From contig NZ_AWFF01000031.1 of NCBI RefSeq assembly GCF_000682755.1, forward strand, positions 1 through 64,000: a DNA stretch of 64,000 bases. The letters run 5' to 3'. The translations under genes and the position numbers were made by a program. Source of the DNA: Hyphomonas beringensis. Lineage in GTDB: Bacteria; Pseudomonadota; Alphaproteobacteria; Caulobacterales; Hyphomonadaceae. The notes beneath the pieces are model-generated. The model was not told the origin of the DNA. It searched no databases and saw only the letters and a program-made list of their open reading frames with translations. Of the stretch, positions 1 through 64,000 are shown piece after piece (positions within the stretch are counted from its first letter, which is position 1; each line of letters opens with the position of its first letter).

Positions 1-1
1 G

Positions 2-1048
2 CCCCTGCGCGGCAAGATCCTGAACGTCGAACGCGCCCGCTTTGACAAGATGCTGTCCTCGGATCAGGTCGGTACGCTGATCATGGCGCTGGGCGCCGGC
101 ATTGGCCGCGATGAGTTCGACATCAACAAGCTGCGCTATCACAAGATCATCATCATGACCGATGCTGACGTGGACGGCGCGCACATCCGGACGCTGCTGC
201 TCACCTTCTTCTATCGTCAGATGCCGGAGATTATCGAGAAGGGCTATCTCTACATTGCCCAGCCGCCCCTCTACAAAGTGTCGCGTGGCAAGTCCGAACG
301 CTATGTGAAGGACGTGCCGGAACTGGATGCCTACCTGATCGAGGAAGGCACGACCGGCGAAGCGCTGATCCTGCCGGATGGCAGCCAGATTGCGGGCGAA
401 GATCTGCGTGACCGCGTGCGTCAGGCCTCCAACTTCAAGGCCAATCTGGCCCGCCTCGCCCTGCGCGCGCCGGCAGATCTGATCGAACAGGCCGCCATGG
501 CCGGGGCGATGGCTGCAGGCGCCGGAGAGACCGAAGCCCAGCTGACGGCAGAGCGCATGAACCGCTTTGCCGAAGAGGGCGAAGACACCTGGGAAGGCCG
601 CTTTGTCGAAGGCGCCCTGGTGCTGCAGCGTACCGTGCGCGGCGTGGACGAAACCTCTGTGCTGCCCGCCCCCCTGCTGGCCAGCCAGGATGCCGTCCGC
701 CTGGCCGAGCGCGCCAACTCGCTGCGGGATATGTATGAACAGCCGCTGATCCTGCGCCGCGACAAGGGCGGGGAAATCACCGTTCACGGACCATGTTCCC
801 TGTTCGCGGCCGTTCTGGAAGCAGGCCGCGACGGCATCAAGATCCAGCGCTATAAGGGTCTGGGGGAGATGAACGCAGACCAGCTCTGGGAAACCACGCT
901 GGACGCCAATGCCCGCACCCTGCTGCAGGTGCGCGTCGACCATGCCGACGAGGCCGACGAAATGTTCACCAAACTGATGGGCGACGTCGTGGAACCCCGC
1001 CGGGAGTTCATCGAAGAGAACGCGCTGGATGCTGAGGTAGACGTCTAG
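2..1048 (+). CDS. gyrB: DNA gyrase subunit B, C-terminal part (5' end outside window)
   Basis: This is the C-terminal 348 residues of the ATPase subunit of DNA gyrase, which introduces negative supercoils as an A2B2 complex with GyrA. The reading frame is already open at base 2. The visible part starts inside the TOPRIM domain: the metal-binding DADVDG motif is at about residues 53-58, followed by [16 protein letters not shown]. The tail motif [20 protein letters not shown] lies about 65 residues before the end and is diagnostic for GyrB rather than ParE. A proteobacterial-type insertion of roughly 170 residues separates the two. The ATPase and transducer domains and the first TOPRIM glutamate lie upstream of the window. 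No terminator with a T-run follows; a GC-rich palindromic spacer leads to the next gene. Confidence 0.97.
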
Positions 1049-1183
1049 CATCCACACGCCGCATCCCCGGGCTTGCCCCGGGGCCTTCTGCGGGCGGCTC
1101 CCCGCGCGTGCCGCAAAAGACTCCGGCATGCGCCGGAGATACGGACAAGAGGCAAGCCAACAGGCTTGACGCATGGCGCGCAG

Positions 1184-1213
1184 TATTCCCCTATCTTCTT
1201 GAAGGGGGGAATA
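1184..1213 (+). other. Inverted repeat enclosing the GIY-YIG gene's ribosome binding site
   Basis: An 8-bp perfect inverted repeat (tattcccc at 1184-1191, ggggaata at 1206-1213) with a 14-nt loop contains the G-run that would act as Shine-Dalgarno for the ATG at 1218. A second short hairpin (caagcc/ggcttg) lies just upstream at 1153-1168, and a 7-bp hairpin (ctccggc/gccggag) at 1121-1138. Sequestration of the ribosome site is inference. Confidence 0.45.
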
Positions 1214-1217
1214 TGGC

Positions 1218-1502
1218 ATGGCGTTTTACGTCTACATCATGACGAACAAACCGCGCGGAACCCTCTATTGCGGCCAGACAGACGACATAAACCGCAGAGC
1301 CTGGGAGCACCGCAACCGGCTCATCAAAGGGTTCACTTACAAATACAATTGCCAGATGCTGGTCTGGTATGCGGGCTTTGATACACGCGAGGCCGCTATT
1401 GATCGTGAGCGCCAGATCAAAAACTGGACACGCGCGTGGAAGATAGATCTTGTTGAGAAGACAAATCCAGAGTGGCGCGATCTCGCCACCGCGCTCATCT
1501 GA
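1218..1502 (+). CDS. GIY-YIG nuclease-fold small protein (UPF0213 type)
   Basis: A 94-residue stand-alone GIY-YIG domain protein. The fold signature is visible as VYIMTN...GTLYCGQT near the N terminus, followed by the conserved arginine/histidine helix NRRAWEHR, GFTYKY, and a C-terminal REAAIDRERQIKNWTRAWKI segment typical of the UPF0213/YhbQ-like family. Members are thought to be small DNA-acting nucleases, but the cellular role of this subfamily is not settled. The length is normal for the family. The start codon follows a G-rich ribosome binding site that sits in a potential hairpin. The gene appears to be monocistronic. Confidence 0.9.
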   Translation: MAFYVYIMTNKPRGTLYCGQTDDINRRAWEHRNRLIKGFTYKYNCQMLVWYAGFDTREAAIDRERQIKNWTRAWKIDLVEKTNPEWRDLATALI

Positions 1503-1565
1503 CACGCGACGGAACCCCCGCCCGTTCCCCACGTTTCTTTCATTGAGATGAAAGGAACACCGCTT

Positions 1566-1751
1566 ATGAAAGCCAAGTCCGAAGCCCAGCAGAAGGCCGC
1601 CGGCGCGGCGCTGGCCGCCAAGCGTGGGGACATGCCGAAATCGAAACTCCAGGGCGCCTCCAAGGAGATGTATGAGACCATGACCGAGGACGAGCTCGAC
1701 GACATGGCCTCCACCTCTCACGACAATCTGCCCGAAAAGAAGGAGGCCTAG
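1566..1751 (+). CDS. DUF3008 family small protein
   Basis: A 61-residue hydrophilic protein matching DUF3008: the family pattern KSEAQQKAAGAALAAKRG at the N terminus, then KLQGASKEMYETMTEDEL and a lysine-rich LPEKKEA end. The function of the family is unknown; members are small, charged and often sit among stress-response genes. An in-frame ATG lies 18 bp upstream (1548), but the ATG at 1566 has AAAGGA about 10 nt upstream and gives the usual family length, so it is preferred. The next gene starts 3 bp after the stop, suggesting a three-gene operon with the NTF2-like and DUF2945 genes. Confidence 0.85.
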   Translation: MKAKSEAQQKAAGAALAAKRGDMPKSKLQGASKEMYETMTEDELDDMASTSHDNLPEKKEA

Positions 1752-1754
1752 TAC

Positions 1755-2099
1755 ATGGACCGCAAGCAAGTCTGGGATACTGAAAAAAGCTTCTGGCTCG
1801 AAGGGCCGGATTTCTACCGTGACCGGATGGTGTCTGACGCCTTCATGGTCTATCCCGCGCCGACCGGCATCCTGATCGGGGCCGACATTCTGCACGCGCT
1901 GGAACAGGCGCCGCGCTGGGAAACGATCGACATCAAGAATCAGCAACAGCTGGATACAGGCGACACGACCGTTCTGGCCTACACGGCCACGGCAACCGTC
2001 GATGGCGCAAAGCCCTATCAGGCCCTCTGCTCCAGCACATATGTCTGCATTGATGGCCGCTGGAAACTAATGTCCCACCAGCAGACGCCCGTGTCATGA
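1755..2099 (+). CDS. NTF2-like / DUF4440-type small protein
   Basis: A 114-residue protein with the profile of an NTF2-like cone fold: an N-terminal helix (RKQVWDTEKSFWLEG), a central strand with GDTTVLAYTATATVDG and a C-terminal STYVCIDGRWKLMSHQQTP that matches the usual W-K-L-x-x-H-Q-x-T-P ending of SnoaL/DUF4440 proteins. Such proteins bind small ligands or act as steroid-isomerase-like enzymes, but no catalytic function can be assigned. Its stop overlaps the next start (ATGA), so it is translationally coupled to the DUF2945 gene. Confidence 0.8.
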   Translation: MDRKQVWDTEKSFWLEGPDFYRDRMVSDAFMVYPAPTGILIGADILHALEQAPRWETIDIKNQQQLDTGDTTVLAYTATATVDGAKPYQALCSSTYVCIDGRWKLMSHQQTPVS

Positions 2100-2308
2100 G
2101 CTACGCCAAAGGCACGCAGGTAGAGTGGGACTGGGGCAAGGGCACCGGCCAGGGCAAGGTGACAGAGGTGTTCACCGATACGGTTGAGCGCACGCTCAAG
2201 GGCGCCAGCGTGAAACGCAATGCGACAGAAGACGACCCCGCCTATCTGATCGAGCAGGAAGATGGCGACGAAGTGCTGAAAAGCCATACCGAGCTGCGCA
2301 AGGCCTGA
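2096..2308 (+). CDS. DUF2945 (HVA1-type) small protein
   Basis: A 70-residue protein of the DUF2945 / hypervirulence-associated TUDOR-like family: KGTQVEWDWGKGTGQGKVTEVF at the N terminus and DPAYLIEQEDGDEVLKSHTELRKA at the C terminus are the family hallmarks, with a small SH3-like barrel expected. The function is unknown; the family is widespread in soil and marine bacteria and often linked to general stress genes. It overlaps the preceding NTF2-like gene by 4 bp (ATGA), consistent with one mRNA. Confidence 0.88.
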   Translation: MSYAKGTQVEWDWGKGTGQGKVTEVFTDTVERTLKGASVKRNATEDDPAYLIEQEDGDEVLKSHTELRKA

Positions 2309-2481
2309 GACCTGGGGTGCAAGAATGTCTGTAAACGTCTGAAATAAAACCCGCTTTCCGGGGGATAGGCGGCGGCCCGAATGGGCCATACCCCCCGCAA
2401 CGCCGCCCCATTCCGCCCCGCGCGCCATGGGGATATCCCGCGCCCAATCCTGCGCAATGCAAGGCATGACAGGGTTGGCGC

Positions 2482-3171
2482 ATGACGTATAAGAGCCCCG
2501 ATTTCCTTATCCATGCCGGCCGGTTTACCGTGCAATGGCTGGACCATGCCACCGCCGGCTTCCGGCGCGCGCTGGGGCTCACCCTACTGCCGGCCCTGCC
2601 CTTTCTGCCACGTTGGCAATTGCAGCAGCTGACCCGCTTCCTCTCCCATGCCGAGCCGGTGATGCGCCGTATCCTGTATCTGATGGCGGCTGAGCTTGGC
2701 GCCCTTCCCGTCCGGGAACGGACATCCCCCTCTGTCCCGACAGGCGCGCCCTCCCCGGCCCGGCCTGCAAAGACACCCCGCCCGCTTTTCCCTCAGCCGC
2801 GCTTTCGCCTGACCGAACCGGAAGACCGCCCGGAGGCGACGCGCCCCCCGCCGCCGAAACGCTTTCGCACCGGCCCGCGCATCCGCCGCTTCGATGTGGA
2901 AACCCCTGTCGACCTGTCGGAATATCCGGCGCAGCCTGACGATCTTCTGCCCTCGGCGCGTCAGGTGCGCCGCCTGCTGGCGCTGGAAGATGTGTTTGAG
3001 AACATGTCGCGCTATGTCACCGCCCTGCGGCGCCTGATCGGCAAGGCACAGCCCATCTTGCGCCGCGCCCTGCCGCCCGCCTTCCGGCGTAGGCCCCTGA
3101 CACCACAGCAGCAGCAAACGGCCTGTGACTTCCACGCCGAAGCCGCACGCTTGGCCTTCAATACATCCTGA
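2482..3171 (+). CDS. Hypothetical proline/arginine-rich protein
   Basis: A 229-residue basic protein that I cannot assign to a function. The N-terminal 75 residues look folded and partly hydrophobic (LTLLPALPFLPRWQLQQLTRF, MRRILYLMAAELG), resembling other alphaproteobacterial hypotheticals with an RRxxxLMA-type helix. The middle (about residues 80-135) is proline- and arginine-rich and probably disordered. The C-terminal part has a helical segment (VRRLLALEDVFENMSRYV) and ends in a short Q-rich stretch. An AGGG lies about 10 nt before the start. Codon usage resembles the neighbours. Opposite-strand open frames here are weaker. Confidence 0.6.
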   Translation: MTYKSPDFLIHAGRFTVQWLDHATAGFRRALGLTLLPALPFLPRWQLQQLTRFLSHAEPVMRRILYLMAAELGALPVRERTSPSVPTGAPSPARPAKTPRPLFPQPRFRLTEPEDRPEATRPPPPKRFRTGPRIRRFDVETPVDLSEYPAQPDDLLPSARQVRRLLALEDVFENMSRYVTALRRLIGKAQPILRRALPPAFRRRPLTPQQQQTACDFHAEAARLAFNTS

Positions 3172-3243
3172 TACGTCTCTTGAAATCAGATGCCTTGCCG
3201 GACGGGCCCTGCCCCGCACCGGCCCTTTGTGCTGCGTGAAACA

Positions 3244-3963
3244 TCACCCCACCAGACTCAGCCCCACGCCGGCAAAGCGGATTTCAAATCCATCCACATC
3301 CAGCCCCAGCTCCCTTGCCCGCGCCAGCACGGCGTCGCGATTGTCCACCTGTATTCCGAATGCCGCCAGCCGCTCCACCGCCCCCTTGCGGAAGATCAGG
3401 GCGCCATCCTCAACATACAGCGTCGGGCCATCCACGATCAGGCCCAGCGCCAACGCCCAGCGGCCTGCCAGGCTAAGCGGGTCCGGCGTCTCGATGGCCA
3501 GGCTGACCAGCCTTCCGGGTACAGACCGCTCCCGCCAGTCCGGACCGCCCCATCGCCAGCTGCCAGAGGGGCGCGGCTCATCAACCGAGACAATGCCCCC
3601 GCCAATATCGGCCGGATGCAGATGGCTGGCAGAAATGTCCGGCAAATCAATATTCCACACTCGGCGGATGCCCAGACTGTCCACCCGTGCGCGCAGGGAT
3701 TTCAAATTCCCGGTCTGGAAGATGGCCATATAAGCGCCCTCCCCATAGCGCGTGAGGAAACGCTGCGCGGGGGCATCGTCTTTCACGGGAACAACGACTT
3801 CCAGAAACTGGTCGCCTATCGCATAGACGCGGTTTTCCAGGCCAAACTCAGCGACGCCCGGATCGACAAAAGACTCCCCCAGGCCCAGCAACTCCCCCAG
3901 CTGGTCTGCCGTCTCCAGAGTCTTCGCGGCGATCACCAATTGCCGTATGCGTGGTACCGGCAT
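3244..3963 (-). CDS. VOC (glyoxalase-like) family protein
   Basis: A 239-residue protein beginning PRIRQLVIAAKTLE, followed by two repeated beta-alpha-beta-beta-beta-type units, the layout of the vicinal oxygen chelate superfamily. The first module includes the ENRVYAIGDQFLEVVVPVKDDAPAQRF stretch and the second contains RLVSLAIETPDPLSLAGRWALAL. It resembles the glyoxalase-like DUF (VOC) proteins that process acyl or aromatic substrates, but the metal ligands are not obvious, so no substrate is given. It is transcribed convergently with the upstream hypothetical gene and divergently from the zinc exporter. Confidence 0.75.
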   Translation of the reverse strand: MPVPRIRQLVIAAKTLETADQLGELLGLGESFVDPGVAEFGLENRVYAIGDQFLEVVVPVKDDAPAQRFLTRYGEGAYMAIFQTGNLKSLRARVDSLGIRRVWNIDLPDISASHLHPADIGGGIVSVDEPRPSGSWRWGGPDWRERSVPGRLVSLAIETPDPLSLAGRWALALGLIVDGPTLYVEDGALIFRKGAVERLAAFGIQVDNRDAVLARARELGLDVDGFEIRFAGVGLSLVG

Positions 3964-4071
3964 GCCATTTCCCCTATAGTTTTTTCTTTGTTAGCGGACA
4001 CAATAGCATAACAAACGCAACGCTATCACACCTGAATTGACCCTTTAGCAAAGACACGCCACCAAGGGCCA

Positions 4072-5076
4072 ATGAACGATCACACGCACGATTCCTCCGA
4101 CCACGATCACGAGCATGGGCACGACCATGGCGATCATGGCCACTCCCACGGGCACAGCCACGCACATGGCCATGGCCACAGCCATTCCCATGATGCGGAC
4201 ATGACGACAGCGGATTCGCGCCGCCGCGTTGCCCTGGCGGCCATGCTGACGGCGGCCTTCATGGGGGCGGAGATTGCCGGCGGCCTGATCTCCGGCTCCC
4301 TCGCCTTGCTGGCGGATGCCGCGCATATGCTGACCGATGCGGGCTCGCTGGCCCTCGCCTGGATCGGCTACAAGCTGGCCGAGCGCCCGGCAGACCCGCA
4401 GCGCTCCTATGGCTTTGCGCGGACGAAAATCCTCGCCGCCTTCACCAATGGCATCCTGTTGATATTGCTGTCGATCTGGATCGTGTGGGAGGCCATTCAC
4501 CGCCTGATGGAGCCGGTGGAGGTGATGGGCAATGTGCTGATGCTCGTCGCCGTCGGCGGTCTGCTCGTCAACATCATTGCCTTTGCGATCCTGCATGGTG
4601 GCAGCAAGGAAGACCTGAACCTTCAGGGCGCGCTATGGCATGTGCTGGGCGATCTGCTCGGCTCGGTCGCGGCGATTGTGGCGGCGATCATCATCATGAC
4701 GACCAGCTGGATGGCGGCAGACCCGATTCTCTCTGTCCTGGTGGCGATTCTGGTTCTGGTGGCCGGTGTGCGCATTGCCCGCCAGTCAGGGCACATCCTG
4801 CTGGAAGGCACGCCGGAGGGCCTGTCCCCGGCGGAAATCCGCGCGGATCTGGTGGAAGAGATTGAAGGTGTCGCCGAAGTCACGCACATCCACGCCTGGG
4901 CGCTGACTGAGCACAAACCCCTGATTACGCTGGAGGTTTCCGCCGCCCCCGGCACGGATCTGGATCTCTTGCGCCAGCAGGTCAAAGCCCGCCTGGCAGA
5001 CCGGTTTGACGTCTCCCATGCCACGGTGGAGATCGTTTCCGCCACCGCCGAGCCCAGCGGGCAGTGTTCACATTGA
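4072..5076 (+). CDS. Cation diffusion facilitator family zinc exporter
   Basis: A 334-residue inner-membrane proton/Zn2+ antiporter of the CzcD/ZitB group. The first 43 residues are a very His-rich metal-binding tail. Six transmembrane helices follow; the transport site is seen as H85-x3-D89 in the second helix (AHMLTDAG) and H190-x3-D194 in the fifth (LWHVLGDLLGS), the HD/HD arrangement of Zn-preferring members. The C-terminal 90 residues form the cytosolic ferredoxin-like metal-sensing domain (VTHIHAWAL), and the protein ends in GQCSH. It lies divergent to the VOC gene with a 108-bp spacer; no recognised metal-sensor operator was found there. Confidence 0.93.
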   Translation: MNDHTHDSSDHDHEHGHDHGDHGHSHGHSHAHGHGHSHSHDADMTTADSRRRVALAAMLTAAFMGAEIAGGLISGSLALLADAAHMLTDAGSLALAWIGYKLAERPADPQRSYGFARTKILAAFTNGILLILLSIWIVWEAIHRLMEPVEVMGNVLMLVAVGGLLVNIIAFAILHGGSKEDLNLQGALWHVLGDLLGSVAAIVAAIIIMTTSWMAADPILSVLVAILVLVAGVRIARQSGHILLEGTPEGLSPAEIRADLVEEIEGVAEVTHIHAWALTEHKPLITLEVSAAPGTDLDLLRQQVKARLADRFDVSHATVEIVSATAEPSGQCSH

Positions 5077-5164
5077 TATGAGCGCGATAGCGCTTTAAGG
5101 CTCATGCAGCAGTCCCTATATGCGGGGCCGAGAGAACACGAAAACAAGATGGCGGAGCCTTTCC

Positions 5165-6133
5165 ATGGCTGAGACGAAACATACCGAAATCCTCATCATC
5201 GGCTCTGGCCCCGCGGGCTGGACCGCAGCGGTGTATGGCGCGCGCGCCATGCGCGAGGTGACGGTGGTGACGGGCATCCAGCCGGGCGGCCAGCTGACCA
5301 TCACGACCGAAGTGGAAAACTATCCCGGCTTCACAGAGATTCAGGGCCCGGACCTGATGGTGAAGATGCAGGAACATGCCGAGGCCATGGGCGCCAAAGT
5401 GCTGAATGATCACATCGCAGAGGTGGATTTCGACTCCCGCCCCTTCCGTGCGGTGGGTGAGAGCGGCACGGTCTACACCGCCGATTCCGTCATCATCGCG
5501 ACCGGCGCGCAGGCCAAATGGCTCGGCCTGCCCAGCGAGGAGAAGTATAAGGGCTTTGGCGTTTCTGCCTGCGCCACCTGTGACGGCTTCTTCTATCGCG
5601 GCAAGGAAGTGCTGGTTGTCGGCGGCGGCAATACGGCCGTTGAAGAGGCCCTGTTCCTGACCAATTTCGCCTCCAAGGTCACCGTCGTGCATCGCCGCGA
5701 CGGCTTCCGCGCCGAGAAGATCCTGCAGGATCGCTTGTTCAAGAACCCGAAGGTGGAGATCATCTGGAACAGCGTTCTGGATGAAGTGCTGGGCGAAGGC
5801 GACCCGGCCGGCGTCACCGGCGCACGCATCAAGAATGTCGAGACTGGCGAAACAACCGACATTCCTGTCCACGGCGTCTTCATCGCCATTGGCCACGCGC
5901 CCTCAACCGAGCTGTTCAAAGGCAAGCTGGAGATGAAGGACAATGGCTACCTCATCACCGCGCCGGATTCGACCGCGACCGGCATTCCCGGCGTGTTCGC
6001 GGCGGGCGATGTGACGGACGAGACCTATCGCCAGGCCGTCACGGCGGCCGGCATGGGCTGCATGGCCGCGCTGGAAGCCGAACGCTTCATGACGGAGCAG
6101 GAAGCCCACGCGGAGTCAGTTGCTGCGGAATAA
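5165..6133 (+). CDS. trxB: Thioredoxin-disulfide reductase
   Basis: A 322-residue FAD/NADPH flavoenzyme that reduces thioredoxin in the cytosol. The FAD-binding GSGPAGWTAA motif is at about residues 13-22, the redox-active CATC at residues 136-139, the NADPH-binding GGGNTA just after, and the C-terminal FAD motif GVFAAGDV near residue 285. The open frame extends 45 bp further upstream, but the family N terminus (AETKHTEILIIGSGPAG) and a GGAG about 10 nt upstream place the start at 5165. The length is normal. It stands alone, 88 bp after the CDF gene, and is followed by a strong terminator at about 6268-6302. Confidence 0.96.
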   Translation: MAETKHTEILIIGSGPAGWTAAVYGARAMREVTVVTGIQPGGQLTITTEVENYPGFTEIQGPDLMVKMQEHAEAMGAKVLNDHIAEVDFDSRPFRAVGESGTVYTADSVIIATGAQAKWLGLPSEEKYKGFGVSACATCDGFFYRGKEVLVVGGGNTAVEEALFLTNFASKVTVVHRRDGFRAEKILQDRLFKNPKVEIIWNSVLDEVLGEGDPAGVTGARIKNVETGETTDIPVHGVFIAIGHAPSTELFKGKLEMKDNGYLITAPDSTATGIPGVFAAGDVTDETYRQAVTAAGMGCMAALEAERFMTEQEAHAESVAAE

Positions 6134-6267
6134 AGTCTAGCGCCTGACAGGCTATGCGCGAATGCGATAGTCACACATGACCATTATGTTGGAACGCATA
6201 CAATTATCGCGGCAAACATCACGCATTTCCGTTACACGCTAATCACTGTGTCCCTTGATGACACCTC

Positions 6268-6302
6268 AAAAAGCCACTCTTTGGCATGAGAGTGGCTTTT
6301 TT
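6268..6302. terminator. Intrinsic terminator after trxB
   Basis: A perfect 12-bp stem (aaaagccactct paired with agagtggctttt) with an 8-nt loop, flanked by A-run and T-run so that it can act in both directions. It separates trxB from the pilus operon. Confidence 0.93.
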
Positions 6303-6411
6303 CATGCTTTACACGGCGTTTTTCCAGACAGGTTCCTAACCGCTCCGAAACGGAGTGATTTTCTGAGCCGGTCCCATTCAACCTGTAGGACGTACTGCAC
6401 AGTCGCATAAG

Positions 6412-6426
6412 TTAACAGCAAATAAA
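6412..6426. promoter_or_regulatory. CtrA-like box upstream of the pilus operon
   Basis: TTAA-N7-TAAA, one mismatch from the Caulobacter CtrA consensus TTAA-N7-TTAA, 156 bp before the pilin start. TTAA words are rare in this GC-rich sequence, but binding is only inferred. Confidence 0.3.
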
Positions 6427-6536
6427 GGCTGCGCACGGATCATCCTTAACGCCAAAAGCGTAATATGGGTTACGTAGAACTACCTATAATTGCTAACCTC
6501 CAAGTAACCTGTTTGCGCTCTCATAGCCTCATGTTC

Positions 6537-6562
6537 AAAAGCTTCCCATGGGGAGCGTTTTC
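6537..6562 (+). promoter_or_regulatory. Terminator-like hairpin in the pilin leader
   Basis: A GCTTCCC/GGGGAGC stem with a 2-nt loop (one G-T pair), flanked by AAAA and GTTTTCG, lies 20 bp before the pilin ATG. It could be a transcription attenuator or an mRNA-stabilising 5' hairpin; which one cannot be told from sequence. Confidence 0.4.
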
Positions 6563-6581
6563 GTTTACGGAGACGGAATTC

Positions 6582-7046
6582 ATGTTGAGAAAAGTCGTCC
6601 TTGGCACGGCCTTGATACTCTGTACCCCAACCGCTCTGGCAGATACCGCTACAGGCAATCTTCAGGTTCAGGCCGTTGTGCTGAACACCTGCGCCGTGGC
6701 GACTCTGCCGGTTGTGTTTGCAGATGTCGGCCTGACCTCCACCACCGCGAATGGCACCATTACGGTGACATGCACCAATACGGGCGGTTTCACAGTGGCC
6801 CTGAATGGCGGAGGCTCTGGTGACATAGCCGCCCGTGAATTGAGCCACCTGACTGAAACCTCCAGTTTTGAATACCAGCTCTACACCGATGCCGGCTTCA
6901 GCACGGTCTGGGGAGATGACTCCACAGGCTCCACCGTATCCGGAACCGGCCCGCTGGATGTTCTGACCGTGTACGGCCAGACCACGAGCACGCCTGAGAT
7001 AGCCGGTTCTTACAGCGACAGCGTTCAGGTCACAGTGACTTTCTAA
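6582..7046 (+). CDS. Spore coat U domain pilin, chaperone-usher system
   Basis: A 154-residue secreted protein. Residues 1-20 form a signal peptide (MLRKVVLGTALILCTPTALA). The mature part is a single spore coat U (SCPU) domain, the incomplete immunoglobulin fold used as major subunit in archaic (Csu-type) chaperone-usher pili: an N-terminal donor-strand segment TATGNLQVQAVV, a cysteine pair (LNTCAVAT and ITVTCTNTGG) expected to form a disulfide, and the terminal strand SDSVQVTVTF with the usual aromatic last residue. The start at 6582 follows a GGAGACGG sequence. It is the first gene of a four-gene operon, 12 bp before the chaperone. Confidence 0.88.
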   Translation: MLRKVVLGTALILCTPTALADTATGNLQVQAVVLNTCAVATLPVVFADVGLTSTTANGTITVTCTNTGGFTVALNGGGSGDIAARELSHLTETSSFEYQLYTDAGFSTVWGDDSTGSTVSGTGPLDVLTVYGQTTSTPEIAGSYSDSVQVTVTF

Positions 7047-7058
7047 CAGGAGGCTCAC

Positions 7059-7757
7059 ATGTGGCGAACAGGTCTTGCGGCTTTCTTCGCCCTGATCCTG
7101 ACGGGCCCTGCCCTGGCGCAGGGCCTGACAGTGTCACCGATCCGGATTGAGTCTCCGCCACAGGGTGGGCCGAACTCCATCCTGATCGGTTCCCAGCTGG
7201 AACAGCCGATCACCGTACAAGTAAGGGCCTTCAGATGGACCCAGACGGACGGCGAGGATCACCTTGCCCCGGATCCGGACCTGCGTCTGGCACCTGAGAT
7301 CTTCACGGTTTCACCAGGCAAGGCCCAGACCATCCGCATGCTTGTGCCGAATACGGAAGGCACAGGTAATTGGCGGCTGGTAATTGACGAATTGCCCACC
7401 CCTTCTTCTGCAGGCCCTGTTCCGGCCAATGGCCCGACGCAGCTGAACATCCGCATCCGCTATGTGCTGCCCATGTTCAGCAGCACCGCTGCTCCCGCCG
7501 ATGCGCTCAGCATCCGCCGGGAGGAGGATGGCATCACCCTGACCAATCACGGCAAGGGCTATCTGCGCCTTCATGATATGGCGCTGACACATGCTGGCGG
7601 CGAACGGGTCCCGACCAGCCCGCCGCTGGTCTATATCCTGCCTGGCGCCAGCATATCCGTGCGCGATGGCAATGGCAGCCCGGATGCGGAGATGACCGCC
7701 CTGCACTTCCGGATAGATGGCAATGCGCACACGCGGGACCTGAAGCCGGACCCGTGA
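7059..7757 (+). CDS. Periplasmic pilus assembly chaperone (PapD-like)
   Basis: A 232-residue periplasmic chaperone that stabilises SCPU pilins by donor-strand complementation and hands them to the usher. A signal peptide (about residues 1-20, ending ALA) precedes the first immunoglobulin-like domain (LTVSPIRIE...); the G1 strand motif PGKAQTIRMLVPN with alternating hydrophobics is present and the NWRLVIDELP segment matches the family. The second domain (from about residue 145) is SIRREEDGITLTNHGKGYLRL. Length fits archaic CsuC-like chaperones. Its stop overlaps the usher start (TGATG), so both are translationally coupled. Confidence 0.9.
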   Translation: MWRTGLAAFFALILTGPALAQGLTVSPIRIESPPQGGPNSILIGSQLEQPITVQVRAFRWTQTDGEDHLAPDPDLRLAPEIFTVSPGKAQTIRMLVPNTEGTGNWRLVIDELPTPSSAGPVPANGPTQLNIRIRYVLPMFSSTAAPADALSIRREEDGITLTNHGKGYLRLHDMALTHAGGERVPTSPPLVYILPGASISVRDGNGSPDAEMTALHFRIDGNAHTRDLKPDP

Positions 7758-10060
7758 TGCGTCTGGGCCTTGTCTCTTCTTCCAGCGTGCTGGTCAGCCT
7801 GGCCGCCAGTGCCGTGGAGATTCCTGATACGCCAAACGCCGGAGCGCCTTCGGCCTCCCCTTACCTGCTGGTGGAAATGAAGGTGAACGGACAGACCAGC
7901 CAGAGCGTGGTGGAGATTGTGAAAGTCTCCGCGGCCTGTGACCAGATCGCAGTGCGCTACCTGAACCTGGCCGGGCTTTACAATGCGCCGGAGACCGCAG
8001 TCTGCCTGCAGGATGTGCCCGGCATAGACTACCGGATCGACACAGCGACCGCGACGCTGGAAATCTTCACGCGCGCCGAACCGGAATTGCTGGCCGCACC
8101 GCACCATGCTCGCCCCACTTTCTTGCGCCCCACACCCGGCCTGCTGGGAAGTTACAGCCTGTCCGGCCAGCGCGTGGAAACGGAGAATGATACGGACTGG
8201 AACAGCTTCGGCAGCCTGTCCCTCGGCTTCTATGCCCCGGCCGGGCGGCTGGAGAATGAAGTCATCGCCAGCGTCACGGAGGATCGCTCCAATGTCCAGC
8301 GTATCCGGACGGTCTACCAGAAGGACTTCCCGGACAGTCTGACGACGCTGAGCCTGGGCGATAGCTTCACCCGCGCGCCCCGCTGGGGCCGTGTCACCGC
8401 CTTTGCCGGGTTGCAGATCGGCACGGATTTCTCGATGGACCCTGAAGGCAATTACATGCCCTTCCAGATGTTGAAAGCCCTGCTGCGCGACCAGTCCGAA
8501 GTCAACATTCGCATCAATGGCGTCACGCGCCGGCATGTCGGGGTAGATCCCGGCATGACCGAATTCGATATCGCCCCCCAGACCGGCCTCAATGAAGTGG
8601 AGATGGTGATCCGGGAGGAGACCGGCCTCACCCGGATTGAGAATTTCAGCTTTTTCAATTCCCGCACGGCCCTTGCGAAAGGGCGCACGGACTATTCGGT
8701 CAGCCTGGGCGTGCCACGCCGCTATGTCGGGGCCGAGGCCGCCTATCTGGACCGGGTGATCGGCAATGCCTATCTGCGCCGCGGCCTCAGCAATGAGGTG
8801 ACAGGCGAAGTCTATCTGGAAGCCAGTAATGAAGGCATGCTCGCAGGCACTGGCGCACAGCTGACCACAAGACATATCGGTGTGCTGAATGTCTCGGCTG
8901 CGCTCAGCGAGTCTGATGAGAGCGGCACCGGCGGCCTCTTCGCCGTCGGCTTTGAGCGCATCACCCGGCGCACCTCGCTGCAGCTGGAAGCGCGGTTTGC
9001 CGGCGATGCCTATCGCGATAGCGTGTCGGCCAATGGCGTGCCCTTCCCTGACCGGACAGTCCGCGCCAGTGTCGGTGTCGCCACCGGGCTTGGCTCTTTG
9101 CGGGCGTCCTATCAGGAAGAAGAGGATATTGATCTGCGCGACCGGCGCTTTGCCGCCCTGTCCTGGGAGCGCCCTTTTGAAAGCCAGAGGATCTCTGCCT
9201 TTGCCAGCGCCTATCACGATATGGAACAGGATGAGAGCGGCCTCAGCCTCGGCCTGCGCGTCCGGTTTGGCAACAACAAGACCGCCAGCCTCAGCCGCAC
9301 ACAATTGGACGATGACTATGCCAATGTCCTGCAGGTAAACGGCTCTTCGGGAAAGAATGACAGACTGCAATGGTCTGCTCAGGCCACGGATGGCAACCGC
9401 ACCGACAGCGTTCAGGCCTATGGCACCCTTCAGGGTCGCCAGGCCGAAATGTTCGCCAATGTCGGCCTTTACGAGTCCATGAACCAGGCCTCAGCCGGCA
9501 TTCGCGGAGGCTTTGCCATGGCGGGCGGCATGCTTGCGCTGCGCCGCTATGCCGGCACATCCGCCGCGCTGGTGAATGCGGACGGACTGGTGAATGTGGA
9601 CGTGTTCCATGATGGCCGCCCGGCCGGGCAGACCAATAATGACGGGCGCATCCTGATCATGGATCTGCGGGCACATGAGGCCAACAAGCTGAGCCTGGAG
9701 CCGGAAGACCTGTCTCTGGACTATGCCGTCGAGACATATGAAAAATCCGTACGCCCCATGCGCGGCATCGTGCAGGTGGACTTCAAGGCCCGCCGCGCCC
9801 TGTCGCTGGCCTTCACCATTATCCAGCGTGATGGCAGCCCCCTGCCCGTCGGCAGCACGGTGCGCATCCTTGATACCGGCGAACTCTGCCCGGTCGGCTA
9901 TGACGGCCGGGCCTGGTGTGAGCACATTCTGGATGACCAGACCGTGGAGGTTGTCACCCCCGAAGGGCGCTTTACGCAGAGGGCCGACCAATTGAGAGAG
10001 GAAGGCGTGATGAGACTGATCGATGCCCCTTCCCTGCGCATGGCGAGTACGGACAGATGA
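7757..10060 (+). CDS. Outer-membrane fimbrial usher protein
   Basis: A 767-residue outer-membrane usher through which the pilus is assembled and secreted. The N terminus carries a hydrophobic export signal (about residues 1-20), then the N-terminal chaperone-docking domain with a cysteine pair (SAACDQIAVRY, ETAVCLQDVPG), the 24-strand barrel with its TPGLLGSYSLSG entry and the conserved RFGDSFTRAPRWG-like segment (LGDSFTRAPRWG), a plug domain, and C-terminal domains ending near FTQRADQLREEGV. Length is typical of archaic ushers. An alternative GTG start lies 3 bp upstream. The stop overlaps the next pilin start (ATGATGA). Confidence 0.9.
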   Translation: MRLGLVSSSSVLVSLAASAVEIPDTPNAGAPSASPYLLVEMKVNGQTSQSVVEIVKVSAACDQIAVRYLNLAGLYNAPETAVCLQDVPGIDYRIDTATATLEIFTRAEPELLAAPHHARPTFLRPTPGLLGSYSLSGQRVETENDTDWNSFGSLSLGFYAPAGRLENEVIASVTEDRSNVQRIRTVYQKDFPDSLTTLSLGDSFTRAPRWGRVTAFAGLQIGTDFSMDPEGNYMPFQMLKALLRDQSEVNIRINGVTRRHVGVDPGMTEFDIAPQTGLNEVEMVIREETGLTRIENFSFFNSRTALAKGRTDYSVSLGVPRRYVGAEAAYLDRVIGNAYLRRGLSNEVTGEVYLEASNEGMLAGTGAQLTTRHIGVLNVSAALSESDESGTGGLFAVGFERITRRTSLQLEARFAGDAYRDSVSANGVPFPDRTVRASVGVATGLGSLRASYQEEEDIDLRDRRFAALSWERPFESQRISAFASAYHDMEQDESGLSLGLRVRFGNNKTASLSRTQLDDDYANVLQVNGSSGKNDRLQWSAQATDGNRTDSVQAYGTLQGRQAEMFANVGLYESMNQASAGIRGGFAMAGGMLALRRYAGTSAALVNADGLVNVDVFHDGRPAGQTNNDGRILIMDLRAHEANKLSLEPEDLSLDYAVETYEKSVRPMRGIVQVDFKARRALSLAFTIIQRDGSPLPVGSTVRILDTGELCPVGYDGRAWCEHILDDQTVEVVTPEGRFTQRADQLREEGVMRLIDAPSLRMASTDR

Positions 10061-10542
10061 TGAAGCGCCTTTTCTCTCTCGCGCTGGCTCTATGGCTGGC
10101 CCATGCGCCGCCATCCGAGGCGCAGCTGGGCACAGGCGCCACCTGTTCCGTCTCTGCATCGCCGATGCAGTTCATTTCCTATAATGCCTTTCTGGATCTT
10201 CCGAGCGATACGGTCTCTACCGTGACGGTCACCTGCTATGGCCTGCTGAACGTCAACATTCCCTACCAGCTGCGCCTGTCCTCGGGCCAGTCCGGCGACA
10301 TCAATGCCCGCCATATGACCAGTTCCGGAAGTTCGGACCAGCTGTCCTATCAGATCTACACAAACCTGCTGCGCACCAATGTCTGGGGCAATGGCACTCA
10401 AGGCAGCCAGATCAATGGCACGATGCTGGTGCAACTCATCGCCACGTCTTCCCTGCATACGGTGTATGGCCGCGTGCCCGCCGGTCAGGTCGTGCAGTCA
10501 GGCACGTATGATGACTCGCTGCTGGTCACAGTCGTCTTCTAG
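10057..10542 (+). CDS. Second spore coat U domain pilin
   Basis: A 161-residue secreted SCPU-domain protein, last gene of the pilus operon. Signal peptide at about residues 1-22 (ends SEA), then a single SCPU domain with cysteines at GTGATCSVSAS and VTVTCYGLL, a YQIYTNLLRTNVWGNG segment matching the equivalent FEYQLYTDAGFSTVWGD part of the first pilin, and the terminal strand DDSLLVTVVF. It could be a minor subunit or tip protein, but it is one-domain, unlike the two-domain CsuE tip adhesin. It overlaps the usher gene by 4 bp. Confidence 0.86.
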   Translation: MMKRLFSLALALWLAHAPPSEAQLGTGATCSVSASPMQFISYNAFLDLPSDTVSTVTVTCYGLLNVNIPYQLRLSSGQSGDINARHMTSSGSSDQLSYQIYTNLLRTNVWGNGTQGSQINGTMLVQLIATSSLHTVYGRVPAGQVVQSGTYDDSLLVTVVF

Positions 10543-10552
10543 GCCCGCCCGC

Positions 10553-11317
10553 CTACAGCATACGGGCCGCCAGCGCCTCGGCCTCTGCATTGCCCCGCTG
10601 CAGCTCTGCCTTCAGCGTGGCGGCGCGGGCCTGCATCACCTCCTGAAGTACGCTATGCGTCGGCACGGTCAGCGCCGCTTCAAGTGCGGCGGCAATTTCG
10701 TCATGATATTTGCGGCAATTGAGCGCCGCCAGCGCGCGCGCCCATTGCCAGTGGAGGGCGGCGTCTTCCGGATCGGTGGCAATCGCGGCCTCATAATGCG
10801 CGCGGCCATCCTTGACGCTGGCGCCCATGATCATCGCGCCAATGCGCCCGCCGCGGCGCACCACTTCAACATTCCAGACAGACAGGAAACCATGGGCGTA
10901 GACATTGCCGGGATCATCTTCCAGCACGCTGCGCGCCAGATCCCGCGCCTCCTCGCCCCAGCCTGTCTTGCGCGCGGCACGCGTCGACATGGGCCGCAGG
11001 ATCAGTGACAGGGCAATCGCCCGCTGCAGGCGGCCTTCCACATGTTTGGGGTCTATGGCGAGCGCGGCATCGGCCTTGTCCAGCGCGGCATGCAACAGGG
11101 CTTCGGGCGGATCGGATGGTCCGGACATCGCCTCCGCCAGCAGGGCCCGCGCGCTGAAGGCCAACTCATCAGGGTCGGTCGTGTCAGACGCCTCCGCCAG
11201 GGCGGCCTGATACTCCCCCGCCGCAAACGAAGCCTCCGCCGCCCCCAGCTCCGCCGTCGCCGCCCCGGTAAATACCAGCGCGAACGCCGCAAGAAATGCC
11301 AAAAGCTTCTGTCTCAT
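10553..11317 (-). CDS. Secreted TPR-like protein, function unknown
   Basis: A 254-residue protein with a signal peptide (MRQKLLAFLAAFALVFTGAATA) followed by an all-helical, alanine-rich sequence with tetratricopeptide-like periodicity (ASFAAGEYQAALAEA, KADAALAIDPKHVEGRLQRAIAL, ARDLARSVLEDDPGNVYAHGFLSVW, AHYEAAIATDPEDAALHWQWARAL). It is probably a periplasmic protein-interaction scaffold; I cannot name a partner. The open frame extends 99 bp upstream, but only the internal ATG at 11317 gives a signal peptide. It is convergent with the pilus operon, with stops 10 bp apart, and divergent from the EEP gene. Confidence 0.78.
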   Translation of the reverse strand: MRQKLLAFLAAFALVFTGAATAELGAAEASFAAGEYQAALAEASDTTDPDELAFSARALLAEAMSGPSDPPEALLHAALDKADAALAIDPKHVEGRLQRAIALSLILRPMSTRAARKTGWGEEARDLARSVLEDDPGNVYAHGFLSVWNVEVVRRGGRIGAMIMGASVKDGRAHYEAAIATDPEDAALHWQWARALAALNCRKYHDEIAAALEAALTVPTHSVLQEVMQARAATLKAELQRGNAEAEALAARML

Positions 11318-11409
11318 TCCCAAGAGGATAGAGCGCCTATGCCAGACTGGTAAGCCCTTGCCGCAAGTTTTAAGGTGAAAGGCCTTCTTCCTAAAAAGAG
11401 AGTCTACCC

Positions 11410-12138
11410 ATGACACTTGCCCGTATCGCCTGCTGGAATGTGGCCTGGCATGGACAAACCAGCAAGCGCGGAAAGCTGGCCAATGCGCACCTGGAATCCA
11501 CAGAATTTGATGTTGCAGTCATCTCCGAAACCAATTCCGGGAATGATCTGGGCTGCCATATGATCAGTGGCGGCGCGTCATGGGGCTACCCCATTTCTGT
11601 TGCGAGTCGCCGCAAGATCGCCCTCCTCTCGCGCAACCCCTGGAAGGACACAGTCTGCCTGGAAGGCGCACGCCCTCTTGCTGGCCGCTATGCCTCCGGA
11701 ACAACCACGACGCCCGCTGGGGAGGTACGGGTAGTTGGCGTTTGCATTCCCTGGTTCGCCTGTCACGTTTCCACCGGCGCGCGAGACCGCAAGAATTGGG
11801 AAGAGTATGAAAGCTTTCTGAAGGCCGTTGAACCGCAATTGCGCGCCGAGCGCGACACCGCCCTGCCCCTGATTGTGGCGGGCGATTTCAACATGCCGAT
11901 CCCACACCATTCAGGGCAGCCGCCGCAGGCGTATCATCAATTGCTTGAGCTGCTTGGAAGGGTCGGTCTTGAGGTCGTCACGTCTGCACAGGCAGTGCCC
12001 AGCGGGAAGCCGCGATTACTCAATCATATCTCAGTTCATGATCTGCAGACTCATTCTGTGACCACATGGTCCAATGTGCTGAACGATATGGAACTCACAG
12101 ACCATGCCGGCGCCCTGGCCGAATTGGCCCGGCCTTGA
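11410..12138 (+). CDS. Endonuclease/exonuclease/phosphatase family protein
   Basis: A 242-residue EEP-fold protein. The start (ARIACWNVAWH) carries the first catalytic asparagine, ISETN the metal-binding glutamate (about residue 40), AGDFNMP the D-x-N pair (about residue 158) and TDHAGALAEL the terminal S/T-D-H motif, so the active site is complete. The substrate is unknown; stand-alone bacterial EEP proteins are phosphoesterases on nucleic acids or phospholipids. No signal peptide is seen. It stands alone between the TPR gene and the tRNA. Confidence 0.85.
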   Translation: MTLARIACWNVAWHGQTSKRGKLANAHLESTEFDVAVISETNSGNDLGCHMISGGASWGYPISVASRRKIALLSRNPWKDTVCLEGARPLAGRYASGTTTTPAGEVRVVGVCIPWFACHVSTGARDRKNWEEYESFLKAVEPQLRAERDTALPLIVAGDFNMPIPHHSGQPPQAYHQLLELLGRVGLEVVTSAQAVPSGKPRLLNHISVHDLQTHSVTTWSNVLNDMELTDHAGALAELARP

Positions 12139-12191
12139 GCCGCTTTAACCAAGCGTCCCAATCCCAACATGAATGCATTCCAGAGGATGAA

Positions 12192-12268
12192 TGGTGGTTC
12201 GGGGGAGACTTGAACTCCCGACCTCGCGATTATGAGTCGCGCGCTCTAACCAGCTGAGCTACCGAACC
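12192..12268 (-). tRNA. tRNA with CAU anticodon (Met elongator or Ile2)
   Basis: A 77-nt cloverleaf on the minus strand: acceptor stem GGTTCGG/CCGAACC, D-arm AGCTCAGCTGGTTAGAGC, anticodon loop CTCATAA (anticodon CAT) on the stem GCGCGA/TCGCG, T-arm with GTTCAAGTC, discriminator A and an encoded CCA. It lacks the C1-A72 mismatch of initiator tRNA. The anticodon is shared by elongator methionine and lysidine-modified isoleucine tRNAs, and I cannot separate the two with certainty. Confidence 0.93.
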
Positions 12269-12358
12269 GATCGCTGATGCGAAGGGCGCCTCATACACGC
12301 GGTTTCGCCGCCCTGCAAGCACCTGTCCTGCACTCGATGCAGACATTTCGCGTACATT

Positions 12359-12392
12359 GGCCGATGCGTCGCAGGGGCCGATGCGTCGCAGG
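12359..12392. repeat. Perfect 17-bp tandem repeat, two copies
   Basis: The 17-mer GGCCGATGCGTCGCAGG occurs twice head to tail (12359-12375 and 12376-12392) in the spacer between the tRNA and the DUF983 gene, about 90 bp upstream of the tRNA 5' end. No coding function is seen in this 176-bp spacer. Confidence 0.9.
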
Positions 12393-12444
12393 CACGCGCG
12401 GCAGGGCCTGGCCACAGCACTGGCACGGGGGGGCCCTGCCCCGG

Positions 12445-12813
12445 TCAGTCCCGATTGCTGACCAGCAGCACGGCAATCACCAGAGCCTTGATCCGTGGCA
12501 GCCAGGCCAGAACCGCCCCGATCACCATGCCCGCCGAGATAGGCAACGTGACCCACATTGGCCAGCCGGACATCGAAATGAACAGGGTGAGCGCCACCAG
12601 CACAGGGCCGAGCGTCAGCACGGTGAGCCAGGCCGGGCCATCCTCGGCCGGGATCTCTCCAATAGGCTCCCCACAAACCTCGCAGGTGTCGACCTGTTTC
12701 AGATAGGCGCGGAAGATATGCCCCTTGCCACACACCGGACAGCGAAAGCGCAGGCCGCGCCAGATGGCGGTGCGCAGTCGGGGCGTCGGATAGGCATGGG
12801 CAGGCTGGGTCAT
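12445..12813 (-). CDS. DUF983 family membrane protein
   Basis: A 122-residue protein of the DUF983 family: an N-terminal zinc-ribbon-like cysteine pair (FRCPVCGKGHIF) and a second pair (DTCEVCGEPIG), followed by two transmembrane helices (WLTVLTLGPVLVALTLFISM and a second one up to about residue 105). The function is unknown; members in alphaproteobacteria sit near cytochrome oxidase or RNase genes. The chosen ATG at 12813 begins MTQPAHAYPTPRL; a longer form with 18 more residues is possible since no clear ribosome site decides between them. Confidence 0.82.
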   Translation of the reverse strand: MTQPAHAYPTPRLRTAIWRGLRFRCPVCGKGHIFRAYLKQVDTCEVCGEPIGEIPAEDGPAWLTVLTLGPVLVALTLFISMSGWPMWVTLPISAGMVIGAVLAWLPRIKALVIAVLLVSNRD

Positions 12814-12899
12814 GCGGCCAGCTGTGCGCCTGCCCGCGAGCCAAGGCAAGACGGTGTGAGCGCGCACCTGAACATGTCAGGAGGGCGCAGCAGAAAGGC

Positions 12900-14534
12900 T
12901 CAGGCGAGCTGGCGGATGTCCCGCCCGGCTTCGGCCTCGGCCTCCTTGTCGGCGATCAGGATGTCCGCCAGCGTGGCGACAAGGGCGCGCGGACGGATCG
13001 GCTTTTCGATCATCGTGGTAAAACCGGCGCGCTGGCAGGCCAGCCGACGTTCCGGGCTGACATCAGCGGTGACGGCGATGATCGGCGCGGCGGCATTCGG
13101 ACCGTCTGAGGCGCGCAAGGCTTTCAGCACCTCTTCCCCTTCCGTACCGGGCAGGTGAATGTCTGTTAGAATGGCCTGATAGGGGGTAATGAGGGCGCGG
13201 TCGATGGCGCCTTCGCCCGTCTTCACGGCGTCGACCTCCCAGCCCGCTGCAGAGAGGGCGCGCGTAATGACCAGCGCGCTGACGGCGTGATCCTCTGCCA
13301 GCAGGATGCGGCCTAGATCGAACGCCCGCATGCGGGGCTTTGCCGGAAGGCTGGAAACGGCCAGGCGGGGCCCGGCCTTCTGAACCGGCAGCGTGACCGT
13401 GAAGATGGAGCCGCCCTGCGGATTGTCTGCCAGGGTGATCTCTCCGCCGAGACGGCGGGCAAGGCCCTTGGCGATGGACAGGCCCAGGCCAGAGCCACCA
13501 TGCGTCTTCGCGGTTGATGGCGCGGCCTGTTCAAAGGCCTCGAACAGGCGGGCCTTGTTGGCATCACTGATGCCACAGCCGGTATCTTCCACGGTCATGC
13601 GCAGCTTGAGACTGCCAGCCGCCTCGAAGGTGGACAGCTCCACGCCGATATAGCCGCGCTCGGTAAATTTCAGCGCATTGCTCATCAGATTGAACAGGAT
13701 CTGGCGGATGCGCATCGCATCGGATTCAAGACGCGGGACGGCATCGCCCGCCACCTTGATACGCAGATCCAGCCGCTTGCCCGCCATGCGCGATTGCCAC
13801 AGATCGCGCGCATCACTGGCGAAGTCCCGCAGGTCAAACGGTGCCTGACTGACCGACAATTTGCCGGCCTCAAGACGGGAGAGGTCCAGGAGGTCATTCA
13901 GCAGGCGGTCCAGATGGCTGCCGCTTTCGGAGATGGTGCGCGCCAGGCGCTTGGCCTCTCCACTGGTCTGGTCCTGCACCAAATCTGCCACGCCCAGAAT
14001 GCCGGTCAGCGGCGTGCGGATTTCATGGCCGACAAAGGCCAGGAAGCGGGATTTCTCCAGCGCCAGCTCTTCAGAGTCGCGGCGGGCCTTGATCAGCTTT
14101 CTCTGGGCAGACTGCATCGCGCGGGCGCGGGCGGCATTTTCCTGCGCCACAGCGGAGAGCAGCGCCTGTGGGCTGATCAAGCCAACATAGCGCCCGCCCG
14201 ACAGAACGATAACGCCCGCATTCAGCGCGCTGGTCGAGCCATCAGCGGCGAGCTTTGCGACCAGGCCGACCGGGGTGCCCTCTTCCGCCATGACCGGCGC
14301 AGGCAGCATGTATTCGGTCACCGGCAGCGCAGCGATCTGCGCGCGCAGATCCGGGCGGGACATGGCTTCGGTAATCGCCTGGCGCGTCACCATGCCCAGA
14401 GCGGCGCCACTGCGCACAACCGGCATGGCAAACAGGGAGGGATCAGACAGGAACTGGCCCAGCACGGCGGACACGGTGGCGGCTGGCGGAACAGGCCGCA
14501 CAGCGACCGCGATATCTTCTACACGTACCGGCAT
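12900..14534 (-). CDS. Hybrid sensor histidine kinase with N-terminal CBS pair
   Basis: A 544-residue soluble hybrid kinase. Residues 1-135 form two CBS-type repeats (ATVSAVLGQFLSDPSLFAMPVV..., TPVGLVAKLAADGSTSALNAGVIVL...), normally adenine-nucleotide sensors. The HisKA domain has H170 in FVGHEIRTPL; HATPase boxes are NLMSNALKF, EDTGCGISD and GGSGLGLSIAKGL; the receiver domain has D458 (ILTDIHLPG) and the K of MIEKPIRP. No transmembrane segment is present from the ATG. The open frame can be read 84 bp further upstream from a TTG, but that part (with a CtrA-like TTAACC half-site) looks noncoding. No partner phosphotransferase or regulator is adjacent. Confidence 0.86.
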   Translation of the reverse strand: MPVRVEDIAVAVRPVPPAATVSAVLGQFLSDPSLFAMPVVRSGAALGMVTRQAITEAMSRPDLRAQIAALPVTEYMLPAPVMAEEGTPVGLVAKLAADGSTSALNAGVIVLSGGRYVGLISPQALLSAVAQENAARARAMQSAQRKLIKARRDSEELALEKSRFLAFVGHEIRTPLTGILGVADLVQDQTSGEAKRLARTISESGSHLDRLLNDLLDLSRLEAGKLSVSQAPFDLRDFASDARDLWQSRMAGKRLDLRIKVAGDAVPRLESDAMRIRQILFNLMSNALKFTERGYIGVELSTFEAAGSLKLRMTVEDTGCGISDANKARLFEAFEQAAPSTAKTHGGSGLGLSIAKGLARRLGGEITLADNPQGGSIFTVTLPVQKAGPRLAVSSLPAKPRMRAFDLGRILLAEDHAVSALVITRALSAAGWEVDAVKTGEGAIDRALITPYQAILTDIHLPGTEGEEVLKALRASDGPNAAAPIIAVTADVSPERRLACQRAGFTTMIEKPIRPRALVATLADILIADKEAEAEAGRDIRQLA

Positions 14535-14615
14535 TACAGCTAGGCAGCCCCCTAGAATGGTTAAGGCCGCCACCTTGCGCCATAAACCTTTACGCGCCGC
14601 AAACACATCCCTAAC

Positions 14616-14656
14616 CAAAAATGAACGCCCGAACCTGTAGCAGGCCGGGCGTTCAT
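14616..14656 (-). terminator. Intrinsic terminator after the clpP-like gene
   Basis: A perfect 11-bp stem (atgaacgcccg at 14621-14631 with cgggcgttcat at 14646-14656), 14-nt loop, followed on the minus strand by a TTTTT tract. It lies 41 bp past the stop of the ClpP paralogue and upstream of the kinase start. Confidence 0.9.
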
Positions 14657-14696
14657 GATTTCAAAATGACTTGAAGCGTAAGGGCGCGGGAACGCG

Positions 14697-15296
14697 CTAT
14701 TTCACGTCGCTGCGATGGTTCACGATCTTGCCGACGAGACCGTAATCGACGGCTTCTTTCGCGCTCATCCAGAAGTCACGATCCGTGTCTTCCTTGATCT
14801 GCGCCAGCGTCTTGCCGGTGGCTTCCGCAAAGATGTTGTTGAGGCGTTCGCGCATCTTGATGATCTCGCGGGCCTGAATTTCAACATCGGTCGCCTGACC
14901 GCCGACACCGCCGCGCGGTTCATGAAGCAGGAAGCGCGTATTCGGCAGCGCGTAGCGGTTTTCCTTCTTGGCGGCGGCATAGATCAGCGCGCCAGCAGAC
15001 GCGACCCAGCCTGTGCCGAGGATTTTCACCGGGGCTTCGACGAATTTGATCATGTCGTGGATCATGTCGCCGCTTTCGACGTGGCCACCCGGCGAGGAGA
15101 GCACCAGAAGGATCGGCTCCTTGCTTTCGGACGACAGCGCCAGAAGGCGCTCCGACACGCGGCGGGCCTGCATGAAATCAATCCCGCCGGTCAGCAGGAT
15201 AGTACGGGCCTTGAACAGCGCTTCTTCGAGAAACGCGTTCGGCTCAGTGGTTTTCTTGTCCTCATTCTCATCGTCGAGGCTGTAATTGCGAGTCAT
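14697..15296 (-). CDS. ClpP-like ATP-dependent protease proteolytic subunit
   Basis: A 199-residue serine protease of the ClpP family that would form the tetradecameric chamber for ClpA/ClpX-type unfoldases. The triad is complete: S100 in GWVASAGALIYAAA, H125 in RFLLHEPRGG and D174 in DRDFWMSAKEAVDYGLVG. It differs from the usual ClpP1 (GxAASMGAxL, MIHQP) and has a polar N-terminal extension of about 20 residues, so it is more likely the second alphaproteobacterial paralogue than the main ClpP beside tig/clpX. It is monocistronic with its own terminator. Confidence 0.87.
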   Translation of the reverse strand: MTRNYSLDDENEDKKTTEPNAFLEEALFKARTILLTGGIDFMQARRVSERLLALSSESKEPILLVLSSPGGHVESGDMIHDMIKFVEAPVKILGTGWVASAGALIYAAAKKENRYALPNTRFLLHEPRGGVGGQATDVEIQAREIIKMRERLNNIFAEATGKTLAQIKEDTDRDFWMSAKEAVDYGLVGKIVNHRSDVK

Positions 15297-15491
15297 GCGG
15301 TCTCCCGGACTGGTGGAATCTGTCTTGGCTATAGGTGAGGCTCCGCGCGCGCCGGGTCAAGGTGAACACGGCTTTCCGCTGGTGAATTTCCCCCGCCGGA
15401 CGGGCAATCTGTCGCAAAACCTGCTGCGAAGCCCCCAGAAACCGAGGATCGCGCCGCATCCGGGCGGCATCGGCATGTTTCCGGCAATCCG

Positions 15492-17327
15492 CTAGGCCGC
15501 CTCAGCAATGATCCGGGAGACATCTTCAGCATAGCGCTGGGCCTTTTTCTCGCCCACGCCGCTGATCATGCGCAGCTCGTCCGCGTCTGTGGGGCGGTCT
15601 CGCGCGATCTCCGCCAGAGTGCGGTCATGGAAGATGACATAGGGCGGCACGCCGCGCGTCTTCGCTGTCTCTGTTCGCCAAGCACGCAGTGAGTCGAACA
15701 GCGCCTGATCGCGGTCCGAGAGGTCTGCCAGCGCCTGTGTCGCGGCGGCGCTGCGGCCCTTTGTGCGCTTGCGACTGGCAGCAGGATCAGCGCGCAGCAG
15801 GATCGTCTTGTCTCCCCGGAACAATTCGCGGGCGATTTCGGCGTCCGGCACGACAACGGCCGGGCGGTTGACCTCTCCCCCCTCCGCCAGAAGGCCATCA
15901 TAAAGCAGCGCATCAAAGACGCGGCCCCAGCCCTGCTTGGGCAAGTCCTTGCCGATGCCAAAGGTGGAGAGCGCCGCCATTTCCTGATCGAAATCATCAC
16001 GCGCCTGCCCCAGCAGATGATTGACCAATCGTCCGCGTCCGATCTTCTGGCCGCAGCGCAGAACGGCAGAGACCGCCATCTGCGCCCAGCGCGTTGCATC
16101 ATAGGGCTCTCCGCTTTCACCGCGGCAGATGTCACATGCCCCGCAAGGCTGGACATTCTCTTCGCCGAAATAACGCCGCACGGAGGCGCGGCGGCATTCA
16201 TCACCATCAAAAAAGGCAAACAGCTGGCGCGTCTTGGTGATCTGTACACGTTTGATCGTGTCCGGCGCATCGCTCTCATAGGTCCAGCTCAGCGAGCGGC
16301 GCATGTCAGCCGGGCCGTAGAGCGCGATACCCTCAGCCGGTTCACCGTCGCGCCCTGCGCGGCCGACTTCCTGCCAGTAGGCCTCCAGCGTCTTGGGCGG
16401 GTCGGCATGGATGACGAAGCGCACATCGGGCTTGTCGACGCCCATGCCGAACGCGACCGTGGCGCACATGACGAGACCGTCTTCCAGCAGGAAGCGCCGC
16501 TGGCGCTCGGCCCGGACATCGGCGTCCAGCCCGGCATGGTAGGCGAGCGCGGGCATGCCGGACCGCTCCAGCGCTTCGGCCAGATCCTCGGTGGCATTGC
16601 GGGTCGCGGCATAGACGACGCCCGACAGGCCCTTGCGCGCTTTGACGAGGGACACGACACGCTGTGTGCGGTTGCCTTCCTTCGGCTCTGCGGCCAGCGC
16701 CAGGTTCGGACGGTCAAAGCTCGCGACATGCTGGGCCGGTTTGGTCAGGTCTAGTTGGGCCAGAATGTCTTCGCGCGTGCGGGCGTCTGCTGTCGCCGTG
16801 ACGGCCAGGCGCGGCACACCGGGGAACAGGCCTTTCAGGCGGCCAAGCGCGCGATAGTCCGGACGGAAATCATGTCCCCACTGGCTGACGCAGTGCGCCT
16901 CGTCCACCGCGATCAGGGAAATGTTCATCTGCGACAGGCGCTGGGCGAGGCCATTACCGATGCCTTCGGGCGAGACATAGAGCATGTCCATCTCGCCGCG
17001 CGCAGCCGCCTCCAGCGCCTCGGTCCGGGCATTGAAATCCATCGAGGAGTCGAGCCGTTCGGCCCGCACGCCGACCTGTTTCAGCGCGTCCACCTGATCG
17101 GCCATCAGCGCGATCAGCGGAGAGACGACGATGCCCACCCCTTCGCGCAGGATTGCCGGGATCTGGTAGCAAAGCGACTTGCCGCCGCCGGTCGGCAGCA
17201 CGGCCAGCGCGTCCCGGCCCGCCAGCACATCCTCGATCACATTCTCCTGTAGACCCCGGAACGCATCATAGCCATAAATGCGCTTCAGCAGCGCACGGGC
17301 ATCATCAAGTGTGGGACGGGCAGACAT
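15492..17327 (-). CDS. recQ: ATP-dependent DNA helicase RecQ
   Basis: A 611-residue superfamily 2 helicase acting in RecF-pathway recombination and fork repair. Motifs: [22 protein letters not shown] with [12 protein letters not shown] (Walker A, about residue 45), [18 protein letters not shown] (DEAH with the RecQ aromatic loop), and [15 protein letters not shown] (motif VI). The zinc-binding cysteines are C-x-(RRAS...)-QPCGACDIC, followed by a winged helix and a C-terminal HRDC domain ([17 protein letters not shown]...[13 protein letters not shown]). ATG at 17327 ([11 protein letters not shown]) is preferred over the one 36 bp upstream. It is separated from clpP by 195 bp without a gene. 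Confidence 0.95.
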
Positions 17328-17504
17328 GGCGCCCGTTGTGGCGGGCGAAGTGAGTCGGGGCAAGAGGCTGTGTGTGCCGTGATGCCCTCACCTCCCCCGC
17401 CCTGACGGGCGCGGGCCCCTCGCATCACCAATGGGAGGCAAGGGCCGAAAAATCTTGCGGTTGTGATCATTCCTCCATAAATTGAAAGAGGAAGGGATTG
17501 ATTG

Positions 17505-18041
17505 ATGGAGCCGGAAAAGCCGCTCGACACCAAAGACCGTGAAAGCCTTGGGCGGCTGCTGCGTCGGCGCGAACGCAGAGTAAAGGCCAGCGCCAATCCC
17601 AATACAGAGATCAAAAGCTGGGCAGAGTATGGCAGCGTCACGCTGACGCCCGGCCCAGACAGAAGCGACGCTACCCGCTGGGTTGTGATTATCTTAGCCC
17701 TTGTCTTTTTATTCGGTCTGCCGATCGCCATTGCGCTGATGCAGCCACTGGACCTGATACATCCAGGAACCTATAGCAACGACCTTCTGCTCGTTTGGTC
17801 CACGTTTTTAAAAACACTGATCTTTCTGACGTGTTTTGCCATCGCTTGCCTAGTCGGCCTTGGCTTGCTGTCCCCCTTCATGTGGCTCTACGCCAAAATG
17901 GATAGCGACACTGTGAAAGACAGGGACCGTTTAATCAGGCGTGCCGAACGCCTCAACCAGGAACGTATGGCGGCGGGCGACGGCGAGAGCGTCGCGGGCA
18001 TAGCCGCCGCCGAGGACACCGCAGACGGGCACACCGGCTGA
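17505..18041 (+). CDS. Hypothetical two-helix membrane protein
   Basis: A 178-residue protein of unknown function with a charged N terminus (about residues 1-45), two transmembrane helices (WVVIILALVFLFGLPIAIAL and TFLKTLIFLTCFAIACLVGL) and a charged cytosolic tail. AGGAAGGG lies 8-9 nt before the ATG, supporting the start. The last 111 bp overlap the 3' end of the convergent deacylase gene; in that part the amino-acid sequence (AAGDGESVAGIAAAEDTADG) is low complexity and probably imposed by the opposite gene. Confidence 0.6.
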   Translation: MEPEKPLDTKDRESLGRLLRRRERRVKASANPNTEIKSWAEYGSVTLTPGPDRSDATRWVVIILALVFLFGLPIAIALMQPLDLIHPGTYSNDLLLVWSTFLKTLIFLTCFAIACLVGLGLLSPFMWLYAKMDSDTVKDRDRLIRRAERLNQERMAAGDGESVAGIAAAEDTADGHTG

Positions 18042-18821
18042 CCGGCAGGCGCGGGCGACATAGGTATCGCGGGCCTTCAGGCCATCATCACTGAGAGACA
18101 ACAGCCCCAGCCTATCCTCCTCATGCGGATCGACCCCGGCATTATAGAAGACAATATCCGGCGATGTGCCGAGCGCGGCATCGACCAGATCTTCCAGCGC
18201 GGACAGATAGGCCGCATCGCCCGCCTCTTTCGGCAGGCCGATGTCGAGATCAGAGGGCGGCTTGTCGCGCGGCCAGTTCTGCTCGCAATGCAGCGAGGCG
18301 GTGAAGACGCGCGGATCATAGCGGAAGATCAGCGCCGTGCCATCGCCCTGATGGACATCGCAATCAATCACCGCAACGCGTTGCACGCTCCGCTCATCCA
18401 GCAGCAGCTTTCCGGCGACGCCGACATCATTGAACACGCAAAAGCCGGCCCCGCCCTCCGGCCCGGCATGATGGCTGCCGCCTGCCAGATTCACCGCGGC
18501 CCCCTGCTCCAGCGCATGGCGCGCGGCAAGGATGGTGCCCGCGACAGAGGCCGAGGAGCGCCGCGCAATGGCGGGCGTGATCTCGAACCCGATCTTGCGG
18601 GCGGCTTTGGCATCCAGTGTTTGCGTCAGGATCGCAGTGACATAGGCCTCGTCATGGGCCAGCTGCAACTCGTCCGCGCTGGCATAGCCCGGCAGGATGA
18701 AGTCATGGCCCGCCTCGCGCAGCAGCCCTGCCACGAGGGCATATTTGCGCATCGGGAAGCGGTGGTCATCGGCCACAGTCTTCGCGTCATAATCGGGGTG
18801 GTGGACAATCGGCAGGCGCAT
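17931..18821 (-). CDS. Histone deacetylase superfamily deacylase
   Basis: A 296-residue zinc-dependent amidohydrolase of the HDAC/AcuC/acetylpolyamine amidohydrolase superfamily. The active site is intact: GGSHHAGPEGGAGFCVFND carries the tandem histidines, DCDVHQGDGTA the zinc-binding D-x-H, and YNAGVDPHEEDRLG the second zinc aspartate; GGGY near residue 277 supplies the transition-state tyrosine. Bacterial members deacetylate proteins or polyamines; substrate unknown. Its 3' end overlaps the convergent membrane-protein ORF by 111 bp. It is divergent from pirin with a 7-bp-arm inverted repeat in between. Confidence 0.9.
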   Translation of the reverse strand: MRLPIVHHPDYDAKTVADDHRFPMRKYALVAGLLREAGHDFILPGYASADELQLAHDEAYVTAILTQTLDAKAARKIGFEITPAIARRSSASVAGTILAARHALEQGAAVNLAGGSHHAGPEGGAGFCVFNDVGVAGKLLLDERSVQRVAVIDCDVHQGDGTALIFRYDPRVFTASLHCEQNWPRDKPPSDLDIGLPKEAGDAAYLSALEDLVDAALGTSPDIVFYNAGVDPHEEDRLGLLSLSDDGLKARDTYVARACRSAGVPVCGVLGGGYARDALAVARRHTFLVEAFGTPD

Positions 18822-18856
18822 CAGGCCCGGAACCTAGAGGGTTTTCCACTCATTTC

Positions 18857-18881
18857 CACTTATTCCAAGCAGGCATAAGTG
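18857..18881. promoter_or_regulatory. Inverted repeat between the deacylase and pirin genes
   Basis: CACTTAT (18857-18863) and ATAAGTG (18875-18881) form a perfect 7-bp inverted repeat with an 11-nt spacer in the divergent promoter region. It may be an operator; no regulator is assigned. Confidence 0.35.
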
Positions 18882-18957
18882 AATTCAGGCGCACCCGCCT
18901 ACTGGCCCTGCCAAAGCCTGCGCATATTCGCTGCAACAGATGCGAAAGGAGATCGAG

Positions 18958-19653
18958 ATGATCGATTTCAGACCCTTCAACAAGCTTGGCCGGTTCCGGA
19001 ATGACTGGCTGAACGCCAATTACCATTTTTCATTCTCTGGCTATCATGACCCCAGCCGCATGGGTGAAGGCGCCTTGCGGGTATGGAATGATGACACGAT
19101 CCAGCCGCAGACTGGCTTTCCGCCCCATGGCCACCAGTCGATGGAGATCATAACCTATGTCCGCAAAGGTGCGATCACGCACAAGGATTCCATGGGCAAT
19201 ACCGGCCGCACGGAGGCCGGTGACGTCCAGGTGATGAGCGCCGGCAGCGGCATCCAGCATTCGGAATGGAATGCCGAGGATGAGGAAACCACGCTGTTCC
19301 AGATCTGGATTCTGCCCCGCACGCAGGGCGGCCAGCCGGGCTGGGGCGCGCGGAAATTCCCGAAGGGGGACCGGTCCGGCAAATGGGCAATGCTTGCCTC
19401 TGGCAGCGGCGAACAGGACAGCCTGGTGATCAATCAGGATGCCAATGTGCTGGGCGCAACGCTGAAAGCTGGCGAAAGCCTGACCTATGAAGTGAAAGCC
19501 GGTCGGCATGGCTATCTCGTACTGGCGGAAGGCTCTGTCAGGCTGAATGGCCAGGTCATGAATGCCCGCGACGGCGCAGCCATTACCGGCGCGGAAAGCC
19601 TGATTCTGGAAGGCATAGAGGACGCGGAAATCGTGTTTGTGGACACGATTTAA
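18958..19653 (+). CDS. Pirin family protein
   Basis: A 231-residue bicupin of the pirin/YhhW type, a cytosolic metal-binding protein; some members have quercetin 2,3-dioxygenase activity. The N-terminal cupin shows the metal ligands in FPPHGHQSMEIITYV, and GIQHSEWNAEDEE supplies the remaining His and Glu. The C-terminal cupin has lost the ligands, as is usual. AAAGGAG about 8 nt upstream selects the ATG at 18958 (MIDFRPFNKLG) over one 18 bp earlier. The following signal-peptide gene starts about 80 bp after the stop. Confidence 0.92.
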   Translation: MIDFRPFNKLGRFRNDWLNANYHFSFSGYHDPSRMGEGALRVWNDDTIQPQTGFPPHGHQSMEIITYVRKGAITHKDSMGNTGRTEAGDVQVMSAGSGIQHSEWNAEDEETTLFQIWILPRTQGGQPGWGARKFPKGDRSGKWAMLASGSGEQDSLVINQDANVLGATLKAGESLTYEVKAGRHGYLVLAEGSVRLNGQVMNARDGAAITGAESLILEGIEDAEIVFVDTI

Positions 19654-19732
19654 GATGCCTCACGCGGGTGTGACTTTTGGTGAGCGAGGGCCAGTGATAG
19701 GCTGCATACATAACAGATCAGGAGATACTCCG

Positions 19733-20221
19733 ATGAAAAAACTAGCCCCCCTTGCCGCTTTTGCCCTGCTGGCCTCACCAGTGGCGCTTGCTGGCGAAAT
19801 CAACGTCACCTACTCCCCCGAATTTTCCGAGAAGCTTCAGGATGATTATGGCATGCGCGAGGGAGAGTACCTCTCCCATGAAATTCAGGAAGACCTGACG
19901 CGCGAGCTGTCCAAGGCGAAACTGGATATTCCGCGCATCGATGTGACGATTATCAAGGCGCAGCCGAACAAGCCGACCTTCAAACAGCTCGGCGATACGC
20001 CCGGCTTGGATTACGGCGCATCAAAAAGCATTGGCGGCATGAAACTTTCTGCCGTGGCCTACGACGCCGATGGGAACCCGACAGGCGATCTGACGTATAA
20101 ATGGTACGAAACAGATATCCGTCTGGCCGGGATCACCACTTGGCAGGATGCCCAGCGGGCCTCTGACAGATTCTCACGTAAATTCGTGAAAGACCTCACC
20201 GCAGACAAGGGCGGCAGCTAA
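19733..20221 (+). CDS. Secreted protein of unknown function
   Basis: A 162-residue exported protein. Residues 1-20 are a signal peptide (MKKLAPLAAFALLASPVALA), followed by GEINVTYSPEFSEKLQDDYG and a mixed alpha/beta domain with DIPRIDVTIIKAQPNKPTF and KWYETDIRLAGITTWQDAQRASDRFSRKF. It resembles the periplasmic DUF3313/DUF4410-like proteins in its layout, but I cannot assign a family with certainty. AGGAGA precedes the start with good spacing; the longer open frame overlapping pirin is rejected. It is followed by an intrinsic terminator. Confidence 0.75.
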   Translation: MKKLAPLAAFALLASPVALAGEINVTYSPEFSEKLQDDYGMREGEYLSHEIQEDLTRELSKAKLDIPRIDVTIIKAQPNKPTFKQLGDTPGLDYGASKSIGGMKLSAVAYDADGNPTGDLTYKWYETDIRLAGITTWQDAQRASDRFSRKFVKDLTADKGGS

Positions 20222-20251
20222 CCCCCCTCACCCCTTTGTCTGGCCCCCAAG

Positions 20252-20290
20252 GAGCCCCCGGATGCCTCGCATTCGGGGGTCTTCTTTTGT
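20252..20290 (+). terminator. Intrinsic terminator
   Basis: An 11-bp stem (cccccggatgc with gcattcggggg, one G-T pair) with a 3-nt loop, followed by TCTTCTTTT. It ends the pirin/secreted-protein transcript and lies back to back with the end of queD. Confidence 0.9.
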
Positions 20291-20292
20291 GT

Positions 20293-20712
20293 TCAGAGAA
20301 CCAGTTCGCAGCGCTCGTTCAGGCTGGGCCGTGCCAGCGCCACACGCTTCAGGCCCGGCAGGCCATCTGCCAGATCCGCCGCCGCCCACAGGCAGATACG
20401 CTCCAGCGTCGGCACTTCGAGGCCCGGAACTTCGTTCAGCAGCGTATGGTCCAGCTTGGCCGCCGTGGCCTGCAGGCATGCCGTCAGATGGGAGAAATCC
20501 TCCACCCATTGCTCACCCGGCTTCACAACGCCCGCAACCGTTGCCTCCAGCTGGAATGAATGGCCGTGCATATTGCGATAGGGATGGCCTTCCGGTTTGC
20601 CGCCCATGAAATGCGCGGCCTCGAAATTCACCGATTTGGTGATCTCGAAAACGCGGCCTTCCGGGGAAAGCGACGGGCGCGCGGCGCTGGATGTTTCAAG
20701 CTTCGTAGTCAT
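20293..20712 (-). CDS. queD: 6-carboxytetrahydropterin synthase family protein (QueD-like)
   Basis: A 139-residue member of the PTPS/QueD T-fold family, placed after queC and therefore probably in preQ0/queuosine synthesis, where QueD converts dihydroneopterin triphosphate to 6-carboxytetrahydropterin. Zinc ligands H34 (FEAAH) and H49/H51 (MHGHSF) are present, as is LDHTLLN. However, the catalytic cysteine expected four residues before HGH is Y45 (HPYRNMHGH), and the terminal glutamate motif is changed to ARPSLNERCEL. It is therefore a divergent subfamily. ATG at 20712 is preferred over a TTG upstream. The gap to queC is 135 bp. Confidence 0.82.
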   Translation of the reverse strand: MTTKLETSSAARPSLSPEGRVFEITKSVNFEAAHFMGGKPEGHPYRNMHGHSFQLEATVAGVVKPGEQWVEDFSHLTACLQATAAKLDHTLLNEVPGLEVPTLERICLWAAADLADGLPGLKRVALARPSLNERCELVL

Positions 20713-20847
20713 GGCGGTTTGGTTCAACGTCCGGTATCTGGCGGGCCGGAATATGCTGCCCGCACGAATTTTGCCCCCAAATGATGGAAAACAGGCAAAA
20801 AGTCCAGTTTTTAAGGCTGTTTCGGCTGCAGTAGGCTCCGTCCGCCC

Positions 20848-21555
20848 CTAGCGGCTGGCAGCCCATTTCTCCCAGCCTCTGGCGCGCAACTCACACGCCG
20901 GACAGGTGCCACAGCCATGCCCCCAGTCATGCAGCTCGCCGCGCTCGCCCAGATAACAGGTATGGGTGTCTTCCACGATCAGCCGAACCAGCGCGTACCC
21001 GCCCAGCTGGTGCGCCAGCGCCCAGGTTTCGGCCTTGTCGATATACATCAGTGGGGTGTCTATCTGTATGGGAACGTCGAGCCCTAGACGCAGGGTTTCA
21101 GCCTGCGCGGCCATCGTGTCGGCCCGGCAATCAGGATAACCGGAATAGTCCGTTTCGCACATGCCGCCGACCAGAACGCCGATGCCCCGGCGGCTCGCAA
21201 GCGCCCCTGCCAGCGTCAGGAACAGCAAATTGCGCCCGGGAACAAAAGTTGACGGCAGGCCTGCCTCGGTCATCTCGATGCTGACCTCATGCGTCATGGC
21301 CGTCTCGCCCAGGCTTTTCAGCACGGTGGCGTCCAGCATGTGATCCTCGCCCAGACGGTCGCCCCAAAGGGGATTTATCGCCGCGATTCCCTTGCGGACA
21401 GTCTCCCTGCAGGTCAGCTCTATCCTGTGGCGCTGACCATAGTCGAAGCCCACGGTCTCCACTCGCTCAAAGCGCGAAAGCGCCGAGGCCAGACAGGTCG
21501 TCGAATCCTGCCCGCCGGAGAACAAAACCAATGCAGAAGAAGAAGGATCAGCCAT
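20848..21555 (-). CDS. queC: 7-cyano-7-deazaguanine synthase
   Basis: A 235-residue ATP-dependent enzyme that converts 7-carboxy-7-deazaguanine to preQ0 for queuosine tRNA modification. The PP-loop [11 protein letters not shown] is near residue 12; [22 protein letters not shown] and the zinc-binding [16 protein letters not shown] cluster with the preceding TCYLGE cysteine are all present. The ATG at 21555 ([18 protein letters not shown]) gives the family N terminus; a longer frame exists. It is divergent from the TonB receptor and upstream of queD on the same strand. Confidence 0.94.
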
Positions 21556-21769
21556 GTCTTCGCCTGTATCAGGCCGGACAGTTACGGCCAAGCTGGGCGT
21601 AACATTTTTAACACCCGCTATTTTTTCCCGATGTCTTACGCTTCGGCAATGTTGACAGACCCGTCATCCATGCAGTCTGATACAAAGTGAAGCAGGCCCG
21701 ACAAGAGGCTCGCTCGGTACAAATTGCTCGAGGCCAGCAATCAAGCGGCCCGAGGGGAGGAAACAAAAC

Positions 21770-24739
21770 ATGCGACTCAAAAGACACTCGAAGTGCGTCT
21801 GGCTGGCAGGTGCGTCCGCCATGGTGATCGGCCTGGCCGCTCCCGTTGCGATTGCACAAGAGGAAACCGACGACATCCAGCGCACGCTGTCCACCGTGAC
21901 GGTGACCACGCAGAAAACGGAAGAATCCATTCAGGATGTTCCGATTGCGGTTTCAGCCTTTGATGAAGCCGCCCTGGACAAGATGCAGCTCGCTGGCGGG
22001 CCGGACCTGGTCAAATCCATTCCGAACGTCAACTTCACCAAGGGCAACTTCACCGGGTACAACTTCCGTATCCGCGGCATTGGTGTGGATGCGGTCTCTA
22101 CGTCCGGTGACGCCGGTGTGGGTGTACATATCAACGATGTGCCACTGACGGCCAACGCCTTCTTCGAAGCAGAATTCTACGATGTGGAACGCATCGAGAC
22201 CCTGCGTGGCCCGCAAGGTACCCTGTATGGCCGGAACGCCACGGGCGGCGTGGTCAACATGATCACCGCCAAGCCTGTGCTGGGCGAATGGCAGGGCAAT
22301 GTCAAAGCCACAGTCGGCAATTACAACACGCACAAATTCAAGGGCATGCTGAACGCGCCTCTGGGCGACACTGCCGCCCTGCGCATCGCCGGCTCCTACC
22401 TTGAGCGCGATGGGTATGTGGACAATCTGACCACCCAGAACGACATCGACGACCGCAATCTTTATGCGATCCGCGGTTCATTCGCATGGGAACCAACGGA
22501 CCGCTTCCGCGGCTTGCTGATGGCGGAGTATTTCAAGGAAGACGACAACCGCCTGCGCTCCGGCAAACAATATTGTAAGAAAGACCCGACCAAGACCTCC
22601 TTCGGTGGCATTCCGATTTCGGCCTTTGACCAGATCATTACCTCTCAGGGCTGTGTCGAGGCAGACATCAATGATCCGGCCTCTCTCGGCGGTGTGAACA
22701 CGGCAGGTACGCTGGCGGGGTCTCTCGGCATCCTGGCCGGTCTGGTTGGCGGCATTGATGCCAATGGCAACGCGGTCAATGTCGATGCGAACACCAGCGG
22801 GATCAATCCGGGCCTCCGCACACTGGAGAGCTTCATCGATCCGACATATGAGTCTGAGCAGACCCTGTATATGTGGAGAGGTGAATACGATCTCACTGAC
22901 GCACTGACCCTGACCTATCTGGGCAGCTATAACGAGTATGAGTCTATCTCTCAGGAAGACTATAACGAGTATGGCGCTGACGTGAATTTCAACACGGCGG
23001 CCAGCCCGTTCATCGCCCTGAACGGGGCAACCGCAGGCGCATTTGCCGCCCTGTACCCGAGCCTGTTCCCGGGCGGCGTTGTCGCAGACCCACAAATGGG
23101 CCTGACCACAGCCCCGGTCGCAACCGACATTTCCGGGGCCTATGCCGAACAGACCACACACGAAGTTCGTCTGCAGTCTGACTTTGACGGCCGGTTCAAT
23201 TTCAACCTGGGGGCCATCAAGGTTGATTATGAAACCAATACGGATCCGAAGCTTCAGGAAAGCTATTATGTGATGTTCAATGCGGCCTCCGCATTCATCC
23301 AGTTGAACAACGCAGCTTCCATGATCGCAAACGGCGTACCGGCCTTTACGATTGCGGATCCGGCAAATGCCGGTGAAACGCCGATCGACAATCTGAACGG
23401 CAATGGGCGCAACTATTTCCGCTCGATCACGCCTTATACCCTCGACAGCTTCGCAGTGTTTGGGGAAGGTTATTACGACGTCACCGACGATCTGCAGCTG
23501 ACGGTCGGCCTGCGCTATACCAGCGATGACAAGGAAGTTGGCCGTATCCCAACCTTCCTGCTGGTGCCGGATGCTGTGCGTCCTGACCCGCTTGCCTATG
23601 TGCCGGTACCAGGTGCATCAAACGATCTCGGCGGCGACGGTACCTACAATGTCACGTTCGAAGAAGTCACTGGCCGGGTCGGTCTCGACTGGTCTCCGGA
23701 GCTGAGCTTCACTGAAGACACGCTGATCTACGGCTTCTACTCACGAGGCTATAAGGGTGGTGGTATCAACCCGCCGCAGCCAGCAGACACACCGGACGCC
23801 TTCCCGCAATTCTTCGATCCGGAATTCATCAATTCCTATGAGATCGGAACGAAGAACACGCTGGCTGGCGGCGCACTGCAGCTGAACGCAACTGGCTTCA
23901 TGTATGACTATGAAGGCTATCAGATCAGCCAGATCGTCAACCGGTCTTCGGCCAACTTCAACGTCGATGCCAAGATCAATGGCTTTGAACTTGAAACGGT
24001 CTGGAACCCGGTCTCTACATTCGTTCTGAACGCCAACCTCGGCCTTCTGGATGCGAAGGTGAAGGATACCTACGGCATCGACGTTCTGGACCGCACCAAT
24101 GGTCGGGCAGATTTGGTAACGCTGAAAACCTTCCCGTCTGCTTCCAATTGTGTGGTCTCCGCACAGGGCTATGCGACTGTGCTCGGCGCGATCCAGGGCG
24201 GCTTTCTTGACCCGGGTTCAACTTTGGGTCTCTGCACCGGCGACTTTGTCGGACAGGAAGCGGCTCTGGGCCTCGGCGGTGTGACCGTCAGCTATGTCGA
24301 CTCCGATGGCGTCACGCAGACAGTTTCTGCGCTGACCCCGTTCGATGGCGAAGCCAAGAATCTGGATGGTAACAAACTGCCCGGTACGCCGGACACGACG
24401 TTCAGCTTCGGGGCTGAGTACACCTGGCTACCGAGCGGTCAGGGCACGTTGGCCGACTGGTCCGCAACGGCTCGCGTCGACTATTACTATCAGGCTGACA
24501 GCTACAGCCGCGTCTGGAATACCGGCCGCGACCAGCTGGAAAGCTGGGACAACATCAACCTGTCCATGCGCTTCGACAATGAAGCCAACAATGTCTCTGT
24601 CGAGATCTTCGGCAAAAACATTGCGGATGATGATGTCATCACCGGCGCGTATCTGACCGACGACTCCTCAGGCCTGTTCACGAACGTGTTCCTGAACGAG
24701 CCGAGAACCTTCGGTATCAGCGTCAGCAAAACCTGGTAA
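21770..24739 (+). CDS. TonB-dependent outer-membrane receptor
   Basis: A 989-residue outer-membrane active transporter. A long signal peptide (about 1-29, ends AIAQ) is followed by a TonB-box-like TLSTVTVTTQKTEE, the plug domain (VPIAVSAFDEAALDKM, RIRGIGVDAV, RGPQGTLYGRNATGGVVNM) and a 22-strand barrel ending in the terminal FGISVSKTW aromatic signature. Plug wording matches the large iron/complex-substrate receptor group common in Hyphomonadaceae and sphingomonads. The substrate is unknown; the sugar dehydrogenase lipoprotein downstream hints at carbohydrate or aromatic nutrients, but a terminator separates the two. Confidence 0.93.
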   Translation: MRLKRHSKCVWLAGASAMVIGLAAPVAIAQEETDDIQRTLSTVTVTTQKTEESIQDVPIAVSAFDEAALDKMQLAGGPDLVKSIPNVNFTKGNFTGYNFRIRGIGVDAVSTSGDAGVGVHINDVPLTANAFFEAEFYDVERIETLRGPQGTLYGRNATGGVVNMITAKPVLGEWQGNVKATVGNYNTHKFKGMLNAPLGDTAALRIAGSYLERDGYVDNLTTQNDIDDRNLYAIRGSFAWEPTDRFRGLLMAEYFKEDDNRLRSGKQYCKKDPTKTSFGGIPISAFDQIITSQGCVEADINDPASLGGVNTAGTLAGSLGILAGLVGGIDANGNAVNVDANTSGINPGLRTLESFIDPTYESEQTLYMWRGEYDLTDALTLTYLGSYNEYESISQEDYNEYGADVNFNTAASPFIALNGATAGAFAALYPSLFPGGVVADPQMGLTTAPVATDISGAYAEQTTHEVRLQSDFDGRFNFNLGAIKVDYETNTDPKLQESYYVMFNAASAFIQLNNAASMIANGVPAFTIADPANAGETPIDNLNGNGRNYFRSITPYTLDSFAVFGEGYYDVTDDLQLTVGLRYTSDDKEVGRIPTFLLVPDAVRPDPLAYVPVPGASNDLGGDGTYNVTFEEVTGRVGLDWSPELSFTEDTLIYGFYSRGYKGGGINPPQPADTPDAFPQFFDPEFINSYEIGTKNTLAGGALQLNATGFMYDYEGYQISQIVNRSSANFNVDAKINGFELETVWNPVSTFVLNANLGLLDAKVKDTYGIDVLDRTNGRADLVTLKTFPSASNCVVSAQGYATVLGAIQGGFLDPGSTLGLCTGDFVGQEAALGLGGVTVSYVDSDGVTQTVSALTPFDGEAKNLDGNKLPGTPDTTFSFGAEYTWLPSGQGTLADWSATARVDYYYQADSYSRVWNTGRDQLESWDNINLSMRFDNEANNVSVEIFGKNIADDDVITGAYLTDDSSGLFTNVFLNEPRTFGISVSKTW

Positions 24740-24763
24740 ATCAGGCGCATTGAAACCAAGCAT

Positions 24764-24797
24764 CGGGGGGCGGCCTGACAGGGCCGCTCCCTTTTTA
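24764..24797 (+). terminator. Intrinsic terminator after the TonB receptor
   Basis: A GC stem (ggggcggcc with ggccgctcc, one G-T pair) and a 6-nt loop, followed by CTTTTTATTT. Confidence 0.88.
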
Positions 24798-24864
24798 TTT
24801 GGCCTTGGCTGCCCCCTGCCCTATTGTTGCCCGCAAAGAAGCCGCCTTTTCAGGAGACTGCCCC

Positions 24865-26019
24865 ATGCGAACTGCCAGCCTCGTTTCCCTCACCGCCCTG
24901 CTCGCAGCCTGCGGAGGGTCAGCCGACCAGACGCCAACCGCGACCAGCGATTTCGATGTCAAACTGACCCCCGTGGTCGAAGAGGCCGAATGGCCTTGGG
25001 GGATGGTTTTCACACCGGAAGGAGACCTGCTGTTCACTGAAAAGGAAGGTGGCCTGAAATTCGTCGCCGGCGGTGAAGGCACGGCCACACCGGTCAGCGG
25101 CCTGCCGGATGCCTATATTGAAGGACAGGCCGGATATATGGGCATTACGCTGGACCCGGACTTTGAGACAAACCGCCTCGTCTACATTTCCTATTCCAAG
25201 GGTGATGACGCCGCCAATGCGGCCGCCGTCATCAAGGGCCGCCTCAGCGAGGACAACAGCACGCTGGAAGATGTCACCGAAATCTTCTGGGCTGATCCGC
25301 GCGACACGGCCTATCATTACGGCTCGCGCCTGCAATTTGCCAATGACGGCACGCTGTTTGTCACCCTCGGCGAGGGCTTCAAATACATGAAAGCCGCTCA
25401 GGACCCGAAGATTACGCACGGCTCCATCGTCCGCATCAATTCAGATGGCAGCATCCCTGAGGATAATCCGTTTGCAGATGGAAAGGATGGTAACCCGGCT
25501 GTCTGGTCCTATGGCCACCGCAATGTGCAGGGCCTGTATTATGACGCAGAGACCGGCACACTGTATGAAACAGAACACGGCCCCAAGGGCGGCGATGAGC
25601 TGAACATCATCAAACGCGGCGCCAATTATGGCTGGCCGGTCATCACCTATGGCGTGAACTATGATGGCACGGTGATTACCGAGAAAACCGAAATGGAAGG
25701 CATGGAACAGCCCCTGACCTATTGGGTGCCGTCGATTGCCCCGGCGGGCCTCACCATGCTGACCAGCGATGTCTATCCCGGCTGGAAAGGCGATCTCTTC
25801 ACCGGCGGCATGAACGGCCCGGCCGGGCTGGAGCTGACCCGTATCGACATGGAAGACGGCCAGGTGGTCGGCAAGGAATCCCTGTTCGATGGGGAATATC
25901 CGATCCGCGATGTCATTCAGGGCCCGGATGGGCACCTCTATGTCGCCACGAAGGATTTTGACGGTATCTACCGCGTGGATGTCGTTGAGGCCGTCGCTGA
26001 AGAGCCTGACACGAAGTAA
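24865..26019 (+). CDS. PQQ-dependent sugar dehydrogenase, lipoprotein
   Basis: A 384-residue secreted lipoprotein: a signal sequence with lipobox LAAC (about residues 10-16, mature Cys followed by GGS) and a six-bladed beta-propeller of the soluble aldose sugar dehydrogenase family (YliI/Asd). Key pieces are WPWGMVFTPEGDLLFTEKEGGL, GYMGITLDPDF, YHYGSRLQFANDG, SYGHRNVQGL and TEHGPKGGDELN, the last two lining the PQQ/calcium site. It oxidises sugars in the periplasm with PQQ as cofactor. AGGAG 8 nt before 24865 fixes the start. No pqq genes are in the window. Confidence 0.9.
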   Translation: MRTASLVSLTALLAACGGSADQTPTATSDFDVKLTPVVEEAEWPWGMVFTPEGDLLFTEKEGGLKFVAGGEGTATPVSGLPDAYIEGQAGYMGITLDPDFETNRLVYISYSKGDDAANAAAVIKGRLSEDNSTLEDVTEIFWADPRDTAYHYGSRLQFANDGTLFVTLGEGFKYMKAAQDPKITHGSIVRINSDGSIPEDNPFADGKDGNPAVWSYGHRNVQGLYYDAETGTLYETEHGPKGGDELNIIKRGANYGWPVITYGVNYDGTVITEKTEMEGMEQPLTYWVPSIAPAGLTMLTSDVYPGWKGDLFTGGMNGPAGLELTRIDMEDGQVVGKESLFDGEYPIRDVIQGPDGHLYVATKDFDGIYRVDVVEAVAEEPDTK

Positions 26020-26046
26020 GTGCCACGGGCCTGCGCCTGGTGCAGG

Positions 26047-26652
26047 TCAGACGTCCCGGCGAGACCGGAGCGCGGCGGCAAGCGTGCCATCATCCAGATG
26101 GTCCAGTTCGCCGCCCACTGGTACGCCATGGGCCAGGCGCGTAACGCTGGCGCCCTTCCCTTCCAGCAGGTCTGCCACATAATGGGCCGTGGTCTGGCCA
26201 TCGACCGTGGCATTCAGGGCCAGGATCACCTCGCGGATTCCGCCCGCCTCGACCCGGCTGATCAGCGTCGCAATGTTCAAATCTTCCGGCGTGATACCAT
26301 CAATGGCCGACAAGACACCGCCCAGAACATGATAGCGTCCGCGAAAGGCGCCGCCCCGCTCCAGCGCCCACAGGTCCGGTACGTCTTCCACAACACAGAT
26401 GAGGCCGTCGTCGCGGCCATCGGCCTGGCACACCGCGCAGGGCTGCACCGTATCGAAGTTCCCGCAGATTTCGCAGCGGTCAATCTTCTCGCCCGCTTCC
26501 GCCAGCGCTGCCGCGAGCGGCTTCAGCAGCGTATCACGGCGCTTTAACAGGAACAGCGCCACGCGCCGCGCAGACCGGGGGCCCAGGCCCGGCAGTCGGG
26601 AGATGAGCTCGATCAGACGAAGTATTTCCGGGCCGGCAGAACGTTGTGACAT
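26047..26652 (-). CDS. recR: Recombination mediator RecR
   Basis: A 201-residue protein of the RecFOR pathway that loads RecA onto gapped DNA. The helix-hairpin-helix [18 protein letters not shown] is near the N terminus, the Cys4 zinc finger is [16 protein letters not shown] (about residues 59-74), and the TOPRIM domain begins [13 protein letters not shown]. The C terminus has the typical [23 protein letters not shown]. The open frame runs 207 bp further upstream, but family length and the [17 protein letters not shown] start argue for 26652. dnaX/ybaB are not adjacent, unlike many genomes. Confidence 0.95.
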
Positions 26653-26696
26653 ATGCCCAATGTCAGCTATTTGCCCACTCTTGCAAGCGTGCATCT

Positions 26697-26735
26697 GAAA
26701 AGAAGAAACCCCGGCCAGGGGGACCGGGGTTTCTG
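26697..26735 (-). terminator. Intrinsic terminator after ctrA
   Basis: A perfect 10-bp stem (gaaaccccgg with ccggggtttc, 9-nt loop), followed on the minus strand by TTCTTTTC. It lies between the ctrA stop and the recR start. Confidence 0.88.
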
Positions 26736-26761
26736 GAGTACTCTTAAATAATGGCAGCCTG

Positions 26762-27475
26762 TCAGGCGGCCTCCTCGATCTCATTGGATTTCGAGCTTGG
26801 GCGAGGGTCACGCAGCACATAGCCGCGGCCCCAAACGGTTTCGATATAGTGTTTGCCACCAGTAGCCTGCTGCAGCTTCTTGCGCAGCTTGCATATAAAC
26901 ACGTCGATGATCTTCAGTTCCGGCTCATCCATCCCGCCATAGAGGTGGTTGAGGAACATTTCCTTGGTCAGCGTCGTGCCCTTGCGCAGCGAGAGCAGCT
27001 CGAACATCTGGTATTCCTTGCCGGTCAGGTGAACGCGCTCTTCGTCCACTTCCACCGTCTTGGCATCCAGGTTCACAATGATTTCGCCTGTGCGGATCAC
27101 ACTCTCGGCATGGCCTTTGGAGCGGCGCACAATGGCGGTAATACGGGCGATCAGCTCGTCTTTGTTAAAGGGCTTTGTCAGGTAATCGTCTGCGCCGTAG
27201 CCGAGCGTCTTAACCTTGGCTTCGATGTCAGGGTTACCGGACAGGATCATGACCGGTGTGTTCACACGGCCCATGCGCAGCTGCTTCAGCACCTCATAGC
27301 CGGAGATGTCCGGCAGGGAGAGGTCGAGCACGATCATGTCGTATTCGTAGACTTTTCCGAGATCGACGCCTTCTTCACCAAGGTCGGTCGTATAGATGTT
27401 GAAGCCCGCAGCTTTCAGCATCAGCTCGATTGAACGCGCGACAGCGCTATCGTCTTCAATAAGCAGGACGCGCAT
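26762..27475 (-). CDS. ctrA: Cell-cycle response regulator CtrA
   Basis: A 237-residue OmpR-class response regulator, the master cell-cycle and polarity regulator of Caulobacter-like alphaproteobacteria. The receiver domain has E7-D8-D9, phospho-acceptor D51 (IVLDLSLPD) and K in [11 protein letters not shown]; the winged-helix domain contains the near-invariant CtrA recognition region [26 protein letters not shown] and [14 protein letters not shown]. It is normally phosphorylated through CckA-ChpT, represses the origin and activates flagellar, pilus and division genes. The C terminus ends in EEAA, in keeping with ClpXP degradation tags ending AA. It follows flhG on the same strand, 136 bp away, and has its own promoter region. 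Confidence 0.97.
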
Positions 27476-27488
27476 TATCTCGTCTCCC

Positions 27489-27564
27489 GAATCAACTTAC
27501 GACCAAACTAGTCGCATTTCCTATCAAAGTGAATCCTACGGGCTGATCCTTTAACGAAGGTTAA
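27489..27564 (-). promoter_or_regulatory. ctrA promoter region with two GANTC sites and a paired TTAA box
   Basis: GAATC occurs at 27489-27493 and 27531-27535, both matching the CcrM methylation sequence GANTC, and TTAA-N6-TTAA lies at 27551-27564. In Caulobacter, ctrA transcription is controlled by CcrM methylation and CtrA autoregulation (TTAA-N7-TTAA). The motif spacing here is 6, not 7. The sites are visible; the regulation is inferred by analogy. Confidence 0.55.
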
Positions 27565-27611
27565 CGAGCCGTGCGATTTGCCTCAAAAAAGTTCTACTTT
27601 ATTCACACAGA

Positions 27612-28451
27612 TTAATAGCCAAGCTCGGCAGCGGAGCCCGCACCGATCAGCATCTGTGAGATTGCGATGGCATCCTGGATCGGCTGCGCCTGCTGATCCG
27701 TCGAGATCAGTGTTTTCTGGCAGCGGATCGCATCCCGCACTTTCGGATCCCGCATAACGGTGCCCGCAAGGTGTGGACGGAAGCCAAGGAAGGTCTGGCA
27801 GGCGCGCGCGATCGCTTCATAGGTTCTTTGCCCTGCAGCGCGCGAATCGGCCTGGTTAATACAGATCACGGGTTCTACGTTCGGCGCGTAACCTCTCAGA
27901 ACCTTGATGAACGCATAGGCGTCCGTCATCGAGGTCGGCTCGTCCGTGATAACCATCAGCGCCTTGTCGGCGGCACGTGCCAGGCGCATGCAGTTCGCCT
28001 CGATGCCAGCGCCAAGGTCGACAACCACCTGATCATACTGGAGGGCCAGCGCAGAGAGACCCGCAGCAAGGCGGGCGACTTCTTCGGGCGGAAGCTCAGC
28101 GAGAGCGCCTGAGCCTGATCGGCCCGGCAGCACATCAAAACCACCTCCTGCAGCGCCGCCATCGACCGGCGTTACCGCATCATCCAGTTCAACCCAGCCT
28201 GCAATCACGGCAGCAAGGTCTGTTTCCGGGGCAATGCCCAGCTGAACGTCCACATTGGCGAGGCCAAGGTCACCATCGACCAGCAGGGTGCGCTTGCCGG
28301 CCTGCGCAAAGGCAGATGCGAGCGTGATGGCCATGAACGTCTTGCCAACTCCGCCCTTGCCGCTTGCAACAGCGATGATCGAAGCCGGAGCGACACGCGG
28401 AGCCGGACGCTGTTGCGGCCGATCCTGAGATTTTCGAAGCATGAAGCTCAT
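27612..28451 (-). CDS. flhG: MinD/ParA-type ATPase, flagellar number regulator FlhG-like
   Basis: A 279-residue deviant Walker ATPase: SGKGGVGKTFMAITLASAFA (about residues 31-50), DGDLGLANVDVQLG, the aspartate of VVVDLGAG and the NQADS nucleotide motif. It follows flhF by 4 bp, which points to FlhG (FleN/YlxH), the ATPase that limits flagellar number and counteracts FlhF at the pole, rather than to chromosome-partition ParA. The N-terminal 28 residues are basic with QDRPQQRPAP, comparable with the DQA region that stimulates FlhF GTPase in other FlhG proteins. A short C-terminal amphipathic segment (AISQMLIGAGSAAEL) could be the membrane-targeting helix. Confidence 0.85.
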   Translation of the reverse strand: MSFMLRKSQDRPQQRPAPRVAPASIIAVASGKGGVGKTFMAITLASAFAQAGKRTLLVDGDLGLANVDVQLGIAPETDLAAVIAGWVELDDAVTPVDGGAAGGGFDVLPGRSGSGALAELPPEEVARLAAGLSALALQYDQVVVDLGAGIEANCMRLARAADKALMVITDEPTSMTDAYAFIKVLRGYAPNVEPVICINQADSRAAGQRTYEAIARACQTFLGFRPHLAGTVMRDPKVRDAIRCQKTLISTDQQAQPIQDAIAISQMLIGAGSAAELGY

Positions 28452-28455
28452 GAGA

Positions 28456-29463
28456 TTACGCAGCTCCTTTCAGGGCGATCACATCGCCCGGGGCATCTTC
28501 CATCAACAAGGCAGCGAGCCGGGAGGGCGCTGCCGGCACCAGACCGCCACCGATAAACGGCGTCACGGCCAGGTGTGAGAAGGCAATTCCTGCCGACGAC
28601 AGGGCGGATATAGCTCCCCCCCTCCGTCGGGCAATGTCGAGTTTGGTCAGGATCGCGCGGCGGATGCCGGCGCGGGCAAAGGCACGGGCCGAATCGGCCT
28701 GATCTTCCGGATGGCCCTCAGCAGACATCACGAGCACGGGCTCGGCGCGCACAACGGCAATCAGGTCCTGCAGGCTGGCCATGTCATCCTGGTCAAACGG
28801 GTTGATGGCCGGCAGGTCGATGATGCAGCGATTGCCGGTCTCGCGCAGCTTGCGCAGCACATTGAACAGGGCGTCCGGCGTTTCGGCGATGCGGATCTGG
28901 CCGCGTTCCTGCTCCAGATAGGCAGCCAGCTGGTCACCCCCGGCCGTGCCGTCGAGGTCAGCCGCAACAGGCATGATCTGGGTGCGGGCCACGGCGGCGC
29001 GGCGCGTCAGCTTTGCAGCTGTGGCAGTGCGACCATGCCCGGGAGGGCCGACGAGAATGATATCTTTCTCCAGACGCGCCGGGATCGGATCGCAGGTAAC
29101 GATGCGCTCCAGACCGGCAGCGATGGAATCCTCAGGGGCGCAGCTTGGCGTACTGTGGCGCCCAGCGCCTTCATTGGCCACGCGGTCTGCAAAGCGCTGG
29201 GGGGCGCCATGCCAGAGCAGCGCATCGCGCACACGGCTGTAGAGGGGGTTTTCAGAACCGCGGCCATGACCACCACGCGACTCACGCAGGAAGAGTGGCT
29301 CGCTTGGCACGACCCCTCCGCCCAGCTTGTCTGTAGCCGCGCGGACCTCGACTCCCCCGTCGATCTCGCGCTCTGACAGGATCACCGCATCGGCGCCCAT
29401 CTCGGCAAAAATCATCGCCTTGGCAGCTTCGAAAGTCTCCGCGGCGAACATCTTCATGCGCAT
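28456..29463 (-). CDS. flhF: FlhF-like SRP-family protein with degenerate GTPase motifs
   Basis: A 335-residue homologue of the polar flagellar placement factor FlhF. The N-terminal FlhF domain (MFAAETFEAAKAMIFAEMGADAVIL) is well preserved, a helical N domain follows, then an SRP-type G domain. The P-loop reads GPPGHGRT (139-146) with arginine in place of the invariant lysine; the G3 motif, normally DTAG, is DLPA (216-219); G4 TKLD (273-276) is intact. GTP hydrolysis is therefore doubtful. AAGGGA is 12 nt before the ATG. It is followed directly by flhG and preceded by fliN after a 164-bp spacer that contains TTAA words. Confidence 0.83.
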   Translation of the reverse strand: MRMKMFAAETFEAAKAMIFAEMGADAVILSEREIDGGVEVRAATDKLGGGVVPSEPLFLRESRGGHGRGSENPLYSRVRDALLWHGAPQRFADRVANEGAGRHSTPSCAPEDSIAAGLERIVTCDPIPARLEKDIILVGPPGHGRTATAAKLTRRAAVARTQIMPVAADLDGTAGGDQLAAYLEQERGQIRIAETPDALFNVLRKLRETGNRCIIDLPAINPFDQDDMASLQDLIAVVRAEPVLVMSAEGHPEDQADSARAFARAGIRRAILTKLDIARRRGGAISALSSAGIAFSHLAVTPFIGGGLVPAAPSRLAALLMEDAPGDVIALKGAA

Positions 29464-29627
29464 GTCTGCATGTTTCCCTTGTTACACCCCATCGCACACC
29501 ACCCCATTGGCGCGACAGGACATGCTTATCGTCGGAAAACAGTTAACACCGCTAAAGGTTAACAGTTTCCTGCCCTGCGTTAGGAATTGTGAAGGATGTA
29601 TGGGATTTAATGTTGGCTGCCGAAATC
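29464..29627 (-). promoter_or_regulatory. Spacer between fliN and flhF with paired TTAA words
   Basis: The 164-bp spacer contains TTAA at 29543-29546 and 29559-29562, the second as GTTAACCTTTAG on the minus strand, resembling CtrA half-sites (TTAACC). The spacing is 12, so a full CtrA box is not shown. It may carry a separate flhF-flhG promoter. Confidence 0.3.
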
Positions 29628-29894
29628 TCAGGCAGCTGCACGTTCATCAACGATTTCGGACAGGGTGACCCCCAATTGTCCATCAGCGATGACCAGCTTG
29701 CCGCGCGCCATCAGGCGGTCGGAAAGGTAAATATCCACCGGTTCGTCTGTCTTGCGCTGAAGGGCAATGATGTCCCCTTCGGACATGGCCATCAATTCCT
29801 CGATCGGCATGCGCACCTCGCCCAGCACCACATCCACACGGACAGGCACATCCATCAGGCTCTTTTTCAGGGCGGGGTTTTCGGAATCAGTCAT
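29628..29894 (-). CDS. fliN: Flagellar motor switch protein FliN
   Basis: An 88-residue C-ring protein that forms the lower rim of the switch complex and, with FliH, docks export cargo. It is a single SpoA domain: LMDVPVRVDVVLGEVRMPIEELMAMSEGDII, then DEPVDIYLSDRLMARGKLVIADGQLGVTLSEIV, all conserved in FliN. The N-terminal extension is short (about 12 residues). AAGGA sits 6 nt upstream of the start and the gap to fliH is 14 bp, so it is part of the fliF operon. Unlike Caulobacter, where flbD follows fliN, no flbD is present here. Confidence 0.92.
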   Translation of the reverse strand: MTDSENPALKKSLMDVPVRVDVVLGEVRMPIEELMAMSEGDIIALQRKTDEPVDIYLSDRLMARGKLVIADGQLGVTLSEIVDERAAA

Positions 29895-29908
29895 GGTGGT
29901 CCTTCCGG

Positions 29909-30310
29909 CTATCCTCTGGATGGGTCGGATTTGAGGGATTGCTGCGCGGCGAACAGGTCCCCCTGCCCGTCTATGATGGTGCGGGCTGTCGCCCTTATTA
30001 ACCGAGTGGCCCGCTCACTGAAACCCTCGTCCAGCGCGCAGGCCTCCAGATGGCCTGTCAGGGCCACCAGATTGGCCAAGGCCTCGTTGAGGGCATTCGT
30101 GACCGCCTGCAAGCGTTCCGCCTCGTCACACGCCTGCTCAGCGCGCACAGTTGCGGCGCCTTCGGCCCGTGCCTCTGCCAATAGCTGTACCAGTTCGGGC
30201 GTTGTCAGGCGGACGGGTGGGTCGTCTTCGATGACAGCAGGCGTGGCTTGCGCACCGCTGAAATCGCTGCGGAAGTCAAAAGGCGTGAGGGATTTGACCG
30301 CGCGCTGCAT
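29909..30310 (-). CDS. fliH: Short FliH/FlbE-like flagellar protein
   Basis: A 133-residue protein between fliG and fliN, the position of fliH (flbE in Caulobacter), the stator-stalk protein that links the FliI ATPase to FliN. The N terminus is the family-like LTPFDFRSDF segment, then an acidic stretch, a helical region rich in Ala/Glu (LVQLLAEARAEGAATVRAEQA, an AxxxG-poor coiled coil) and a short C-terminal part. It is clearly shorter than the roughly 200-residue relatives. The assignment rests mostly on position and the helix pattern. The start overlaps the fliG stop (TAATG). Confidence 0.65.
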   Translation of the reverse strand: MQRAVKSLTPFDFRSDFSGAQATPAVIEDDPPVRLTTPELVQLLAEARAEGAATVRAEQACDEAERLQAVTNALNEALANLVALTGHLEACALDEGFSERATRLIRATARTIIDGQGDLFAAQQSLKSDPSRG

Positions 30311-31251
30311 TATTCGACCAGTTCGTCCTCATCTTCCGGCAGACCGCCGCGAATATCACCCTGGCTGATCAGGGCGCGCGCCAGGCGCACCAGCTCACGC
30401 CGAGCCGCTTCCACTTCGCTGCGGCGCACAGGGCCCAGCATGGCGATTTCTTCACGCAGCAGGCCGCCCGCACGTTGTGTCATGTTGCGGAAGAAAGCCG
30501 CCGCCGTTTCCGGCGTCGCCCCCTTCAGCGCCAGGGTCAGCACAGTGCGGTCTGAAGAGGACAGCAAGGTCTGCAGGCCTGCCGTGTCCATCTTGGCGAG
30601 GTCATCAAAAGTAAACATCAGCGCGCGGACGCGGTCGCCGACGCCTGGCTCGGCGCTATCCAGCGCAGAAAGCAAATTCTTCTCGGCCTGGCTGTCCAGC
30701 TGGTCAAAGATCCGGGCAATGCGCTCATGCCCGCTGGCAATGGAAGGCCGCAGACTATTGTCCAGCCAGCCGGTCACGGCCGTTTCCAGCCCCTTGAGCG
30801 CAATCGGGTTCACCGGACCGATGTGCAAGAGGCGCTGCATGATATCGACAGCCTGCCTCGTGCGGATCACTTTCAGAACGCGCGCGGCGGGCTCGCCGTC
30901 CATGCGCGACAGGATCAGCGCGATAGTCTGTGGATGCTGCCCACCCAGCAACTGGACAAGATCTGCCGTTTCCATGGCAGACAGCCGCGACCAGACGCTG
31001 CTGCCCGCTGCCGGTTTGGGGGTGTAGTGCGTGTGCGCCTTCACATAGGTCTGCACGGCTTCGGCCTCATGGCCGTAATCATCCTCCAGCGCGTCCATGG
31101 CGACAGACAGCGCATGGGCCTCTTCATTGGACAGCTCTCCCCAGACAGGGGCAGCATCGGGGCCAAGCGCGCGCATCAGACGGGCAGACCTGGCCAGGCC
31201 TTCCGGCGGGCGCGCAGACGGGCCAGCCTGTTTCAGGGCGAGGGCGTTCAT
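30310..31251 (-). CDS. fliG: Flagellar motor switch protein FliG
   Basis: A 313-residue C-ring protein that binds the FliF tail and meets the stator. FliG-N (ARSARLMRALGPDAAPVWGELSNEE), FliG-M with GGQHPQTIALILSRM (normally EHPQT) and FliG-C are all visible. Torque-helix charges are kept: K in LALKGAT, R in RNMTQR, E-E in LLREEI (aspartates in Salmonella), and R in GPVRRSEVE. The MFTFDDL motif is also present. The gene overlaps fliF by 4 bp (ATGA) and fliH at TAATG, so translation is coupled. The protein itself is close to normal length and looks functional, in contrast to its shortened partner FliF. Confidence 0.93.
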   Translation of the reverse strand: MNALALKQAGPSARPPEGLARSARLMRALGPDAAPVWGELSNEEAHALSVAMDALEDDYGHEAEAVQTYVKAHTHYTPKPAAGSSVWSRLSAMETADLVQLLGGQHPQTIALILSRMDGEPAARVLKVIRTRQAVDIMQRLLHIGPVNPIALKGLETAVTGWLDNSLRPSIASGHERIARIFDQLDSQAEKNLLSALDSAEPGVGDRVRALMFTFDDLAKMDTAGLQTLLSSSDRTVLTLALKGATPETAAAFFRNMTQRAGGLLREEIAMLGPVRRSEVEAARRELVRLARALISQGDIRGGLPEDEDELVE

Positions 31252-31922
31252 GCGGAGCCCCCTTCCCCATGCATCCAGCTGCGCAGGATGGAGGCTGTAC
31301 GGGCCGGATCTTTCTGGACGAGCTTTGCGGCAGCGCCGGGCTCAGCGGTCAGGGCCGGTTTGGCCTTCACCCGTTTCTCGACAAGGGCAGGCTCAAGCGC
31401 GGCTTCCACCGGCTCTGCGGTCCTGGCCCGTTTTGCATCCGCCGCTGGCACATCTGACGGCTTCAGCCCAATCCAGGCCAGCATTGCCAGCAAGGCCCCA
31501 TAGAGGCCAAGCTCTGTCCAGCCTGCAGCAGAGGGACGCCCCGGCACGCCGCGCGCAAAGGCGGCCTGCTCGATGACCAATTGGTCACCCTCTTCCGGAT
31601 TCATCATCAGTGCGGATGTTGTCAGGCGCTCCAGTGTGGGCGCCGCTTCACTGGCGCGCGTCGCCAGCAGGATCAGGACGGAATGGGACGTACCCTTGCC
31701 AGTAACCGACAGGCGGATATTCCCCATGCCCGCAACAGGCTCAAGAATGCCCATGAGAGAGGCTTCAACGTCAGAGCCAGGCACCCACTCATCGACGGGC
31801 TGAGTGAACAGGCTTGTCCCCCGCCAACAACCGAGAAGGATCACGATCAGACATGCAAACAGCGCGACGGCCTGTGTGGAGGGCCCCGCGCTGCGCTGTG
31901 ATTTTGCGAACCGAAAATCCAT
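31248..31922 (-). CDS. fliF: Truncated FliF-like MS-ring protein (mini-FliF)
   Basis: A 224-residue membrane protein in the fliF position; ordinary FliF is about 530-570 residues. Helix 1 is at about 18-33 and helix 2 at 138-153. Between them lie only the two edges of RBM3: ASLMGILEPVAGMGNIRLSVTG, like the L-E-P-(IV)-V-G-x-G start, then PTLERLTTSALMMNPEEGDQLVIEQAAF, like the end before the second helix. RBM1, RBM2 and the beta-collar are missing. The cytosolic tail ends with the FliG-binding DPARTASILRSWMHGEG. AGGAG 6-7 nt before the ATG supports the start, and ATGA overlap with fliG the end. Cys32 after LLG is a weak lipobox-like alternative for helix 1. Confidence 0.8.
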   Translation of the reverse strand: MDFRFAKSQRSAGPSTQAVALFACLIVILLGCWRGTSLFTQPVDEWVPGSDVEASLMGILEPVAGMGNIRLSVTGKGTSHSVLILLATRASEAAPTLERLTTSALMMNPEEGDQLVIEQAAFARGVPGRPSAAGWTELGLYGALLAMLAWIGLKPSDVPAADAKRARTAEPVEAALEPALVEKRVKAKPALTAEPGAAAKLVQKDPARTASILRSWMHGEGGSA

Positions 31923-31984
31923 GAAACACTCCTGACGCCGGAAGCAGATTCCGGCATTCAGGACTATTCATAGGTCTCCGCGCG

Positions 31985-31999
31985 TAAATTTGTGTTTAA
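31985..31999 (-). promoter_or_regulatory. CtrA-like box upstream of fliF
   Basis: On the minus strand TTAA-N7-TTTA, one mismatch from the CtrA consensus, about 63 bp before the fliF start and downstream of the sciP stop. A further GTTAACC word lies at 32013-32018. In Caulobacter the fliF promoter is a CtrA target, so the position fits; binding is inferred. Confidence 0.4.
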
Positions 32000-32029
32000 C
32001 AGACAGGATCTCGTTAACCCTGCACCGGA

Positions 32030-32302
32030 CTAGCCGCGATATTGCTGCAGTCGGGTCGTACGCAGCCCTTTGGTGCCGTGGCGGTTGTAGAGCTTTTCCC
32101 AGGTCTCGTATTCCTCGTCGCTCAGGCTGTAGCGATCACAGGCTGCCTTGCGGGTCAGCAGGCCACCAGACACTGCTGCAACGACTTCAGCTTTGCGACG
32201 CGTCACCCAGCGGGAGATGTTCGGGGACGGCAGGTCTGCCAGGGTCAGCGTCTGGCCGTCGGGGCCCTGTACGCCTTGGTTACGTGCATTATGTTTTTCC
32301 AT
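32030..32302 (-). CDS. sciP: CtrA inhibitor SciP (DUF1153)
   Basis: A 90-residue helix-turn-helix protein matching SciP, which binds CtrA at G1 and blocks recruitment of RNA polymerase to CtrA-activated promoters. The family block is strong: GPDGQTLTLADLPSPN, SRWVTRRKAEVVAAVSGGLLTRKAACDRYSLSDEEYETWEKLYNRHG and the terminal LRTTRLQQYRG. The ATG at 32302 gives MEKHNARN; a GTG 6 bp upstream is an alternative. It lies directly upstream of the fliF operon on the same strand, 107 bp away, the same neighbourhood as in Caulobacter. Its own substrate regulator, ctrA, is 4.5 kb downstream. Confidence 0.95.
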   Translation of the reverse strand: MEKHNARNQGVQGPDGQTLTLADLPSPNISRWVTRRKAEVVAAVSGGLLTRKAACDRYSLSDEEYETWEKLYNRHGTKGLRTTRLQQYRG

Positions 32303-32513
32303 GTCCACACCATTCTGGTTGCATAGTCGAAATCAGCCCGGCTTCTCCGGGAGCTGTGGACAGGAAGATACACTGAGGGGTTTAAGCCTAGACGTAAGGC
32401 AATCTGTGAGTTTTACAGCTTCGGTTAGGAGGATGTTCGTAAAGCTGTACCGCCCCGGTACAAGAGGTGAGAATCTCGTGCATTCATTACAGAAATGACA
32501 AGATTTTGGCGAA

Positions 32514-33596
32514 TTATGGCAGCAGTTCCAGAGCGCCATTATCCCGTGCCTGGGCCGCGTGACGACGCAACATGGTCAGGAACATCTCGTCTCCACGCTC
32601 GGTCTGTTTGACCAACATCGCCGCGCCAAATGCCACCGACATGCCGTAAAAACTAAACCACCGGTAGTGGCGATAGAGGTCCTCAAACGCATAATCGGTG
32701 ACGCCCTGATCCTGCAGGCAGGCATGATAATAACGCAGCAAGGCTTGCTCGTGCTTCGGCCGGTCGTCACGCGTCAGACCCGCGCCGATGAAATAGGCGA
32801 CATCCCCGGCCGGGGCGCCCTTGCCTGCCGTCTGCCAGTCCACAATCGCCAGCGGCCTGGGCGCGCTGCCCTTGCCAAACAGCATATTGTCCAGGCGGAA
32901 ATCATTATGGGTCAGCGCGTGCGGGCCTTCATACCCATCACTCCAGGCCGGCAGTGCAGCGGCATAGGCATCGCCGACTTCTATATCTTCGGCGCTGAGC
33001 CGTTCTCCATAGCGATCCTTGAACCCGTACCACAGTCCGACAACCTGCTCTGGCGACAAGGCAGGCGGCGGCGCCAGATCGCTACCTTGTAGCCAGGCAT
33101 AAGTATCTAGCGCGGGATCATTCCAGTGCGCCGCGTGCAGCACCGCCGCAGACGCGAGCGCCTTTTCGGCCTCTTCCACAGTGCAGCCGCGCAACTGATC
33201 GCCTTGCTCTGACGGGGCCATGTCTTCCATGATCAGGGCGAACCGGTTCGTCTCCGGCTCGTAATCTGTGTAGAAAGCCTTCGGCGTGATGATTCCCGCC
33301 ACTTTCGGAAAGGTGCGATAGAAGTGCACTTCCCGCTCATAATGGCCGAGCAGTTTCGCCGTCATCAGGCTGGCCTCACTGCCGGAGGGGAATTTGCCGA
33401 CCAGAGTGTCCGGCGCGTTCGATCCCTTGCGATTATAATCAAACACAAAGCGGACATTCTCGCCGATCTGGCCTGTGCCGATGGATTTCGCAGTGAGGTC
33501 CTTTACTTCCGCATCAATGCCAATTTCTTCGAATAGCGCATTAAACCAGCCCGCTCCCAGGGTGAGCGGGTCTGCATCGAGGCCAGGTCGGCTCAT
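32514..33596 (-). CDS. Aminoglycoside phosphotransferase-fold / ecdysteroid kinase-like protein
   Basis: A 360-residue kinase-fold protein of the APH/EcKinase-like (DUF1679) group. The N-lobe has SIGTGQIGENVRFVF (nucleotide loop) and DTLVGKFPS with the ATP-binding lysine; ALIMEDMAP is the hinge; the catalytic loop is THNDFRLDNMLFG (Brenner-type HxDxxxxN) and the metal-binding aspartate is in AIVDWQTAGKG. The substrate is unknown; bacterial relatives sit in steroid and terpenoid degradation clusters or act on small hydroxylated molecules. It is followed by a TetR/COQ9-like gene on the same strand, about 20 bp upstream. Confidence 0.86.
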   Translation of the reverse strand: MSRPGLDADPLTLGAGWFNALFEEIGIDAEVKDLTAKSIGTGQIGENVRFVFDYNRKGSNAPDTLVGKFPSGSEASLMTAKLLGHYEREVHFYRTFPKVAGIITPKAFYTDYEPETNRFALIMEDMAPSEQGDQLRGCTVEEAEKALASAAVLHAAHWNDPALDTYAWLQGSDLAPPPALSPEQVVGLWYGFKDRYGERLSAEDIEVGDAYAAALPAWSDGYEGPHALTHNDFRLDNMLFGKGSAPRPLAIVDWQTAGKGAPAGDVAYFIGAGLTRDDRPKHEQALLRYYHACLQDQGVTDYAFEDLYRHYRWFSFYGMSVAFGAAMLVKQTERGDEMFLTMLRRHAAQARDNGALELLP

Positions 33597-33616
33597 TCAT
33601 TTTCCTCCACTTATAT

Positions 33617-34273
33617 CTAATCATCGGCAGGATTTTCCTGCTCTTTATCTTGTTGTGTATCTGTCTCTTCCGCCTCTTCCGCGCGGCGGCTGCGGCCCCA
33701 GCCGGTTACGCGCTGGAATTGCTGCATGCGGTCTTCTGCGTCCCGCAAGCCCCGGTCGAGCGCGGCCATGGTCAGGGCGAAATCTCCGCTGGTTTCCTTG
33801 CGCCAGGCCCGCTCTGCCTTGCCGATGACATAGGCGATGCCGACGGCCTTGAGAGGCACAGGCGCGCCGGACCGGCTGTCGAGCCCCGCAGAGACGAGCG
33901 CCCAGTCCGCCGAGCGCTTGCGCGCTGCCGCCAGTTTCAAAAGCAGGGACGGCATACGGTCGCGATACTTCATCAGCGACGTCAGACCGGCGCGATGGTC
34001 TTCCATCGCTTCAAAGCGCAACATGATGACATCAAACAGGCGCTCACTCGGTGTCTCGTCATGCGAGACGCCCTCTTCCGACATGAATCCATCGAAATAG
34101 GCATCGGCATGGGCGGCCAGCTCATCTTTCCCGGCAACGCCATGAAAGTCTGACAGGCTGAGGCCTGCTGCATCTGCAATGTCTGAAAGGGTCAGGTCAG
34201 CCCAGGCGGTTTCGGCGGCCAGCTCCAATGCAGCGAGCAGGCCCTTTTCAAGTATGCCTGCCGTATCACTCAT
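33617..34273 (-). CDS. TetR/COQ9-like protein
   Basis: A 218-residue protein with a TetR-like N-terminal helix-turn-helix (TLSDIADAAGLSLSDFHGVAGKDELAAHADAYFDGFM) and a helical ligand domain (ERLFDVIMLRFEAMEDHRAGLTSLMKYRDRMP, AWRKETSGDFALTMAALDRGLRDAEDRM). The wording of the second domain is close to alphaproteobacterial COQ9-family proteins, which bind lipids in ubiquinone synthesis, so either a regulator or a lipid-binding COQ9 relative is possible. The C-terminal 25 residues are charged and probably disordered (EEAEETDTQQDKEQENPADD). It lies between proC and the phosphotransferase, all on the minus strand. Confidence 0.7.
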   Translation of the reverse strand: MSDTAGILEKGLLAALELAAETAWADLTLSDIADAAGLSLSDFHGVAGKDELAAHADAYFDGFMSEEGVSHDETPSERLFDVIMLRFEAMEDHRAGLTSLMKYRDRMPSLLLKLAAARKRSADWALVSAGLDSRSGAPVPLKAVGIAYVIGKAERAWRKETSGDFALTMAALDRGLRDAEDRMQQFQRVTGWGRSRRAEEAEETDTQQDKEQENPADD

Positions 34274-34284
34274 CGCTGGGTCCT

Positions 34285-35094
34285 CTAATCCATGTCTCTG
34301 GACAGCTCCCGGTCGCGGGTTATGGCGGCCCGGAGTGCCTTGCGCATCAACAGAGGCATCCCACCGTCATCCATGAGGATGTCAAGAGCTGCCTGTGTGA
34401 TGCCGCCGGGTGAAGTGACCGCTTTTCTCAACGCCCCTGGCGTTTCATCCGATGCGGCCATCAGGGCCGCGGAGCCTGTGACAGTATCCACCGCCAACCG
34501 CAAGGCCATCTCGCGCGGCACGCCTTCGGCCTCTGCCGCTTCTGCCATCACTTCAGCCAGCAGGAAGACATAGGCCGGGCCGCAGCCGGAAATACCGGTC
34601 GCAGTGATCAGCATCTTCTCGTCCATAGGGCCTTCCACACGGCCGAGCGGTTTCAGGAGGCGCTGAGCGGATCCAATATCGGTGTTGGTGACAGACGGCG
34701 CAGGCGCCATAAGCGCGACGCCCTTACCGATCGCGCCTGGCGTATTGGGCATGACGCGAATGATGCGCGGCGTTTCCAGCCTGTCCGCCAATTGGCCCAG
34801 CCTCAGCCCGCCCATAACGGAGATGACCAGTGTTTTCGGGCCGATCCAGGCCTTTACACTTTCCAGAACTCGCGGAAAGACCTGCGGTTTGACACACAGA
34901 ACGACAATGCCAGCGGGCGACGGATCAGGGTTCAGAACCACTTTTCCGGCATCAGCCCAGCCCTGAACCAATTCTGAGGGCGCAGGATCAACAATCGATA
35001 AATCAGGAGAGGCCTTGCCGGACAGCCAGCCTGTCGCCAGCGCCGATCCCATTCTCCCGGCCCCAATCAGGACAATCGATTTTGCGCTGCTCAT
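34285..35094 (-). CDS. proC: Pyrroline-5-carboxylate reductase
   Basis: A 269-residue NAD(P)H-dependent enzyme that completes proline synthesis. The Rossmann motif IGAGRMGSALATGWL is at the N terminus; VLCVKPQVFPRVL, SVMGGLRLGQLADRL, RVMPNTPGAIGKG and the C-terminal signature SPGGITQAALDILMDDGGM, preceded by TGISGCGPAYVFLLAEVMAEAA, are all family hallmarks. Length is normal. It is downstream of a YbjN gene (22-bp gap) and upstream of the TetR/COQ9-like gene (11 bp), so these form a minus-strand operon. Confidence 0.96.
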   Translation of the reverse strand: MSSAKSIVLIGAGRMGSALATGWLSGKASPDLSIVDPAPSELVQGWADAGKVVLNPDPSPAGIVVLCVKPQVFPRVLESVKAWIGPKTLVISVMGGLRLGQLADRLETPRIIRVMPNTPGAIGKGVALMAPAPSVTNTDIGSAQRLLKPLGRVEGPMDEKMLITATGISGCGPAYVFLLAEVMAEAAEAEGVPREMALRLAVDTVTGSAALMAASDETPGALRKAVTSPGGITQAALDILMDDGGMPLLMRKALRAAITRDRELSRDMD

Positions 35095-35116
35095 CTTTTA
35101 CAGGTTTTCCAAGGCC

Positions 35117-35620
35117 TCAGGCTTCGCCATGCGTTTCAAACATGACCGCATCAATGGATTCACGGGGCGATTTGCCCGCCCAGATCAGGAAGTTGAACGC
35201 TGGCACAAAGCGGTCCACCGCGCTGACCGAAGCCGCGACAGCAGAGCGAATCTCGCCCAGAGATACCTCATCCCGGTCTGTCATCGGGAAAGTATAGCGG
35301 AAAATCACCACGCCTTCATCGGCCCAATAGTCAAAATGACCCAACCACAGGCGTTCATTCGCCATAATGATCAGCTCTGACAGCTGCGCACGCTTGGCGG
35401 CGACCGGCTTGATGTCCAGCGTTACGGAAAAATGGATGGCTGCGGGTTCAGGGCGGAACGCGAACAAGGCGCCCATGTCGCCCCAGCGGGTTTCCGCGAC
35501 AGCCTGAATGGTCGATTCTTCATCGCGCTCATGCTGCCAGCCAGCGATTTCGAGGGCTTCCTCAACACGGTCCAGTGGATCTGCCGCAGCAAACTCATCG
35601 CGTGAAAGATCAAGGCTCAT
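35117..35620 (-). CDS. YbjN domain-containing protein
   Basis: A 167-residue YbjN (type III secretion chaperone-like fold) protein, as commonly found directly upstream of proC in alphaproteobacteria. Features: DPLDRVEEALEIAGWQHERDE, TRWGDMGALFAFRPEPAAIHFSVTLDI, ELIIMANERLWLGHFDYWADEGVVIFRYTFPM, and the end SAVDRFVPAFNFLIWAGKSPRESIDAVMFET. The function is unclear; it has been described as a putative sensory transduction regulator. Confidence 0.85.
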   Translation of the reverse strand: MSLDLSRDEFAAADPLDRVEEALEIAGWQHERDEESTIQAVAETRWGDMGALFAFRPEPAAIHFSVTLDIKPVAAKRAQLSELIIMANERLWLGHFDYWADEGVVIFRYTFPMTDRDEVSLGEIRSAVAASVSAVDRFVPAFNFLIWAGKSPRESIDAVMFETHGEA

Positions 35621-35752
35621 GAAAGTCTCCCCTTCTTTCAGAGTTCATGGGTGCGCGGATTCGCGCCACATGGCCAATGCCTGTTCAAGCGTGGGTAACG
35701 CTTCGCGTCCAGTACGATTAACAGGCAGGCAAGGTTAGCCTGCAGTAAAGGC

Positions 35753-36004
35753 TTAATCCGAAGTCACCTTCGCCTCGAGCTCTTCAAGGCGCTTTTCCAG
35801 TGTTTCGACCCGCTCCAGAGCCGTGACTGCGAGGGCCTTCAGGGCCTCGACCTCATCCCGGCCAGCCAGGTCCATATCCGCGATCATGGCCTTCACACGG
35901 CCTTGTGCGGCGGTCTTCGCCTCTTCGCCTGCAGCCCGCGCTGCGCCCATCGCTCCGGTCATCAGACCTGCAATGTCATCAAGCAGTGGATTTGTTGCGG
36001 CCAT
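35753..36004 (-). CDS. ubiK: UbiK/BMFP family accessory factor
   Basis: An 83-residue protein: a helical segment NPLLDDIAGLMTGAMGAARAAGEEAKTA, a linker, and a C-terminal coiled coil ALERVETLEKRLEELEAKV. This is the brucella-membrane-fusogenic-protein (BMFP)/UbiK family, which aids ubiquinone biosynthesis as a trimeric, lipid-binding helper for UbiJ-type proteins. A clear AGGAG 8 nt before the ATG at 36004 rejects a much longer reading frame through this region. It is divergent from lgt. Confidence 0.88.
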   Translation of the reverse strand: MAATNPLLDDIAGLMTGAMGAARAAGEEAKTAAQGRVKAMIADMDLAGRDEVEALKALAVTALERVETLEKRLEELEAKVTSD

Positions 36005-36085
36005 GAGGCTACTCCTTCGCGGGGTCGGGCGGACAGGTTCACTCCTAACAGATAGGCCCGGGGCAAGACAGGGAAAAGACGCCGC

Positions 36086-37042
36086 ATGCTGGATATGATG
36101 AGTTTTGCTGCAATGGTGATGCCTGCAGCCGCGCTGACCTTTCCTGATGTCAGCCCGGCGATCTTCTCGATTGATCTCGGTTTCCTCGGGCTCGGAGAGT
36201 TTCATCTGCGCTGGTACGCGCTTGGCTATATGGCCGGAATTGGCCTCGCCTGGTGGTATGCCAGCGCAATGCTGAAGCGCCCTGCCCTGTTTGGGGGCAC
36301 CGCGCCGCTGACCAAGGACCAGCTCGATGACATCATGTTCTGGATCATTGTCGGCATCATTCTCGGCGGACGCTTCGGCTATGTCCTCTTCTATATGGTG
36401 CCCTATCAGTTTGACGTGATCGCGAATGACCCGCTGACCATCTTCAAGATCTGGGATGGCGGCATGGCCTTCCATGGCGGCATTCTGGGCGTCACGATTG
36501 CACTCTGCCTGTTTGCCTACATCAAGAAGGTATCCCTCTATTCCATCGGAGACATTGCGGGCGTCGTCGCACCGATCGGCATCGGCCTCGTCCGCCTTGC
36601 TAATTTCGTTAATGCAGAGCTTTACGGCCGCCATACGGACGCCCCTATCGGCATGGTCTTCCCGGAGGGATATGTGCCCGGCTCTACCCCGCCTGCCTAT
36701 AATTGGGCGACGGGTGAATGGGTCTATTCGGGACTCGAAATGGCGCGCCACCCCAGTCAGCTCTATGAGAGCGCACTGGAAGGCTGGGTTCCCCTGATTG
36801 TGCTCTCTATCCTGATCTGGCGTTTTGGCGCGCTGAAGCGTCCCGGCCTCATCGCCGGCCTGTTCCTGTTGATGTATGCAACGGCCCGCACACTGATTGA
36901 GAATTTCCGCATGCCCGACAGCTTTGTCGAGGGCCTGCCGGACTGGATCACGATGGGGCAGCTGCTCTCCATCCCGATGTGGATCGGCGGCATCTGGCTG
37001 GTCTGGAACGCGCTTAAGAAGCCCGCTGCCAAAGCAAACTGA
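36086..37042 (+). CDS. lgt: Prolipoprotein diacylglyceryl transferase
   Basis: A 318-residue inner-membrane enzyme with about seven helices that transfers diacylglycerol from phosphatidylglycerol to the lipobox cysteine of prolipoproteins. The catalytic neighbourhood FHLRWYALGYMAGI, GGRFGYVLFYM, WDGGMAFHGGILGV and the Lgt signature (RLANFVNAELYGR, close to GRxxNFxNxELxGR) are present, as are HPSQLYESALEG and RPGLIAGLFLLMYATARTLIENFR. Length is normal. The 3' end overlaps the next start (TGATGG), so the methyltransferase is coupled to it. Its presence matches the several lipoprotein genes in this window. Confidence 0.95.
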   Translation: MLDMMSFAAMVMPAAALTFPDVSPAIFSIDLGFLGLGEFHLRWYALGYMAGIGLAWWYASAMLKRPALFGGTAPLTKDQLDDIMFWIIVGIILGGRFGYVLFYMVPYQFDVIANDPLTIFKIWDGGMAFHGGILGVTIALCLFAYIKKVSLYSIGDIAGVVAPIGIGLVRLANFVNAELYGRHTDAPIGMVFPEGYVPGSTPPAYNWATGEWVYSGLEMARHPSQLYESALEGWVPLIVLSILIWRFGALKRPGLIAGLFLLMYATARTLIENFRMPDSFVEGLPDWITMGQLLSIPMWIGGIWLVWNALKKPAAKAN

Positions 37043-38097
37043 TGGCTGACATGACCCTCAAGGAACGCATCATCCGCCTGATCGAGACGGACGGGCCGAT
37101 CCCGGTTTCGACCTATATGCAGCTGGCCCTGCACGATTCTACGCAAGGCTATTACGCCACACGCCCGGGCCTTGGCACGGATTTCATCACCGCCCCGGAA
37201 GTCAGCCAGATCTTCGGGGAATTGCTTGGCCTGTGGGTTGTGCATGAGTGGAAGGCGCTGGGCGAGCCCGACACTTTCCAGCTGGTCGAAATCGGCCCTG
37301 GCCGCGGCACGCTGATGGCCGATGCGCTGCGGCTGGCCTATGTCGCGGGCGGCCGCAAATTTGCCGACGCCGCCCAGTTAGGGCTGGTGGAGCCGAGCCC
37401 GGAGCTGCGCAAGGTCCAGGCCGAGCGCCTGACAGATTATGACCCTGCCTTTGCGGGTACGATGGCCGAAGTGCCCGCCGAGCCGATGATCCTCATCGCG
37501 AACGAATATCTCGACTGCCTGCCCGCGAGGCAATTCCGCAAGGATGGCGAAAGCTGGCGCGAATGCGTGATCGGCCTCGACAGTGACGGAAACCTCGCCT
37601 TTGGCCTTGCGGCAGATGAGGCCCGCGCCCCTGAAGGCAACGCGGCATCTGCGCAATGTGTTGAGGTGCAGACCGGCTTTGACCTGCTGGTGGCAGACCT
37701 TGTCACCCGCGCTGATCCATTCCGCGCGCTGTTCATCGATTATGGCCCGGCCGATGCCACGCCAGGCGACAGCCTCCGCGCCTTCAAACTTGGCGAGCAG
37801 GTCTCCCCACTGGCCTTCCCCGGAGAGTCCGATCTGACCGTGGATGTGGACTTTGGCCGCCTGAAACGCCTGGCAACCAAGATCGGCCTCGATGTGACCG
37901 GCCCGACTCCGCAAGGCATGTTCCTGATGGGCCTCGGCGCGCAGGCCCGCCTGAACCAGCTGGTCGAGGCAAATCCCGATCATGCCGAGGCGATCTACAA
38001 CAACGCCCAGCGCCTGATTGACCCCAAAGACATGGGCAGCCGCTTCAAGGCCATCTGCCTCTCCAGCAAAGGCCTCTCGGCCCCTGCCGGATTCTAG
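37042..38097 (+). CDS. SAM-dependent methyltransferase, MidA/NDUFAF7 (DUF185) family
   Basis: A 351-residue methyltransferase resembling mitochondrial NDUFAF7/MidA, which methylates an arginine of complex I. Family markers: GPIPVSTYMQLALHDSTQGYYATRPGLGTDFITAPEVSQIFGE, the SAM-binding VEIGPGRGTLMADAL, ANEYLDCLPARQF, FIDYGPA and VDVDFGRL. It overlaps the lgt stop by one base, the lgt-midA order being common in alphaproteobacteria; the often following pgeF (laccase) gene is absent, with a peptidase instead. The substrate here is inferred from the family. Confidence 0.9.
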   Translation: MADMTLKERIIRLIETDGPIPVSTYMQLALHDSTQGYYATRPGLGTDFITAPEVSQIFGELLGLWVVHEWKALGEPDTFQLVEIGPGRGTLMADALRLAYVAGGRKFADAAQLGLVEPSPELRKVQAERLTDYDPAFAGTMAEVPAEPMILIANEYLDCLPARQFRKDGESWRECVIGLDSDGNLAFGLAADEARAPEGNAASAQCVEVQTGFDLLVADLVTRADPFRALFIDYGPADATPGDSLRAFKLGEQVSPLAFPGESDLTVDVDFGRLKRLATKIGLDVTGPTPQGMFLMGLGAQARLNQLVEANPDHAEAIYNNAQRLIDPKDMGSRFKAICLSSKGLSAPAGF

Positions 38098-38129
38098 AAA
38101 AAGACTGGGAAACCCGTCTAGGGCGCCCC

Positions 38130-40085
38130 TTATTGACCCATATGCTGGTCAACAAAATCGGCCATGGCTTGCAGGGTCGCAAGACGCGTCTCACCGGATG
38201 ACAACCAGTGATCTTCGCCCTTCAGTTCAATAAAGGTGACGTCCTTACCGGCACTTTTCAAAGCATCCTCCATGATGCGGCTCTGCCGGATAGGCACCAC
38301 CGTATCATCGCGGCCATGGATCAGTAGAACTGGTGCCTGAAAGGCCGCAGCTGACGTAGCCGGCGAAATGGCATCAAGGTCCACATCTTCCGAATCTGGA
38401 TCTCCCATCTGGGTTTTCCAGTAATCAACGACCCAATGGTCACCCCCAGCATCCTTGACTTCCTGCCTCAGCATTGCTGGCAGATCTGAAACCCCAGCAA
38501 TCGAGATCACGCATTTGTAGAGGTCCGGCGTATAGGCCCCGCCTGCGAGAGCCGAATACCCACCATAACTGGCGCCCGCGATGCAAACACGCTCTGGGTC
38601 AGCCTTTCCTTCGTTGATCAGAATCTTGACGCCGTCAGTTACGTCATCCTGCATGGCTTTGCCCCACTGGCCGTAACCAGCAGTCGTGTGCGCCTGGCCG
38701 TAACCCGTGGAGCCACGGAAGTTTGGTTGAAGGACCAGATACCCCCTATTGGCAAAGTACTGCGCCATCCAGTCAAAACCGACATAATCATACGCGGCTG
38801 GCCCACCATGCGGAATAACGACAAGAGGCGCATTCTGTGTCGTTTCAAACGTCTTTCCAGCAGGAAGTGTCAGAATGCTTGGAATCATCAAGCCGTCACG
38901 AGCCGGGTAATTGATCGCCATGATCTCACCAATAGATTCTTTGGGGATGTCAGTACGCTGATCGAGGATACGTGTCAGGCCGCCCGTTGCCCTGTCTTCC
39001 AGAATATAGCTGCCAGTCGTATCACTGCCATTGAACAGATACAGAATTTTTGACCAGTCAGACGTCCAGTCAACAATCCGGATCGAGGATGCGGGAAAAG
39101 CCGCCAATAGGCTTTGCACACTCTGGTCGATCTCCGGATCAAAAAATTTGTAGGATGGCAAGGCACCTGAGTAACGCACGCCCACGACGAACCCATTTCC
39201 GTCTGTCAGCGTACCGTCAATATCCATCCCCTCTCTTCCGAGACCGAGTGATGTAATTTCACCTGAAAAACTCAGTTCATACAGCTCATCAAAGCCCGCA
39301 TCTTCGTTAGCCCCTTGTGACTTTACAAACAGAAGTCCGGACTTGTCTGACTTTACCCCTCGCAGAGAAATAGGAACCTGAGGTGCCTCGACCTCATAAA
39401 GCACTTCCTCCTTGCCATTTGCCCATGTGGTGATGCGATAGATATTCTTCCGGTTGTCATATTCTTCCCTGGCCAGAACCGTCCCGTCAGTATCTACATA
39501 GAAATTGATCGTATTGCTTGTCCCCTGCCATGCACGGCGCCCACGGCCATTGTCGAGATTTGCGCGCAGAAGCGTGTATTCAGGATCACGCGTCCCCATC
39601 CACGCCGCCATGAAGATGGTATTTTTGTTCTTTGCATCCCAGCCGATAATATGGCTTAGGCCACTTTGCGCGGGGTGAAGGCCTTTAGTCTCCCGCAATA
39701 GCGGCCGGTAATTACCCGTCTGCAAATTGTAGGAATAGGCCTGATACTTTTCGAACTGCCCCGGAATGCCGACCACGCGTTCTGTGTCAGAAGCAACAAT
39801 GATCAGGTGCTCGTTATCCGCAAACCCCAGGCTACGCGTAGATAGGTCTGTCAGCTTGAGGCGATAGTTCAACTGCCCCGTTCGCGCATCATAGATCGTA
39901 ACCAGGTCCGCCCCATCGGCACGTGTAATAAAAGCGACCAGATTGCCATCCGGTGAAATGGACATGGACCGGATTGCCGGCAACTCTCCATACGCCTCGA
40001 TAGATGGCTGAGGAACCTCAGCACTGGCTGGCTGACACACAAACAAAAGCATAGTCGCGCAGAACGCGGCAAAGACTCTGAACAT
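38130..40085 (-). CDS. Secreted S9 family prolyl oligopeptidase-like hydrolase (copy 1)
   Basis: A 651-residue exported serine peptidase. Signal peptide about 1-22 (ends ASA), then a beta-propeller N-domain (PAIRSMSISPDGNLVAFITRADG...) and an alpha/beta-hydrolase domain. The nucleophile is in GASYGGYSALAGG, the aspartate in HGRDDTVVP and the histidine in KGEDHWLS. It probably cleaves small peptides in the periplasm (dipeptidyl or acylaminoacyl peptidase type). A closely similar 651-residue copy lies at 41275-43230. Convergent with the methyltransferase, 32 bp between stops. Confidence 0.9.
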   Translation of the reverse strand: MFRVFAAFCATMLLFVCQPASAEVPQPSIEAYGELPAIRSMSISPDGNLVAFITRADGADLVTIYDARTGQLNYRLKLTDLSTRSLGFADNEHLIIVASDTERVVGIPGQFEKYQAYSYNLQTGNYRPLLRETKGLHPAQSGLSHIIGWDAKNKNTIFMAAWMGTRDPEYTLLRANLDNGRGRRAWQGTSNTINFYVDTDGTVLAREEYDNRKNIYRITTWANGKEEVLYEVEAPQVPISLRGVKSDKSGLLFVKSQGANEDAGFDELYELSFSGEITSLGLGREGMDIDGTLTDGNGFVVGVRYSGALPSYKFFDPEIDQSVQSLLAAFPASSIRIVDWTSDWSKILYLFNGSDTTGSYILEDRATGGLTRILDQRTDIPKESIGEIMAINYPARDGLMIPSILTLPAGKTFETTQNAPLVVIPHGGPAAYDYVGFDWMAQYFANRGYLVLQPNFRGSTGYGQAHTTAGYGQWGKAMQDDVTDGVKILINEGKADPERVCIAGASYGGYSALAGGAYTPDLYKCVISIAGVSDLPAMLRQEVKDAGGDHWVVDYWKTQMGDPDSEDVDLDAISPATSAAAFQAPVLLIHGRDDTVVPIRQSRIMEDALKSAGKDVTFIELKGEDHWLSSGETRLATLQAMADFVDQHMGQ

Positions 40086-40278
40086 TCAAATACTCCCCTA
40101 AACCTCACAACGAAAAGCTAGTGGAGATAGAAAGACGAGGCAATCTTCTTGCTGATACTTCTCTCATCCCTTCCATGTCCGCATGCTTCCACCTCTTGGC
40201 ATGGACGACGCACACCCCATCTCTGTCAGTGTGACGTGGCCGCTAACAGGTCGCAAACGCCGATCAGGGAGCAGACAC

Positions 40279-41274
40279 TTGGCAAATCTTTCCATTCTGG
40301 AATTGGGGCGTGTGCGTGAAGGCTTTACGCGCACCGATGCACTGAACGATGCCCGTCGCCTGGCGCAGCAGGCAGAGAGTTTCGGCTACAAGCGGTTCTG
40401 GGTGGCAGAGCACCACAATATGCCCGCCGTCACGACCGCTGCCACATCGATTGTTATTTCCCATATCGCCGCCGGCACGAAAACGCTTCGCGTCGGCGCG
40501 GGCGGTATCATGCTGCCCAATCATGCGCCCTACATCATTGCCGAACAATTCGGAACGCTGGACGCGCTCTATCCTGGCCGGATCGATCTGGGCCTTGGGC
40601 GTGCGCCGGGGACAGACCAGACCACGCTGCGCGCCCTGCGCCGCGACCCGATGAGTGCAGACCGCTTCCCGCAGGATGTTCTGGAGCTGCAGGCCTATCT
40701 CGGCCCCGTCGAAGACGGCCAGCGAATTGAGGCCGTGCCCGGATCAAACTCAAATGTACCCATCTGGATCCTCGGCTCCAGCCTGTTTGGCGCGCAGATG
40801 GCCGCCGCCTATGGCTTCCCCTATGGCTTTGCCTCCCACTTCGCGCCGCAGGCACTGGATGACGCGCTGGCCGTCTATCGTCGCCAGTTCAAACCGTCAG
40901 AACAGCAGGCTAAGCCCTATGCTCTTATCGGGGTCAACATCATTGCGGCGGACACGGATGAAGAGGCGAAATATCTGGCGACCTCACAGCAGATGTCCTT
41001 CGCAAACCTGGCCCGCGGGCAGCGCAAACTGACCCAGCCGCCGATTGACGACATCAACACCTACTGGACGGAAGCAGAGAAACTGCGCGCCAGCCATATG
41101 CTGGCCGTCAGCATCATTGGCGGCCCGGACAAGGTGCGCACCGGCATCCAAAATCTGCTCGCCCGCACAGAGGCGGACGAGCTGATGGTTGTCTCCGACA
41201 TGTATGATGTCGACAAGCGTATCCGCTCATTCGAGATTATCGCCGACGTGATGAAGTCCGTAAACGGAACCTGA
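40279..41274 (+). CDS. LLM class flavin-dependent oxidoreductase
   Basis: A 331-residue luciferase-like monooxygenase of the MsnO8/YhbW group, a TIM-barrel FMN enzyme. Signatures are [70 protein letters not shown], and [30 protein letters not shown] prefer the TTG at 40279: AGGGAG lies 8 nt upstream and the protein then begins at the family start; the open frame from 40183 would add 32 unconserved residues. Substrate unknown. It is on the opposite strand between two S9 peptidase copies, and its TGA stop is in the TGATCA shared with the downstream peptidase stop. Confidence 0.88.
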
Positions 41275-43230
41275 TCACTCGCCGATATTCTGGTCCACGA
41301 AGTCCGACATCGCCTTCAGCGTCTCAATCCGCGTCTCACCCTGTGACAGCCAGTGGTCCTCTCCGTCCAGCTCGATCAACGTGACATCCTTGCCTGCCTT
41401 GCGCAGCGCCTTTTCCATGGCATGGCTCTGCTCAATATCCACAACCGTGTCATGCTTGCCATGGATCAGAAGAACCGGCGCCTTGAAATTCCCTGCTGAA
41501 TTTACCGGAGAGACGGAAGCCATGTCCACTTGCCCATCCTTCCCGCCGATGAACTTCGTCCAGTACGCAATCGCCGAAGACCCGCGGTCTGTTTCCTTGC
41601 GAAGGCGCCTCATCATCAAGGGAATGTCAGCCACCGGAGCAATGGCAACAACACATTTGTAGAGGTCTGGCGTATAGGCACCGCCCGCCAGGGCGGAATA
41701 GCCCCCATAGCTGCCACCGACAATGCATACGCGATCCGGATCAGCCACGCCTTGGCTGACAAGGGCGTTTACGCCATCGGTGACATCATCCTGCATCTTG
41801 CCGCCCCATTCTCCATAACCCGCCTCGACAAAGGCCTGTCCATAGCCTGAAGACCCCCTGAAATTGGGCTGTAGGACGAGATAGCCGCGATTTGCAAAAT
41901 ACTGGGCCATCCAGTCGAAATAGACTGGGACATTCGATTGTGGACCACCATGCGGAATGACGATCAAAGGCAGATCCGAAGCTGTCTGCATGTCGGCGCC
42001 CGCGGGCCATGTCACTATGGCGGGAATGCTCAGGCCGTCCCGTGCCGGATACGTCACCGCCACCATCTGGCCAATCGCTTCAGGCGGAATGCCTTGCCGC
42101 CCATCTGCGATAAAGCTGAGACTGCCCGTGTCGCGATCCTGCAGCACATACGTGCCAGGCGTGTCGCTACCATAAATCCGGTACAGGATTCTTGACCAGT
42201 CCTCAGTCCAGGCTTCCACATATACGGCCGCTGCTGAGAATTGTTCTGTCAGGGCACTTACCGCTGAGTCGACTTCTGGATCGAAGAATTTGTAGCGCGG
42301 CACCGGACCGGTATACCTCACACCTACGACAAAACGATTTCCATCCGTATAAACGCTACCGATATCCGTATCGCTTTTTCCGAGACCGGAAGGTTTAACG
42401 CTACCCTTGAAATCCATCTCGTAGACCTCATCATAGCCTTCTTCATTTTCACCGGATGAAACAAAGATTATGCCAGACTTGTCAGCCTTCACTCCCAAGA
42501 GAGAGAGTGGGACAAGGTCACTATCTTCTTCATAGATCTTTTCACGCTTACCGTTCACATAGGTCCAGATCGTGTAGATATCGCGTTCAACATTATAGTC
42601 TTCCCGCGCGAAGACGGTTCCGTCCATATCCGCAAACCAGTCAATCGTATGGGCGGTGCCGCGCTTGTACGTACCGCCCATGCCTGTCTCCAGGCTTACC
42701 CGCAGCAGATCCATGGTGGGGTCCGCCGGCGGCTTACCAATATAGGCTGGCATGTAAACGTGATCGGGTTTGTCGGAATAGCCAATAATTCTTCCGAGCC
42801 CGCCTTGGGCTGGCCAAAGGTCTCTGTTCCCACGCAAAAGCGGCTTCAAGCTTCCGGTCTTGAGATTATAGGAAAACGCCCCGGAATACTCGAAATCATT
42901 CTTATACCCATAAAGCCATTTCCGGTCTGATGCGAGTATGATGACATGCTCATCATCTGCAAACCAAACGCCACGCGCCGACACATCGCTGACTTTCAGC
43001 TTGTACTCGGTCTTACCGGTTTCGACGTTATGAAGGGCGAGAAAGTCAGTCCCATCATGACGCTGGATGAAACTGATCAATTTGCCATTAGGCGACATAT
43101 CCATCATTCGGATGGAGGGCAGATCGCCATATTCTTCGAGGGGAGGATGAGGAACTTCTGCGTTGGCAGTGCGCCCCGCACAAGCCAGGACCAATGCCAT
43201 CATCATGGCCGCAACAAAACGCATACTCAA
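41275..43230 (-). CDS. Secreted S9 family prolyl oligopeptidase-like hydrolase (copy 2)
   Basis: A 651-residue exported serine peptidase, similar along its whole length to copy 1: same signal peptide size (ends ANA), VPHPPLEEYGDLPSIRMMDM start, propeller, and hydrolase domain with WMAQYFANRGYLVLQPNF, nucleophile GGSYGGYSALAGG, aspartate HGKHDTVV and histidine DGEDHWLS. The tandem copies probably arose by duplication, with the luciferase-like gene left between them. The stop directly abuts the stop of that convergent gene, so the two transcripts have no room for an intergenic terminator. Confidence 0.9.
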   Translation of the reverse strand: MSMRFVAAMMMALVLACAGRTANAEVPHPPLEEYGDLPSIRMMDMSPNGKLISFIQRHDGTDFLALHNVETGKTEYKLKVSDVSARGVWFADDEHVIILASDRKWLYGYKNDFEYSGAFSYNLKTGSLKPLLRGNRDLWPAQGGLGRIIGYSDKPDHVYMPAYIGKPPADPTMDLLRVSLETGMGGTYKRGTAHTIDWFADMDGTVFAREDYNVERDIYTIWTYVNGKREKIYEEDSDLVPLSLLGVKADKSGIIFVSSGENEEGYDEVYEMDFKGSVKPSGLGKSDTDIGSVYTDGNRFVVGVRYTGPVPRYKFFDPEVDSAVSALTEQFSAAAVYVEAWTEDWSRILYRIYGSDTPGTYVLQDRDTGSLSFIADGRQGIPPEAIGQMVAVTYPARDGLSIPAIVTWPAGADMQTASDLPLIVIPHGGPQSNVPVYFDWMAQYFANRGYLVLQPNFRGSSGYGQAFVEAGYGEWGGKMQDDVTDGVNALVSQGVADPDRVCIVGGSYGGYSALAGGAYTPDLYKCVVAIAPVADIPLMMRRLRKETDRGSSAIAYWTKFIGGKDGQVDMASVSPVNSAGNFKAPVLLIHGKHDTVVDIEQSHAMEKALRKAGKDVTLIELDGEDHWLSQGETRIETLKAMSDFVDQNIGE

Positions 43231-43318
43231 CCTCCCCTGATTTGAGGGAAGGCTATTTGAGATGGAAAATTACAGCAACCGTGAAAGTCACCAGAAAGAG
43301 TGACTTTTCGGCTCAGGA

Positions 43319-43675
43319 TCAGGCGGGCTGCTTGATCTCGTTATTGTCGCCGAGCAGGACGACCGTTGGCGCATGCTGGCGGGCCTTTTCGGCTTCCACG
43401 CCCGCAAAGGCCGCAATGATCACCGTGTCGCCCACAGCAAAATGACGGGCCGCAGCGCCGTTCACGCCGATGGTCTTGGAGCCACGCGGGGCTTCCAGCG
43501 CATAGGTCTGGATGCGGGCACCATTGGTGACATTCCAGATATCCACGCGCTCATTCGGCAGGATGCCAGACGCATCGAGCAGATCCTGGTCGATAGAGAC
43601 CGAACCTTCATAGTGCAGGTCACACTGCGTAACAGTGGCAGAGTGAAGCTTGGCTTTCAGCATATTGAGCAGCAA
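43319..43675 (-). CDS. panD: Aspartate 1-decarboxylase
   Basis: A 118-residue pyruvoyl enzyme that makes beta-alanine for coenzyme A. The autocleavage site is HYEGSVSID (Gly-Ser, about residues 24-25), with [18 protein letters not shown] before and [44 protein letters not shown] after. The internal ATG at 43663 lacks a ribosome site, whereas TTG at 43675 has AGGAGG 8 nt upstream and gives an N terminus (LLLNMLKAK) that aligns with the M-x-x-x-ML start of E. coli PanD, so TTG is chosen. A longer reading frame of 151 codons is rejected. Confidence 0.9.
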
Positions 43676-43900
43676 GGAAGGACCCTCCTGAAAGTGTTTG
43701 CGCGGCATTATGCTCACAATGAGCATATAGGTATGCCCTCCCCGCTGGGCAAGGGGCTTATTGCATCGCACCATATCCGAGTAAAGACTGTAATGGTCTT
43801 TGCAGATAATGGCCTATTTGGATTGCCAGCATCCCGCCCCGGCCCAACCAGCTGAACCGCGATAGGCCGTTTAAGACCTCGCCATGGCCTTACCCCTCTG

Positions 43901-43914
43901 TTAACTATCGTTAA
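43901..43914. promoter_or_regulatory. Paired TTAA box upstream of the lipoprotein gene
   Basis: TTAA-N6-TTAA (ttaactatcgttaa), the same arrangement with 6-nt spacing as upstream of ctrA, 28 bp before the start of the lipoprotein gene. It may be a variant CtrA box; not demonstrated. Confidence 0.35.
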
Positions 43915-43941
43915 GGCTGGGGAATATAGGGGACGCGCAAG

Positions 43942-45279
43942 ATGAAATCATGGTCAGCAATCGGTCTGTCAGTCGTATTGGGCACTTTGGCCGGCTGTGC
44001 CTCCGGGCCAGAAGCAGGGCCAACAACAGGCACGCCGCCGCCCTCCCCTTACCCTGACAGCCCGGTGCGCGGTACACCGACACCGGATGATGACTTTCTG
44101 GGTCCCCCCACACCCACAATGCGCCGCGATATTGGCCGGGCAAGCTCAGCCGCCCAACCCGCCATGGATTACCTGCCCTTCATTGATGTCGCCATCGATG
44201 AATCCGCGGTCTATTCCGAATATGGCGAGATGCTGCAGGACCGCTATACCCGCATCCAGATCGTAACGCTGAAGCCCAACGCCTATGACATGGATGGCGT
44301 AACCAGTGGCACGCGCCAGAAGAATATGGACATGCGCAATTACAAGGATGAGAGCCGCGGCTGGTTCTCGCGCATGATGTCGTCACGCAACATCACACGA
44401 ACGCTGATTGCGGAGTTCGACGTCGCAAAGCCGGACATTACCGCCACGCAGGCGCTGTTCTCTGCCAGCTTCTCCTCCAACAATCGCGAGGGCGAAAGCT
44501 GGACCACGAATGAAAACATCTCTTCCTATGCCACGCCCTATTTCAAGGTCGGTCCGAACACCACGATCGAGGCGCGCTTCCGCATGCAGCTGTCCGACGA
44601 GAAGGAAAGCTCTGCCGGTGCCAATGTGATGAGCGCGCTGACGCAGGCCGCAAATCTGATCGCGCCGACCTCAACGTTGGTCACCTATTTCAATGCGCCG
44701 CTTATGCTGGAAGCCTCAAACTTCCTGAACACATCCAGCAGCACCCTGTTCGGACAGTCGATTACCGAGCAATCCGTCAGCGCCTTTTCGGTGAAATCCT
44801 GGACAGACAAGCCGATCCTCGTCATCTCCGCCGAAATGCCGGATACGGATGACATCAAGAACACAAAGGACAAGGGCTCCATCGGCATGTGGGCCGTCTA
44901 TCTGGACCAGCCAATCCCCTCCATTTTCACGGCAGGCGTCTCCGACGCAGGCTATCCGGATTTCACCGGCGTGACGTCCGGAGATATCCTGGCTTTCGAT
45001 GTGGGCGAGGATTTGACCGTCTATGACTATATCTTCTCGCGTCTGGACCTGTCAGACCGGATTGCCACGCTGAATGACACGGCCGACCCAGACGTGGCAG
45101 GCCTGATCTGCAACCGGATTGAACGCGGCCTCTCCGAGATCGGCTTTACCAGCTATGACGCCGCCGCTGGCGTGTGGGCCGCTTCGGCGTCAGACCAGTT
45201 CAACAGCTCCGCCAAAACCGCCTTCCAGAGCGAAACGAGCTGTGAAGCCATGAAACGCTGGCGCATGCTGGGCGGCTGA
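43942..45279 (+). CDS. Large lipoprotein of unknown function
   Basis: A 445-residue predicted lipoprotein: signal sequence with lipobox LAGC (Cys at about residue 19), a Pro/Thr-rich linker (about residues 25-60, TTGTPPPSPYPDSPVRGTPTPDDD), then a globular domain with no recognised motif (DRYTRIQIVTLKPNAYDMDG..., SRGWFSRMMSSRNITRTLI, LIAPTSTLVTYFNAPLML, TDKPILVISAEMPDTDD). The C-terminal 100 residues contain VAGLICNRIERGLSEIGF and a cysteine pair. No catalytic signature is seen. It stands alone downstream of panD in the opposite direction. Confidence 0.7.
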   Translation: MKSWSAIGLSVVLGTLAGCASGPEAGPTTGTPPPSPYPDSPVRGTPTPDDDFLGPPTPTMRRDIGRASSAAQPAMDYLPFIDVAIDESAVYSEYGEMLQDRYTRIQIVTLKPNAYDMDGVTSGTRQKNMDMRNYKDESRGWFSRMMSSRNITRTLIAEFDVAKPDITATQALFSASFSSNNREGESWTTNENISSYATPYFKVGPNTTIEARFRMQLSDEKESSAGANVMSALTQAANLIAPTSTLVTYFNAPLMLEASNFLNTSSSTLFGQSITEQSVSAFSVKSWTDKPILVISAEMPDTDDIKNTKDKGSIGMWAVYLDQPIPSIFTAGVSDAGYPDFTGVTSGDILAFDVGEDLTVYDYIFSRLDLSDRIATLNDTADPDVAGLICNRIERGLSEIGFTSYDAAAGVWAASASDQFNSSAKTAFQSETSCEAMKRWRMLGG

Positions 45280-45353
45280 GACGGCCCCGAAAACGGAACC
45301 ATTGCCTCTGGCCAGCGTCAATCAAGGGCAACCCAGAAGAAGGGAGCCCTATC

Positions 45354-46019
45354 ATGGCCAAGAAAGTCCGCATCCTGCACACGGAACCCATCACCCATAA
45401 TGTCCGCGCCTATCGTGTGGAAAAGCCCGAAGGCTATGACTTCAAGCCCGGCCAGGCGACCGAAGTGTCGCTCGACAAGGATGGCTGGCGCGATGAGAAA
45501 CGTCCTTTCACCTTTACGGCGCTGGAAGAATGGGACGATCTGCAATTCACCATCAAATCCTATCATGACCATGACGGCGTTACGCATGAACTCTGGTCGA
45601 TGGAGCCCGGCGACAGTCTTCTGATTGACGACGCTTGGGGCACAATCACCTATCAGGGCCCCGGCGTCTTCATTGCTGGCGGCGCGGGCGTGACGCCCTT
45701 TATCGCCATTCTGCGCCGGCTCGCAGCAGACGGAAAACTGGACGGCCACACGCTGATCGCCTCTCACAAGACGGAGAAGGACATCATCCTGCGTGATGAA
45801 TTCGAGAATATGAAAGGCCTCACCTGTATCTGGACCGTCACAGGCCAGGACGGATCAGAGCTCGACCGAGGAAAGATCAACAAGGATTTGCTGGAAAGAT
45901 ATGTCGATGACTACAGCCAGAAATTCTATATCTGCGGCCCGGACAAGATGGTGGAAGACATCAGGGCTGACCTTAAGGATCTCGGCGCGGATGCTGACGG
46001 CATGACGTTCGAGGAATAG
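45354..46019 (+). CDS. FAD-binding oxidoreductase (ferredoxin-NADP+ reductase-like)
   Basis: A 221-residue soluble reductase with the FNR fold. The FAD-binding RxYS-type sequence is RPFTFTALEEW, PGDSLLIDDAWGTITYQG is the second FAD element, the NAD(P)-binding glycine motif is GVFIAGGAGVTPFIAIL and the end is FYICGPDKMVEDIRADLKDLG. No 2Fe-2S domain is present. This subgroup reduces flavodoxin, ferredoxin or a partner monooxygenase; the partner is not identifiable here. Confidence 0.88.
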   Translation: MAKKVRILHTEPITHNVRAYRVEKPEGYDFKPGQATEVSLDKDGWRDEKRPFTFTALEEWDDLQFTIKSYHDHDGVTHELWSMEPGDSLLIDDAWGTITYQGPGVFIAGGAGVTPFIAILRRLAADGKLDGHTLIASHKTEKDIILRDEFENMKGLTCIWTVTGQDGSELDRGKINKDLLERYVDDYSQKFYICGPDKMVEDIRADLKDLGADADGMTFEE

Positions 46020-46024
46020 ACCCG

Positions 46025-46444
46025 CTATTCAGACCTCAGAAAGTGCGCCACCACCCGCCGCGTATGCGGGGCATCGCGATGCTCAAACAGGTAAATTCCC
46101 TGCCATGTGCCAAGCGCCATGCGCCCGCCAGAGACCGGGATGGAAAGCGAGGTCTGCGTCAGCGCCGCCTTGATATGCGCGGGCATGTCATCCGGTCCCT
46201 CAGTGCGATGTACCAGATAGCTCATGGATGGATCATCCGCTGGCGGCGCAAGCCGCTGGAAGAAAACCTGCAAATCCCGCTGCACATCCGGATCGGCATT
46301 TTCCTGAATGGTCAGGGAACATGAGGTGTGCTGGCAGAAAAGCATCAGCAGGCCATTCCCCTGCCCGCGCGTGAAGGCTTCCACATCGCTGGTGAACTCA
46401 TAAAGGCCAGGGCCACGCGTCGAAAGCGTAATCGTTGTCTGCAT
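46025..46444 (-). CDS. YjbQ/UPF0047 family protein
   Basis: A 139-residue YjbQ-type protein (secondary thiamine-phosphate synthase family). Conserved parts are RGPGLYEFTSDVEAFTRGQGNGLLMLFCQHTSCSLTIQENADPDVQRDL, MPAHIKAALTQTSLSIPVSGGRMALGTWQGIYLFEHRD. HTSCSL contains the metal-coordinating His and the conserved serine/cysteine. Function in vivo is uncertain; it can replace ThiE in some assays. ATG at 46444 (MQTTITLSTRG) is preferred over one 18 bp upstream. Confidence 0.9.
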   Translation of the reverse strand: MQTTITLSTRGPGLYEFTSDVEAFTRGQGNGLLMLFCQHTSCSLTIQENADPDVQRDLQVFFQRLAPPADDPSMSYLVHRTEGPDDMPAHIKAALTQTSLSIPVSGGRMALGTWQGIYLFEHRDAPHTRRVVAHFLRSE

Positions 46445-46615
46445 GGCCCCGGAATATCGCATATGAGGCGTAAGCTAAAGGCCCGGTAGCTTCCCTCCTG
46501 ACAAGCGGAATTGGCCCGGAGCTAAACCCATCTGTCAAACATTCTAGGGTGACGGATTGGGCCCAAGGCGCTATCCCGGATATTCGCCCAATGAGTAGGC
46601 AGGATGGAGTTAAGC

Positions 46616-47464
46616 ATGCGCTGGCAAGGTGGACGCAGAGGCGGAAATGTCGAAGACAGACGCGGGCTTGGCCCCGGTAAAGCAGTCGGCGGCGGTGGTC
46701 TCATTGTCGTTGTCATTGCGCTGGTCGGTTATTTCGTCTTCGGCATGGAGCCGAAGGATGTCGAGCGCCTGATCGAAAGCACCAGCACGCAAACCTCTTC
46801 CCCGCAGAGCGGCGAAATTGGCACGCCGGAAGACCAGGCCGGCCAGTTTGTCGATGTTGTCGGCGCAAACATCAATGATGTCTGGAGCGGCATGCTGCCG
46901 GACTATCGCGAGCCTACCGTCGTGCTCTATACGCAAGGCACCACCACGGGCTGTGGCTATGGTCAGGCCGCCATGGGCCCGTTCTATTGCCCAAATGACC
47001 AAACCGTCTATCTGGACCTCTCCTTCTGGCAGCAGATGGAAGACCAACTCGGCGCATCCGGTGCAGACTTTGCACGCGCCTATGTCATCGCCCACGAATT
47101 CGGCCACCATGTGCAAACGCTGACCGGCACCTCACAGCAGGTGCGTCAGGCGCAGCAGCAGGCAGGCAGCCAGGCTGAAGCGAACAAGTATTCCGTCGCA
47201 CTGGAGCTGCAGGCCGATTGCTATGCCGGCGTTTGGGCAGCCAATGCCGCCAAGGCCTCCAATGGCGCCGTTGCGCTGGAGCCGGGCGATATGCGCGAAG
47301 GCCTGAAGACCGCAAACGCGATCGGCGACGACATGTTGCAGAAACGCTCTCAAGGCCGCGTCACACCGGAAGCCTTTACACACGGCACCGCCGAACAGCG
47401 CATGACCTGGCTGAACCGCGGTTACGAAACTGGCGACCCACGCCAGTGCGATACATTCAACTGA
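46616..47464 (+). CDS. Neutral zinc metallopeptidase, YpfJ family
   Basis: A 282-residue membrane-anchored zinc peptidase. Residues 30-48 form a single helix (GGGLIVVVIALVGYFVFGM); the basic N terminus MRWQGGRRGGNVEDRRG is typical of YpfJ. The periplasmic part carries the HEFGHH zinc motif near residue 160 in AYVIAHEFGHHVQTLTG and the third ligand in ELQADCYAGVWA. It is probably a gatekeeper protease of the envelope, but its substrate is unknown. GGAG 8 nt upstream selects 46616 over the ATG 12 bp earlier. Confidence 0.9.
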   Translation: MRWQGGRRGGNVEDRRGLGPGKAVGGGGLIVVVIALVGYFVFGMEPKDVERLIESTSTQTSSPQSGEIGTPEDQAGQFVDVVGANINDVWSGMLPDYREPTVVLYTQGTTTGCGYGQAAMGPFYCPNDQTVYLDLSFWQQMEDQLGASGADFARAYVIAHEFGHHVQTLTGTSQQVRQAQQQAGSQAEANKYSVALELQADCYAGVWAANAAKASNGAVALEPGDMREGLKTANAIGDDMLQKRSQGRVTPEAFTHGTAEQRMTWLNRGYETGDPRQCDTFN

Positions 47465-47512
47465 CCCCCTGCCCCCGCAGGACCATAAACATCATCAAGG
47501 GAGATCGCCGAC

Positions 47513-48802
47513 ATGACGGACGGCAAGCCGATGGGCTTTGAGACTATGCAAATTCACGCCGGAGCGGTTCCGGACCCGGCCACCGGCGCACGCCAGGTGC
47601 CAATCTATCAGACGACGGCCTATGTGTTCCGCGATGCAGACCACGCCGCCGCGCTGTTTGGCCTGCAGGAAGTCGGCTACATCTATTCCCGCCTGACCAA
47701 TCCGACAGTTGGCGCCCTGGCAGACCGCATCGCGGCCCTGGAAGGCGGCGCAGGCGCAGTCTGCTGTTCCTCCGGTCATGCGGCACAGATAATGGCCCTC
47801 TTCCCGCTGATGGCACCGGGCCGTAATATCGTTGCTTCGACGCGCCTGTATGGCGGCACGATCACCCAGTTCAGCCAGACCTTCAAACGCTTTGGCTGGT
47901 CCTGCACCTTTGTCGACTTCGACGATCTCGACGCCGTAAAGGCCGCGATTGACGACGACACCCGCGCCATCTTCTGCGAGACCATCGCCAATCCGGGCGG
48001 CTACATCACGGATCTCGACGCGATCGCAAAGATTGCGGATGAGGCAGGCCTCCCGCTGATCGTCGACAATACGACGGCCACTCCGTATCTCTGCCGTCCC
48101 ATCGAGCATGGCGCGACGCTGGTCGTTCATTCGCTGACCAAATACATGACTGGCAATGGCACAGTCACCGGCGGCGCGATCGTGGATTCCGGGAAGTTTG
48201 ACTGGTCCGCCTCTGACAAGTTCCCGTCCCTGTCACAGCCGGAACCGGCCTATCATGGCCTGAACTTCCATGAAACGTTCGGCCCGGCCGCTTTCACCTT
48301 CCATGGCATCGCCATCGGGCTGCGCGATCTCGGCATGACGCTGAACCCGCAAGCGGCGCATTATACGCTGATGGGTATCGAAACGCTTTCGATGCGGATG
48401 GAAAAGCATGTCGCAAACGCGCAGAAAATTTCCAAATGGCTGGAAGGCCATGACGCTGTTGAAAGCGTCACTTATGCCGGCCTCGACTCTTCGCCCTACA
48501 AGGACCGTATCCAGAAGATCTGCCCGAAGGGCGCTGGCGGCCTGTTCACCATCCAGCTGAAAGGCGGCTATGATTCTTGCGTGAAATTTGTCGGCGCGCT
48601 GAACCTGTTCAGCCATGTCGCAAATCTGGGCGACGCTCGCAGCCTGGTCATCCACCCGGCCTCCACCACGCACCGTCAGCTGACGGAAGCACAGCAGATT
48701 GCTGCTGGCGCTGCGCCGAACACCGTCCGACTTTCCATCGGCATTGAAGATGCTGACGATCTGATTACGGATCTGGATCAGGCGCTCAACGCGGCGCTCT
48801 GA
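47513..48802 (+). CDS. metY: O-acetylhomoserine sulfhydrylase / aminocarboxypropyltransferase
   Basis: A 429-residue PLP enzyme that joins sulfide (or a thiol) to O-acetylhomoserine in methionine synthesis. MQIHAGAVPDPATGARQVPIYQTTAY, YIYSRLTNPTV, the serine-rich cofactor site SSGHAAQ, DNTTATPYLCRPIEHGA and the PLP lysine in VHSLTKYMTGNG (about residue 212) match the Cys/Met metabolism family, and SSTTHRQLTEAQQ-like HPASTTHRQLTEAQQ near the end marks MetY. AAGGGAG precedes the start. No SAM-dependent riboswitch is evident in the 48-bp upstream spacer. Confidence 0.93.
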   Translation: MTDGKPMGFETMQIHAGAVPDPATGARQVPIYQTTAYVFRDADHAAALFGLQEVGYIYSRLTNPTVGALADRIAALEGGAGAVCCSSGHAAQIMALFPLMAPGRNIVASTRLYGGTITQFSQTFKRFGWSCTFVDFDDLDAVKAAIDDDTRAIFCETIANPGGYITDLDAIAKIADEAGLPLIVDNTTATPYLCRPIEHGATLVVHSLTKYMTGNGTVTGGAIVDSGKFDWSASDKFPSLSQPEPAYHGLNFHETFGPAAFTFHGIAIGLRDLGMTLNPQAAHYTLMGIETLSMRMEKHVANAQKISKWLEGHDAVESVTYAGLDSSPYKDRIQKICPKGAGGLFTIQLKGGYDSCVKFVGALNLFSHVANLGDARSLVIHPASTTHRQLTEAQQIAAGAAPNTVRLSIGIEDADDLITDLDQALNAAL

Positions 48803-48817
48803 ACCTGGTCTATTCTT

Positions 48818-48844
48818 GGCGGGCCATTCCGGGAATGGCCTGCC
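48818..48844. terminator. Hairpin between convergent metY and transglutaminase genes
   Basis: An 11-bp stem (ggcgggccatt with aatggcctgcc, one G-T pair) and a 5-nt loop in the 46-bp spacer between two converging genes. There is no T-run on either strand, so factor-independent termination is uncertain. Confidence 0.5.
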
Positions 48845-48848
48845 AGGT

Positions 48849-49667
48849 CTATCCGTCTGCCGGGGCAAGCTCCGTTTCCGGGTTGGCGTCGGCCACGCTT
48901 GTCACCTCCACGCTCTGACGGTTCAGAACAGCCGTGCCGAAGATGGTCATGAAGCTGATATCTGTCGCATCACGGCCGGTTGTAATGCGCACCAGGCTGC
49001 GCTCATCCGCCAACTTGGTCGGATCAATCAGCCGCCAGGCATCGTTCAGCCAGACCTCCACCACCGCATGAAAGTCCGGTGGCTCAATGCCAGGCGCATA
49101 GGCCGAAACCATGCGCGCGGGAATACCGGCGGAACGTGCAAAACTGATCAGCACATGGGCATAGTCCCGGCACACACCCTGACGCGCCATAAAGCTGTCT
49201 GCAGCCGTTGTCTCGCCATCACTGGCGCCGGGGACATAATCGAAATGCTCATAAATCCAGTCTGCCATGGCCAGCACCTGATCCCCGCCCTGCAAGCCAG
49301 AAAAGGTGCGCTGGACAAAAGTTCCCATACGGTCGGATTCGCAATACCGGCTCGGGAACAGATAGGATGTCACATCAGAGGGCAACTCATGGTGAGACGG
49401 CACGGACAGGCCCGCCAGTTCGACCGGGCCGCGCGTCACGTCGACCAATGCCTCATACGTTATGATGACGTCTCCCTGTGCGTTCATCCATTGCCGGACG
49501 CCCTTGTCATCAGGGCCATCGGCGACACTCAGATCGCAAGGCGGCGTCACCCTCAGGGCATCTGTAATCACACGCTGGTCCGGGGCGCGAGCCGCCTCCA
49601 ATGCCAGCAAGACATCAGCGGGTTGGGGGAAACTGTATTCCAGATTAGCCTTGATACTGACACGCAT
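48849..49667 (-). CDS. Transglutaminase-like family protein
   Basis: A 272-residue protein with a C-terminal transglutaminase core: nucleophile in RQGVCRDYAHVL (about residue 169), histidine in PPDFHAVVEVWL and aspartate in RLIDPTKLA, so the Cys-His-Asp triad is complete. The N-terminal half is beta-rich (VSIKANLEYSFPQPADVLLALEAARAPDQ, the pattern of the bacterial transglutaminase N domain). The family includes peptidases and amidases; the substrate is unknown. Convergent with metY. Confidence 0.87.
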   Translation of the reverse strand: MRVSIKANLEYSFPQPADVLLALEAARAPDQRVITDALRVTPPCDLSVADGPDDKGVRQWMNAQGDVIITYEALVDVTRGPVELAGLSVPSHHELPSDVTSYLFPSRYCESDRMGTFVQRTFSGLQGGDQVLAMADWIYEHFDYVPGASDGETTAADSFMARQGVCRDYAHVLISFARSAGIPARMVSAYAPGIEPPDFHAVVEVWLNDAWRLIDPTKLADERSLVRITTGRDATDISFMTIFGTAVLNRQSVEVTSVADANPETELAPADG

Positions 49668-49796
49668 GAATGGGGTATCCTGAAGGGTGAAAGAGGATCG
49701 CCCGGATGACGATACGAGGATAATGCCCTGCTAAGGGTTTCGTTGCCGCCTCGCAAAAACATTTCACACTGCTCCGCTACCCTGCGCCGTCACAGG

Positions 49797-50180
49797 TCAG
49801 CCGGGTGTGAAAAGCCCCTGAAAGCCGACAATGATTGCGATAATACCGAACACGGCAATCGCCGTGGTGAACGGATCAGCGCCTTTGGCAACCGGGTCTT
49901 GCGTATTCCGCCCTGCCCGCACCCGGTCTGTCAACAACAGTACGCCGGTAATCAGGCCGACCACTTCAAAATGGAAAAGATGCGGTCCGCTCGTCAGGTG
50001 AACGATGATATAATAACCAGCCGTCACCAGGGCGACGATACCAATCAGCCACCCAAGCTGGGCCAGCTTTGCGGCGCCTTTGGCCAGATCGTCCCCGACA
50101 TTCGGGATTTTCGCGAGCAGGCCAATGGCGAGCAGGAAGCCGCCGAAAATATTGGCCAGGTCCAGAAGAAGTGAAATCAT
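49797..50180 (-). CDS. Hypothetical four-helix membrane protein
   Basis: A 127-residue integral membrane protein with four predicted helices (about residues 2-22 LANIFGGFLLAIGLLA, 38-60, 70-86 and 107-124). It is gene-like in hydrophobic pattern and codon use but carries no family motif that I recognise. The loop TDRVRAGRNTQDPVAKG is cytosolic or periplasmic. It lies between the transglutaminase and DUF72 genes on the same strand; the spacers of 74 and 129 bp do not suggest a tight operon. Confidence 0.6.
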   Translation of the reverse strand: MISLLLDLANIFGGFLLAIGLLAKIPNVGDDLAKGAAKLAQLGWLIGIVALVTAGYYIIVHLTSGPHLFHFEVVGLITGVLLLTDRVRAGRNTQDPVAKGADPFTTAIAVFGIIAIIVGFQGLFTPG

Positions 50181-50253
50181 GATGCAGCTTTCCCGGTAAG
50201 GTTACACCGCATCAACCCCGCAAGACGTGCATCCGTTCCCTAAAAGGCTGTGT

Positions 50254-50991
50254 CTAGAGACGCTGGATCAGGGCCTGCGCGGCGGCAGGGTTGGTTTCCT
50301 TCGCCCCGGAGATAAAAAACGCGAACACCTCACGATCCGTCGCCCAGCCGCGGACAGTTTCCGCCCACTGATCGAGCTGCGCAGGCGCATAGCCCGTTTC
50401 AATACCAGACTGGCTGTTCTGCAGGCGCGCATAGGCAAAGCCTGCCGTCTTCATGTCCGGCATTGGCCAGTCTGCATCATCGGCAAATACCAGCGCGCAA
50501 CCATACTTGCGTAGCATGTCTTCAAAGGCCGGCGTGTTGAAACTTTCATGGCGCACTTCAATGGCATGCCGCAGGGCCACCCCCTTACTCTCTTCTGGCA
50601 GGGCAGACAGGAAGGTGTCGAAATAGTCCGCATCGAACGTCTTGCTGGCAGCGAATTGCCAGTTGATCGCGCCCAGCTTGTCGCCCAGCGCGGTTACCCC
50701 TCCGCCGACGAACCAGTTGATCGCCTCCTCAATGGCCGAGGGCGTATTACGGCTGGTCGTCATGCGCTGCGCCTTCACTGTGAAGCAGAAGCCGTCCGGG
50801 GTCTCCCCTGCCCAGCGCGCATACACATGCTCCGGCTGATTACGGTAAAAGGTGGAGTTGATCTCAATGGCCGTCAGGCGGCGGCTGGCATATTCCAGCT
50901 CTCGCGTCTTCGGTAGATCCTTCGGATAGAAGCGCCCCCGCCAGTCATCAAAGCTCCAGCCGCCAATTCCGATATGAATGTCGTGTCCCAT
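50254..50991 (-). CDS. DUF72 domain-containing protein
   Basis: A 245-residue TIM-barrel-like protein of the DUF72 (YecE) family: IGIGGWSFDDWRGRFYPKDLPKTRELEYASRRLTAIEINSTFYRNQP at the N terminus, FCFTVKAQRMTTSRN, KLGAINWQFA, AIEVRHESFNTPAF and the ATDREVFAFFISGAKETNP end. The biochemical function is unknown. It lies immediately after the rpoD terminator region on the same strand. Confidence 0.9.
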   Translation of the reverse strand: MGHDIHIGIGGWSFDDWRGRFYPKDLPKTRELEYASRRLTAIEINSTFYRNQPEHVYARWAGETPDGFCFTVKAQRMTTSRNTPSAIEEAINWFVGGGVTALGDKLGAINWQFAASKTFDADYFDTFLSALPEESKGVALRHAIEVRHESFNTPAFEDMLRKYGCALVFADDADWPMPDMKTAGFAYARLQNSQSGIETGYAPAQLDQWAETVRGWATDREVFAFFISGAKETNPAAAQALIQRL

Positions 50992-51013
50992 GACGCATAT
51001 CCCCCAGCCACAA

Positions 51014-51043
51014 ACAAAAAGGGCGACCCACAGGCCGCCCTTT
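51014..51043 (-). terminator. Intrinsic terminator after rpoD
   Basis: A GGGCG...CGCCC stem extended by A-T pairs, followed on the minus strand by TTTTTGTTTG, 10 bp past the rpoD stop. Confidence 0.85.
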
Positions 51044-51052
51044 GAAATTGGA

Positions 51053-53008
51053 TCAGGTATCCAGGAAGCTGCGCAGCTTCCGGCTGCGGCTTGGATGTTT
51101 CAGCTTGCGGAGCGCTTTCGCCTCGATCTGGCGAATACGTTCGCGCGTCACGCTGAACTGCTGGCCGACTTCTTCCAGCGTATGGTCCGTATTCATCCCG
51201 ATACCGAAGCGCATGCGCAGCACGCGTTCTTCCCGCGGGGTGAGCGAGGCGAGCACGCGGGTCGTCGTTTCGCGAAGGTTCGACTGGATCGCGGCATCGA
51301 CGGGCAGAAGTGCCATCTTGTCCTCGATGAAGTCGCCAAGGTTTGAATCCTCGTCGTCGCCAATCGGCGTCTCCAGGGAAATCGGCTCTTTCGCGATCTT
51401 CAGAACCTTGCGGATCTTCTCCAGCGGCAGGCCCAGCTTTTCGGCCAGCTCTTCCGGGGTTGGCTCGCGGCCAATCTCGTGCAGCATCTGGCGCTGGGTG
51501 CGGATGATCTTGTTGATCGTCTCTATCATATGCACCGGAATACGGATCGTCCGGGCCTGGTCCGCGATGGAGCGGGTAATGGCCTGACGGATCCACCAAG
51601 TGGCATAGGTCGAGAATTTGTAACCGCGGCGGTATTCGAATTTGTCGACCGCCTTCATCAGGCCGATATTGCCTTCCTGAATCAGGTCGAGGAATTGCAG
51701 GCCACGATTGGTGTATTTCTTGGCGATGGAGATCACGAGGCGAAGGTTGGCTTCCACCATTTCCTTCTTCGCGATGCGGGCTTCACGTTCGCCCTTCTGC
51801 ACCGTCTGAACGATACGGCGGAAATCATCGATCGGAATGCCGATTTCCTGCGCGATTTCGGAAATCTCGTCGCGCGTGCCGTTGACTTCTTCTGCCTTGC
51901 CTTCAACGAACCGTTTCCACTTGGCAGACAGGGTCTGCACGCGGTCGGTCCAGTCCGGCTCCAGTTCGCGGCCGAAATAGTTCTCCAGGAAGTCCTTGCG
52001 CGGCACGCCATAGGCGTCGGCCATGCGCATCAGCTTGCCTTCCAGGCCCATCAGCTTCTTGTTGATGGCGTAGAGCTGTTCGACCAGCGCCTCGATCCGG
52101 GCATTGTTGATGTGGATCGTCTTCAGATTTTCGACGATGGAGTTTGACAGCGCGTCATACTCTTCCTGCGCCTTCGGCGTCAGGTCCTTGCCCTCAAGAC
52201 GGCGATTGACCAGCTTGTCCTGCAGCTTGCGGTACTTGGAAAAGTCCTCGGCAATCTCGTTCAGCTTGGCCAGAACACCGTCGCGCAGTTCCGCTTCCAT
52301 GGCGGACATGGACATTGCCGCGGCATCATCCTCGTCCTCATCATCATCGTCGTCTTCGGACTCGTCGCCATCGGCCTTGGCCTCATCGGCTTCGTCGTCC
52401 TCATCCTTGGGCTTCGGCTCTGGCGGCGGGTTTTCCGCGCCATAGGTCGCTTCCAGGTCGATCAGGTCGCGCAGCAGGATGCGTTCGTTCACCAGTTCGT
52501 CGCGCCATACCATCATGGCTTCGAAGCTCAGCGGGCTTTCGCACAGGCCGCGGATCATCGCGTCCCGGCCGGCCTCGATGCGCTTCGCAATCGCGATCTC
52601 ACCCTCGCGGGAGAGCAACTCAACGGCGCCCATCTCGCGCAGATACATGCGAACCGGGTCGTCCGTGCGGTCAGAGCCGCGCGCATTGCCTTTCTTGGCA
52701 ACGACCTTCTTGTCCTCGATCTTGGTAAGGGCCTTGCCCTCTGCCTCGGCCTCTTCCTCGCTCTCAACGACGGCAATGCCCATTTCCGAGATCTGGGACA
52801 TCACGTCCTCGATCTGGTCTGAGGTCATCTCATCATTGGGAAGAAGGGCGTTGATCTCATCATGAGTAATGAAGCCGCGCTTTTTCGCACGGTTCAGAAC
52901 CTTTTTTACGTCGGTGGCGCTGAAATCGACCAGGGCATTCTCATTGTCCTTGTCATCATCTCCGTCACCGTCGCCGGAAAGGTTCTTTTTCTTCGTGGCT
53001 GTTGCCAT
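51053..53008 (-). CDS. rpoD: RNA polymerase primary sigma factor RpoD
   Basis: A 651-residue group 1 sigma-70. Region 1.1 is at the N terminus, region 1.2 at [30 protein letters not shown], then a long acidic non-conserved insertion rich in Asp/Glu (about residues 190-250). Region 2 shows [73 protein letters not shown], region 3 the [17 protein letters not shown] and region 4.2 [37 protein letters not shown] precedes the start. dnaG lies 413 bp upstream on the same strand. Confidence 0.97.
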
Positions 53009-53421
53009 TCAATTCTCTCCCGTGAGGTTCCCGACCACGCCCGTCGGATACCCTCGCAAAACTGCCTGCCTTGTAGCTTTCGCTGACTTTACCTGCTGCC
53101 TTCAAAATTCATGCGGGCCCTGGATGCCCATCGTTCTCTAACGCGCCAAAAGCCCTGCTGCCATCTCATGGCAACAGCACCAGACCCTAACTTACAGCAC
53201 CTTTCGTGCCACAGGTCAGGATCAGACTCGTCTGAACGTCCGGCTGCCGTGTTTTGCTCGGGGGCTTAAAGCCAATCCCTTGCCTCGGGTTCTTTGACCG
53301 CGATTGAGGCGTCTCGGGGTAGTCGTTGAGCAAGCTGACAGCGCGCATGTTCCCTGCTTGCTGTAAATGGGCACTGATTCCTCTGCGGTCAATAGGTTTT
53401 CCTGTGTTTGAAGGACAGGAA
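53009..53421 (-). other. Noncoding region upstream of rpoD
   Basis: The 413 bases between the dnaG stop and the rpoD start hold no gene I can support. Open frames here overlap dnaG antisense and show no conserved features. The stretch probably carries the rpoD promoter; a weak hairpin (gctg-ccat/atggcaacagc) lies near 53155-53180. Nothing else was recognised. Confidence 0.5.
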
Positions 53422-55329
53422 TCATGAACCGCCCGGGGTATCTCCCTTAAACCACGGGTTCTGCTCCTCAAACTGTTTCCAGAAATCGCCGATATTGGCC
53501 TTGCCCATGGCCTTCTCCTGCTGGTCCAGCAACACACGCTCCTCGAAAGCCTTGCGCCGCTCTGCCACCAGACGGCGTTTCAGTTTGAGACGGCGCACCT
53601 CATCATCCGCGGTCGGCGTCGTATCGACCGGTATGAAGGCCTCAACTGCCGCCTTCCAAGAGCGATAGGCCGGGTCAGTCAGGCGGATATTGGAGATCTT
53701 CTTCACATCGATCTGTGCGATTTCCTTTTCATGCCCCTGCCGCACCATGCTCTCCAGCACGGCGTCCAGGGTCAGATCCTCATCCTCGATCAGGAAGTCC
53801 ACGATCAGATCACGCAGGCCATTGGAAATCTCGTTGCGGAAATCCGCCGCGATCAGCAATTCTTCCATGCCAGACAGGATTGACGGGTTCAGCACCGCCT
53901 GCAGCAATAACAATACGCCGGGGCGTGTGCGGCCTGCCGCCTGCACCTGCGCGACCGCCGCCGGCCCGGCCGAGCCGGTATCCGCCCCCCTGCCCTTACC
54001 CTTGCCCGGGGTGAAGCTGCTTTTGCGCTTGGCCTGGCGAATCTGCCAGAAATGGTCCCGCATGCGGGCTTTCAGATCCCGCTCATAGGCGGCCTTCACG
54101 CCGGGATGCTTGATCTGGGCGGCCGCACTCATCAGCCGCGCTTCGAGGCCAGCCTGGCGTTCCGGCGTATCGAGGGGCTCTGCGTCTCGCTCGCGCTGCC
54201 ACAGCAGTTCCGATAGCGCGATCCTGCCATCCAGCGCTTCGCCCATGGCGGCGGGTCCGCGCTCGCGGATCAGATCGTCCGGGTCCATGCCATCCGGCAG
54301 CAGCACAAAGAACAGGGATCGCCCCGGCTCGACATGCGGCAGGGCCCGGTCAATCGCGCGATAGGCGGCGCCGAGGCCTGCCCGGTCCCCGTCAAAGCAC
54401 AGCACAGGCTCCGGCCCCGCACGCCAGAGCAGGCTGATCTGGTCTTCTGTCAGCGCGGTGCCGAGGGGCGCGACCGCCTGGCCAAAGCCCGCTTCGGTCA
54501 GCGCGATGGCATCCATATAGCCTTCGCAGACGATCAGGCCGCCACCATCGCCATGGCCCAGCGCTTCCCGCGCCGCCTTGTAGCGGTAGAGCACACGCGA
54601 TTTGTGAAACAGCGGTGTATCACCAGAGTTCAGATATTTCGGCTTGGCATCCGGCGTCAGCCCCCGGCCGCCGAAGGCGATGATGCCGCCCCGGCTGTCC
54701 GGAATCGGGAACATCAGCCGCCCACGGAACGCATCGTACGGTTCTCCGCCGCGATCACTTGTCTTGGCGAGACCTGCCTCCAGGATCTCGTCCTGCGTAA
54801 AGCCCATCTGCTTCAGATGCGCGCCGGTCTTGTGCCAATCATCCGGGGCAAACCCCAGTCGGTGACGTTTCCACGCGATCGGTTTGAGACCGCGCCCTTC
54901 CAGATACTCGCGTGCTGCGGCGCCGTCAGAGGATTGCAGCCGGTCTTCATAATAGGCCGCGGCCGCTTCGCAGACTTCCTGCAGGCGCTTGCGATGGTCA
55001 TAGACTTCAGCGGACTGCGGGTCTGCCTTGGGCAGCTCCATGCCTGCCTCTTCAGCCAGTTTCTCGACAGCTTCCATGAAGGAGAGCCGCTCGGTCTCCA
55101 TCACGAAGCTGATGACATCGCCGCCCATGCCGGAGGAGAAGCATTTGAAGATGCGCTTCTGGTCGTTGACGTAAAAGCTCGGAGACTTTTCATTCGTAAA
55201 GGGCGACAGGCCGACCCATTCCTTGCCCTTCTTGGTCAGCTTCACCTTGCGGCCGATCACGTCCGAAGGCCGGATGCGGGCCTTCAGTTCATCAAGGAAA
55301 CCATCGGGGATGCGGACTGAGGAGGACAT
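53422..55329 (-). CDS. dnaG: DNA primase DnaG with degenerate zinc site
   Basis: A 635-residue primase that makes RNA primers at the fork. The zinc-ribbon region reads GLSPFTNEKSPSFYVND...KCFSSGMGGD: of the four canonical ligands (C-P-F-H and C-F-x-C) only C63 remains; the others are S42, T45 and S66. The TOPRIM domain is intact (VCEGYMDAIAL, PVLCFDGDRAGLGAAYRAIDRAL), as is EKSPSF and the RNA polymerase basic patch (RLGFAPDDW). The C-terminal helicase-binding domain is divergent and ends in EEQNPWFKGDTPGGS. Loss of the zinc ligands seems real since reading frame and surroundings are clean. Confidence 0.95.
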   Translation of the reverse strand: MSSSVRIPDGFLDELKARIRPSDVIGRKVKLTKKGKEWVGLSPFTNEKSPSFYVNDQKRIFKCFSSGMGGDVISFVMETERLSFMEAVEKLAEEAGMELPKADPQSAEVYDHRKRLQEVCEAAAAYYEDRLQSSDGAAAREYLEGRGLKPIAWKRHRLGFAPDDWHKTGAHLKQMGFTQDEILEAGLAKTSDRGGEPYDAFRGRLMFPIPDSRGGIIAFGGRGLTPDAKPKYLNSGDTPLFHKSRVLYRYKAAREALGHGDGGGLIVCEGYMDAIALTEAGFGQAVAPLGTALTEDQISLLWRAGPEPVLCFDGDRAGLGAAYRAIDRALPHVEPGRSLFFVLLPDGMDPDDLIRERGPAAMGEALDGRIALSELLWQRERDAEPLDTPERQAGLEARLMSAAAQIKHPGVKAAYERDLKARMRDHFWQIRQAKRKSSFTPGKGKGRGADTGSAGPAAVAQVQAAGRTRPGVLLLLQAVLNPSILSGMEELLIAADFRNEISNGLRDLIVDFLIEDEDLTLDAVLESMVRQGHEKEIAQIDVKKISNIRLTDPAYRSWKAAVEAFIPVDTTPTADDEVRRLKLKRRLVAERRKAFEERVLLDQQEKAMGKANIGDFWKQFEEQNPWFKGDTPGGS

Positions 55330-55401
55330 AGGCTGACAATGTAGCGCTTAACCCTCTTTGGTGAAACATGAGACTGCCGCCCTTCCCCAGTCAAACGCAG
55401 G

Positions 55402-55429
55402 CAAAAAAAGACCCTGCCGAAGCAGGGCC
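55402..55429 (-). terminator. Intrinsic terminator after the PRC-barrel lipoprotein gene
   Basis: An 8-bp GC stem (gaccctgc with gcagggcc) with a CGAA tetraloop, followed on the minus strand by TTTTTTT, 27 bp past the stop. Confidence 0.9.
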
Positions 55430-55455
55430 TTCTTTGGTGACGCATCTTTCCGACA

Positions 55456-56220
55456 TTAGTCGTCCATCAGTTCAATGCCAGGGGCGTCGGCATATTCCTC
55501 GGACGTGACATTCAGAACGATTTCACCATCACTGTCGCCTTGGGCAATCGTGATTGCATCCGGACTAATCAGGTAACGATCAGAGGTCAGGGCATCGACG
55601 ACACCATCTGCAACGACAGCGTATTTGACGGTGCCATCCTTGGCCATGATGAAGTCCGTGATACGGGCATCCTTGTCATTGAAGGCAAGAGTAGCATTCG
55701 TGCCCATCAGCTCAGATGCAAGACGATAATCATTCAAACCCTCTTGTTCGAATTCCGGCATGGACTCGAGAGTCTCGTCGGTTACAGAAAGCGTCGCGAC
55801 AGGCTCTTTTTCCTCGTCCCAAGTAATCGTTGCCTGGTCGAAAGCGACCGGGTGAAGGTCTCCCGCGACACCATCGCGAATGATCAGCGTGGGCTGCGTA
55901 CCGTCGCCTGAGATCATGACGTCGGCAATTTCGCCGATTTCATCGCCATTGGCATCATAGACATCTTCGTCGATCAGGTCGGATGCCATCATTTCGCCCG
56001 TGGCCGGAACATAGGCAATGCGGGTGATCTCTTGCTTGGCGTCCATATCATTGACAGATGCATCAACGACTTCGCCGCCATACATGGTGTCAGAATCATT
56101 TGTTTGGGCCGTTTCCTCAGCAGACGCTTCAGCCTTCTGCAGGTCGGTTTCGCCTTGGGAACACGCAGCGGCACCGAGCATCAGGGCAGCTGCACTGGCA
56201 GTAATCAAAAGCCGTTTCAT
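55456..56220 (-). CDS. PRC-barrel domain lipoprotein
   Basis: A 254-residue exported lipoprotein with lipobox AAAC (Cys about residue 20) and a highly acidic linker (ETAQTNDSDTMYGG). A PRC-barrel domain follows (EMMASDLIDEDVYDANGDEIGEIADVMISGDGTQPTLIIRDG), and the C-terminal part repeats a similar sheet-rich pattern (LASELMGTNATLAFNDKDARITDFIMAKDGTVKYAVV). Function unknown; relatives respond to osmotic or envelope stress. A CTAA-N7-TTAA box lies 22 bp upstream of the start (56242-56256). Confidence 0.85.
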   Translation of the reverse strand: MKRLLITASAAALMLGAAACSQGETDLQKAEASAEETAQTNDSDTMYGGEVVDASVNDMDAKQEITRIAYVPATGEMMASDLIDEDVYDANGDEIGEIADVMISGDGTQPTLIIRDGVAGDLHPVAFDQATITWDEEKEPVATLSVTDETLESMPEFEQEGLNDYRLASELMGTNATLAFNDKDARITDFIMAKDGTVKYAVVADGVVDALTSDRYLISPDAITIAQGDSDGEIVLNVTSEEYADAPGIELMDD

Positions 56221-56241
56221 TTCGTGGTCCTTTCTAGGTGA

Positions 56242-56256
56242 CTAACACCCCATTAA
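56242..56256. promoter_or_regulatory. CtrA-like box upstream of the PRC-barrel gene
   Basis: CTAA-N7-TTAA, one mismatch from the CtrA consensus, with a second TTAA 43 bp upstream. It lies directly ahead of the PRC-barrel start codon. Only the motif is visible. Confidence 0.3.
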
Positions 56257-56296
56257 CGGACCCCGCGCCTGCTTTGTTCCTCAACCTTTCGGCGAT

Positions 56297-56779
56297 TTAA
56301 CTGTTTTGCCCTGCTCCGGTCGTCAGGGCCTTGCGCATTGCCTTGCCGGCAGCACCCGATTCGATCATGTCAGGATAGCGCTGTTTCAGGACGCTCATGC
56401 AGCGCCCCAGATCCTTCAGCTTGGACGCGCCCAGATCCTCGACAACTTCCTCGACCGCCTGGTCCAGCGCCTTACCGGCCAGAGGCACCGGCAGGAACTG
56501 CTCGATGACCTCAATCTCCTCGCGTTCGCGAATCGCATCTTCGATGCGACCGGCATCATCATATTCGCGCGCCGCAATTTCGCGCTGCGCCACCATGGTC
56601 TCCAGCACTTTGCGCACATCTGCCTCGGGACAGCCTTCGCCGTCACCTCGCCCGCGTGCGCACACATCGCGGTCCCGGATCGCACAATCGATCAGGCGAA
56701 GCGTCGCCAGACGCACCGAACTGTCGGGCTTTTCGCTCTCGACTTTCAGCGCATGCGCCACCTGCGTTTTCAGTGTCAT
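56297..56779 (-). CDS. GatB/YqeY domain-containing protein
   Basis: A 160-residue YqeY-type protein: SSVRLATLRLIDCAIRDRDV, the RKVLETMVAQREIAAREYDDAGRIEDAIREREEIEVIEQFLPVPL core and the C-terminal DLGASKLKDLGRCMSVLKQRYPDMIESGAAGKAMRKAL, which matches the tRNA-binding helical domain of GatB. Probably linked to tRNA or amidotransferase function. The ATG at 56779 is preferred over ones 27 and 63 bp upstream. It is divergent from carA, a frequent arrangement in alphaproteobacteria. Confidence 0.92.
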   Translation of the reverse strand: MTLKTQVAHALKVESEKPDSSVRLATLRLIDCAIRDRDVCARGRGDGEGCPEADVRKVLETMVAQREIAAREYDDAGRIEDAIREREEIEVIEQFLPVPLAGKALDQAVEEVVEDLGASKLKDLGRCMSVLKQRYPDMIESGAAGKAMRKALTTGAGQNS

Positions 56780-56937
56780 CTTACAAGATTTGTCTTCACG
56801 GCCCATTCTAAATACGCCTTTCACACCAGCGCAGCGGCACACCGCTTGACGCCAAGGGGACTCGGCCCCATTAACCGGGCAAAATGTCGGACGATAGAGT
56901 TAAAGGTCCGACAACAGGCCCGGAAGGGAAGCGAAAT

Positions 56938-58119
56938 ATGTCCGACACAGAAAAAAAGCAAGACAAGACAACTGCCACGGGAGCTATCGCCTTGGCAGAC
57001 GGGACAATTTTCCTCGGCGCAGGCGCCGGGGCTGAAGGAATCCGCGTCGGTGAGCTGTGCTTCAATACGGCCATTACCGGCTATCAGGAGATCCTGACGG
57101 ACCCGTCCTACTCCTCGCAGATCGTCCTGTTCACATTCCCTCACATCGGAAATGTTGGCGCCAACGCAGAAGATCATGAAGAATCTTCAGCGCCTGCAAC
57201 AGATGCAGCGCGCGGCACGATTTTCCGCGAGCCGATCACGGCGTCCTCAAACTGGCGCGCCGGTGAAGGCTTTGACGCGTGGCTGGCCAAGCGCGGCATT
57301 GTTGCCCTGTCTGGCGTTGATACCCGCGCGATCACTCGCCTGATACGCGAAAACGGCATGCAGAAAGCCGCCATCTGCAACAAGCCGGATGGCAATATCG
57401 ACCTCGACGCCCTGATCGAAACGGCGCGCAGCTGGAACGGCCTGGAAGCCGCTGACCTGGCCGCTGTGGTTGATACGGACGCCTCATTCGAAAACACCGA
57501 ACAATTGTGGACGACCGAGCATGGCTACGGCCAGCTTGAAGACGCCCGGTATCATGTCGTTCTGGTGGATTTCGGTGTTAAGAAGAACATCCTGCGCAAT
57601 TTGGCCCAAGTCGGCATTCGCGCCACAATCGTGAACGGCGATACGAGCGCGGAAGACATCTTCGCGCTGAAGCCAGATGGTGTGGTCTTCTCCAATGGCC
57701 CGGGCGACCCGGCCGCCACAATCCAGCGCTCCGGCGACATGATCCGCGCGGTCATTGACAGCGGCCTGCCGATCCTCGGCATCTGTCTGGGCCACCAGTT
57801 GCTCGCATTGTCGCTTGGCGCACAGACAATGAAAATGGCGCAGGGCCACCATGGCGCAAACCATCCGGTCAAGGATCTTGCCACCGGCAAGGTGGAGATC
57901 GTGTCCATGAATCATGGCTTCACGGTTGACCCCAAGACGCTGCCTGATGGTGTGGAAGAGAGCCACCGCTCCCTGTTCGACGGCACCAATTCCGGCCTCG
58001 CGGTGAAAGATCGCCCGATCATTTCCGTACAGCACCACCCGGAAGCCAGCCCCGGACCGCAAGACAGCTTCTACCTGTTCCAGCGTTTCGCGGACCTGAT
58101 GGCAGCTGCCGGGAAATAG
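56938..58119 (+). CDS. carA: Carbamoyl-phosphate synthase small chain
   Basis: A 393-residue glutaminase subunit that supplies ammonia to CarB for arginine and pyrimidine synthesis. The N-terminal domain has [31 protein letters not shown] and [15 protein letters not shown]; the GATase domain shows GPGDPAA, the nucleophile in [11 protein letters not shown], and His-Glu in [14 protein letters not shown]. The ATG at 56938 ([12 protein letters not shown]) with AAGGGAA upstream is preferred over one 54 bp earlier. carB is not in the window. Confidence 0.96.
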
Positions 58120-58153
58120 CCCCGCAACAGCGCCCTTAAAAACCAGCCCCCGC

Positions 58154-58816
58154 ATGACTGCGCCCCTCCCCCTGCCAGGCGACAACCGTCTCGGCTGCGT
58201 GATCGAAGACCTGGCCAGTAAGGGCTGGTCCTGGCAGCCGGGCTTTTTGCCGGATGCCCTGCTGATCGCCTTGCGTGAAGAGATTCATGCGCTGGAGGCA
58301 GAGGCCGCGCTGGCCCCGGCAGGGATCGGCCGCGAAGATGCCTTTCAGGTTGATCACTCCATCCGCAAGACGCGCATCACCTGGCTGGACGATTCCAGCC
58401 CTGCGCAGCTGGCCTTCTCCGACTGGGCGGAACATCTGCGTGAAGCCCTGAACCGCTCGCTGCTGCTGGGCCTCTTCGAATTCGAGGCTTGCTACGCAGT
58501 CTATCCGCAAGGCGGCTTCTATGACCGCCATCTCGACAGTTTCGAGGGGGCGAAGAACCGGATCGTCTCGCTCGTCGTCTATCTCAATGATGAGTGGAGC
58601 GAAGATGATGGCGGCGCTCTGGTCGTCTGGCCGGAAGGCGCAGGAGAGGATGACACGCCTGCCGCAACCCTGGTGCCGGAAGGCGGCGGCGTGGTACTGA
58701 TGCTTTCAGAGGCCATCCCACATGCAGTGCAGCCAACCGCGAGGCAGCGCTATGGCATTGCCGGTTGGTGGCGCGTGAACCAGGCGATAGACGGACAGGT
58801 CATCCCGATCAGCTGA
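58154..58816 (+). CDS. 2-oxoglutarate-Fe(II) oxygenase
   Basis: A 220-residue dioxygenase of the 2OG-FeII superfamily. The iron facial triad is visible as GGFYDRHLDSF (H and D) and IPHAVQPTARQRYGIAGWWRV (distal H with the 2-oxoglutarate-binding R). No membrane segment. Substrate unknown; similarity in layout to prolyl 4-hydroxylase and SM-20-type proteins. It starts 34 bp after carA on the same strand, probably on the same transcript, and has no clear ribosome binding site. Confidence 0.88.
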   Translation: MTAPLPLPGDNRLGCVIEDLASKGWSWQPGFLPDALLIALREEIHALEAEAALAPAGIGREDAFQVDHSIRKTRITWLDDSSPAQLAFSDWAEHLREALNRSLLLGLFEFEACYAVYPQGGFYDRHLDSFEGAKNRIVSLVVYLNDEWSEDDGGALVVWPEGAGEDDTPAATLVPEGGGVVLMLSEAIPHAVQPTARQRYGIAGWWRVNQAIDGQVIPIS

Positions 58817-58818
58817 CC

Positions 58819-59406
58819 CTAGCGCAGGCTTCTCAGCATGATCTCGAACACTTCGAGCACCCGCTCGACTGTGGCACCATTTCTTCCGCGCGCCAGGGCA
58901 AAGCCAGAGCCGTTCAAAGCACCCTGCACGATTATGGCCGAGGCATCGGCCCGTTCCGGGGCAATTTTTCCCTTGTCGACCAGGAACTGGATTCCAGCCC
59001 GCACATTCTGCTGGCCGAGGTCATGATCAGCCTCATACCATTCTGCAAGGCCCAGAGCCCGCGGGCCGTCCAGCAGCACGATGCGTTGATAGTCTGTCCG
59101 TATGACCCAGTTGAAATAGACGCGCGCGCCAGCAAGGAAAGCCGCATACGGGTCCTCCGCGGACATCGTATCCACCGCCGCAATGCGGGCTTCCTTGTCC
59201 ATCGTGATCTGCAGATCACGCCAGACTTCATAAAAGAGTTGTTGCTTGTTCTCGAAATGGTGGAACAGCGCGCCTTTAGTGATGCCCGCCTCAACCACGA
59301 TACTGGCAATGCTCGCGTCAAACCCCTCTTCCGAAAACCGGTTTCGAGCGGCTTTCAGGATCGCTGTGCGCGTTTCGCGAGCTTTTCTGGCACGAGGCTT
59401 AGGCAT
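58819..59406 (-). CDS. TetR family transcriptional repressor
   Basis: A 195-residue TetR/AcrR regulator with an N-terminal helix-turn-helix (RETRTAILKAARNRFSEEGFDASIASIVVEAGITKGALFHHFENKQQLFYEV) and a ligand domain (RALGLAEWYEADHDLGQQNVRAGIQFLV). It stands convergent with the oxygenase (2 bp between stops). A 17-bp perfect-arm palindrome sits 24 bp upstream of its start, so autoregulation is likely; no divergent target gene is visible in the next 370 bp. Confidence 0.92.
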   Translation of the reverse strand: MPKPRARKARETRTAILKAARNRFSEEGFDASIASIVVEAGITKGALFHHFENKQQLFYEVWRDLQITMDKEARIAAVDTMSAEDPYAAFLAGARVYFNWVIRTDYQRIVLLDGPRALGLAEWYEADHDLGQQNVRAGIQFLVDKGKIAPERADASAIIVQGALNGSGFALARGRNGATVERVLEVFEIMLRSLR

Positions 59407-59430
59407 GGCGGCTTTTCAGTTGTCCACTTA

Positions 59431-59447
59431 ACATACCAGTGGTATGT
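59431..59447. promoter_or_regulatory. Probable TetR operator
   Basis: ACATACCAGTGGTATGT: perfect 7-bp arms around a 3-bp centre, the layout typical of TetR/AcrR operators, 24 bp upstream of the tetR start codon. Confidence 0.8.
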
Positions 59448-59558
59448 AAAATCACCAATGTGGACTTTTCCGGGTCTGCAAGGCCCGGAACGGCACCACC
59501 AACACCACAACAGGCTGGGTGGCTTTCCGAAACCGCATTGCCATAAGGGGACGCGGGG

Positions 59559-59597
59559 CGACCGCGCGAACAGGCTCCAATCCTGTACGCGCGGTCG
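59559..59597. repeat. Long GC-rich hairpin
   Basis: Arms cgaccgcgcg (59559-59568) and cgcgcggtcg (59588-59597) pair perfectly; after one mismatch an inner stem acagg/cctgt closes a 7-nt loop. Flanking sequence has no T-run. Function unknown. Confidence 0.75.
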
Positions 59598-59669
59598 TCT
59601 TGATTCAAAGGCGCAAAGCCAAACTGGCCATCGCTCAGAAATCGCATAGCAAACACTATCAAATTCCCT

Positions 59670-59699
59670 CCTAACCTGTAATTCTCACTACAGGTTAGG
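59670..59699. repeat. Perfect 11-bp inverted repeat
   Basis: CCTAACCTGTA and TACAGGTTAGG with an 8-nt spacer, 84 bp downstream of the GH3 stop. No T-run follows on either strand, so it may be a protein-binding site or a processed mRNA end. Confidence 0.75.
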
Positions 59700-59782
59700 C
59701 GGAAAATGACAAGTCGGCAGAAGCGCCTTCTGAGGCAGATGATGCCACCGCCTGCCCCTGAAGTGCAGGCGAGGATTTTAGC

Positions 59783-62509
59783 CTAGTCTGCCGCCGAAAA
59801 CCGTACTGTCGCAGAGGCGCCTGCCGTCTCTGCGGTATAGCCAGGCTGACCTCCACCCAGAGAGATCACGGCCTCGCCGCCGGTGGGCGTCACGAAATTG
59901 CCGTCAGTGTCATAATAGCCGAGCCGATCTGGAGACAGGTTGAACGTCACCGTCCGCGTCTCGCCCGGGTCCAGCTCCACCACGTCAAACGCGATCAGTT
60001 CCACCTTCGGCACTGAGGCGTTTGCCCGTTTTTTGTGCTGGATATAGGCCTGCACCACTTCGCACCCCGCCATATCGCCCGTATTGGTCACCGTTACGCT
60101 GACCGGCAGCGGCTGGCTCGCATCATGGCTTTCCGGCACAGACAGGCCATCATAGCCGAAGCTTGTATAGGAAAGCCCATAGCCGAACGGATACAGCGGC
60201 TCGCCTTCATAGTATTTGTAGGTGCGGTTCTGCATCGAATAGTCGCCAAAGTCCGGCAGGTCCTCGACCGATTTATAGAACGTTACTGGCAGGCGGCCGG
60301 ACGGGCTGTAGTCACCCCACAGAAGGTCTGCGATGGCATTGCCCGCCTTCTCCCCCGGATAGAAGGCCTGCACGATGGCCGGCAGATTCTCGCTTTCCCA
60401 GTTGAGCCCCATGGCAGAGCCGGAGAAATTCACCATCACGACCGGCTTTCCGGTCGCATACAGATCTTTCAGTAGGCTCTCCTGGCTTTCCGGCAGTTTG
60501 ATGTTCGTGCGGTCCCCGCCAAGGAAGCCGTCCAGTTCGACGCCCATTTCCTCGCCTTCAAGATTGGCATCAATGCCGCCAAAGAACAGGATCACATCGG
60601 CGTCTTCGACCGCCGCCATGGCCTCGGCCTTCATATCCCGCGAGACATCCGTCCAGTTCAGATAGGCATATTTGTCGAGTTGGTCGCGTGGCCAGCCGCT
60701 GTCGAATTTCAGCGTCATCTTCACGCTGTAGGGTTCGCCTGCCGTCATCGCGATATCGTCGCGTTCGCCAACTTCCTGGCCATTGATCTCGACCGTGGAC
60801 CAGCGCGACGGCTGGAAGCGGTAGACCCCATCCGTCTCCGGAACGATCACGCCTTCCCAGGTGGCGCCGAATTCATCATTCAGCCCGCCCGTGCTCGGTG
60901 TGCGGTCCCAGTAGAAATCGATCTTGTCTTCCACCTTCTCGACCGCAGGGTCGCCTGAAAGATCCTTCTCGACATAATAGGCTGCCTTCACGCCGGGCAC
61001 CAATTCGCCTGTCTCATCCTCATGGAACAGAACGGACGCCGGCACCGGCTTGTAGTTGGAATAATTGTCGCCCGCGATGGTGGAGCCGACCGCATAGGTC
61101 ACATTCTCTGCGCCCACTTTCGCCGTCACGCCTTCCAGCGCCGTAACAGGCTGTGTCGGGCGGCCATAATAGTTCGCCACCAGCGTCCACCAATTGTCGG
61201 CATTCGGACCGATCACCGCCACCTTTGTCTCCGGCGCCAGCGGCAGGATGCCGTCATTTTTCAGCAGGACCAGAGATTGCCGCGCAGTCTTTTCCGAAAG
61301 GGCAAGGTGCTCGTCATTCGCCACAATATCCAGCGGCAAATTCGCCCATGGCACCATGGCCGGGTCATCATACATGCCCAGTTTGAACAGCGCCGTGTAG
61401 AGACGAATGACCGCCTGATCTATGGTCGCCTCATCGATCAGGCCTTGCGCAACCGCGTCCGGCAACGCGTCCATCTTGTTGCCAAAACCGTCTCCGCAAT
61501 TCAGATCCGTGCCCATCTTCACAGACAGGGCCGCGGCCTCTGCGCGTGTGTCGACATAGTCATGCGCCACGTAAGGCGCTTCGCCGGCTTCTTTCTTGGC
61601 TTCATCATAATAGAAGTCGCCAATCGCGCCGCAATCGGAAACGACATAGCCGTCAAAGCCAAGTTCCCCGCGCAACAGATCGACCATCAGCCGCTCGCTG
61701 CCACAGGCCGGCGCGCCCCAGACGGCATTATAGGCGCACATGACAGAGCCTACTTCAGTCTCGTCAAACGCCATCTTGAAGGCTGGCAGATAGGTCTCCC
61801 ACAGATCTGCATCGCTCGCATGATAGTCATCGCGGTGGCGCGACGGCTCCGGCCCGGAATGAACGGCATAGTGCTTTACCGTCGCAACGGCCTTCAGATA
61901 TTTATCGTCATCGCCCTGGATGCCATTGACGAAATTCACCGCCATGCGGCCCGTCAGGAACGGGTCTTCTCCATAGGTTTCCTGTCCCCTGCCCCAGCGC
62001 GGATCGCGGAAGATGTTGATATTCGGAGACCAGAAGGTCAGCCCGCCATACATGGCGTAGACATCTTCAGACGCATAATAATGATGCTTGGCGCGGCCTT
62101 CATCGGAAATCGTCGTCGCGACATCCAGCATCAGGTCTTCATCCCAGGTCGCCGCCAGGCCGATTGCCTGCGGGAAAACCGTGGCATGGCCTGCGCGGGC
62201 AACGCCGTGCAGGGCCTCATTCCACCAATTGTATTCATGGATGCCAAGGCGCGGAATGCCGGCGGCCTTGTCATACATCTGGGCCGCTTTCTCCTCCAGA
62301 GTCATGCGGCTGACCAGATCCGTCGCCCGCTCTTCCGGGCTGAGAGAGGCGTCCATATAGGGCAGAATCGCAGGCTCAGCGGCCTCTGGCGTATCCAGCG
62401 CAGCCTCAGGCGTCTCGGCTGGCTCTGTACTCGCACAGGCCGCCATCAGCGCGAGCGAGGCTGCCGCCCCCATAAGACTGAATTTATTGAATAATTTCCG
62501 GTTCAACAT
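59783..62509 (-). CDS. GH3 family beta-glycosidase lipoprotein with PA14 domain
   Basis: A 908-residue exported glycoside hydrolase family 3 enzyme (beta-glucosidase or beta-xylosidase type). Lipobox LMAAC is at about residue 25. The catalytic nucleophile lies in GYVVSDCGAIGDF; substrate-site pieces are EALHGVARAG, TFWSPNINIFRDPRWGRGQETYGEDP, VATVKHYAVHSG. A PA14-like insertion (KAAYYVEKDLSG...GVYRFQPSRWSTVEING, about residues 490-610) and a C-terminal fibronectin III-like domain follow. GCAGGAAATAGCC precedes the ATG at 62509. It is probably anchored to the outer membrane and digests plant or algal beta-glycans. Confidence 0.93.
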   Translation of the reverse strand: MLNRKLFNKFSLMGAAASLALMAACASTEPAETPEAALDTPEAAEPAILPYMDASLSPEERATDLVSRMTLEEKAAQMYDKAAGIPRLGIHEYNWWNEALHGVARAGHATVFPQAIGLAATWDEDLMLDVATTISDEGRAKHHYYASEDVYAMYGGLTFWSPNINIFRDPRWGRGQETYGEDPFLTGRMAVNFVNGIQGDDDKYLKAVATVKHYAVHSGPEPSRHRDDYHASDADLWETYLPAFKMAFDETEVGSVMCAYNAVWGAPACGSERLMVDLLRGELGFDGYVVSDCGAIGDFYYDEAKKEAGEAPYVAHDYVDTRAEAAALSVKMGTDLNCGDGFGNKMDALPDAVAQGLIDEATIDQAVIRLYTALFKLGMYDDPAMVPWANLPLDIVANDEHLALSEKTARQSLVLLKNDGILPLAPETKVAVIGPNADNWWTLVANYYGRPTQPVTALEGVTAKVGAENVTYAVGSTIAGDNYSNYKPVPASVLFHEDETGELVPGVKAAYYVEKDLSGDPAVEKVEDKIDFYWDRTPSTGGLNDEFGATWEGVIVPETDGVYRFQPSRWSTVEINGQEVGERDDIAMTAGEPYSVKMTLKFDSGWPRDQLDKYAYLNWTDVSRDMKAEAMAAVEDADVILFFGGIDANLEGEEMGVELDGFLGGDRTNIKLPESQESLLKDLYATGKPVVMVNFSGSAMGLNWESENLPAIVQAFYPGEKAGNAIADLLWGDYSPSGRLPVTFYKSVEDLPDFGDYSMQNRTYKYYEGEPLYPFGYGLSYTSFGYDGLSVPESHDASQPLPVSVTVTNTGDMAGCEVVQAYIQHKKRANASVPKVELIAFDVVELDPGETRTVTFNLSPDRLGYYDTDGNFVTPTGGEAVISLGGGQPGYTAETAGASATVRFSAAD

Positions 62510-62650
62510 GGCTATTTCCTGCTCCCTCTGGATTATCAGGAGGGCACAGAAACAGCCAGGCGCCCCCCATATTTGAGGGCATTGTTGCACGCTAACATTT
62601 TTAAGGCCAGACGCTTTTTCGCCTTTTTCGCGGGGCCCGCAACCGGTTCC

Positions 62651-63088
62651 CTAGACCGGCTTCAGCGTCTTCGGATTGATCCCGCCCATGCGGCAGACTT
62701 CCTTCCACTCATCGGCCTTCACCGGCTGAACGGACAGGCGGAAAGACGTCACCAGGCTCATCTCCTCCAGCGTCGGATTGGCCTTCACCTCTTTCAGCTT
62801 CACCGGCTTCGGCATGTCGGCCAGCGCCCGCACATGAACACAATCCCAGCGCTCATCATCGGTCGTGGAATCCGGCGCGCTCTCGGCGGAAATCTCGACA
62901 ATGCCGACCACTTCCAGCCCTTTGTTGGAATGATAGAAAAAGCCCCGGTCGCCCACTTTCATGTCGCGCATGAAATTGCGCGCCTGATAGTTGCGGATGC
63001 CGGACCATTCCTCGCCCTCATCGCCCTTGGCCTTTTGCTGCTCCCAGCTCCAGGCGTCCGGTTCGGATTTGAACAGCCAGTATTTCAT
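62651..63088 (-). CDS. EVE domain-containing protein
   Basis: A 145-residue EVE-domain protein (Thy28/thymocyte nuclear protein 1 type): KYWLFKSEPDAWSWEQQ, EEWSGIRNYQARNFMRDMKVGDRGFFYHSN, VGIVEISAESAPD, LEEMSLVTSFRLSVQPV. The fold belongs to the PUA/YTH group and may recognise modified bases; its role in bacteria is not established. The preceding DUF3445 gene starts 11 bp upstream, suggesting cotranscription. Confidence 0.9.
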   Translation of the reverse strand: MKYWLFKSEPDAWSWEQQKAKGDEGEEWSGIRNYQARNFMRDMKVGDRGFFYHSNKGLEVVGIVEISAESAPDSTTDDERWDCVHVRALADMPKPVKLKEVKANPTLEEMSLVTSFRLSVQPVKADEWKEVCRMGGINPKTLKPV

Positions 63089-63098
63089 CTATCCTGCC

Positions 63099-63956
63099 TC
63101 ACTCTGTCTGCGTGTGTCTTGACCTAATAGGATTCCGGGCCGCGTCCAGTGCTGCGCGGACAAGACGCTGATACGCCGCCCAGCCCTTATAGTCTGCCAT
63201 CTCCGGCGTGATGCCCTGCCAGGCCGCCTCGAATGCATCCACGGCCCCCTCCCCCAAGAGCGCCGCGCGCAGCGGATCCATCACGATGCGGATGGTGAAC
63301 AAGACCGCGCCCGTCTCTGGCAGTTTGGTGATCGTCTGGCGCTCAACTCGCAAATGCAGCACATCCAGCGCCGCCTCATCCGGCGCCTCACCGGCCAGTG
63401 CCTTCAGCGGCGCGGAGCTGGGCGTGAAGCGCGCATCGCCTGCCTGAACGGTCCAGTTGAACCGCTCAAGCATCAGACCCGGCTGCAGCCCGTCGAAGAT
63501 GCGGGAGATCCTCCTCACCAGATCCGGGGTCGCACCAGGAACAGGCGCGTGCAGACCGCCCAGCGGTTCGCCAATCTTGTCAGAAAGCCGCCAGAAGGTC
63601 GGCGCGCATAGGCTTGCCGCCTGTAACTGCCACAGCCCGTCATCTCCTCGCATCATCAGGCAGAGATCATCGGACACCTCCGCAGATGCGGCCTCCAGCG
63701 GCGTCGGCCAGCTGGCTTCAGGCGTGCCCTGCCCCAGCGCAGCCAACACCAGCTGCCCCGCCTCAACCATCTCGGCCTCTGCTCCGTGGGCGGCAAACAC
63801 CTCTTCGCGCCGTGCCTGCATCAGCGCCCGTTTCGGCGCCAACCAGGCGTTGGCCTCCGTATCGGGAGTCAGCCAATCCTCAGCCGCAATCGGCTTCAGG
63901 CCAGGGGTAAGGCCCGGTGGACCGCTTAGAAAAGGCAGATAGGGCGGCGCGCGCAT
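63099..63956 (-). CDS. DUF3445 (heme-dependent oxidative N-demethylase-like) protein
   Basis: A 285-residue member of the DUF3445/HODM alpha-subunit family, named after heme-dependent oxidative N-demethylases. PYLPFLSGPPGLTPGLKPIAAEDWL at the N terminus, EVSDDLCLMMRGDDGLWQLQAASLCAPTFWRLSDKIGEPLGGLHAPVPG in the middle and LERFNWTVQAGDARF, LHLRVERQTITKLPETGAVLFTIRI in the C-terminal part are the family pattern. It probably binds heme and acts on a methylamine-type substrate, but partners are not visible. Its ATG is 9 bp after a stop of the upstream frame. Confidence 0.85.
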   Translation of the reverse strand: MRAPPYLPFLSGPPGLTPGLKPIAAEDWLTPDTEANAWLAPKRALMQARREEVFAAHGAEAEMVEAGQLVLAALGQGTPEASWPTPLEAASAEVSDDLCLMMRGDDGLWQLQAASLCAPTFWRLSDKIGEPLGGLHAPVPGATPDLVRRISRIFDGLQPGLMLERFNWTVQAGDARFTPSSAPLKALAGEAPDEAALDVLHLRVERQTITKLPETGAVLFTIRIVMDPLRAALLGEGAVDAFEAAWQGITPEMADYKGWAAYQRLVRAALDAARNPIRSRHTQTE

Positions 63957-63964
63957 TCCGCGTC

Positions 63965-64000
63965 TCAGACGGGCACTGCCGCGCCCCAGCTGACATAGCC
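63965..64000 (-). CDS. Possible 3' end of an upstream gene (11 codons)
   Basis: An open frame ending at the stop at 63965-63967 enters the window on the minus strand (reads GYVSWGAAVPV then stop), 9 bp before the DUF3445 start. This spacing would fit an operon. It is too short to identify and may be chance. Confidence 0.3.
   Translation of the reverse strand, partial: GYVSWGAAVPV

Follow-up and report, generated by a model that had tools for sequence, protein, structure and literature searches.

A reduced flagellar operon of Hyphomonas, with partner genes elsewhere in the genome, likely encodes a rotor and stator but no exporter, rod, hook or filament

We analysed a 64,000-nucleotide stretch of a Hyphomonas beringensis genome (the window; genome G000) and found that the place of fliF is taken by a much shorter gene, mini-fliF, in an operon with fliG, a shortened fliH (fliH′) and fliN (Table 1). 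The likely explanation is that a flagellar operon was reduced in place and now supplies, together with a second set of fliM, motA and motB genes on other contigs, a rotor and a stator without exporter, rod, hook or filament. We regard as evenly balanced the further claim that this module forms a stand-alone, proton-driven rotary machine with an RBM3-only ring, which the lineage kept through the replacement of its flagellum and through several later losses of swimming, and which senses, or moves something within the envelope.

Table 1. Positions and sizes of the module genes, their neighbours and the predicted parts of mini-FliF
Feature	Location	Strand	Length	Remarks
mini-FliF	window, 31248-31922	minus	224 codons	
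fliG	window, 30310..31251	minus	313 aa	N domain shortened; middle domain (QHPQ); C domain with torque-helix charges
shortened FliH (FliH′)	window, 29909..30310	minus	133 aa	
fliN	window, 29628..29894	minus	88 aa	FliMN_C 82 bits
flhF	window, 28456..29463	minus	335 aa	
flhG/MinD-like ATPase	window, 27612..28451	minus	279 aa	
ctrA-like response regulator	window, 26762..27475	minus		
DUF1153 protein	window, 32030..32308	minus		upstream neighbour of mini-fliF
CtrA-box-like TTAA-N7-TTTA	window, 31985..31999	minus		77 bases upstream of mini-fliF start
FliM′ (second FliM-like)	contig C33		426-aa frame	
MotA′ (second MotA)	contig C25		301 aa	
MotB′ (second, short MotB)	contig C32		up to 252 aa	
N-terminal membrane helix	mini-FliF residues 16-40			AlphaFold model
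RBM3 core without beta-collar	mini-FliF residues 51-120			AlphaFold model
second membrane helix	mini-FliF residues 132-153			AlphaFold model; predicted insertion
disordered linker	between second membrane helix and tail helix of mini-FliF			AlphaFold model
FliG-binding-like tail	mini-FliF helix 206-217			DPARxAxxLRxWM; model and weak profile match; predicted binding

The ATG start of mini-fliF follows an AGGAG at a distance of six bases; at the 3′ end of the gene, the TGA stop and the fliG ATG overlap as ATGA. We extracted 30 Hyphomonas copies, all of them open and 220-226 aa long after one start had been moved (a copy of 207 aa by automatic start choice measures 222 aa from an upstream ATG), with 3′ ends reading ATGA in 24 copies, GTGA in four, TTGA in one and TGATG in one. 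These 30 intact homologues rule out a frameshift or assembly artefact, and the original prediction of an unbroken 224-residue gene with an AGGAG-backed start and a fliG overlap stands. Relatives in viral contigs, sought as a sign of phage or mobile origin, were not confirmed. In genome G002, the mini-FliF gene is spread over two frames.

An AlphaFold model of mini-FliF (28 alignment rows, mean pLDDT 72, core about 90) predicts a complete alpha-beta-beta-alpha-beta core made of helix 51-64, strands 69-76 and 79-87, helix 88-105 and strand 114-120, with ten-residue mean pLDDT values of 87-94 over residues 51-120. In the model, a short turn joins strands 69-76 and 79-87, and the beta-collar insert is absent. 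Salmonella RBM3 is modelled as a split domain, residues 252-273 plus 378-443 (excerpts of PMC6079021). Because Salmonella RBM3 consists of these two stretches, the parts absent from mini-FliF are the beta-collar insert, RBM1 and RBM2, and the model portrays the protein as RBM3 with its collar insert removed and its whole core left. The loss of RBM1, RBM2 and the collar had been correctly anticipated: mini-FliF matched no Pfam or NCBIfam family up to E = 1, PF01514 (RBM1-RBM2) included. The accompanying view that only two edges of RBM3 remain was wrong, as these edges are the split halves that together form the complete modelled fold. Two helices and a FliG-binding tail, also expected beforehand, reappear as predicted features of the model. 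Most Hyphomonas mini-FliFs are 32-42% identical to the window copy; in an alignment of 28 of the 30 copies, invariant residues are found in the first helix (W33, R34), the RBM core (E53, L56, A64, G65, G67, R70, S72, G112, F122) and the tail (D205, P206, R208, A210, R214, W216, M217).

By sequence alone, the assignment of mini-FliF to FliF is weak. A PDB profile search gave FliF an overall E of 0.025, with a weak alignment to Salmonella FliF 406-559 (the end of RBM3, via the second membrane helix, to the tail) and a very weak one to 247-269 (the start of RBM3); a designed membrane protein, matched by the first helix alone, outranked FliF. Comparisons with hhalign gave P = 3e-5 (probability 73%) against the FliF of the resident flagellum and P = 4e-4 (probability 35%) against the full-length FliF of sister genera. 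The top Foldseek match of the model was the Salmonella FliF ring (E 0.014), and FliF ring entries held ranks 1 and 4-8 (E 0.014-0.029), with KH-domain proteins scoring near and nothing at E 0.001 or better. Mini-fliF lies next to fliG in the operon at 27/27 public loci. Position, tail and fold combined make a good case that mini-FliF is a FliF.

Comparison with uncut loci of sister genera points to reduction in place. The order in sister genome G103 is DUF1153-fliF (560 aa)-fliG (364)-fliH (242)-fliN (113)-flbD (460)-flhA (714)-flhF (331)-flhG (282), and that of the window is DUF1153-mini-fliF (224)-fliG (313)-fliH′ (133)-fliN (88)-flhF (335)-flhG (279)-ctrA; flbD and flhA are thus absent from the window operon, and fliF, fliG, fliH and fliN are shorter than in G103. 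Four more sister-genus loci carry DUF1153, FliF, FliG, FliN, FlhF and FlhG in the same order (tblastn). A full-length fliF occupies the mini-fliF position at all five sister-genus loci, and the DUF1153 gene lies upstream at these five and at 27/27 public mini-fliF loci. FliH′ matches classical FliH over profile positions 7-86, which correspond to the first two fifths of the classical protein, at its N terminus (P = 4e-5, probability 70%), and the stretch before the end motif is absent; FliH′ ends in QGDLFA, and classical FliH in QGDLFA, QLDLFA or QLDIFK. The middle and C-terminal stretch of classical FliH holds its ATPase-binding part.

The other module loci and the FliG tree were compared in the same manner. 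At the fliM locus, G103 reads dksA-[1 ORF]-flgH-flgA-flgG-flgF-fliL-fliM (the names from flgH to fliL assigned by eye), and in G000 dksA is directly followed by fliM′, with no axial genes beside it. The motB neighbours of G103 are mostly common to six carriers (G000, G017, G021, G064, G081 and G089, the G009 type excluded), and an MFS-like motA neighbour is common, by eye, to G103, G017 and G081 and was not seen in G000. In the FliG tree, all 62 window-type FliGs form one group (support 99) beside 23 classical FliGs (support 68), and both together stand apart from 16 FliGs of the type found in the resident flagellum (SH-aLRT 100). The tree was built by a quick method, is unrooted and holds 101 of 110 extracted rows (identical rows or those below 230 aa were dropped); a long branch leads to the window-type group, and the tree program warns of long-branch joins. 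Read from gene order and sequence relationship, the ancestral flagellar fliF operon shrank in place.

In this reduction, flhA (exporter) and flbD (regulator) were lost from the ancestral operon, and flgH, flgA, flgG, flgF and fliL from beside fliM at the second locus. FliF was trimmed until its RBM3 core, a pair of membrane helices and the FliG-binding-like tail were left; FliH is without its middle and C-terminal stretch, and the FliG N domain was shortened, with FliG, FliM, FliN, MotA and MotB retained. The lost or cut parts (RBM1, RBM2 and collar, the later part of FliH, FlhA, rod and rings) serve export and the axis and the kept parts torque; a motor without an axle is the simplest reading of this division. 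The FliF ring has about 33-34 subunits. A mini-FliF ring and a FliG-FliM-FliN ring may assemble as the rotor, which a proton-conducting, peptidoglycan-bound MotAB stator would drive. Such a motor would turn or strain in the inner membrane and could report load, surface contact or proton-motive force; this sensing output is the weakest step of the proposal.

We found that the window genome also carries a complete flagellar system. Its only PF01514 match is the full-length FliF of contig C98 (544 aa). The cluster around this gene also encodes a FliH, FliN, FliP, FliG (370 aa), FliM, MotA and MotB of its own, together with FlhA, FliR, FlhB and proteins of the rod, hook and filament (names without a Pfam test were assigned by eye). 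The sole FlhA of the genome and all five PF00460 matches lie in this cluster. FliG_C scores 118 bits for the window FliG and 37 bits for the C98 FliG. By its gene content, C98 holds a separate, complete system that would be the swimming flagellum, if the cell swims, which rules out a cell with only a mini-ring flagellum. The original prediction had called for a search for a second full-length fliF and for flhA, fliP, fliR, hook and motAB genes, all of which are on C98. It had offered a working rotor or a repurposed anchor, and the direction was right, except that the ring is not the rotor of the swimming flagellum, for which C98 has a FliF. It was to be abandoned if a second fliF coincided with a lack of relatives; a fliF is indeed present on C98, yet mini-FliF has relatives across the genus and in four other genera of Hyphomonadaceae.

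With a complete flagellum in the same cell, mini-FliF, the window FliG and FliN, the second FliM and MotAB could be an alternative or added rotor-stator set for the C98 flagellum. This is consistent with the presence of FlhA in 64 of the 73 mini-FliF carriers, and with our seeing, by eye, no flhF or flhG among the C98-cluster ORFs. However, C98 owns FliF, FliG, FliM, FliN, MotA and MotB, and nine of the 12 genomes that lack flagellar axial genes retain the window set; we consider an accessory role quite improbable.

Mini-FliF was found in 36/37 Hyphomonas genomes, and the locus is present in several named species. Among 105 genomes of the family, the mini-FliF profile matched in 73, FlhA in 92, PF01514 FliF in 90 and FliG_C in 100; five genera with classical systems (g16, g17, g19, g20 and g22) had no mini-FliF match. 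Across the order, 398 sampled genomes, with at most seven candidates scored per genome, yielded 76 matches, and 67 of these belong to the same family. The nine outside it are weak (E 3e-5 to 9.5e-4) and are in frames of 501-573 aa; eight lie within profile positions 69-224 and are, from this restriction and their long frames, probably ordinary FliF, and the ninth (G338) covers positions 21-82.

Both FlhA and PF01514 FliF are missing from 13 of the 105 family genomes. We searched 19 genomes for PF00460 rod and hook proteins and found none in 12 and three or more matches in the other seven. The thirteenth genome without FlhA and FliF, G083, has three PF00460 matches and is 87% complete; it is probably just incomplete rather than flagellum-less. 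Mini-FliF is kept in nine of the remaining 12: G017 (99% complete), G021 (93%), G062 (88%), G063 (86%), G081 (100%), G086 (95%), G089 (99%), G112 (80%) and G091 (90%), the last by a weak match (E 8e-4). All nine have FliG_C, two FliMN_C proteins (one the size of FliN, the other the size of FliM) and a MotA_ExbB match in a MotA-type frame (MotA sequences were inspected for seven); MotB is present in seven, and none was found in the other two. No mini-FliF was found in three small flagellum-less genomes (G061, G073 and G092), and therefore the module is dispensable. G073 was considered as a further carrier, as it keeps fliN and flhF, and was rejected because the ORF upstream of its fliN is unrelated.

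The nine carriers are spread over about six places in the FliG tree. G081, G086 and G089 cluster together, as do G062 and G063; G112, G021 and G017 stand beside flagellated sisters, and G091 is a long branch. Probably, then, about six losses of the flagellum left the module in place. Several of the flagellum-less genomes are fragmented and 80-95% complete, and the flagellar cluster is a single stretch of about 30 kb; because it is one block, missing sequence could mimic its loss, which is less likely for the 99-100% complete genomes and for the two tree groups. Flanks from G072, G084 and G076 were used to look for the emptied site in about 1.1 Mb of G089 (3.6 Mb in all); a match to one left-flank ORF was located at C1:172 kb (50-53%), with the neighbouring ORFs missing beside it, and the only other match, elsewhere, was weak. 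The retention of the motor in apparently flagellum-less species suggests a job other than swimming.

We then compared substitution rates in ten genome pairs, six of which include one or two flagellum-less genomes. NG86 dN/dS was 0.05-0.38 for mini-FliF and 0.03-0.15 for FliG, and is rough in the several cases with dS above 1. For mini-FliF, pairs in which both genomes are flagellum-less gave 0.19 (G062-G063) and 0.38 (G081-G086; 0.55 by YN00, with high dS); G021 gave 0.145 against G001 and 0.18 against G010, G017 gave 0.18 against G023 and 0.20 against G011, and four flagellated pairs gave 0.05-0.16. The module is under purifying selection where tested (mini-FliF, FliG). These values bear on whether the set is a functionless, decaying relic of a replaced flagellum, as its absence from the three small genomes and the fast evolution of mini-FliF would allow. 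Such decay is highly improbable, given dN/dS well below 1, constant-length open frames in the 30 extracted copies, the invariant tail and RBM residues, and parts retained on four separate contigs of G000 (C31, C33, C25 and C32).

The torque-generating parts are also conserved. We matched the FliG torque charges K243, R260, E268 and R276 to known charges by motif. Among the nine flagellum-less carriers, K243 is kept in 8/9, R260 in 9/9, E268 in 9/9 and R276 in 8/9; among 53 other rows, K243, R260 (one gap), E/D268 and R/K276 are each kept in 52. These four charges are thus kept in most rows; the other torque acid, E267, is variable (E 30, S 9 and D 8 in the 53 rows; E 4 and S 3 in the nine). 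MotB′ has lost most of its linker; its OmpA-like domain and the YADFLTA Asp are present in 10/10 module rows, of which six come from flagellum-less genomes. In MotA′, the helices around DALPALGIVAAVLGI are preserved, and the cytoplasmic loop has an invariant E (10/10 rows). FliM′ is recognised only by its FliMN_C domain and by its fold: the model, with a mean pLDDT of 59 and values mostly of 80-90 in the middle domain, has a match to C-ring FliM at E 6e-11, with no PF02154 signal detectable by Pfam in the middle domain. Its N-terminal motif, VLSPAEIEALL, has E, I and LL invariant in 8/8 rows; the classical counterpart is LNQDEIDSLL, a motif type that we take to be the CheY-binding site of FliM.

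The neighbourhood of the operon was also compared across loci. We take the adjacent response regulator to be CtrA, the DUF1153 protein to belong to the SciP family and the TTAA-N7-TTTA sequence to be a CtrA box. Of 30 homologous upstream regions, 23 have TTAA-N7-TTNA at -74 to -80, compared with a background of 0.02 per 150 bases across the same loci, counted sites included; the other seven carry TTAA-N7-TTAG or -GTAA at that place. Because the loci are related, the 23 sites are not independent. The ctrA-like gene adjoins the operon in part of the genus and at six loci of a second genus (L136-L138, L146-L148). Behind the operon, flhF follows at 15 of 27 public loci, one contig stopping inside flhF, and flhG at 14 (95-99% identical where present in these Hyphomonas-type loci); some contigs of the 12 loci without visible flhF are cut. 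We sought an obvious signalling partner in the listed neighbourhoods of the module loci and found none.

These neighbours, with the CtrA-box-like promoter upstream of mini-fliF, are what a static scaffold might have, in which mini-FliF anchors a non-rotating FliG/FliM/FliN ring that marks a pole or cell-cycle site and the small MotAB has another task. The static polar scaffold is a serious rival, albeit an unlikely one. The absence of flhF behind the operon at 12 of 27 loci, cut contigs among them, speaks against it, as does the co-occurrence of MotA′ and MotB′ with the ring genes in flagellum-less genomes. Moreover, the channel, torque-loop and peptidoglycan-binding residues of the stator and most FliG torque charges are kept, and they count against a scaffold because a static scaffold needs neither.

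Returning to a rotor and stator without an axle, our leading guess for its job, by analogy and held tentatively at clearly below even, is a load or surface-contact sensor, possibly CtrA-timed; the next candidate is a mechanical output that moves an envelope or surface structure. Sensing leads because the Caulobacter motor signals adhesion without L ring or flagellin. If the proposal is true, a rotor and stator without gate or rod would be the smallest flagellar motor, the roles of RBM1, RBM2 and the collar may lie in export and the rod and not in torque, and whether a motor can work without an axle, and to what end, would become directly testable in culturable Hyphomonas.

We found no description of such a module in the open-access literature, most subscription journals being outside this scope. 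The main text of a MotAB evolution study (PMC12505986) contains no mention of 'Hyphomon', 'Caulobacter' or 'loss of', and a Caulobacterales survey (PMC12700997) none of fliF or fliG. Excerpts of PMC9380563 describe a 'hat-like' inner-membrane structure in H. neptunium and in many distantly related species, including E. coli and Bacillus. Because that structure occurs in distant species and the module in one family, we set the module aside as an unlikely cause of it, as far as these excerpts reach.

Every part of the module is of known ancestry; the assembled machine, if real, has no close parallel known. The injectisome protein SctJ and SpoIIIAG are RBM-fold ring proteins of the same superfamily as FliF. 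SctJ keeps RBM1-RBM2, the reverse of mini-FliF; the RBM-type domain of SpoIIIAG carries an insert of collar type, and mini-FliF has no such insert. Myxococcus-type 5:2 motors use, to our knowledge, no FliG/FliM/FliN rotor, whereas the flagellar rotor is kept here. Excerpts of PMC9120999 and PMC9389320 describe Myxococcus gliding and other 5:2 MotAB-like motors, which are proton-driven stator homologues without a flagellum. The Lysobacter flagellar remnant resembles the module in that there is no flagellum but part of the gene set is kept; according to the consulted part of PMC9927559, fliG, fliM, motA, motB, rod and filament genes are lost and the export apparatus works, which makes it a mirror image of the present case, which retains the motor and lacks export genes.

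Flagellar motors are built around an export gate and turn a rod. The module shares with them homologous parts from the same ancestral operon and loci, with the proton-channel and most torque residues kept. It differs in that mini-FliF lacks RBM1, RBM2 and the collar, FliH and MotB are shortened, the module loci showed no FlhA, rod, hook or filament genes belonging to the module, and it is kept where no flagellum is found. The nearest functional comparison is Caulobacter crescentus, whose mutants with rotor and MotAB but no filament still signal. As excerpts of PMC7885107 report, its mechanical adhesion pathway requires MotB proton flux and an inner-membrane rotor and still acts in flgH and flagellin-secretion mutants; Tad-pilus work ties the motor to surface sensing as well (PMC6581867). 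For the Hyphomonas module, no link to a diguanylate cyclase was seen. In Caulobacter, signalling without a filament is a mutant state of a full flagellum, whereas in Hyphomonas it would be a fixed evolutionary state with reduced proteins; if true, the module would be a natural, dedicated version of the motor-as-sensor idea, which in Caulobacter rests on mutants.

The module of mini-FliF, FliG, FliM, FliN, MotA and MotB seems to be in the course of being lost in G073, a small 2.5-Mb genome from the same family, since it retains fliN and flhF and neither mini-FliF nor FliG was detected there. The ORF next upstream of this pair is unrelated and, by eye, resembles a tRNA thiouridylase. Within Hyphomonas, mini-FliF is shared between two frames in genome G002 (positions 1–179 and 155–224), which is a frameshift or sequencing error. 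The Hyphomonas-type locus is also present on contigs labelled Acidobacteria or Sulfopaludibacter (L049, L055, L056 and L060), labels that are probably wrong. In the window, two 651-aa ORFs are alike in sequence, with another ORF between them, and are a probable tandem duplication.

Coordinates and basis of assignment of features in the window and in compared genomes
Feature	Location	Basis
fliN and flhF, G073	L214:6938-8315	
Two-frame mini-FliF, G002	C1:96386-97056	
651-aa ORF, S9 peptidase look	window 38130-40085	by eye
651-aa ORF, S9 peptidase look	window 41275-43230	by eye
Chaperone-usher pilus-like set, three ORFs	window 7059-10542	by eye
374-aa FliF, second flagellar-like cluster, G103	L186:14353-15477	PF01514
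374-aa FliF, second flagellar-like cluster, G105	L187:7785-8909	PF01514

In a sister genus (G103 and G105), a second flagellar-like cluster encodes a short FliF. Each genome has only one FliG match, which belongs to the classical system, the uncut flagellar operon. In both genomes the short FliF carries RBM1-RBM2 (PF01514), while RBM3/collar and the FliG-binding tail are apparently absent, a reduction opposite to that of the window's mini-FliF.
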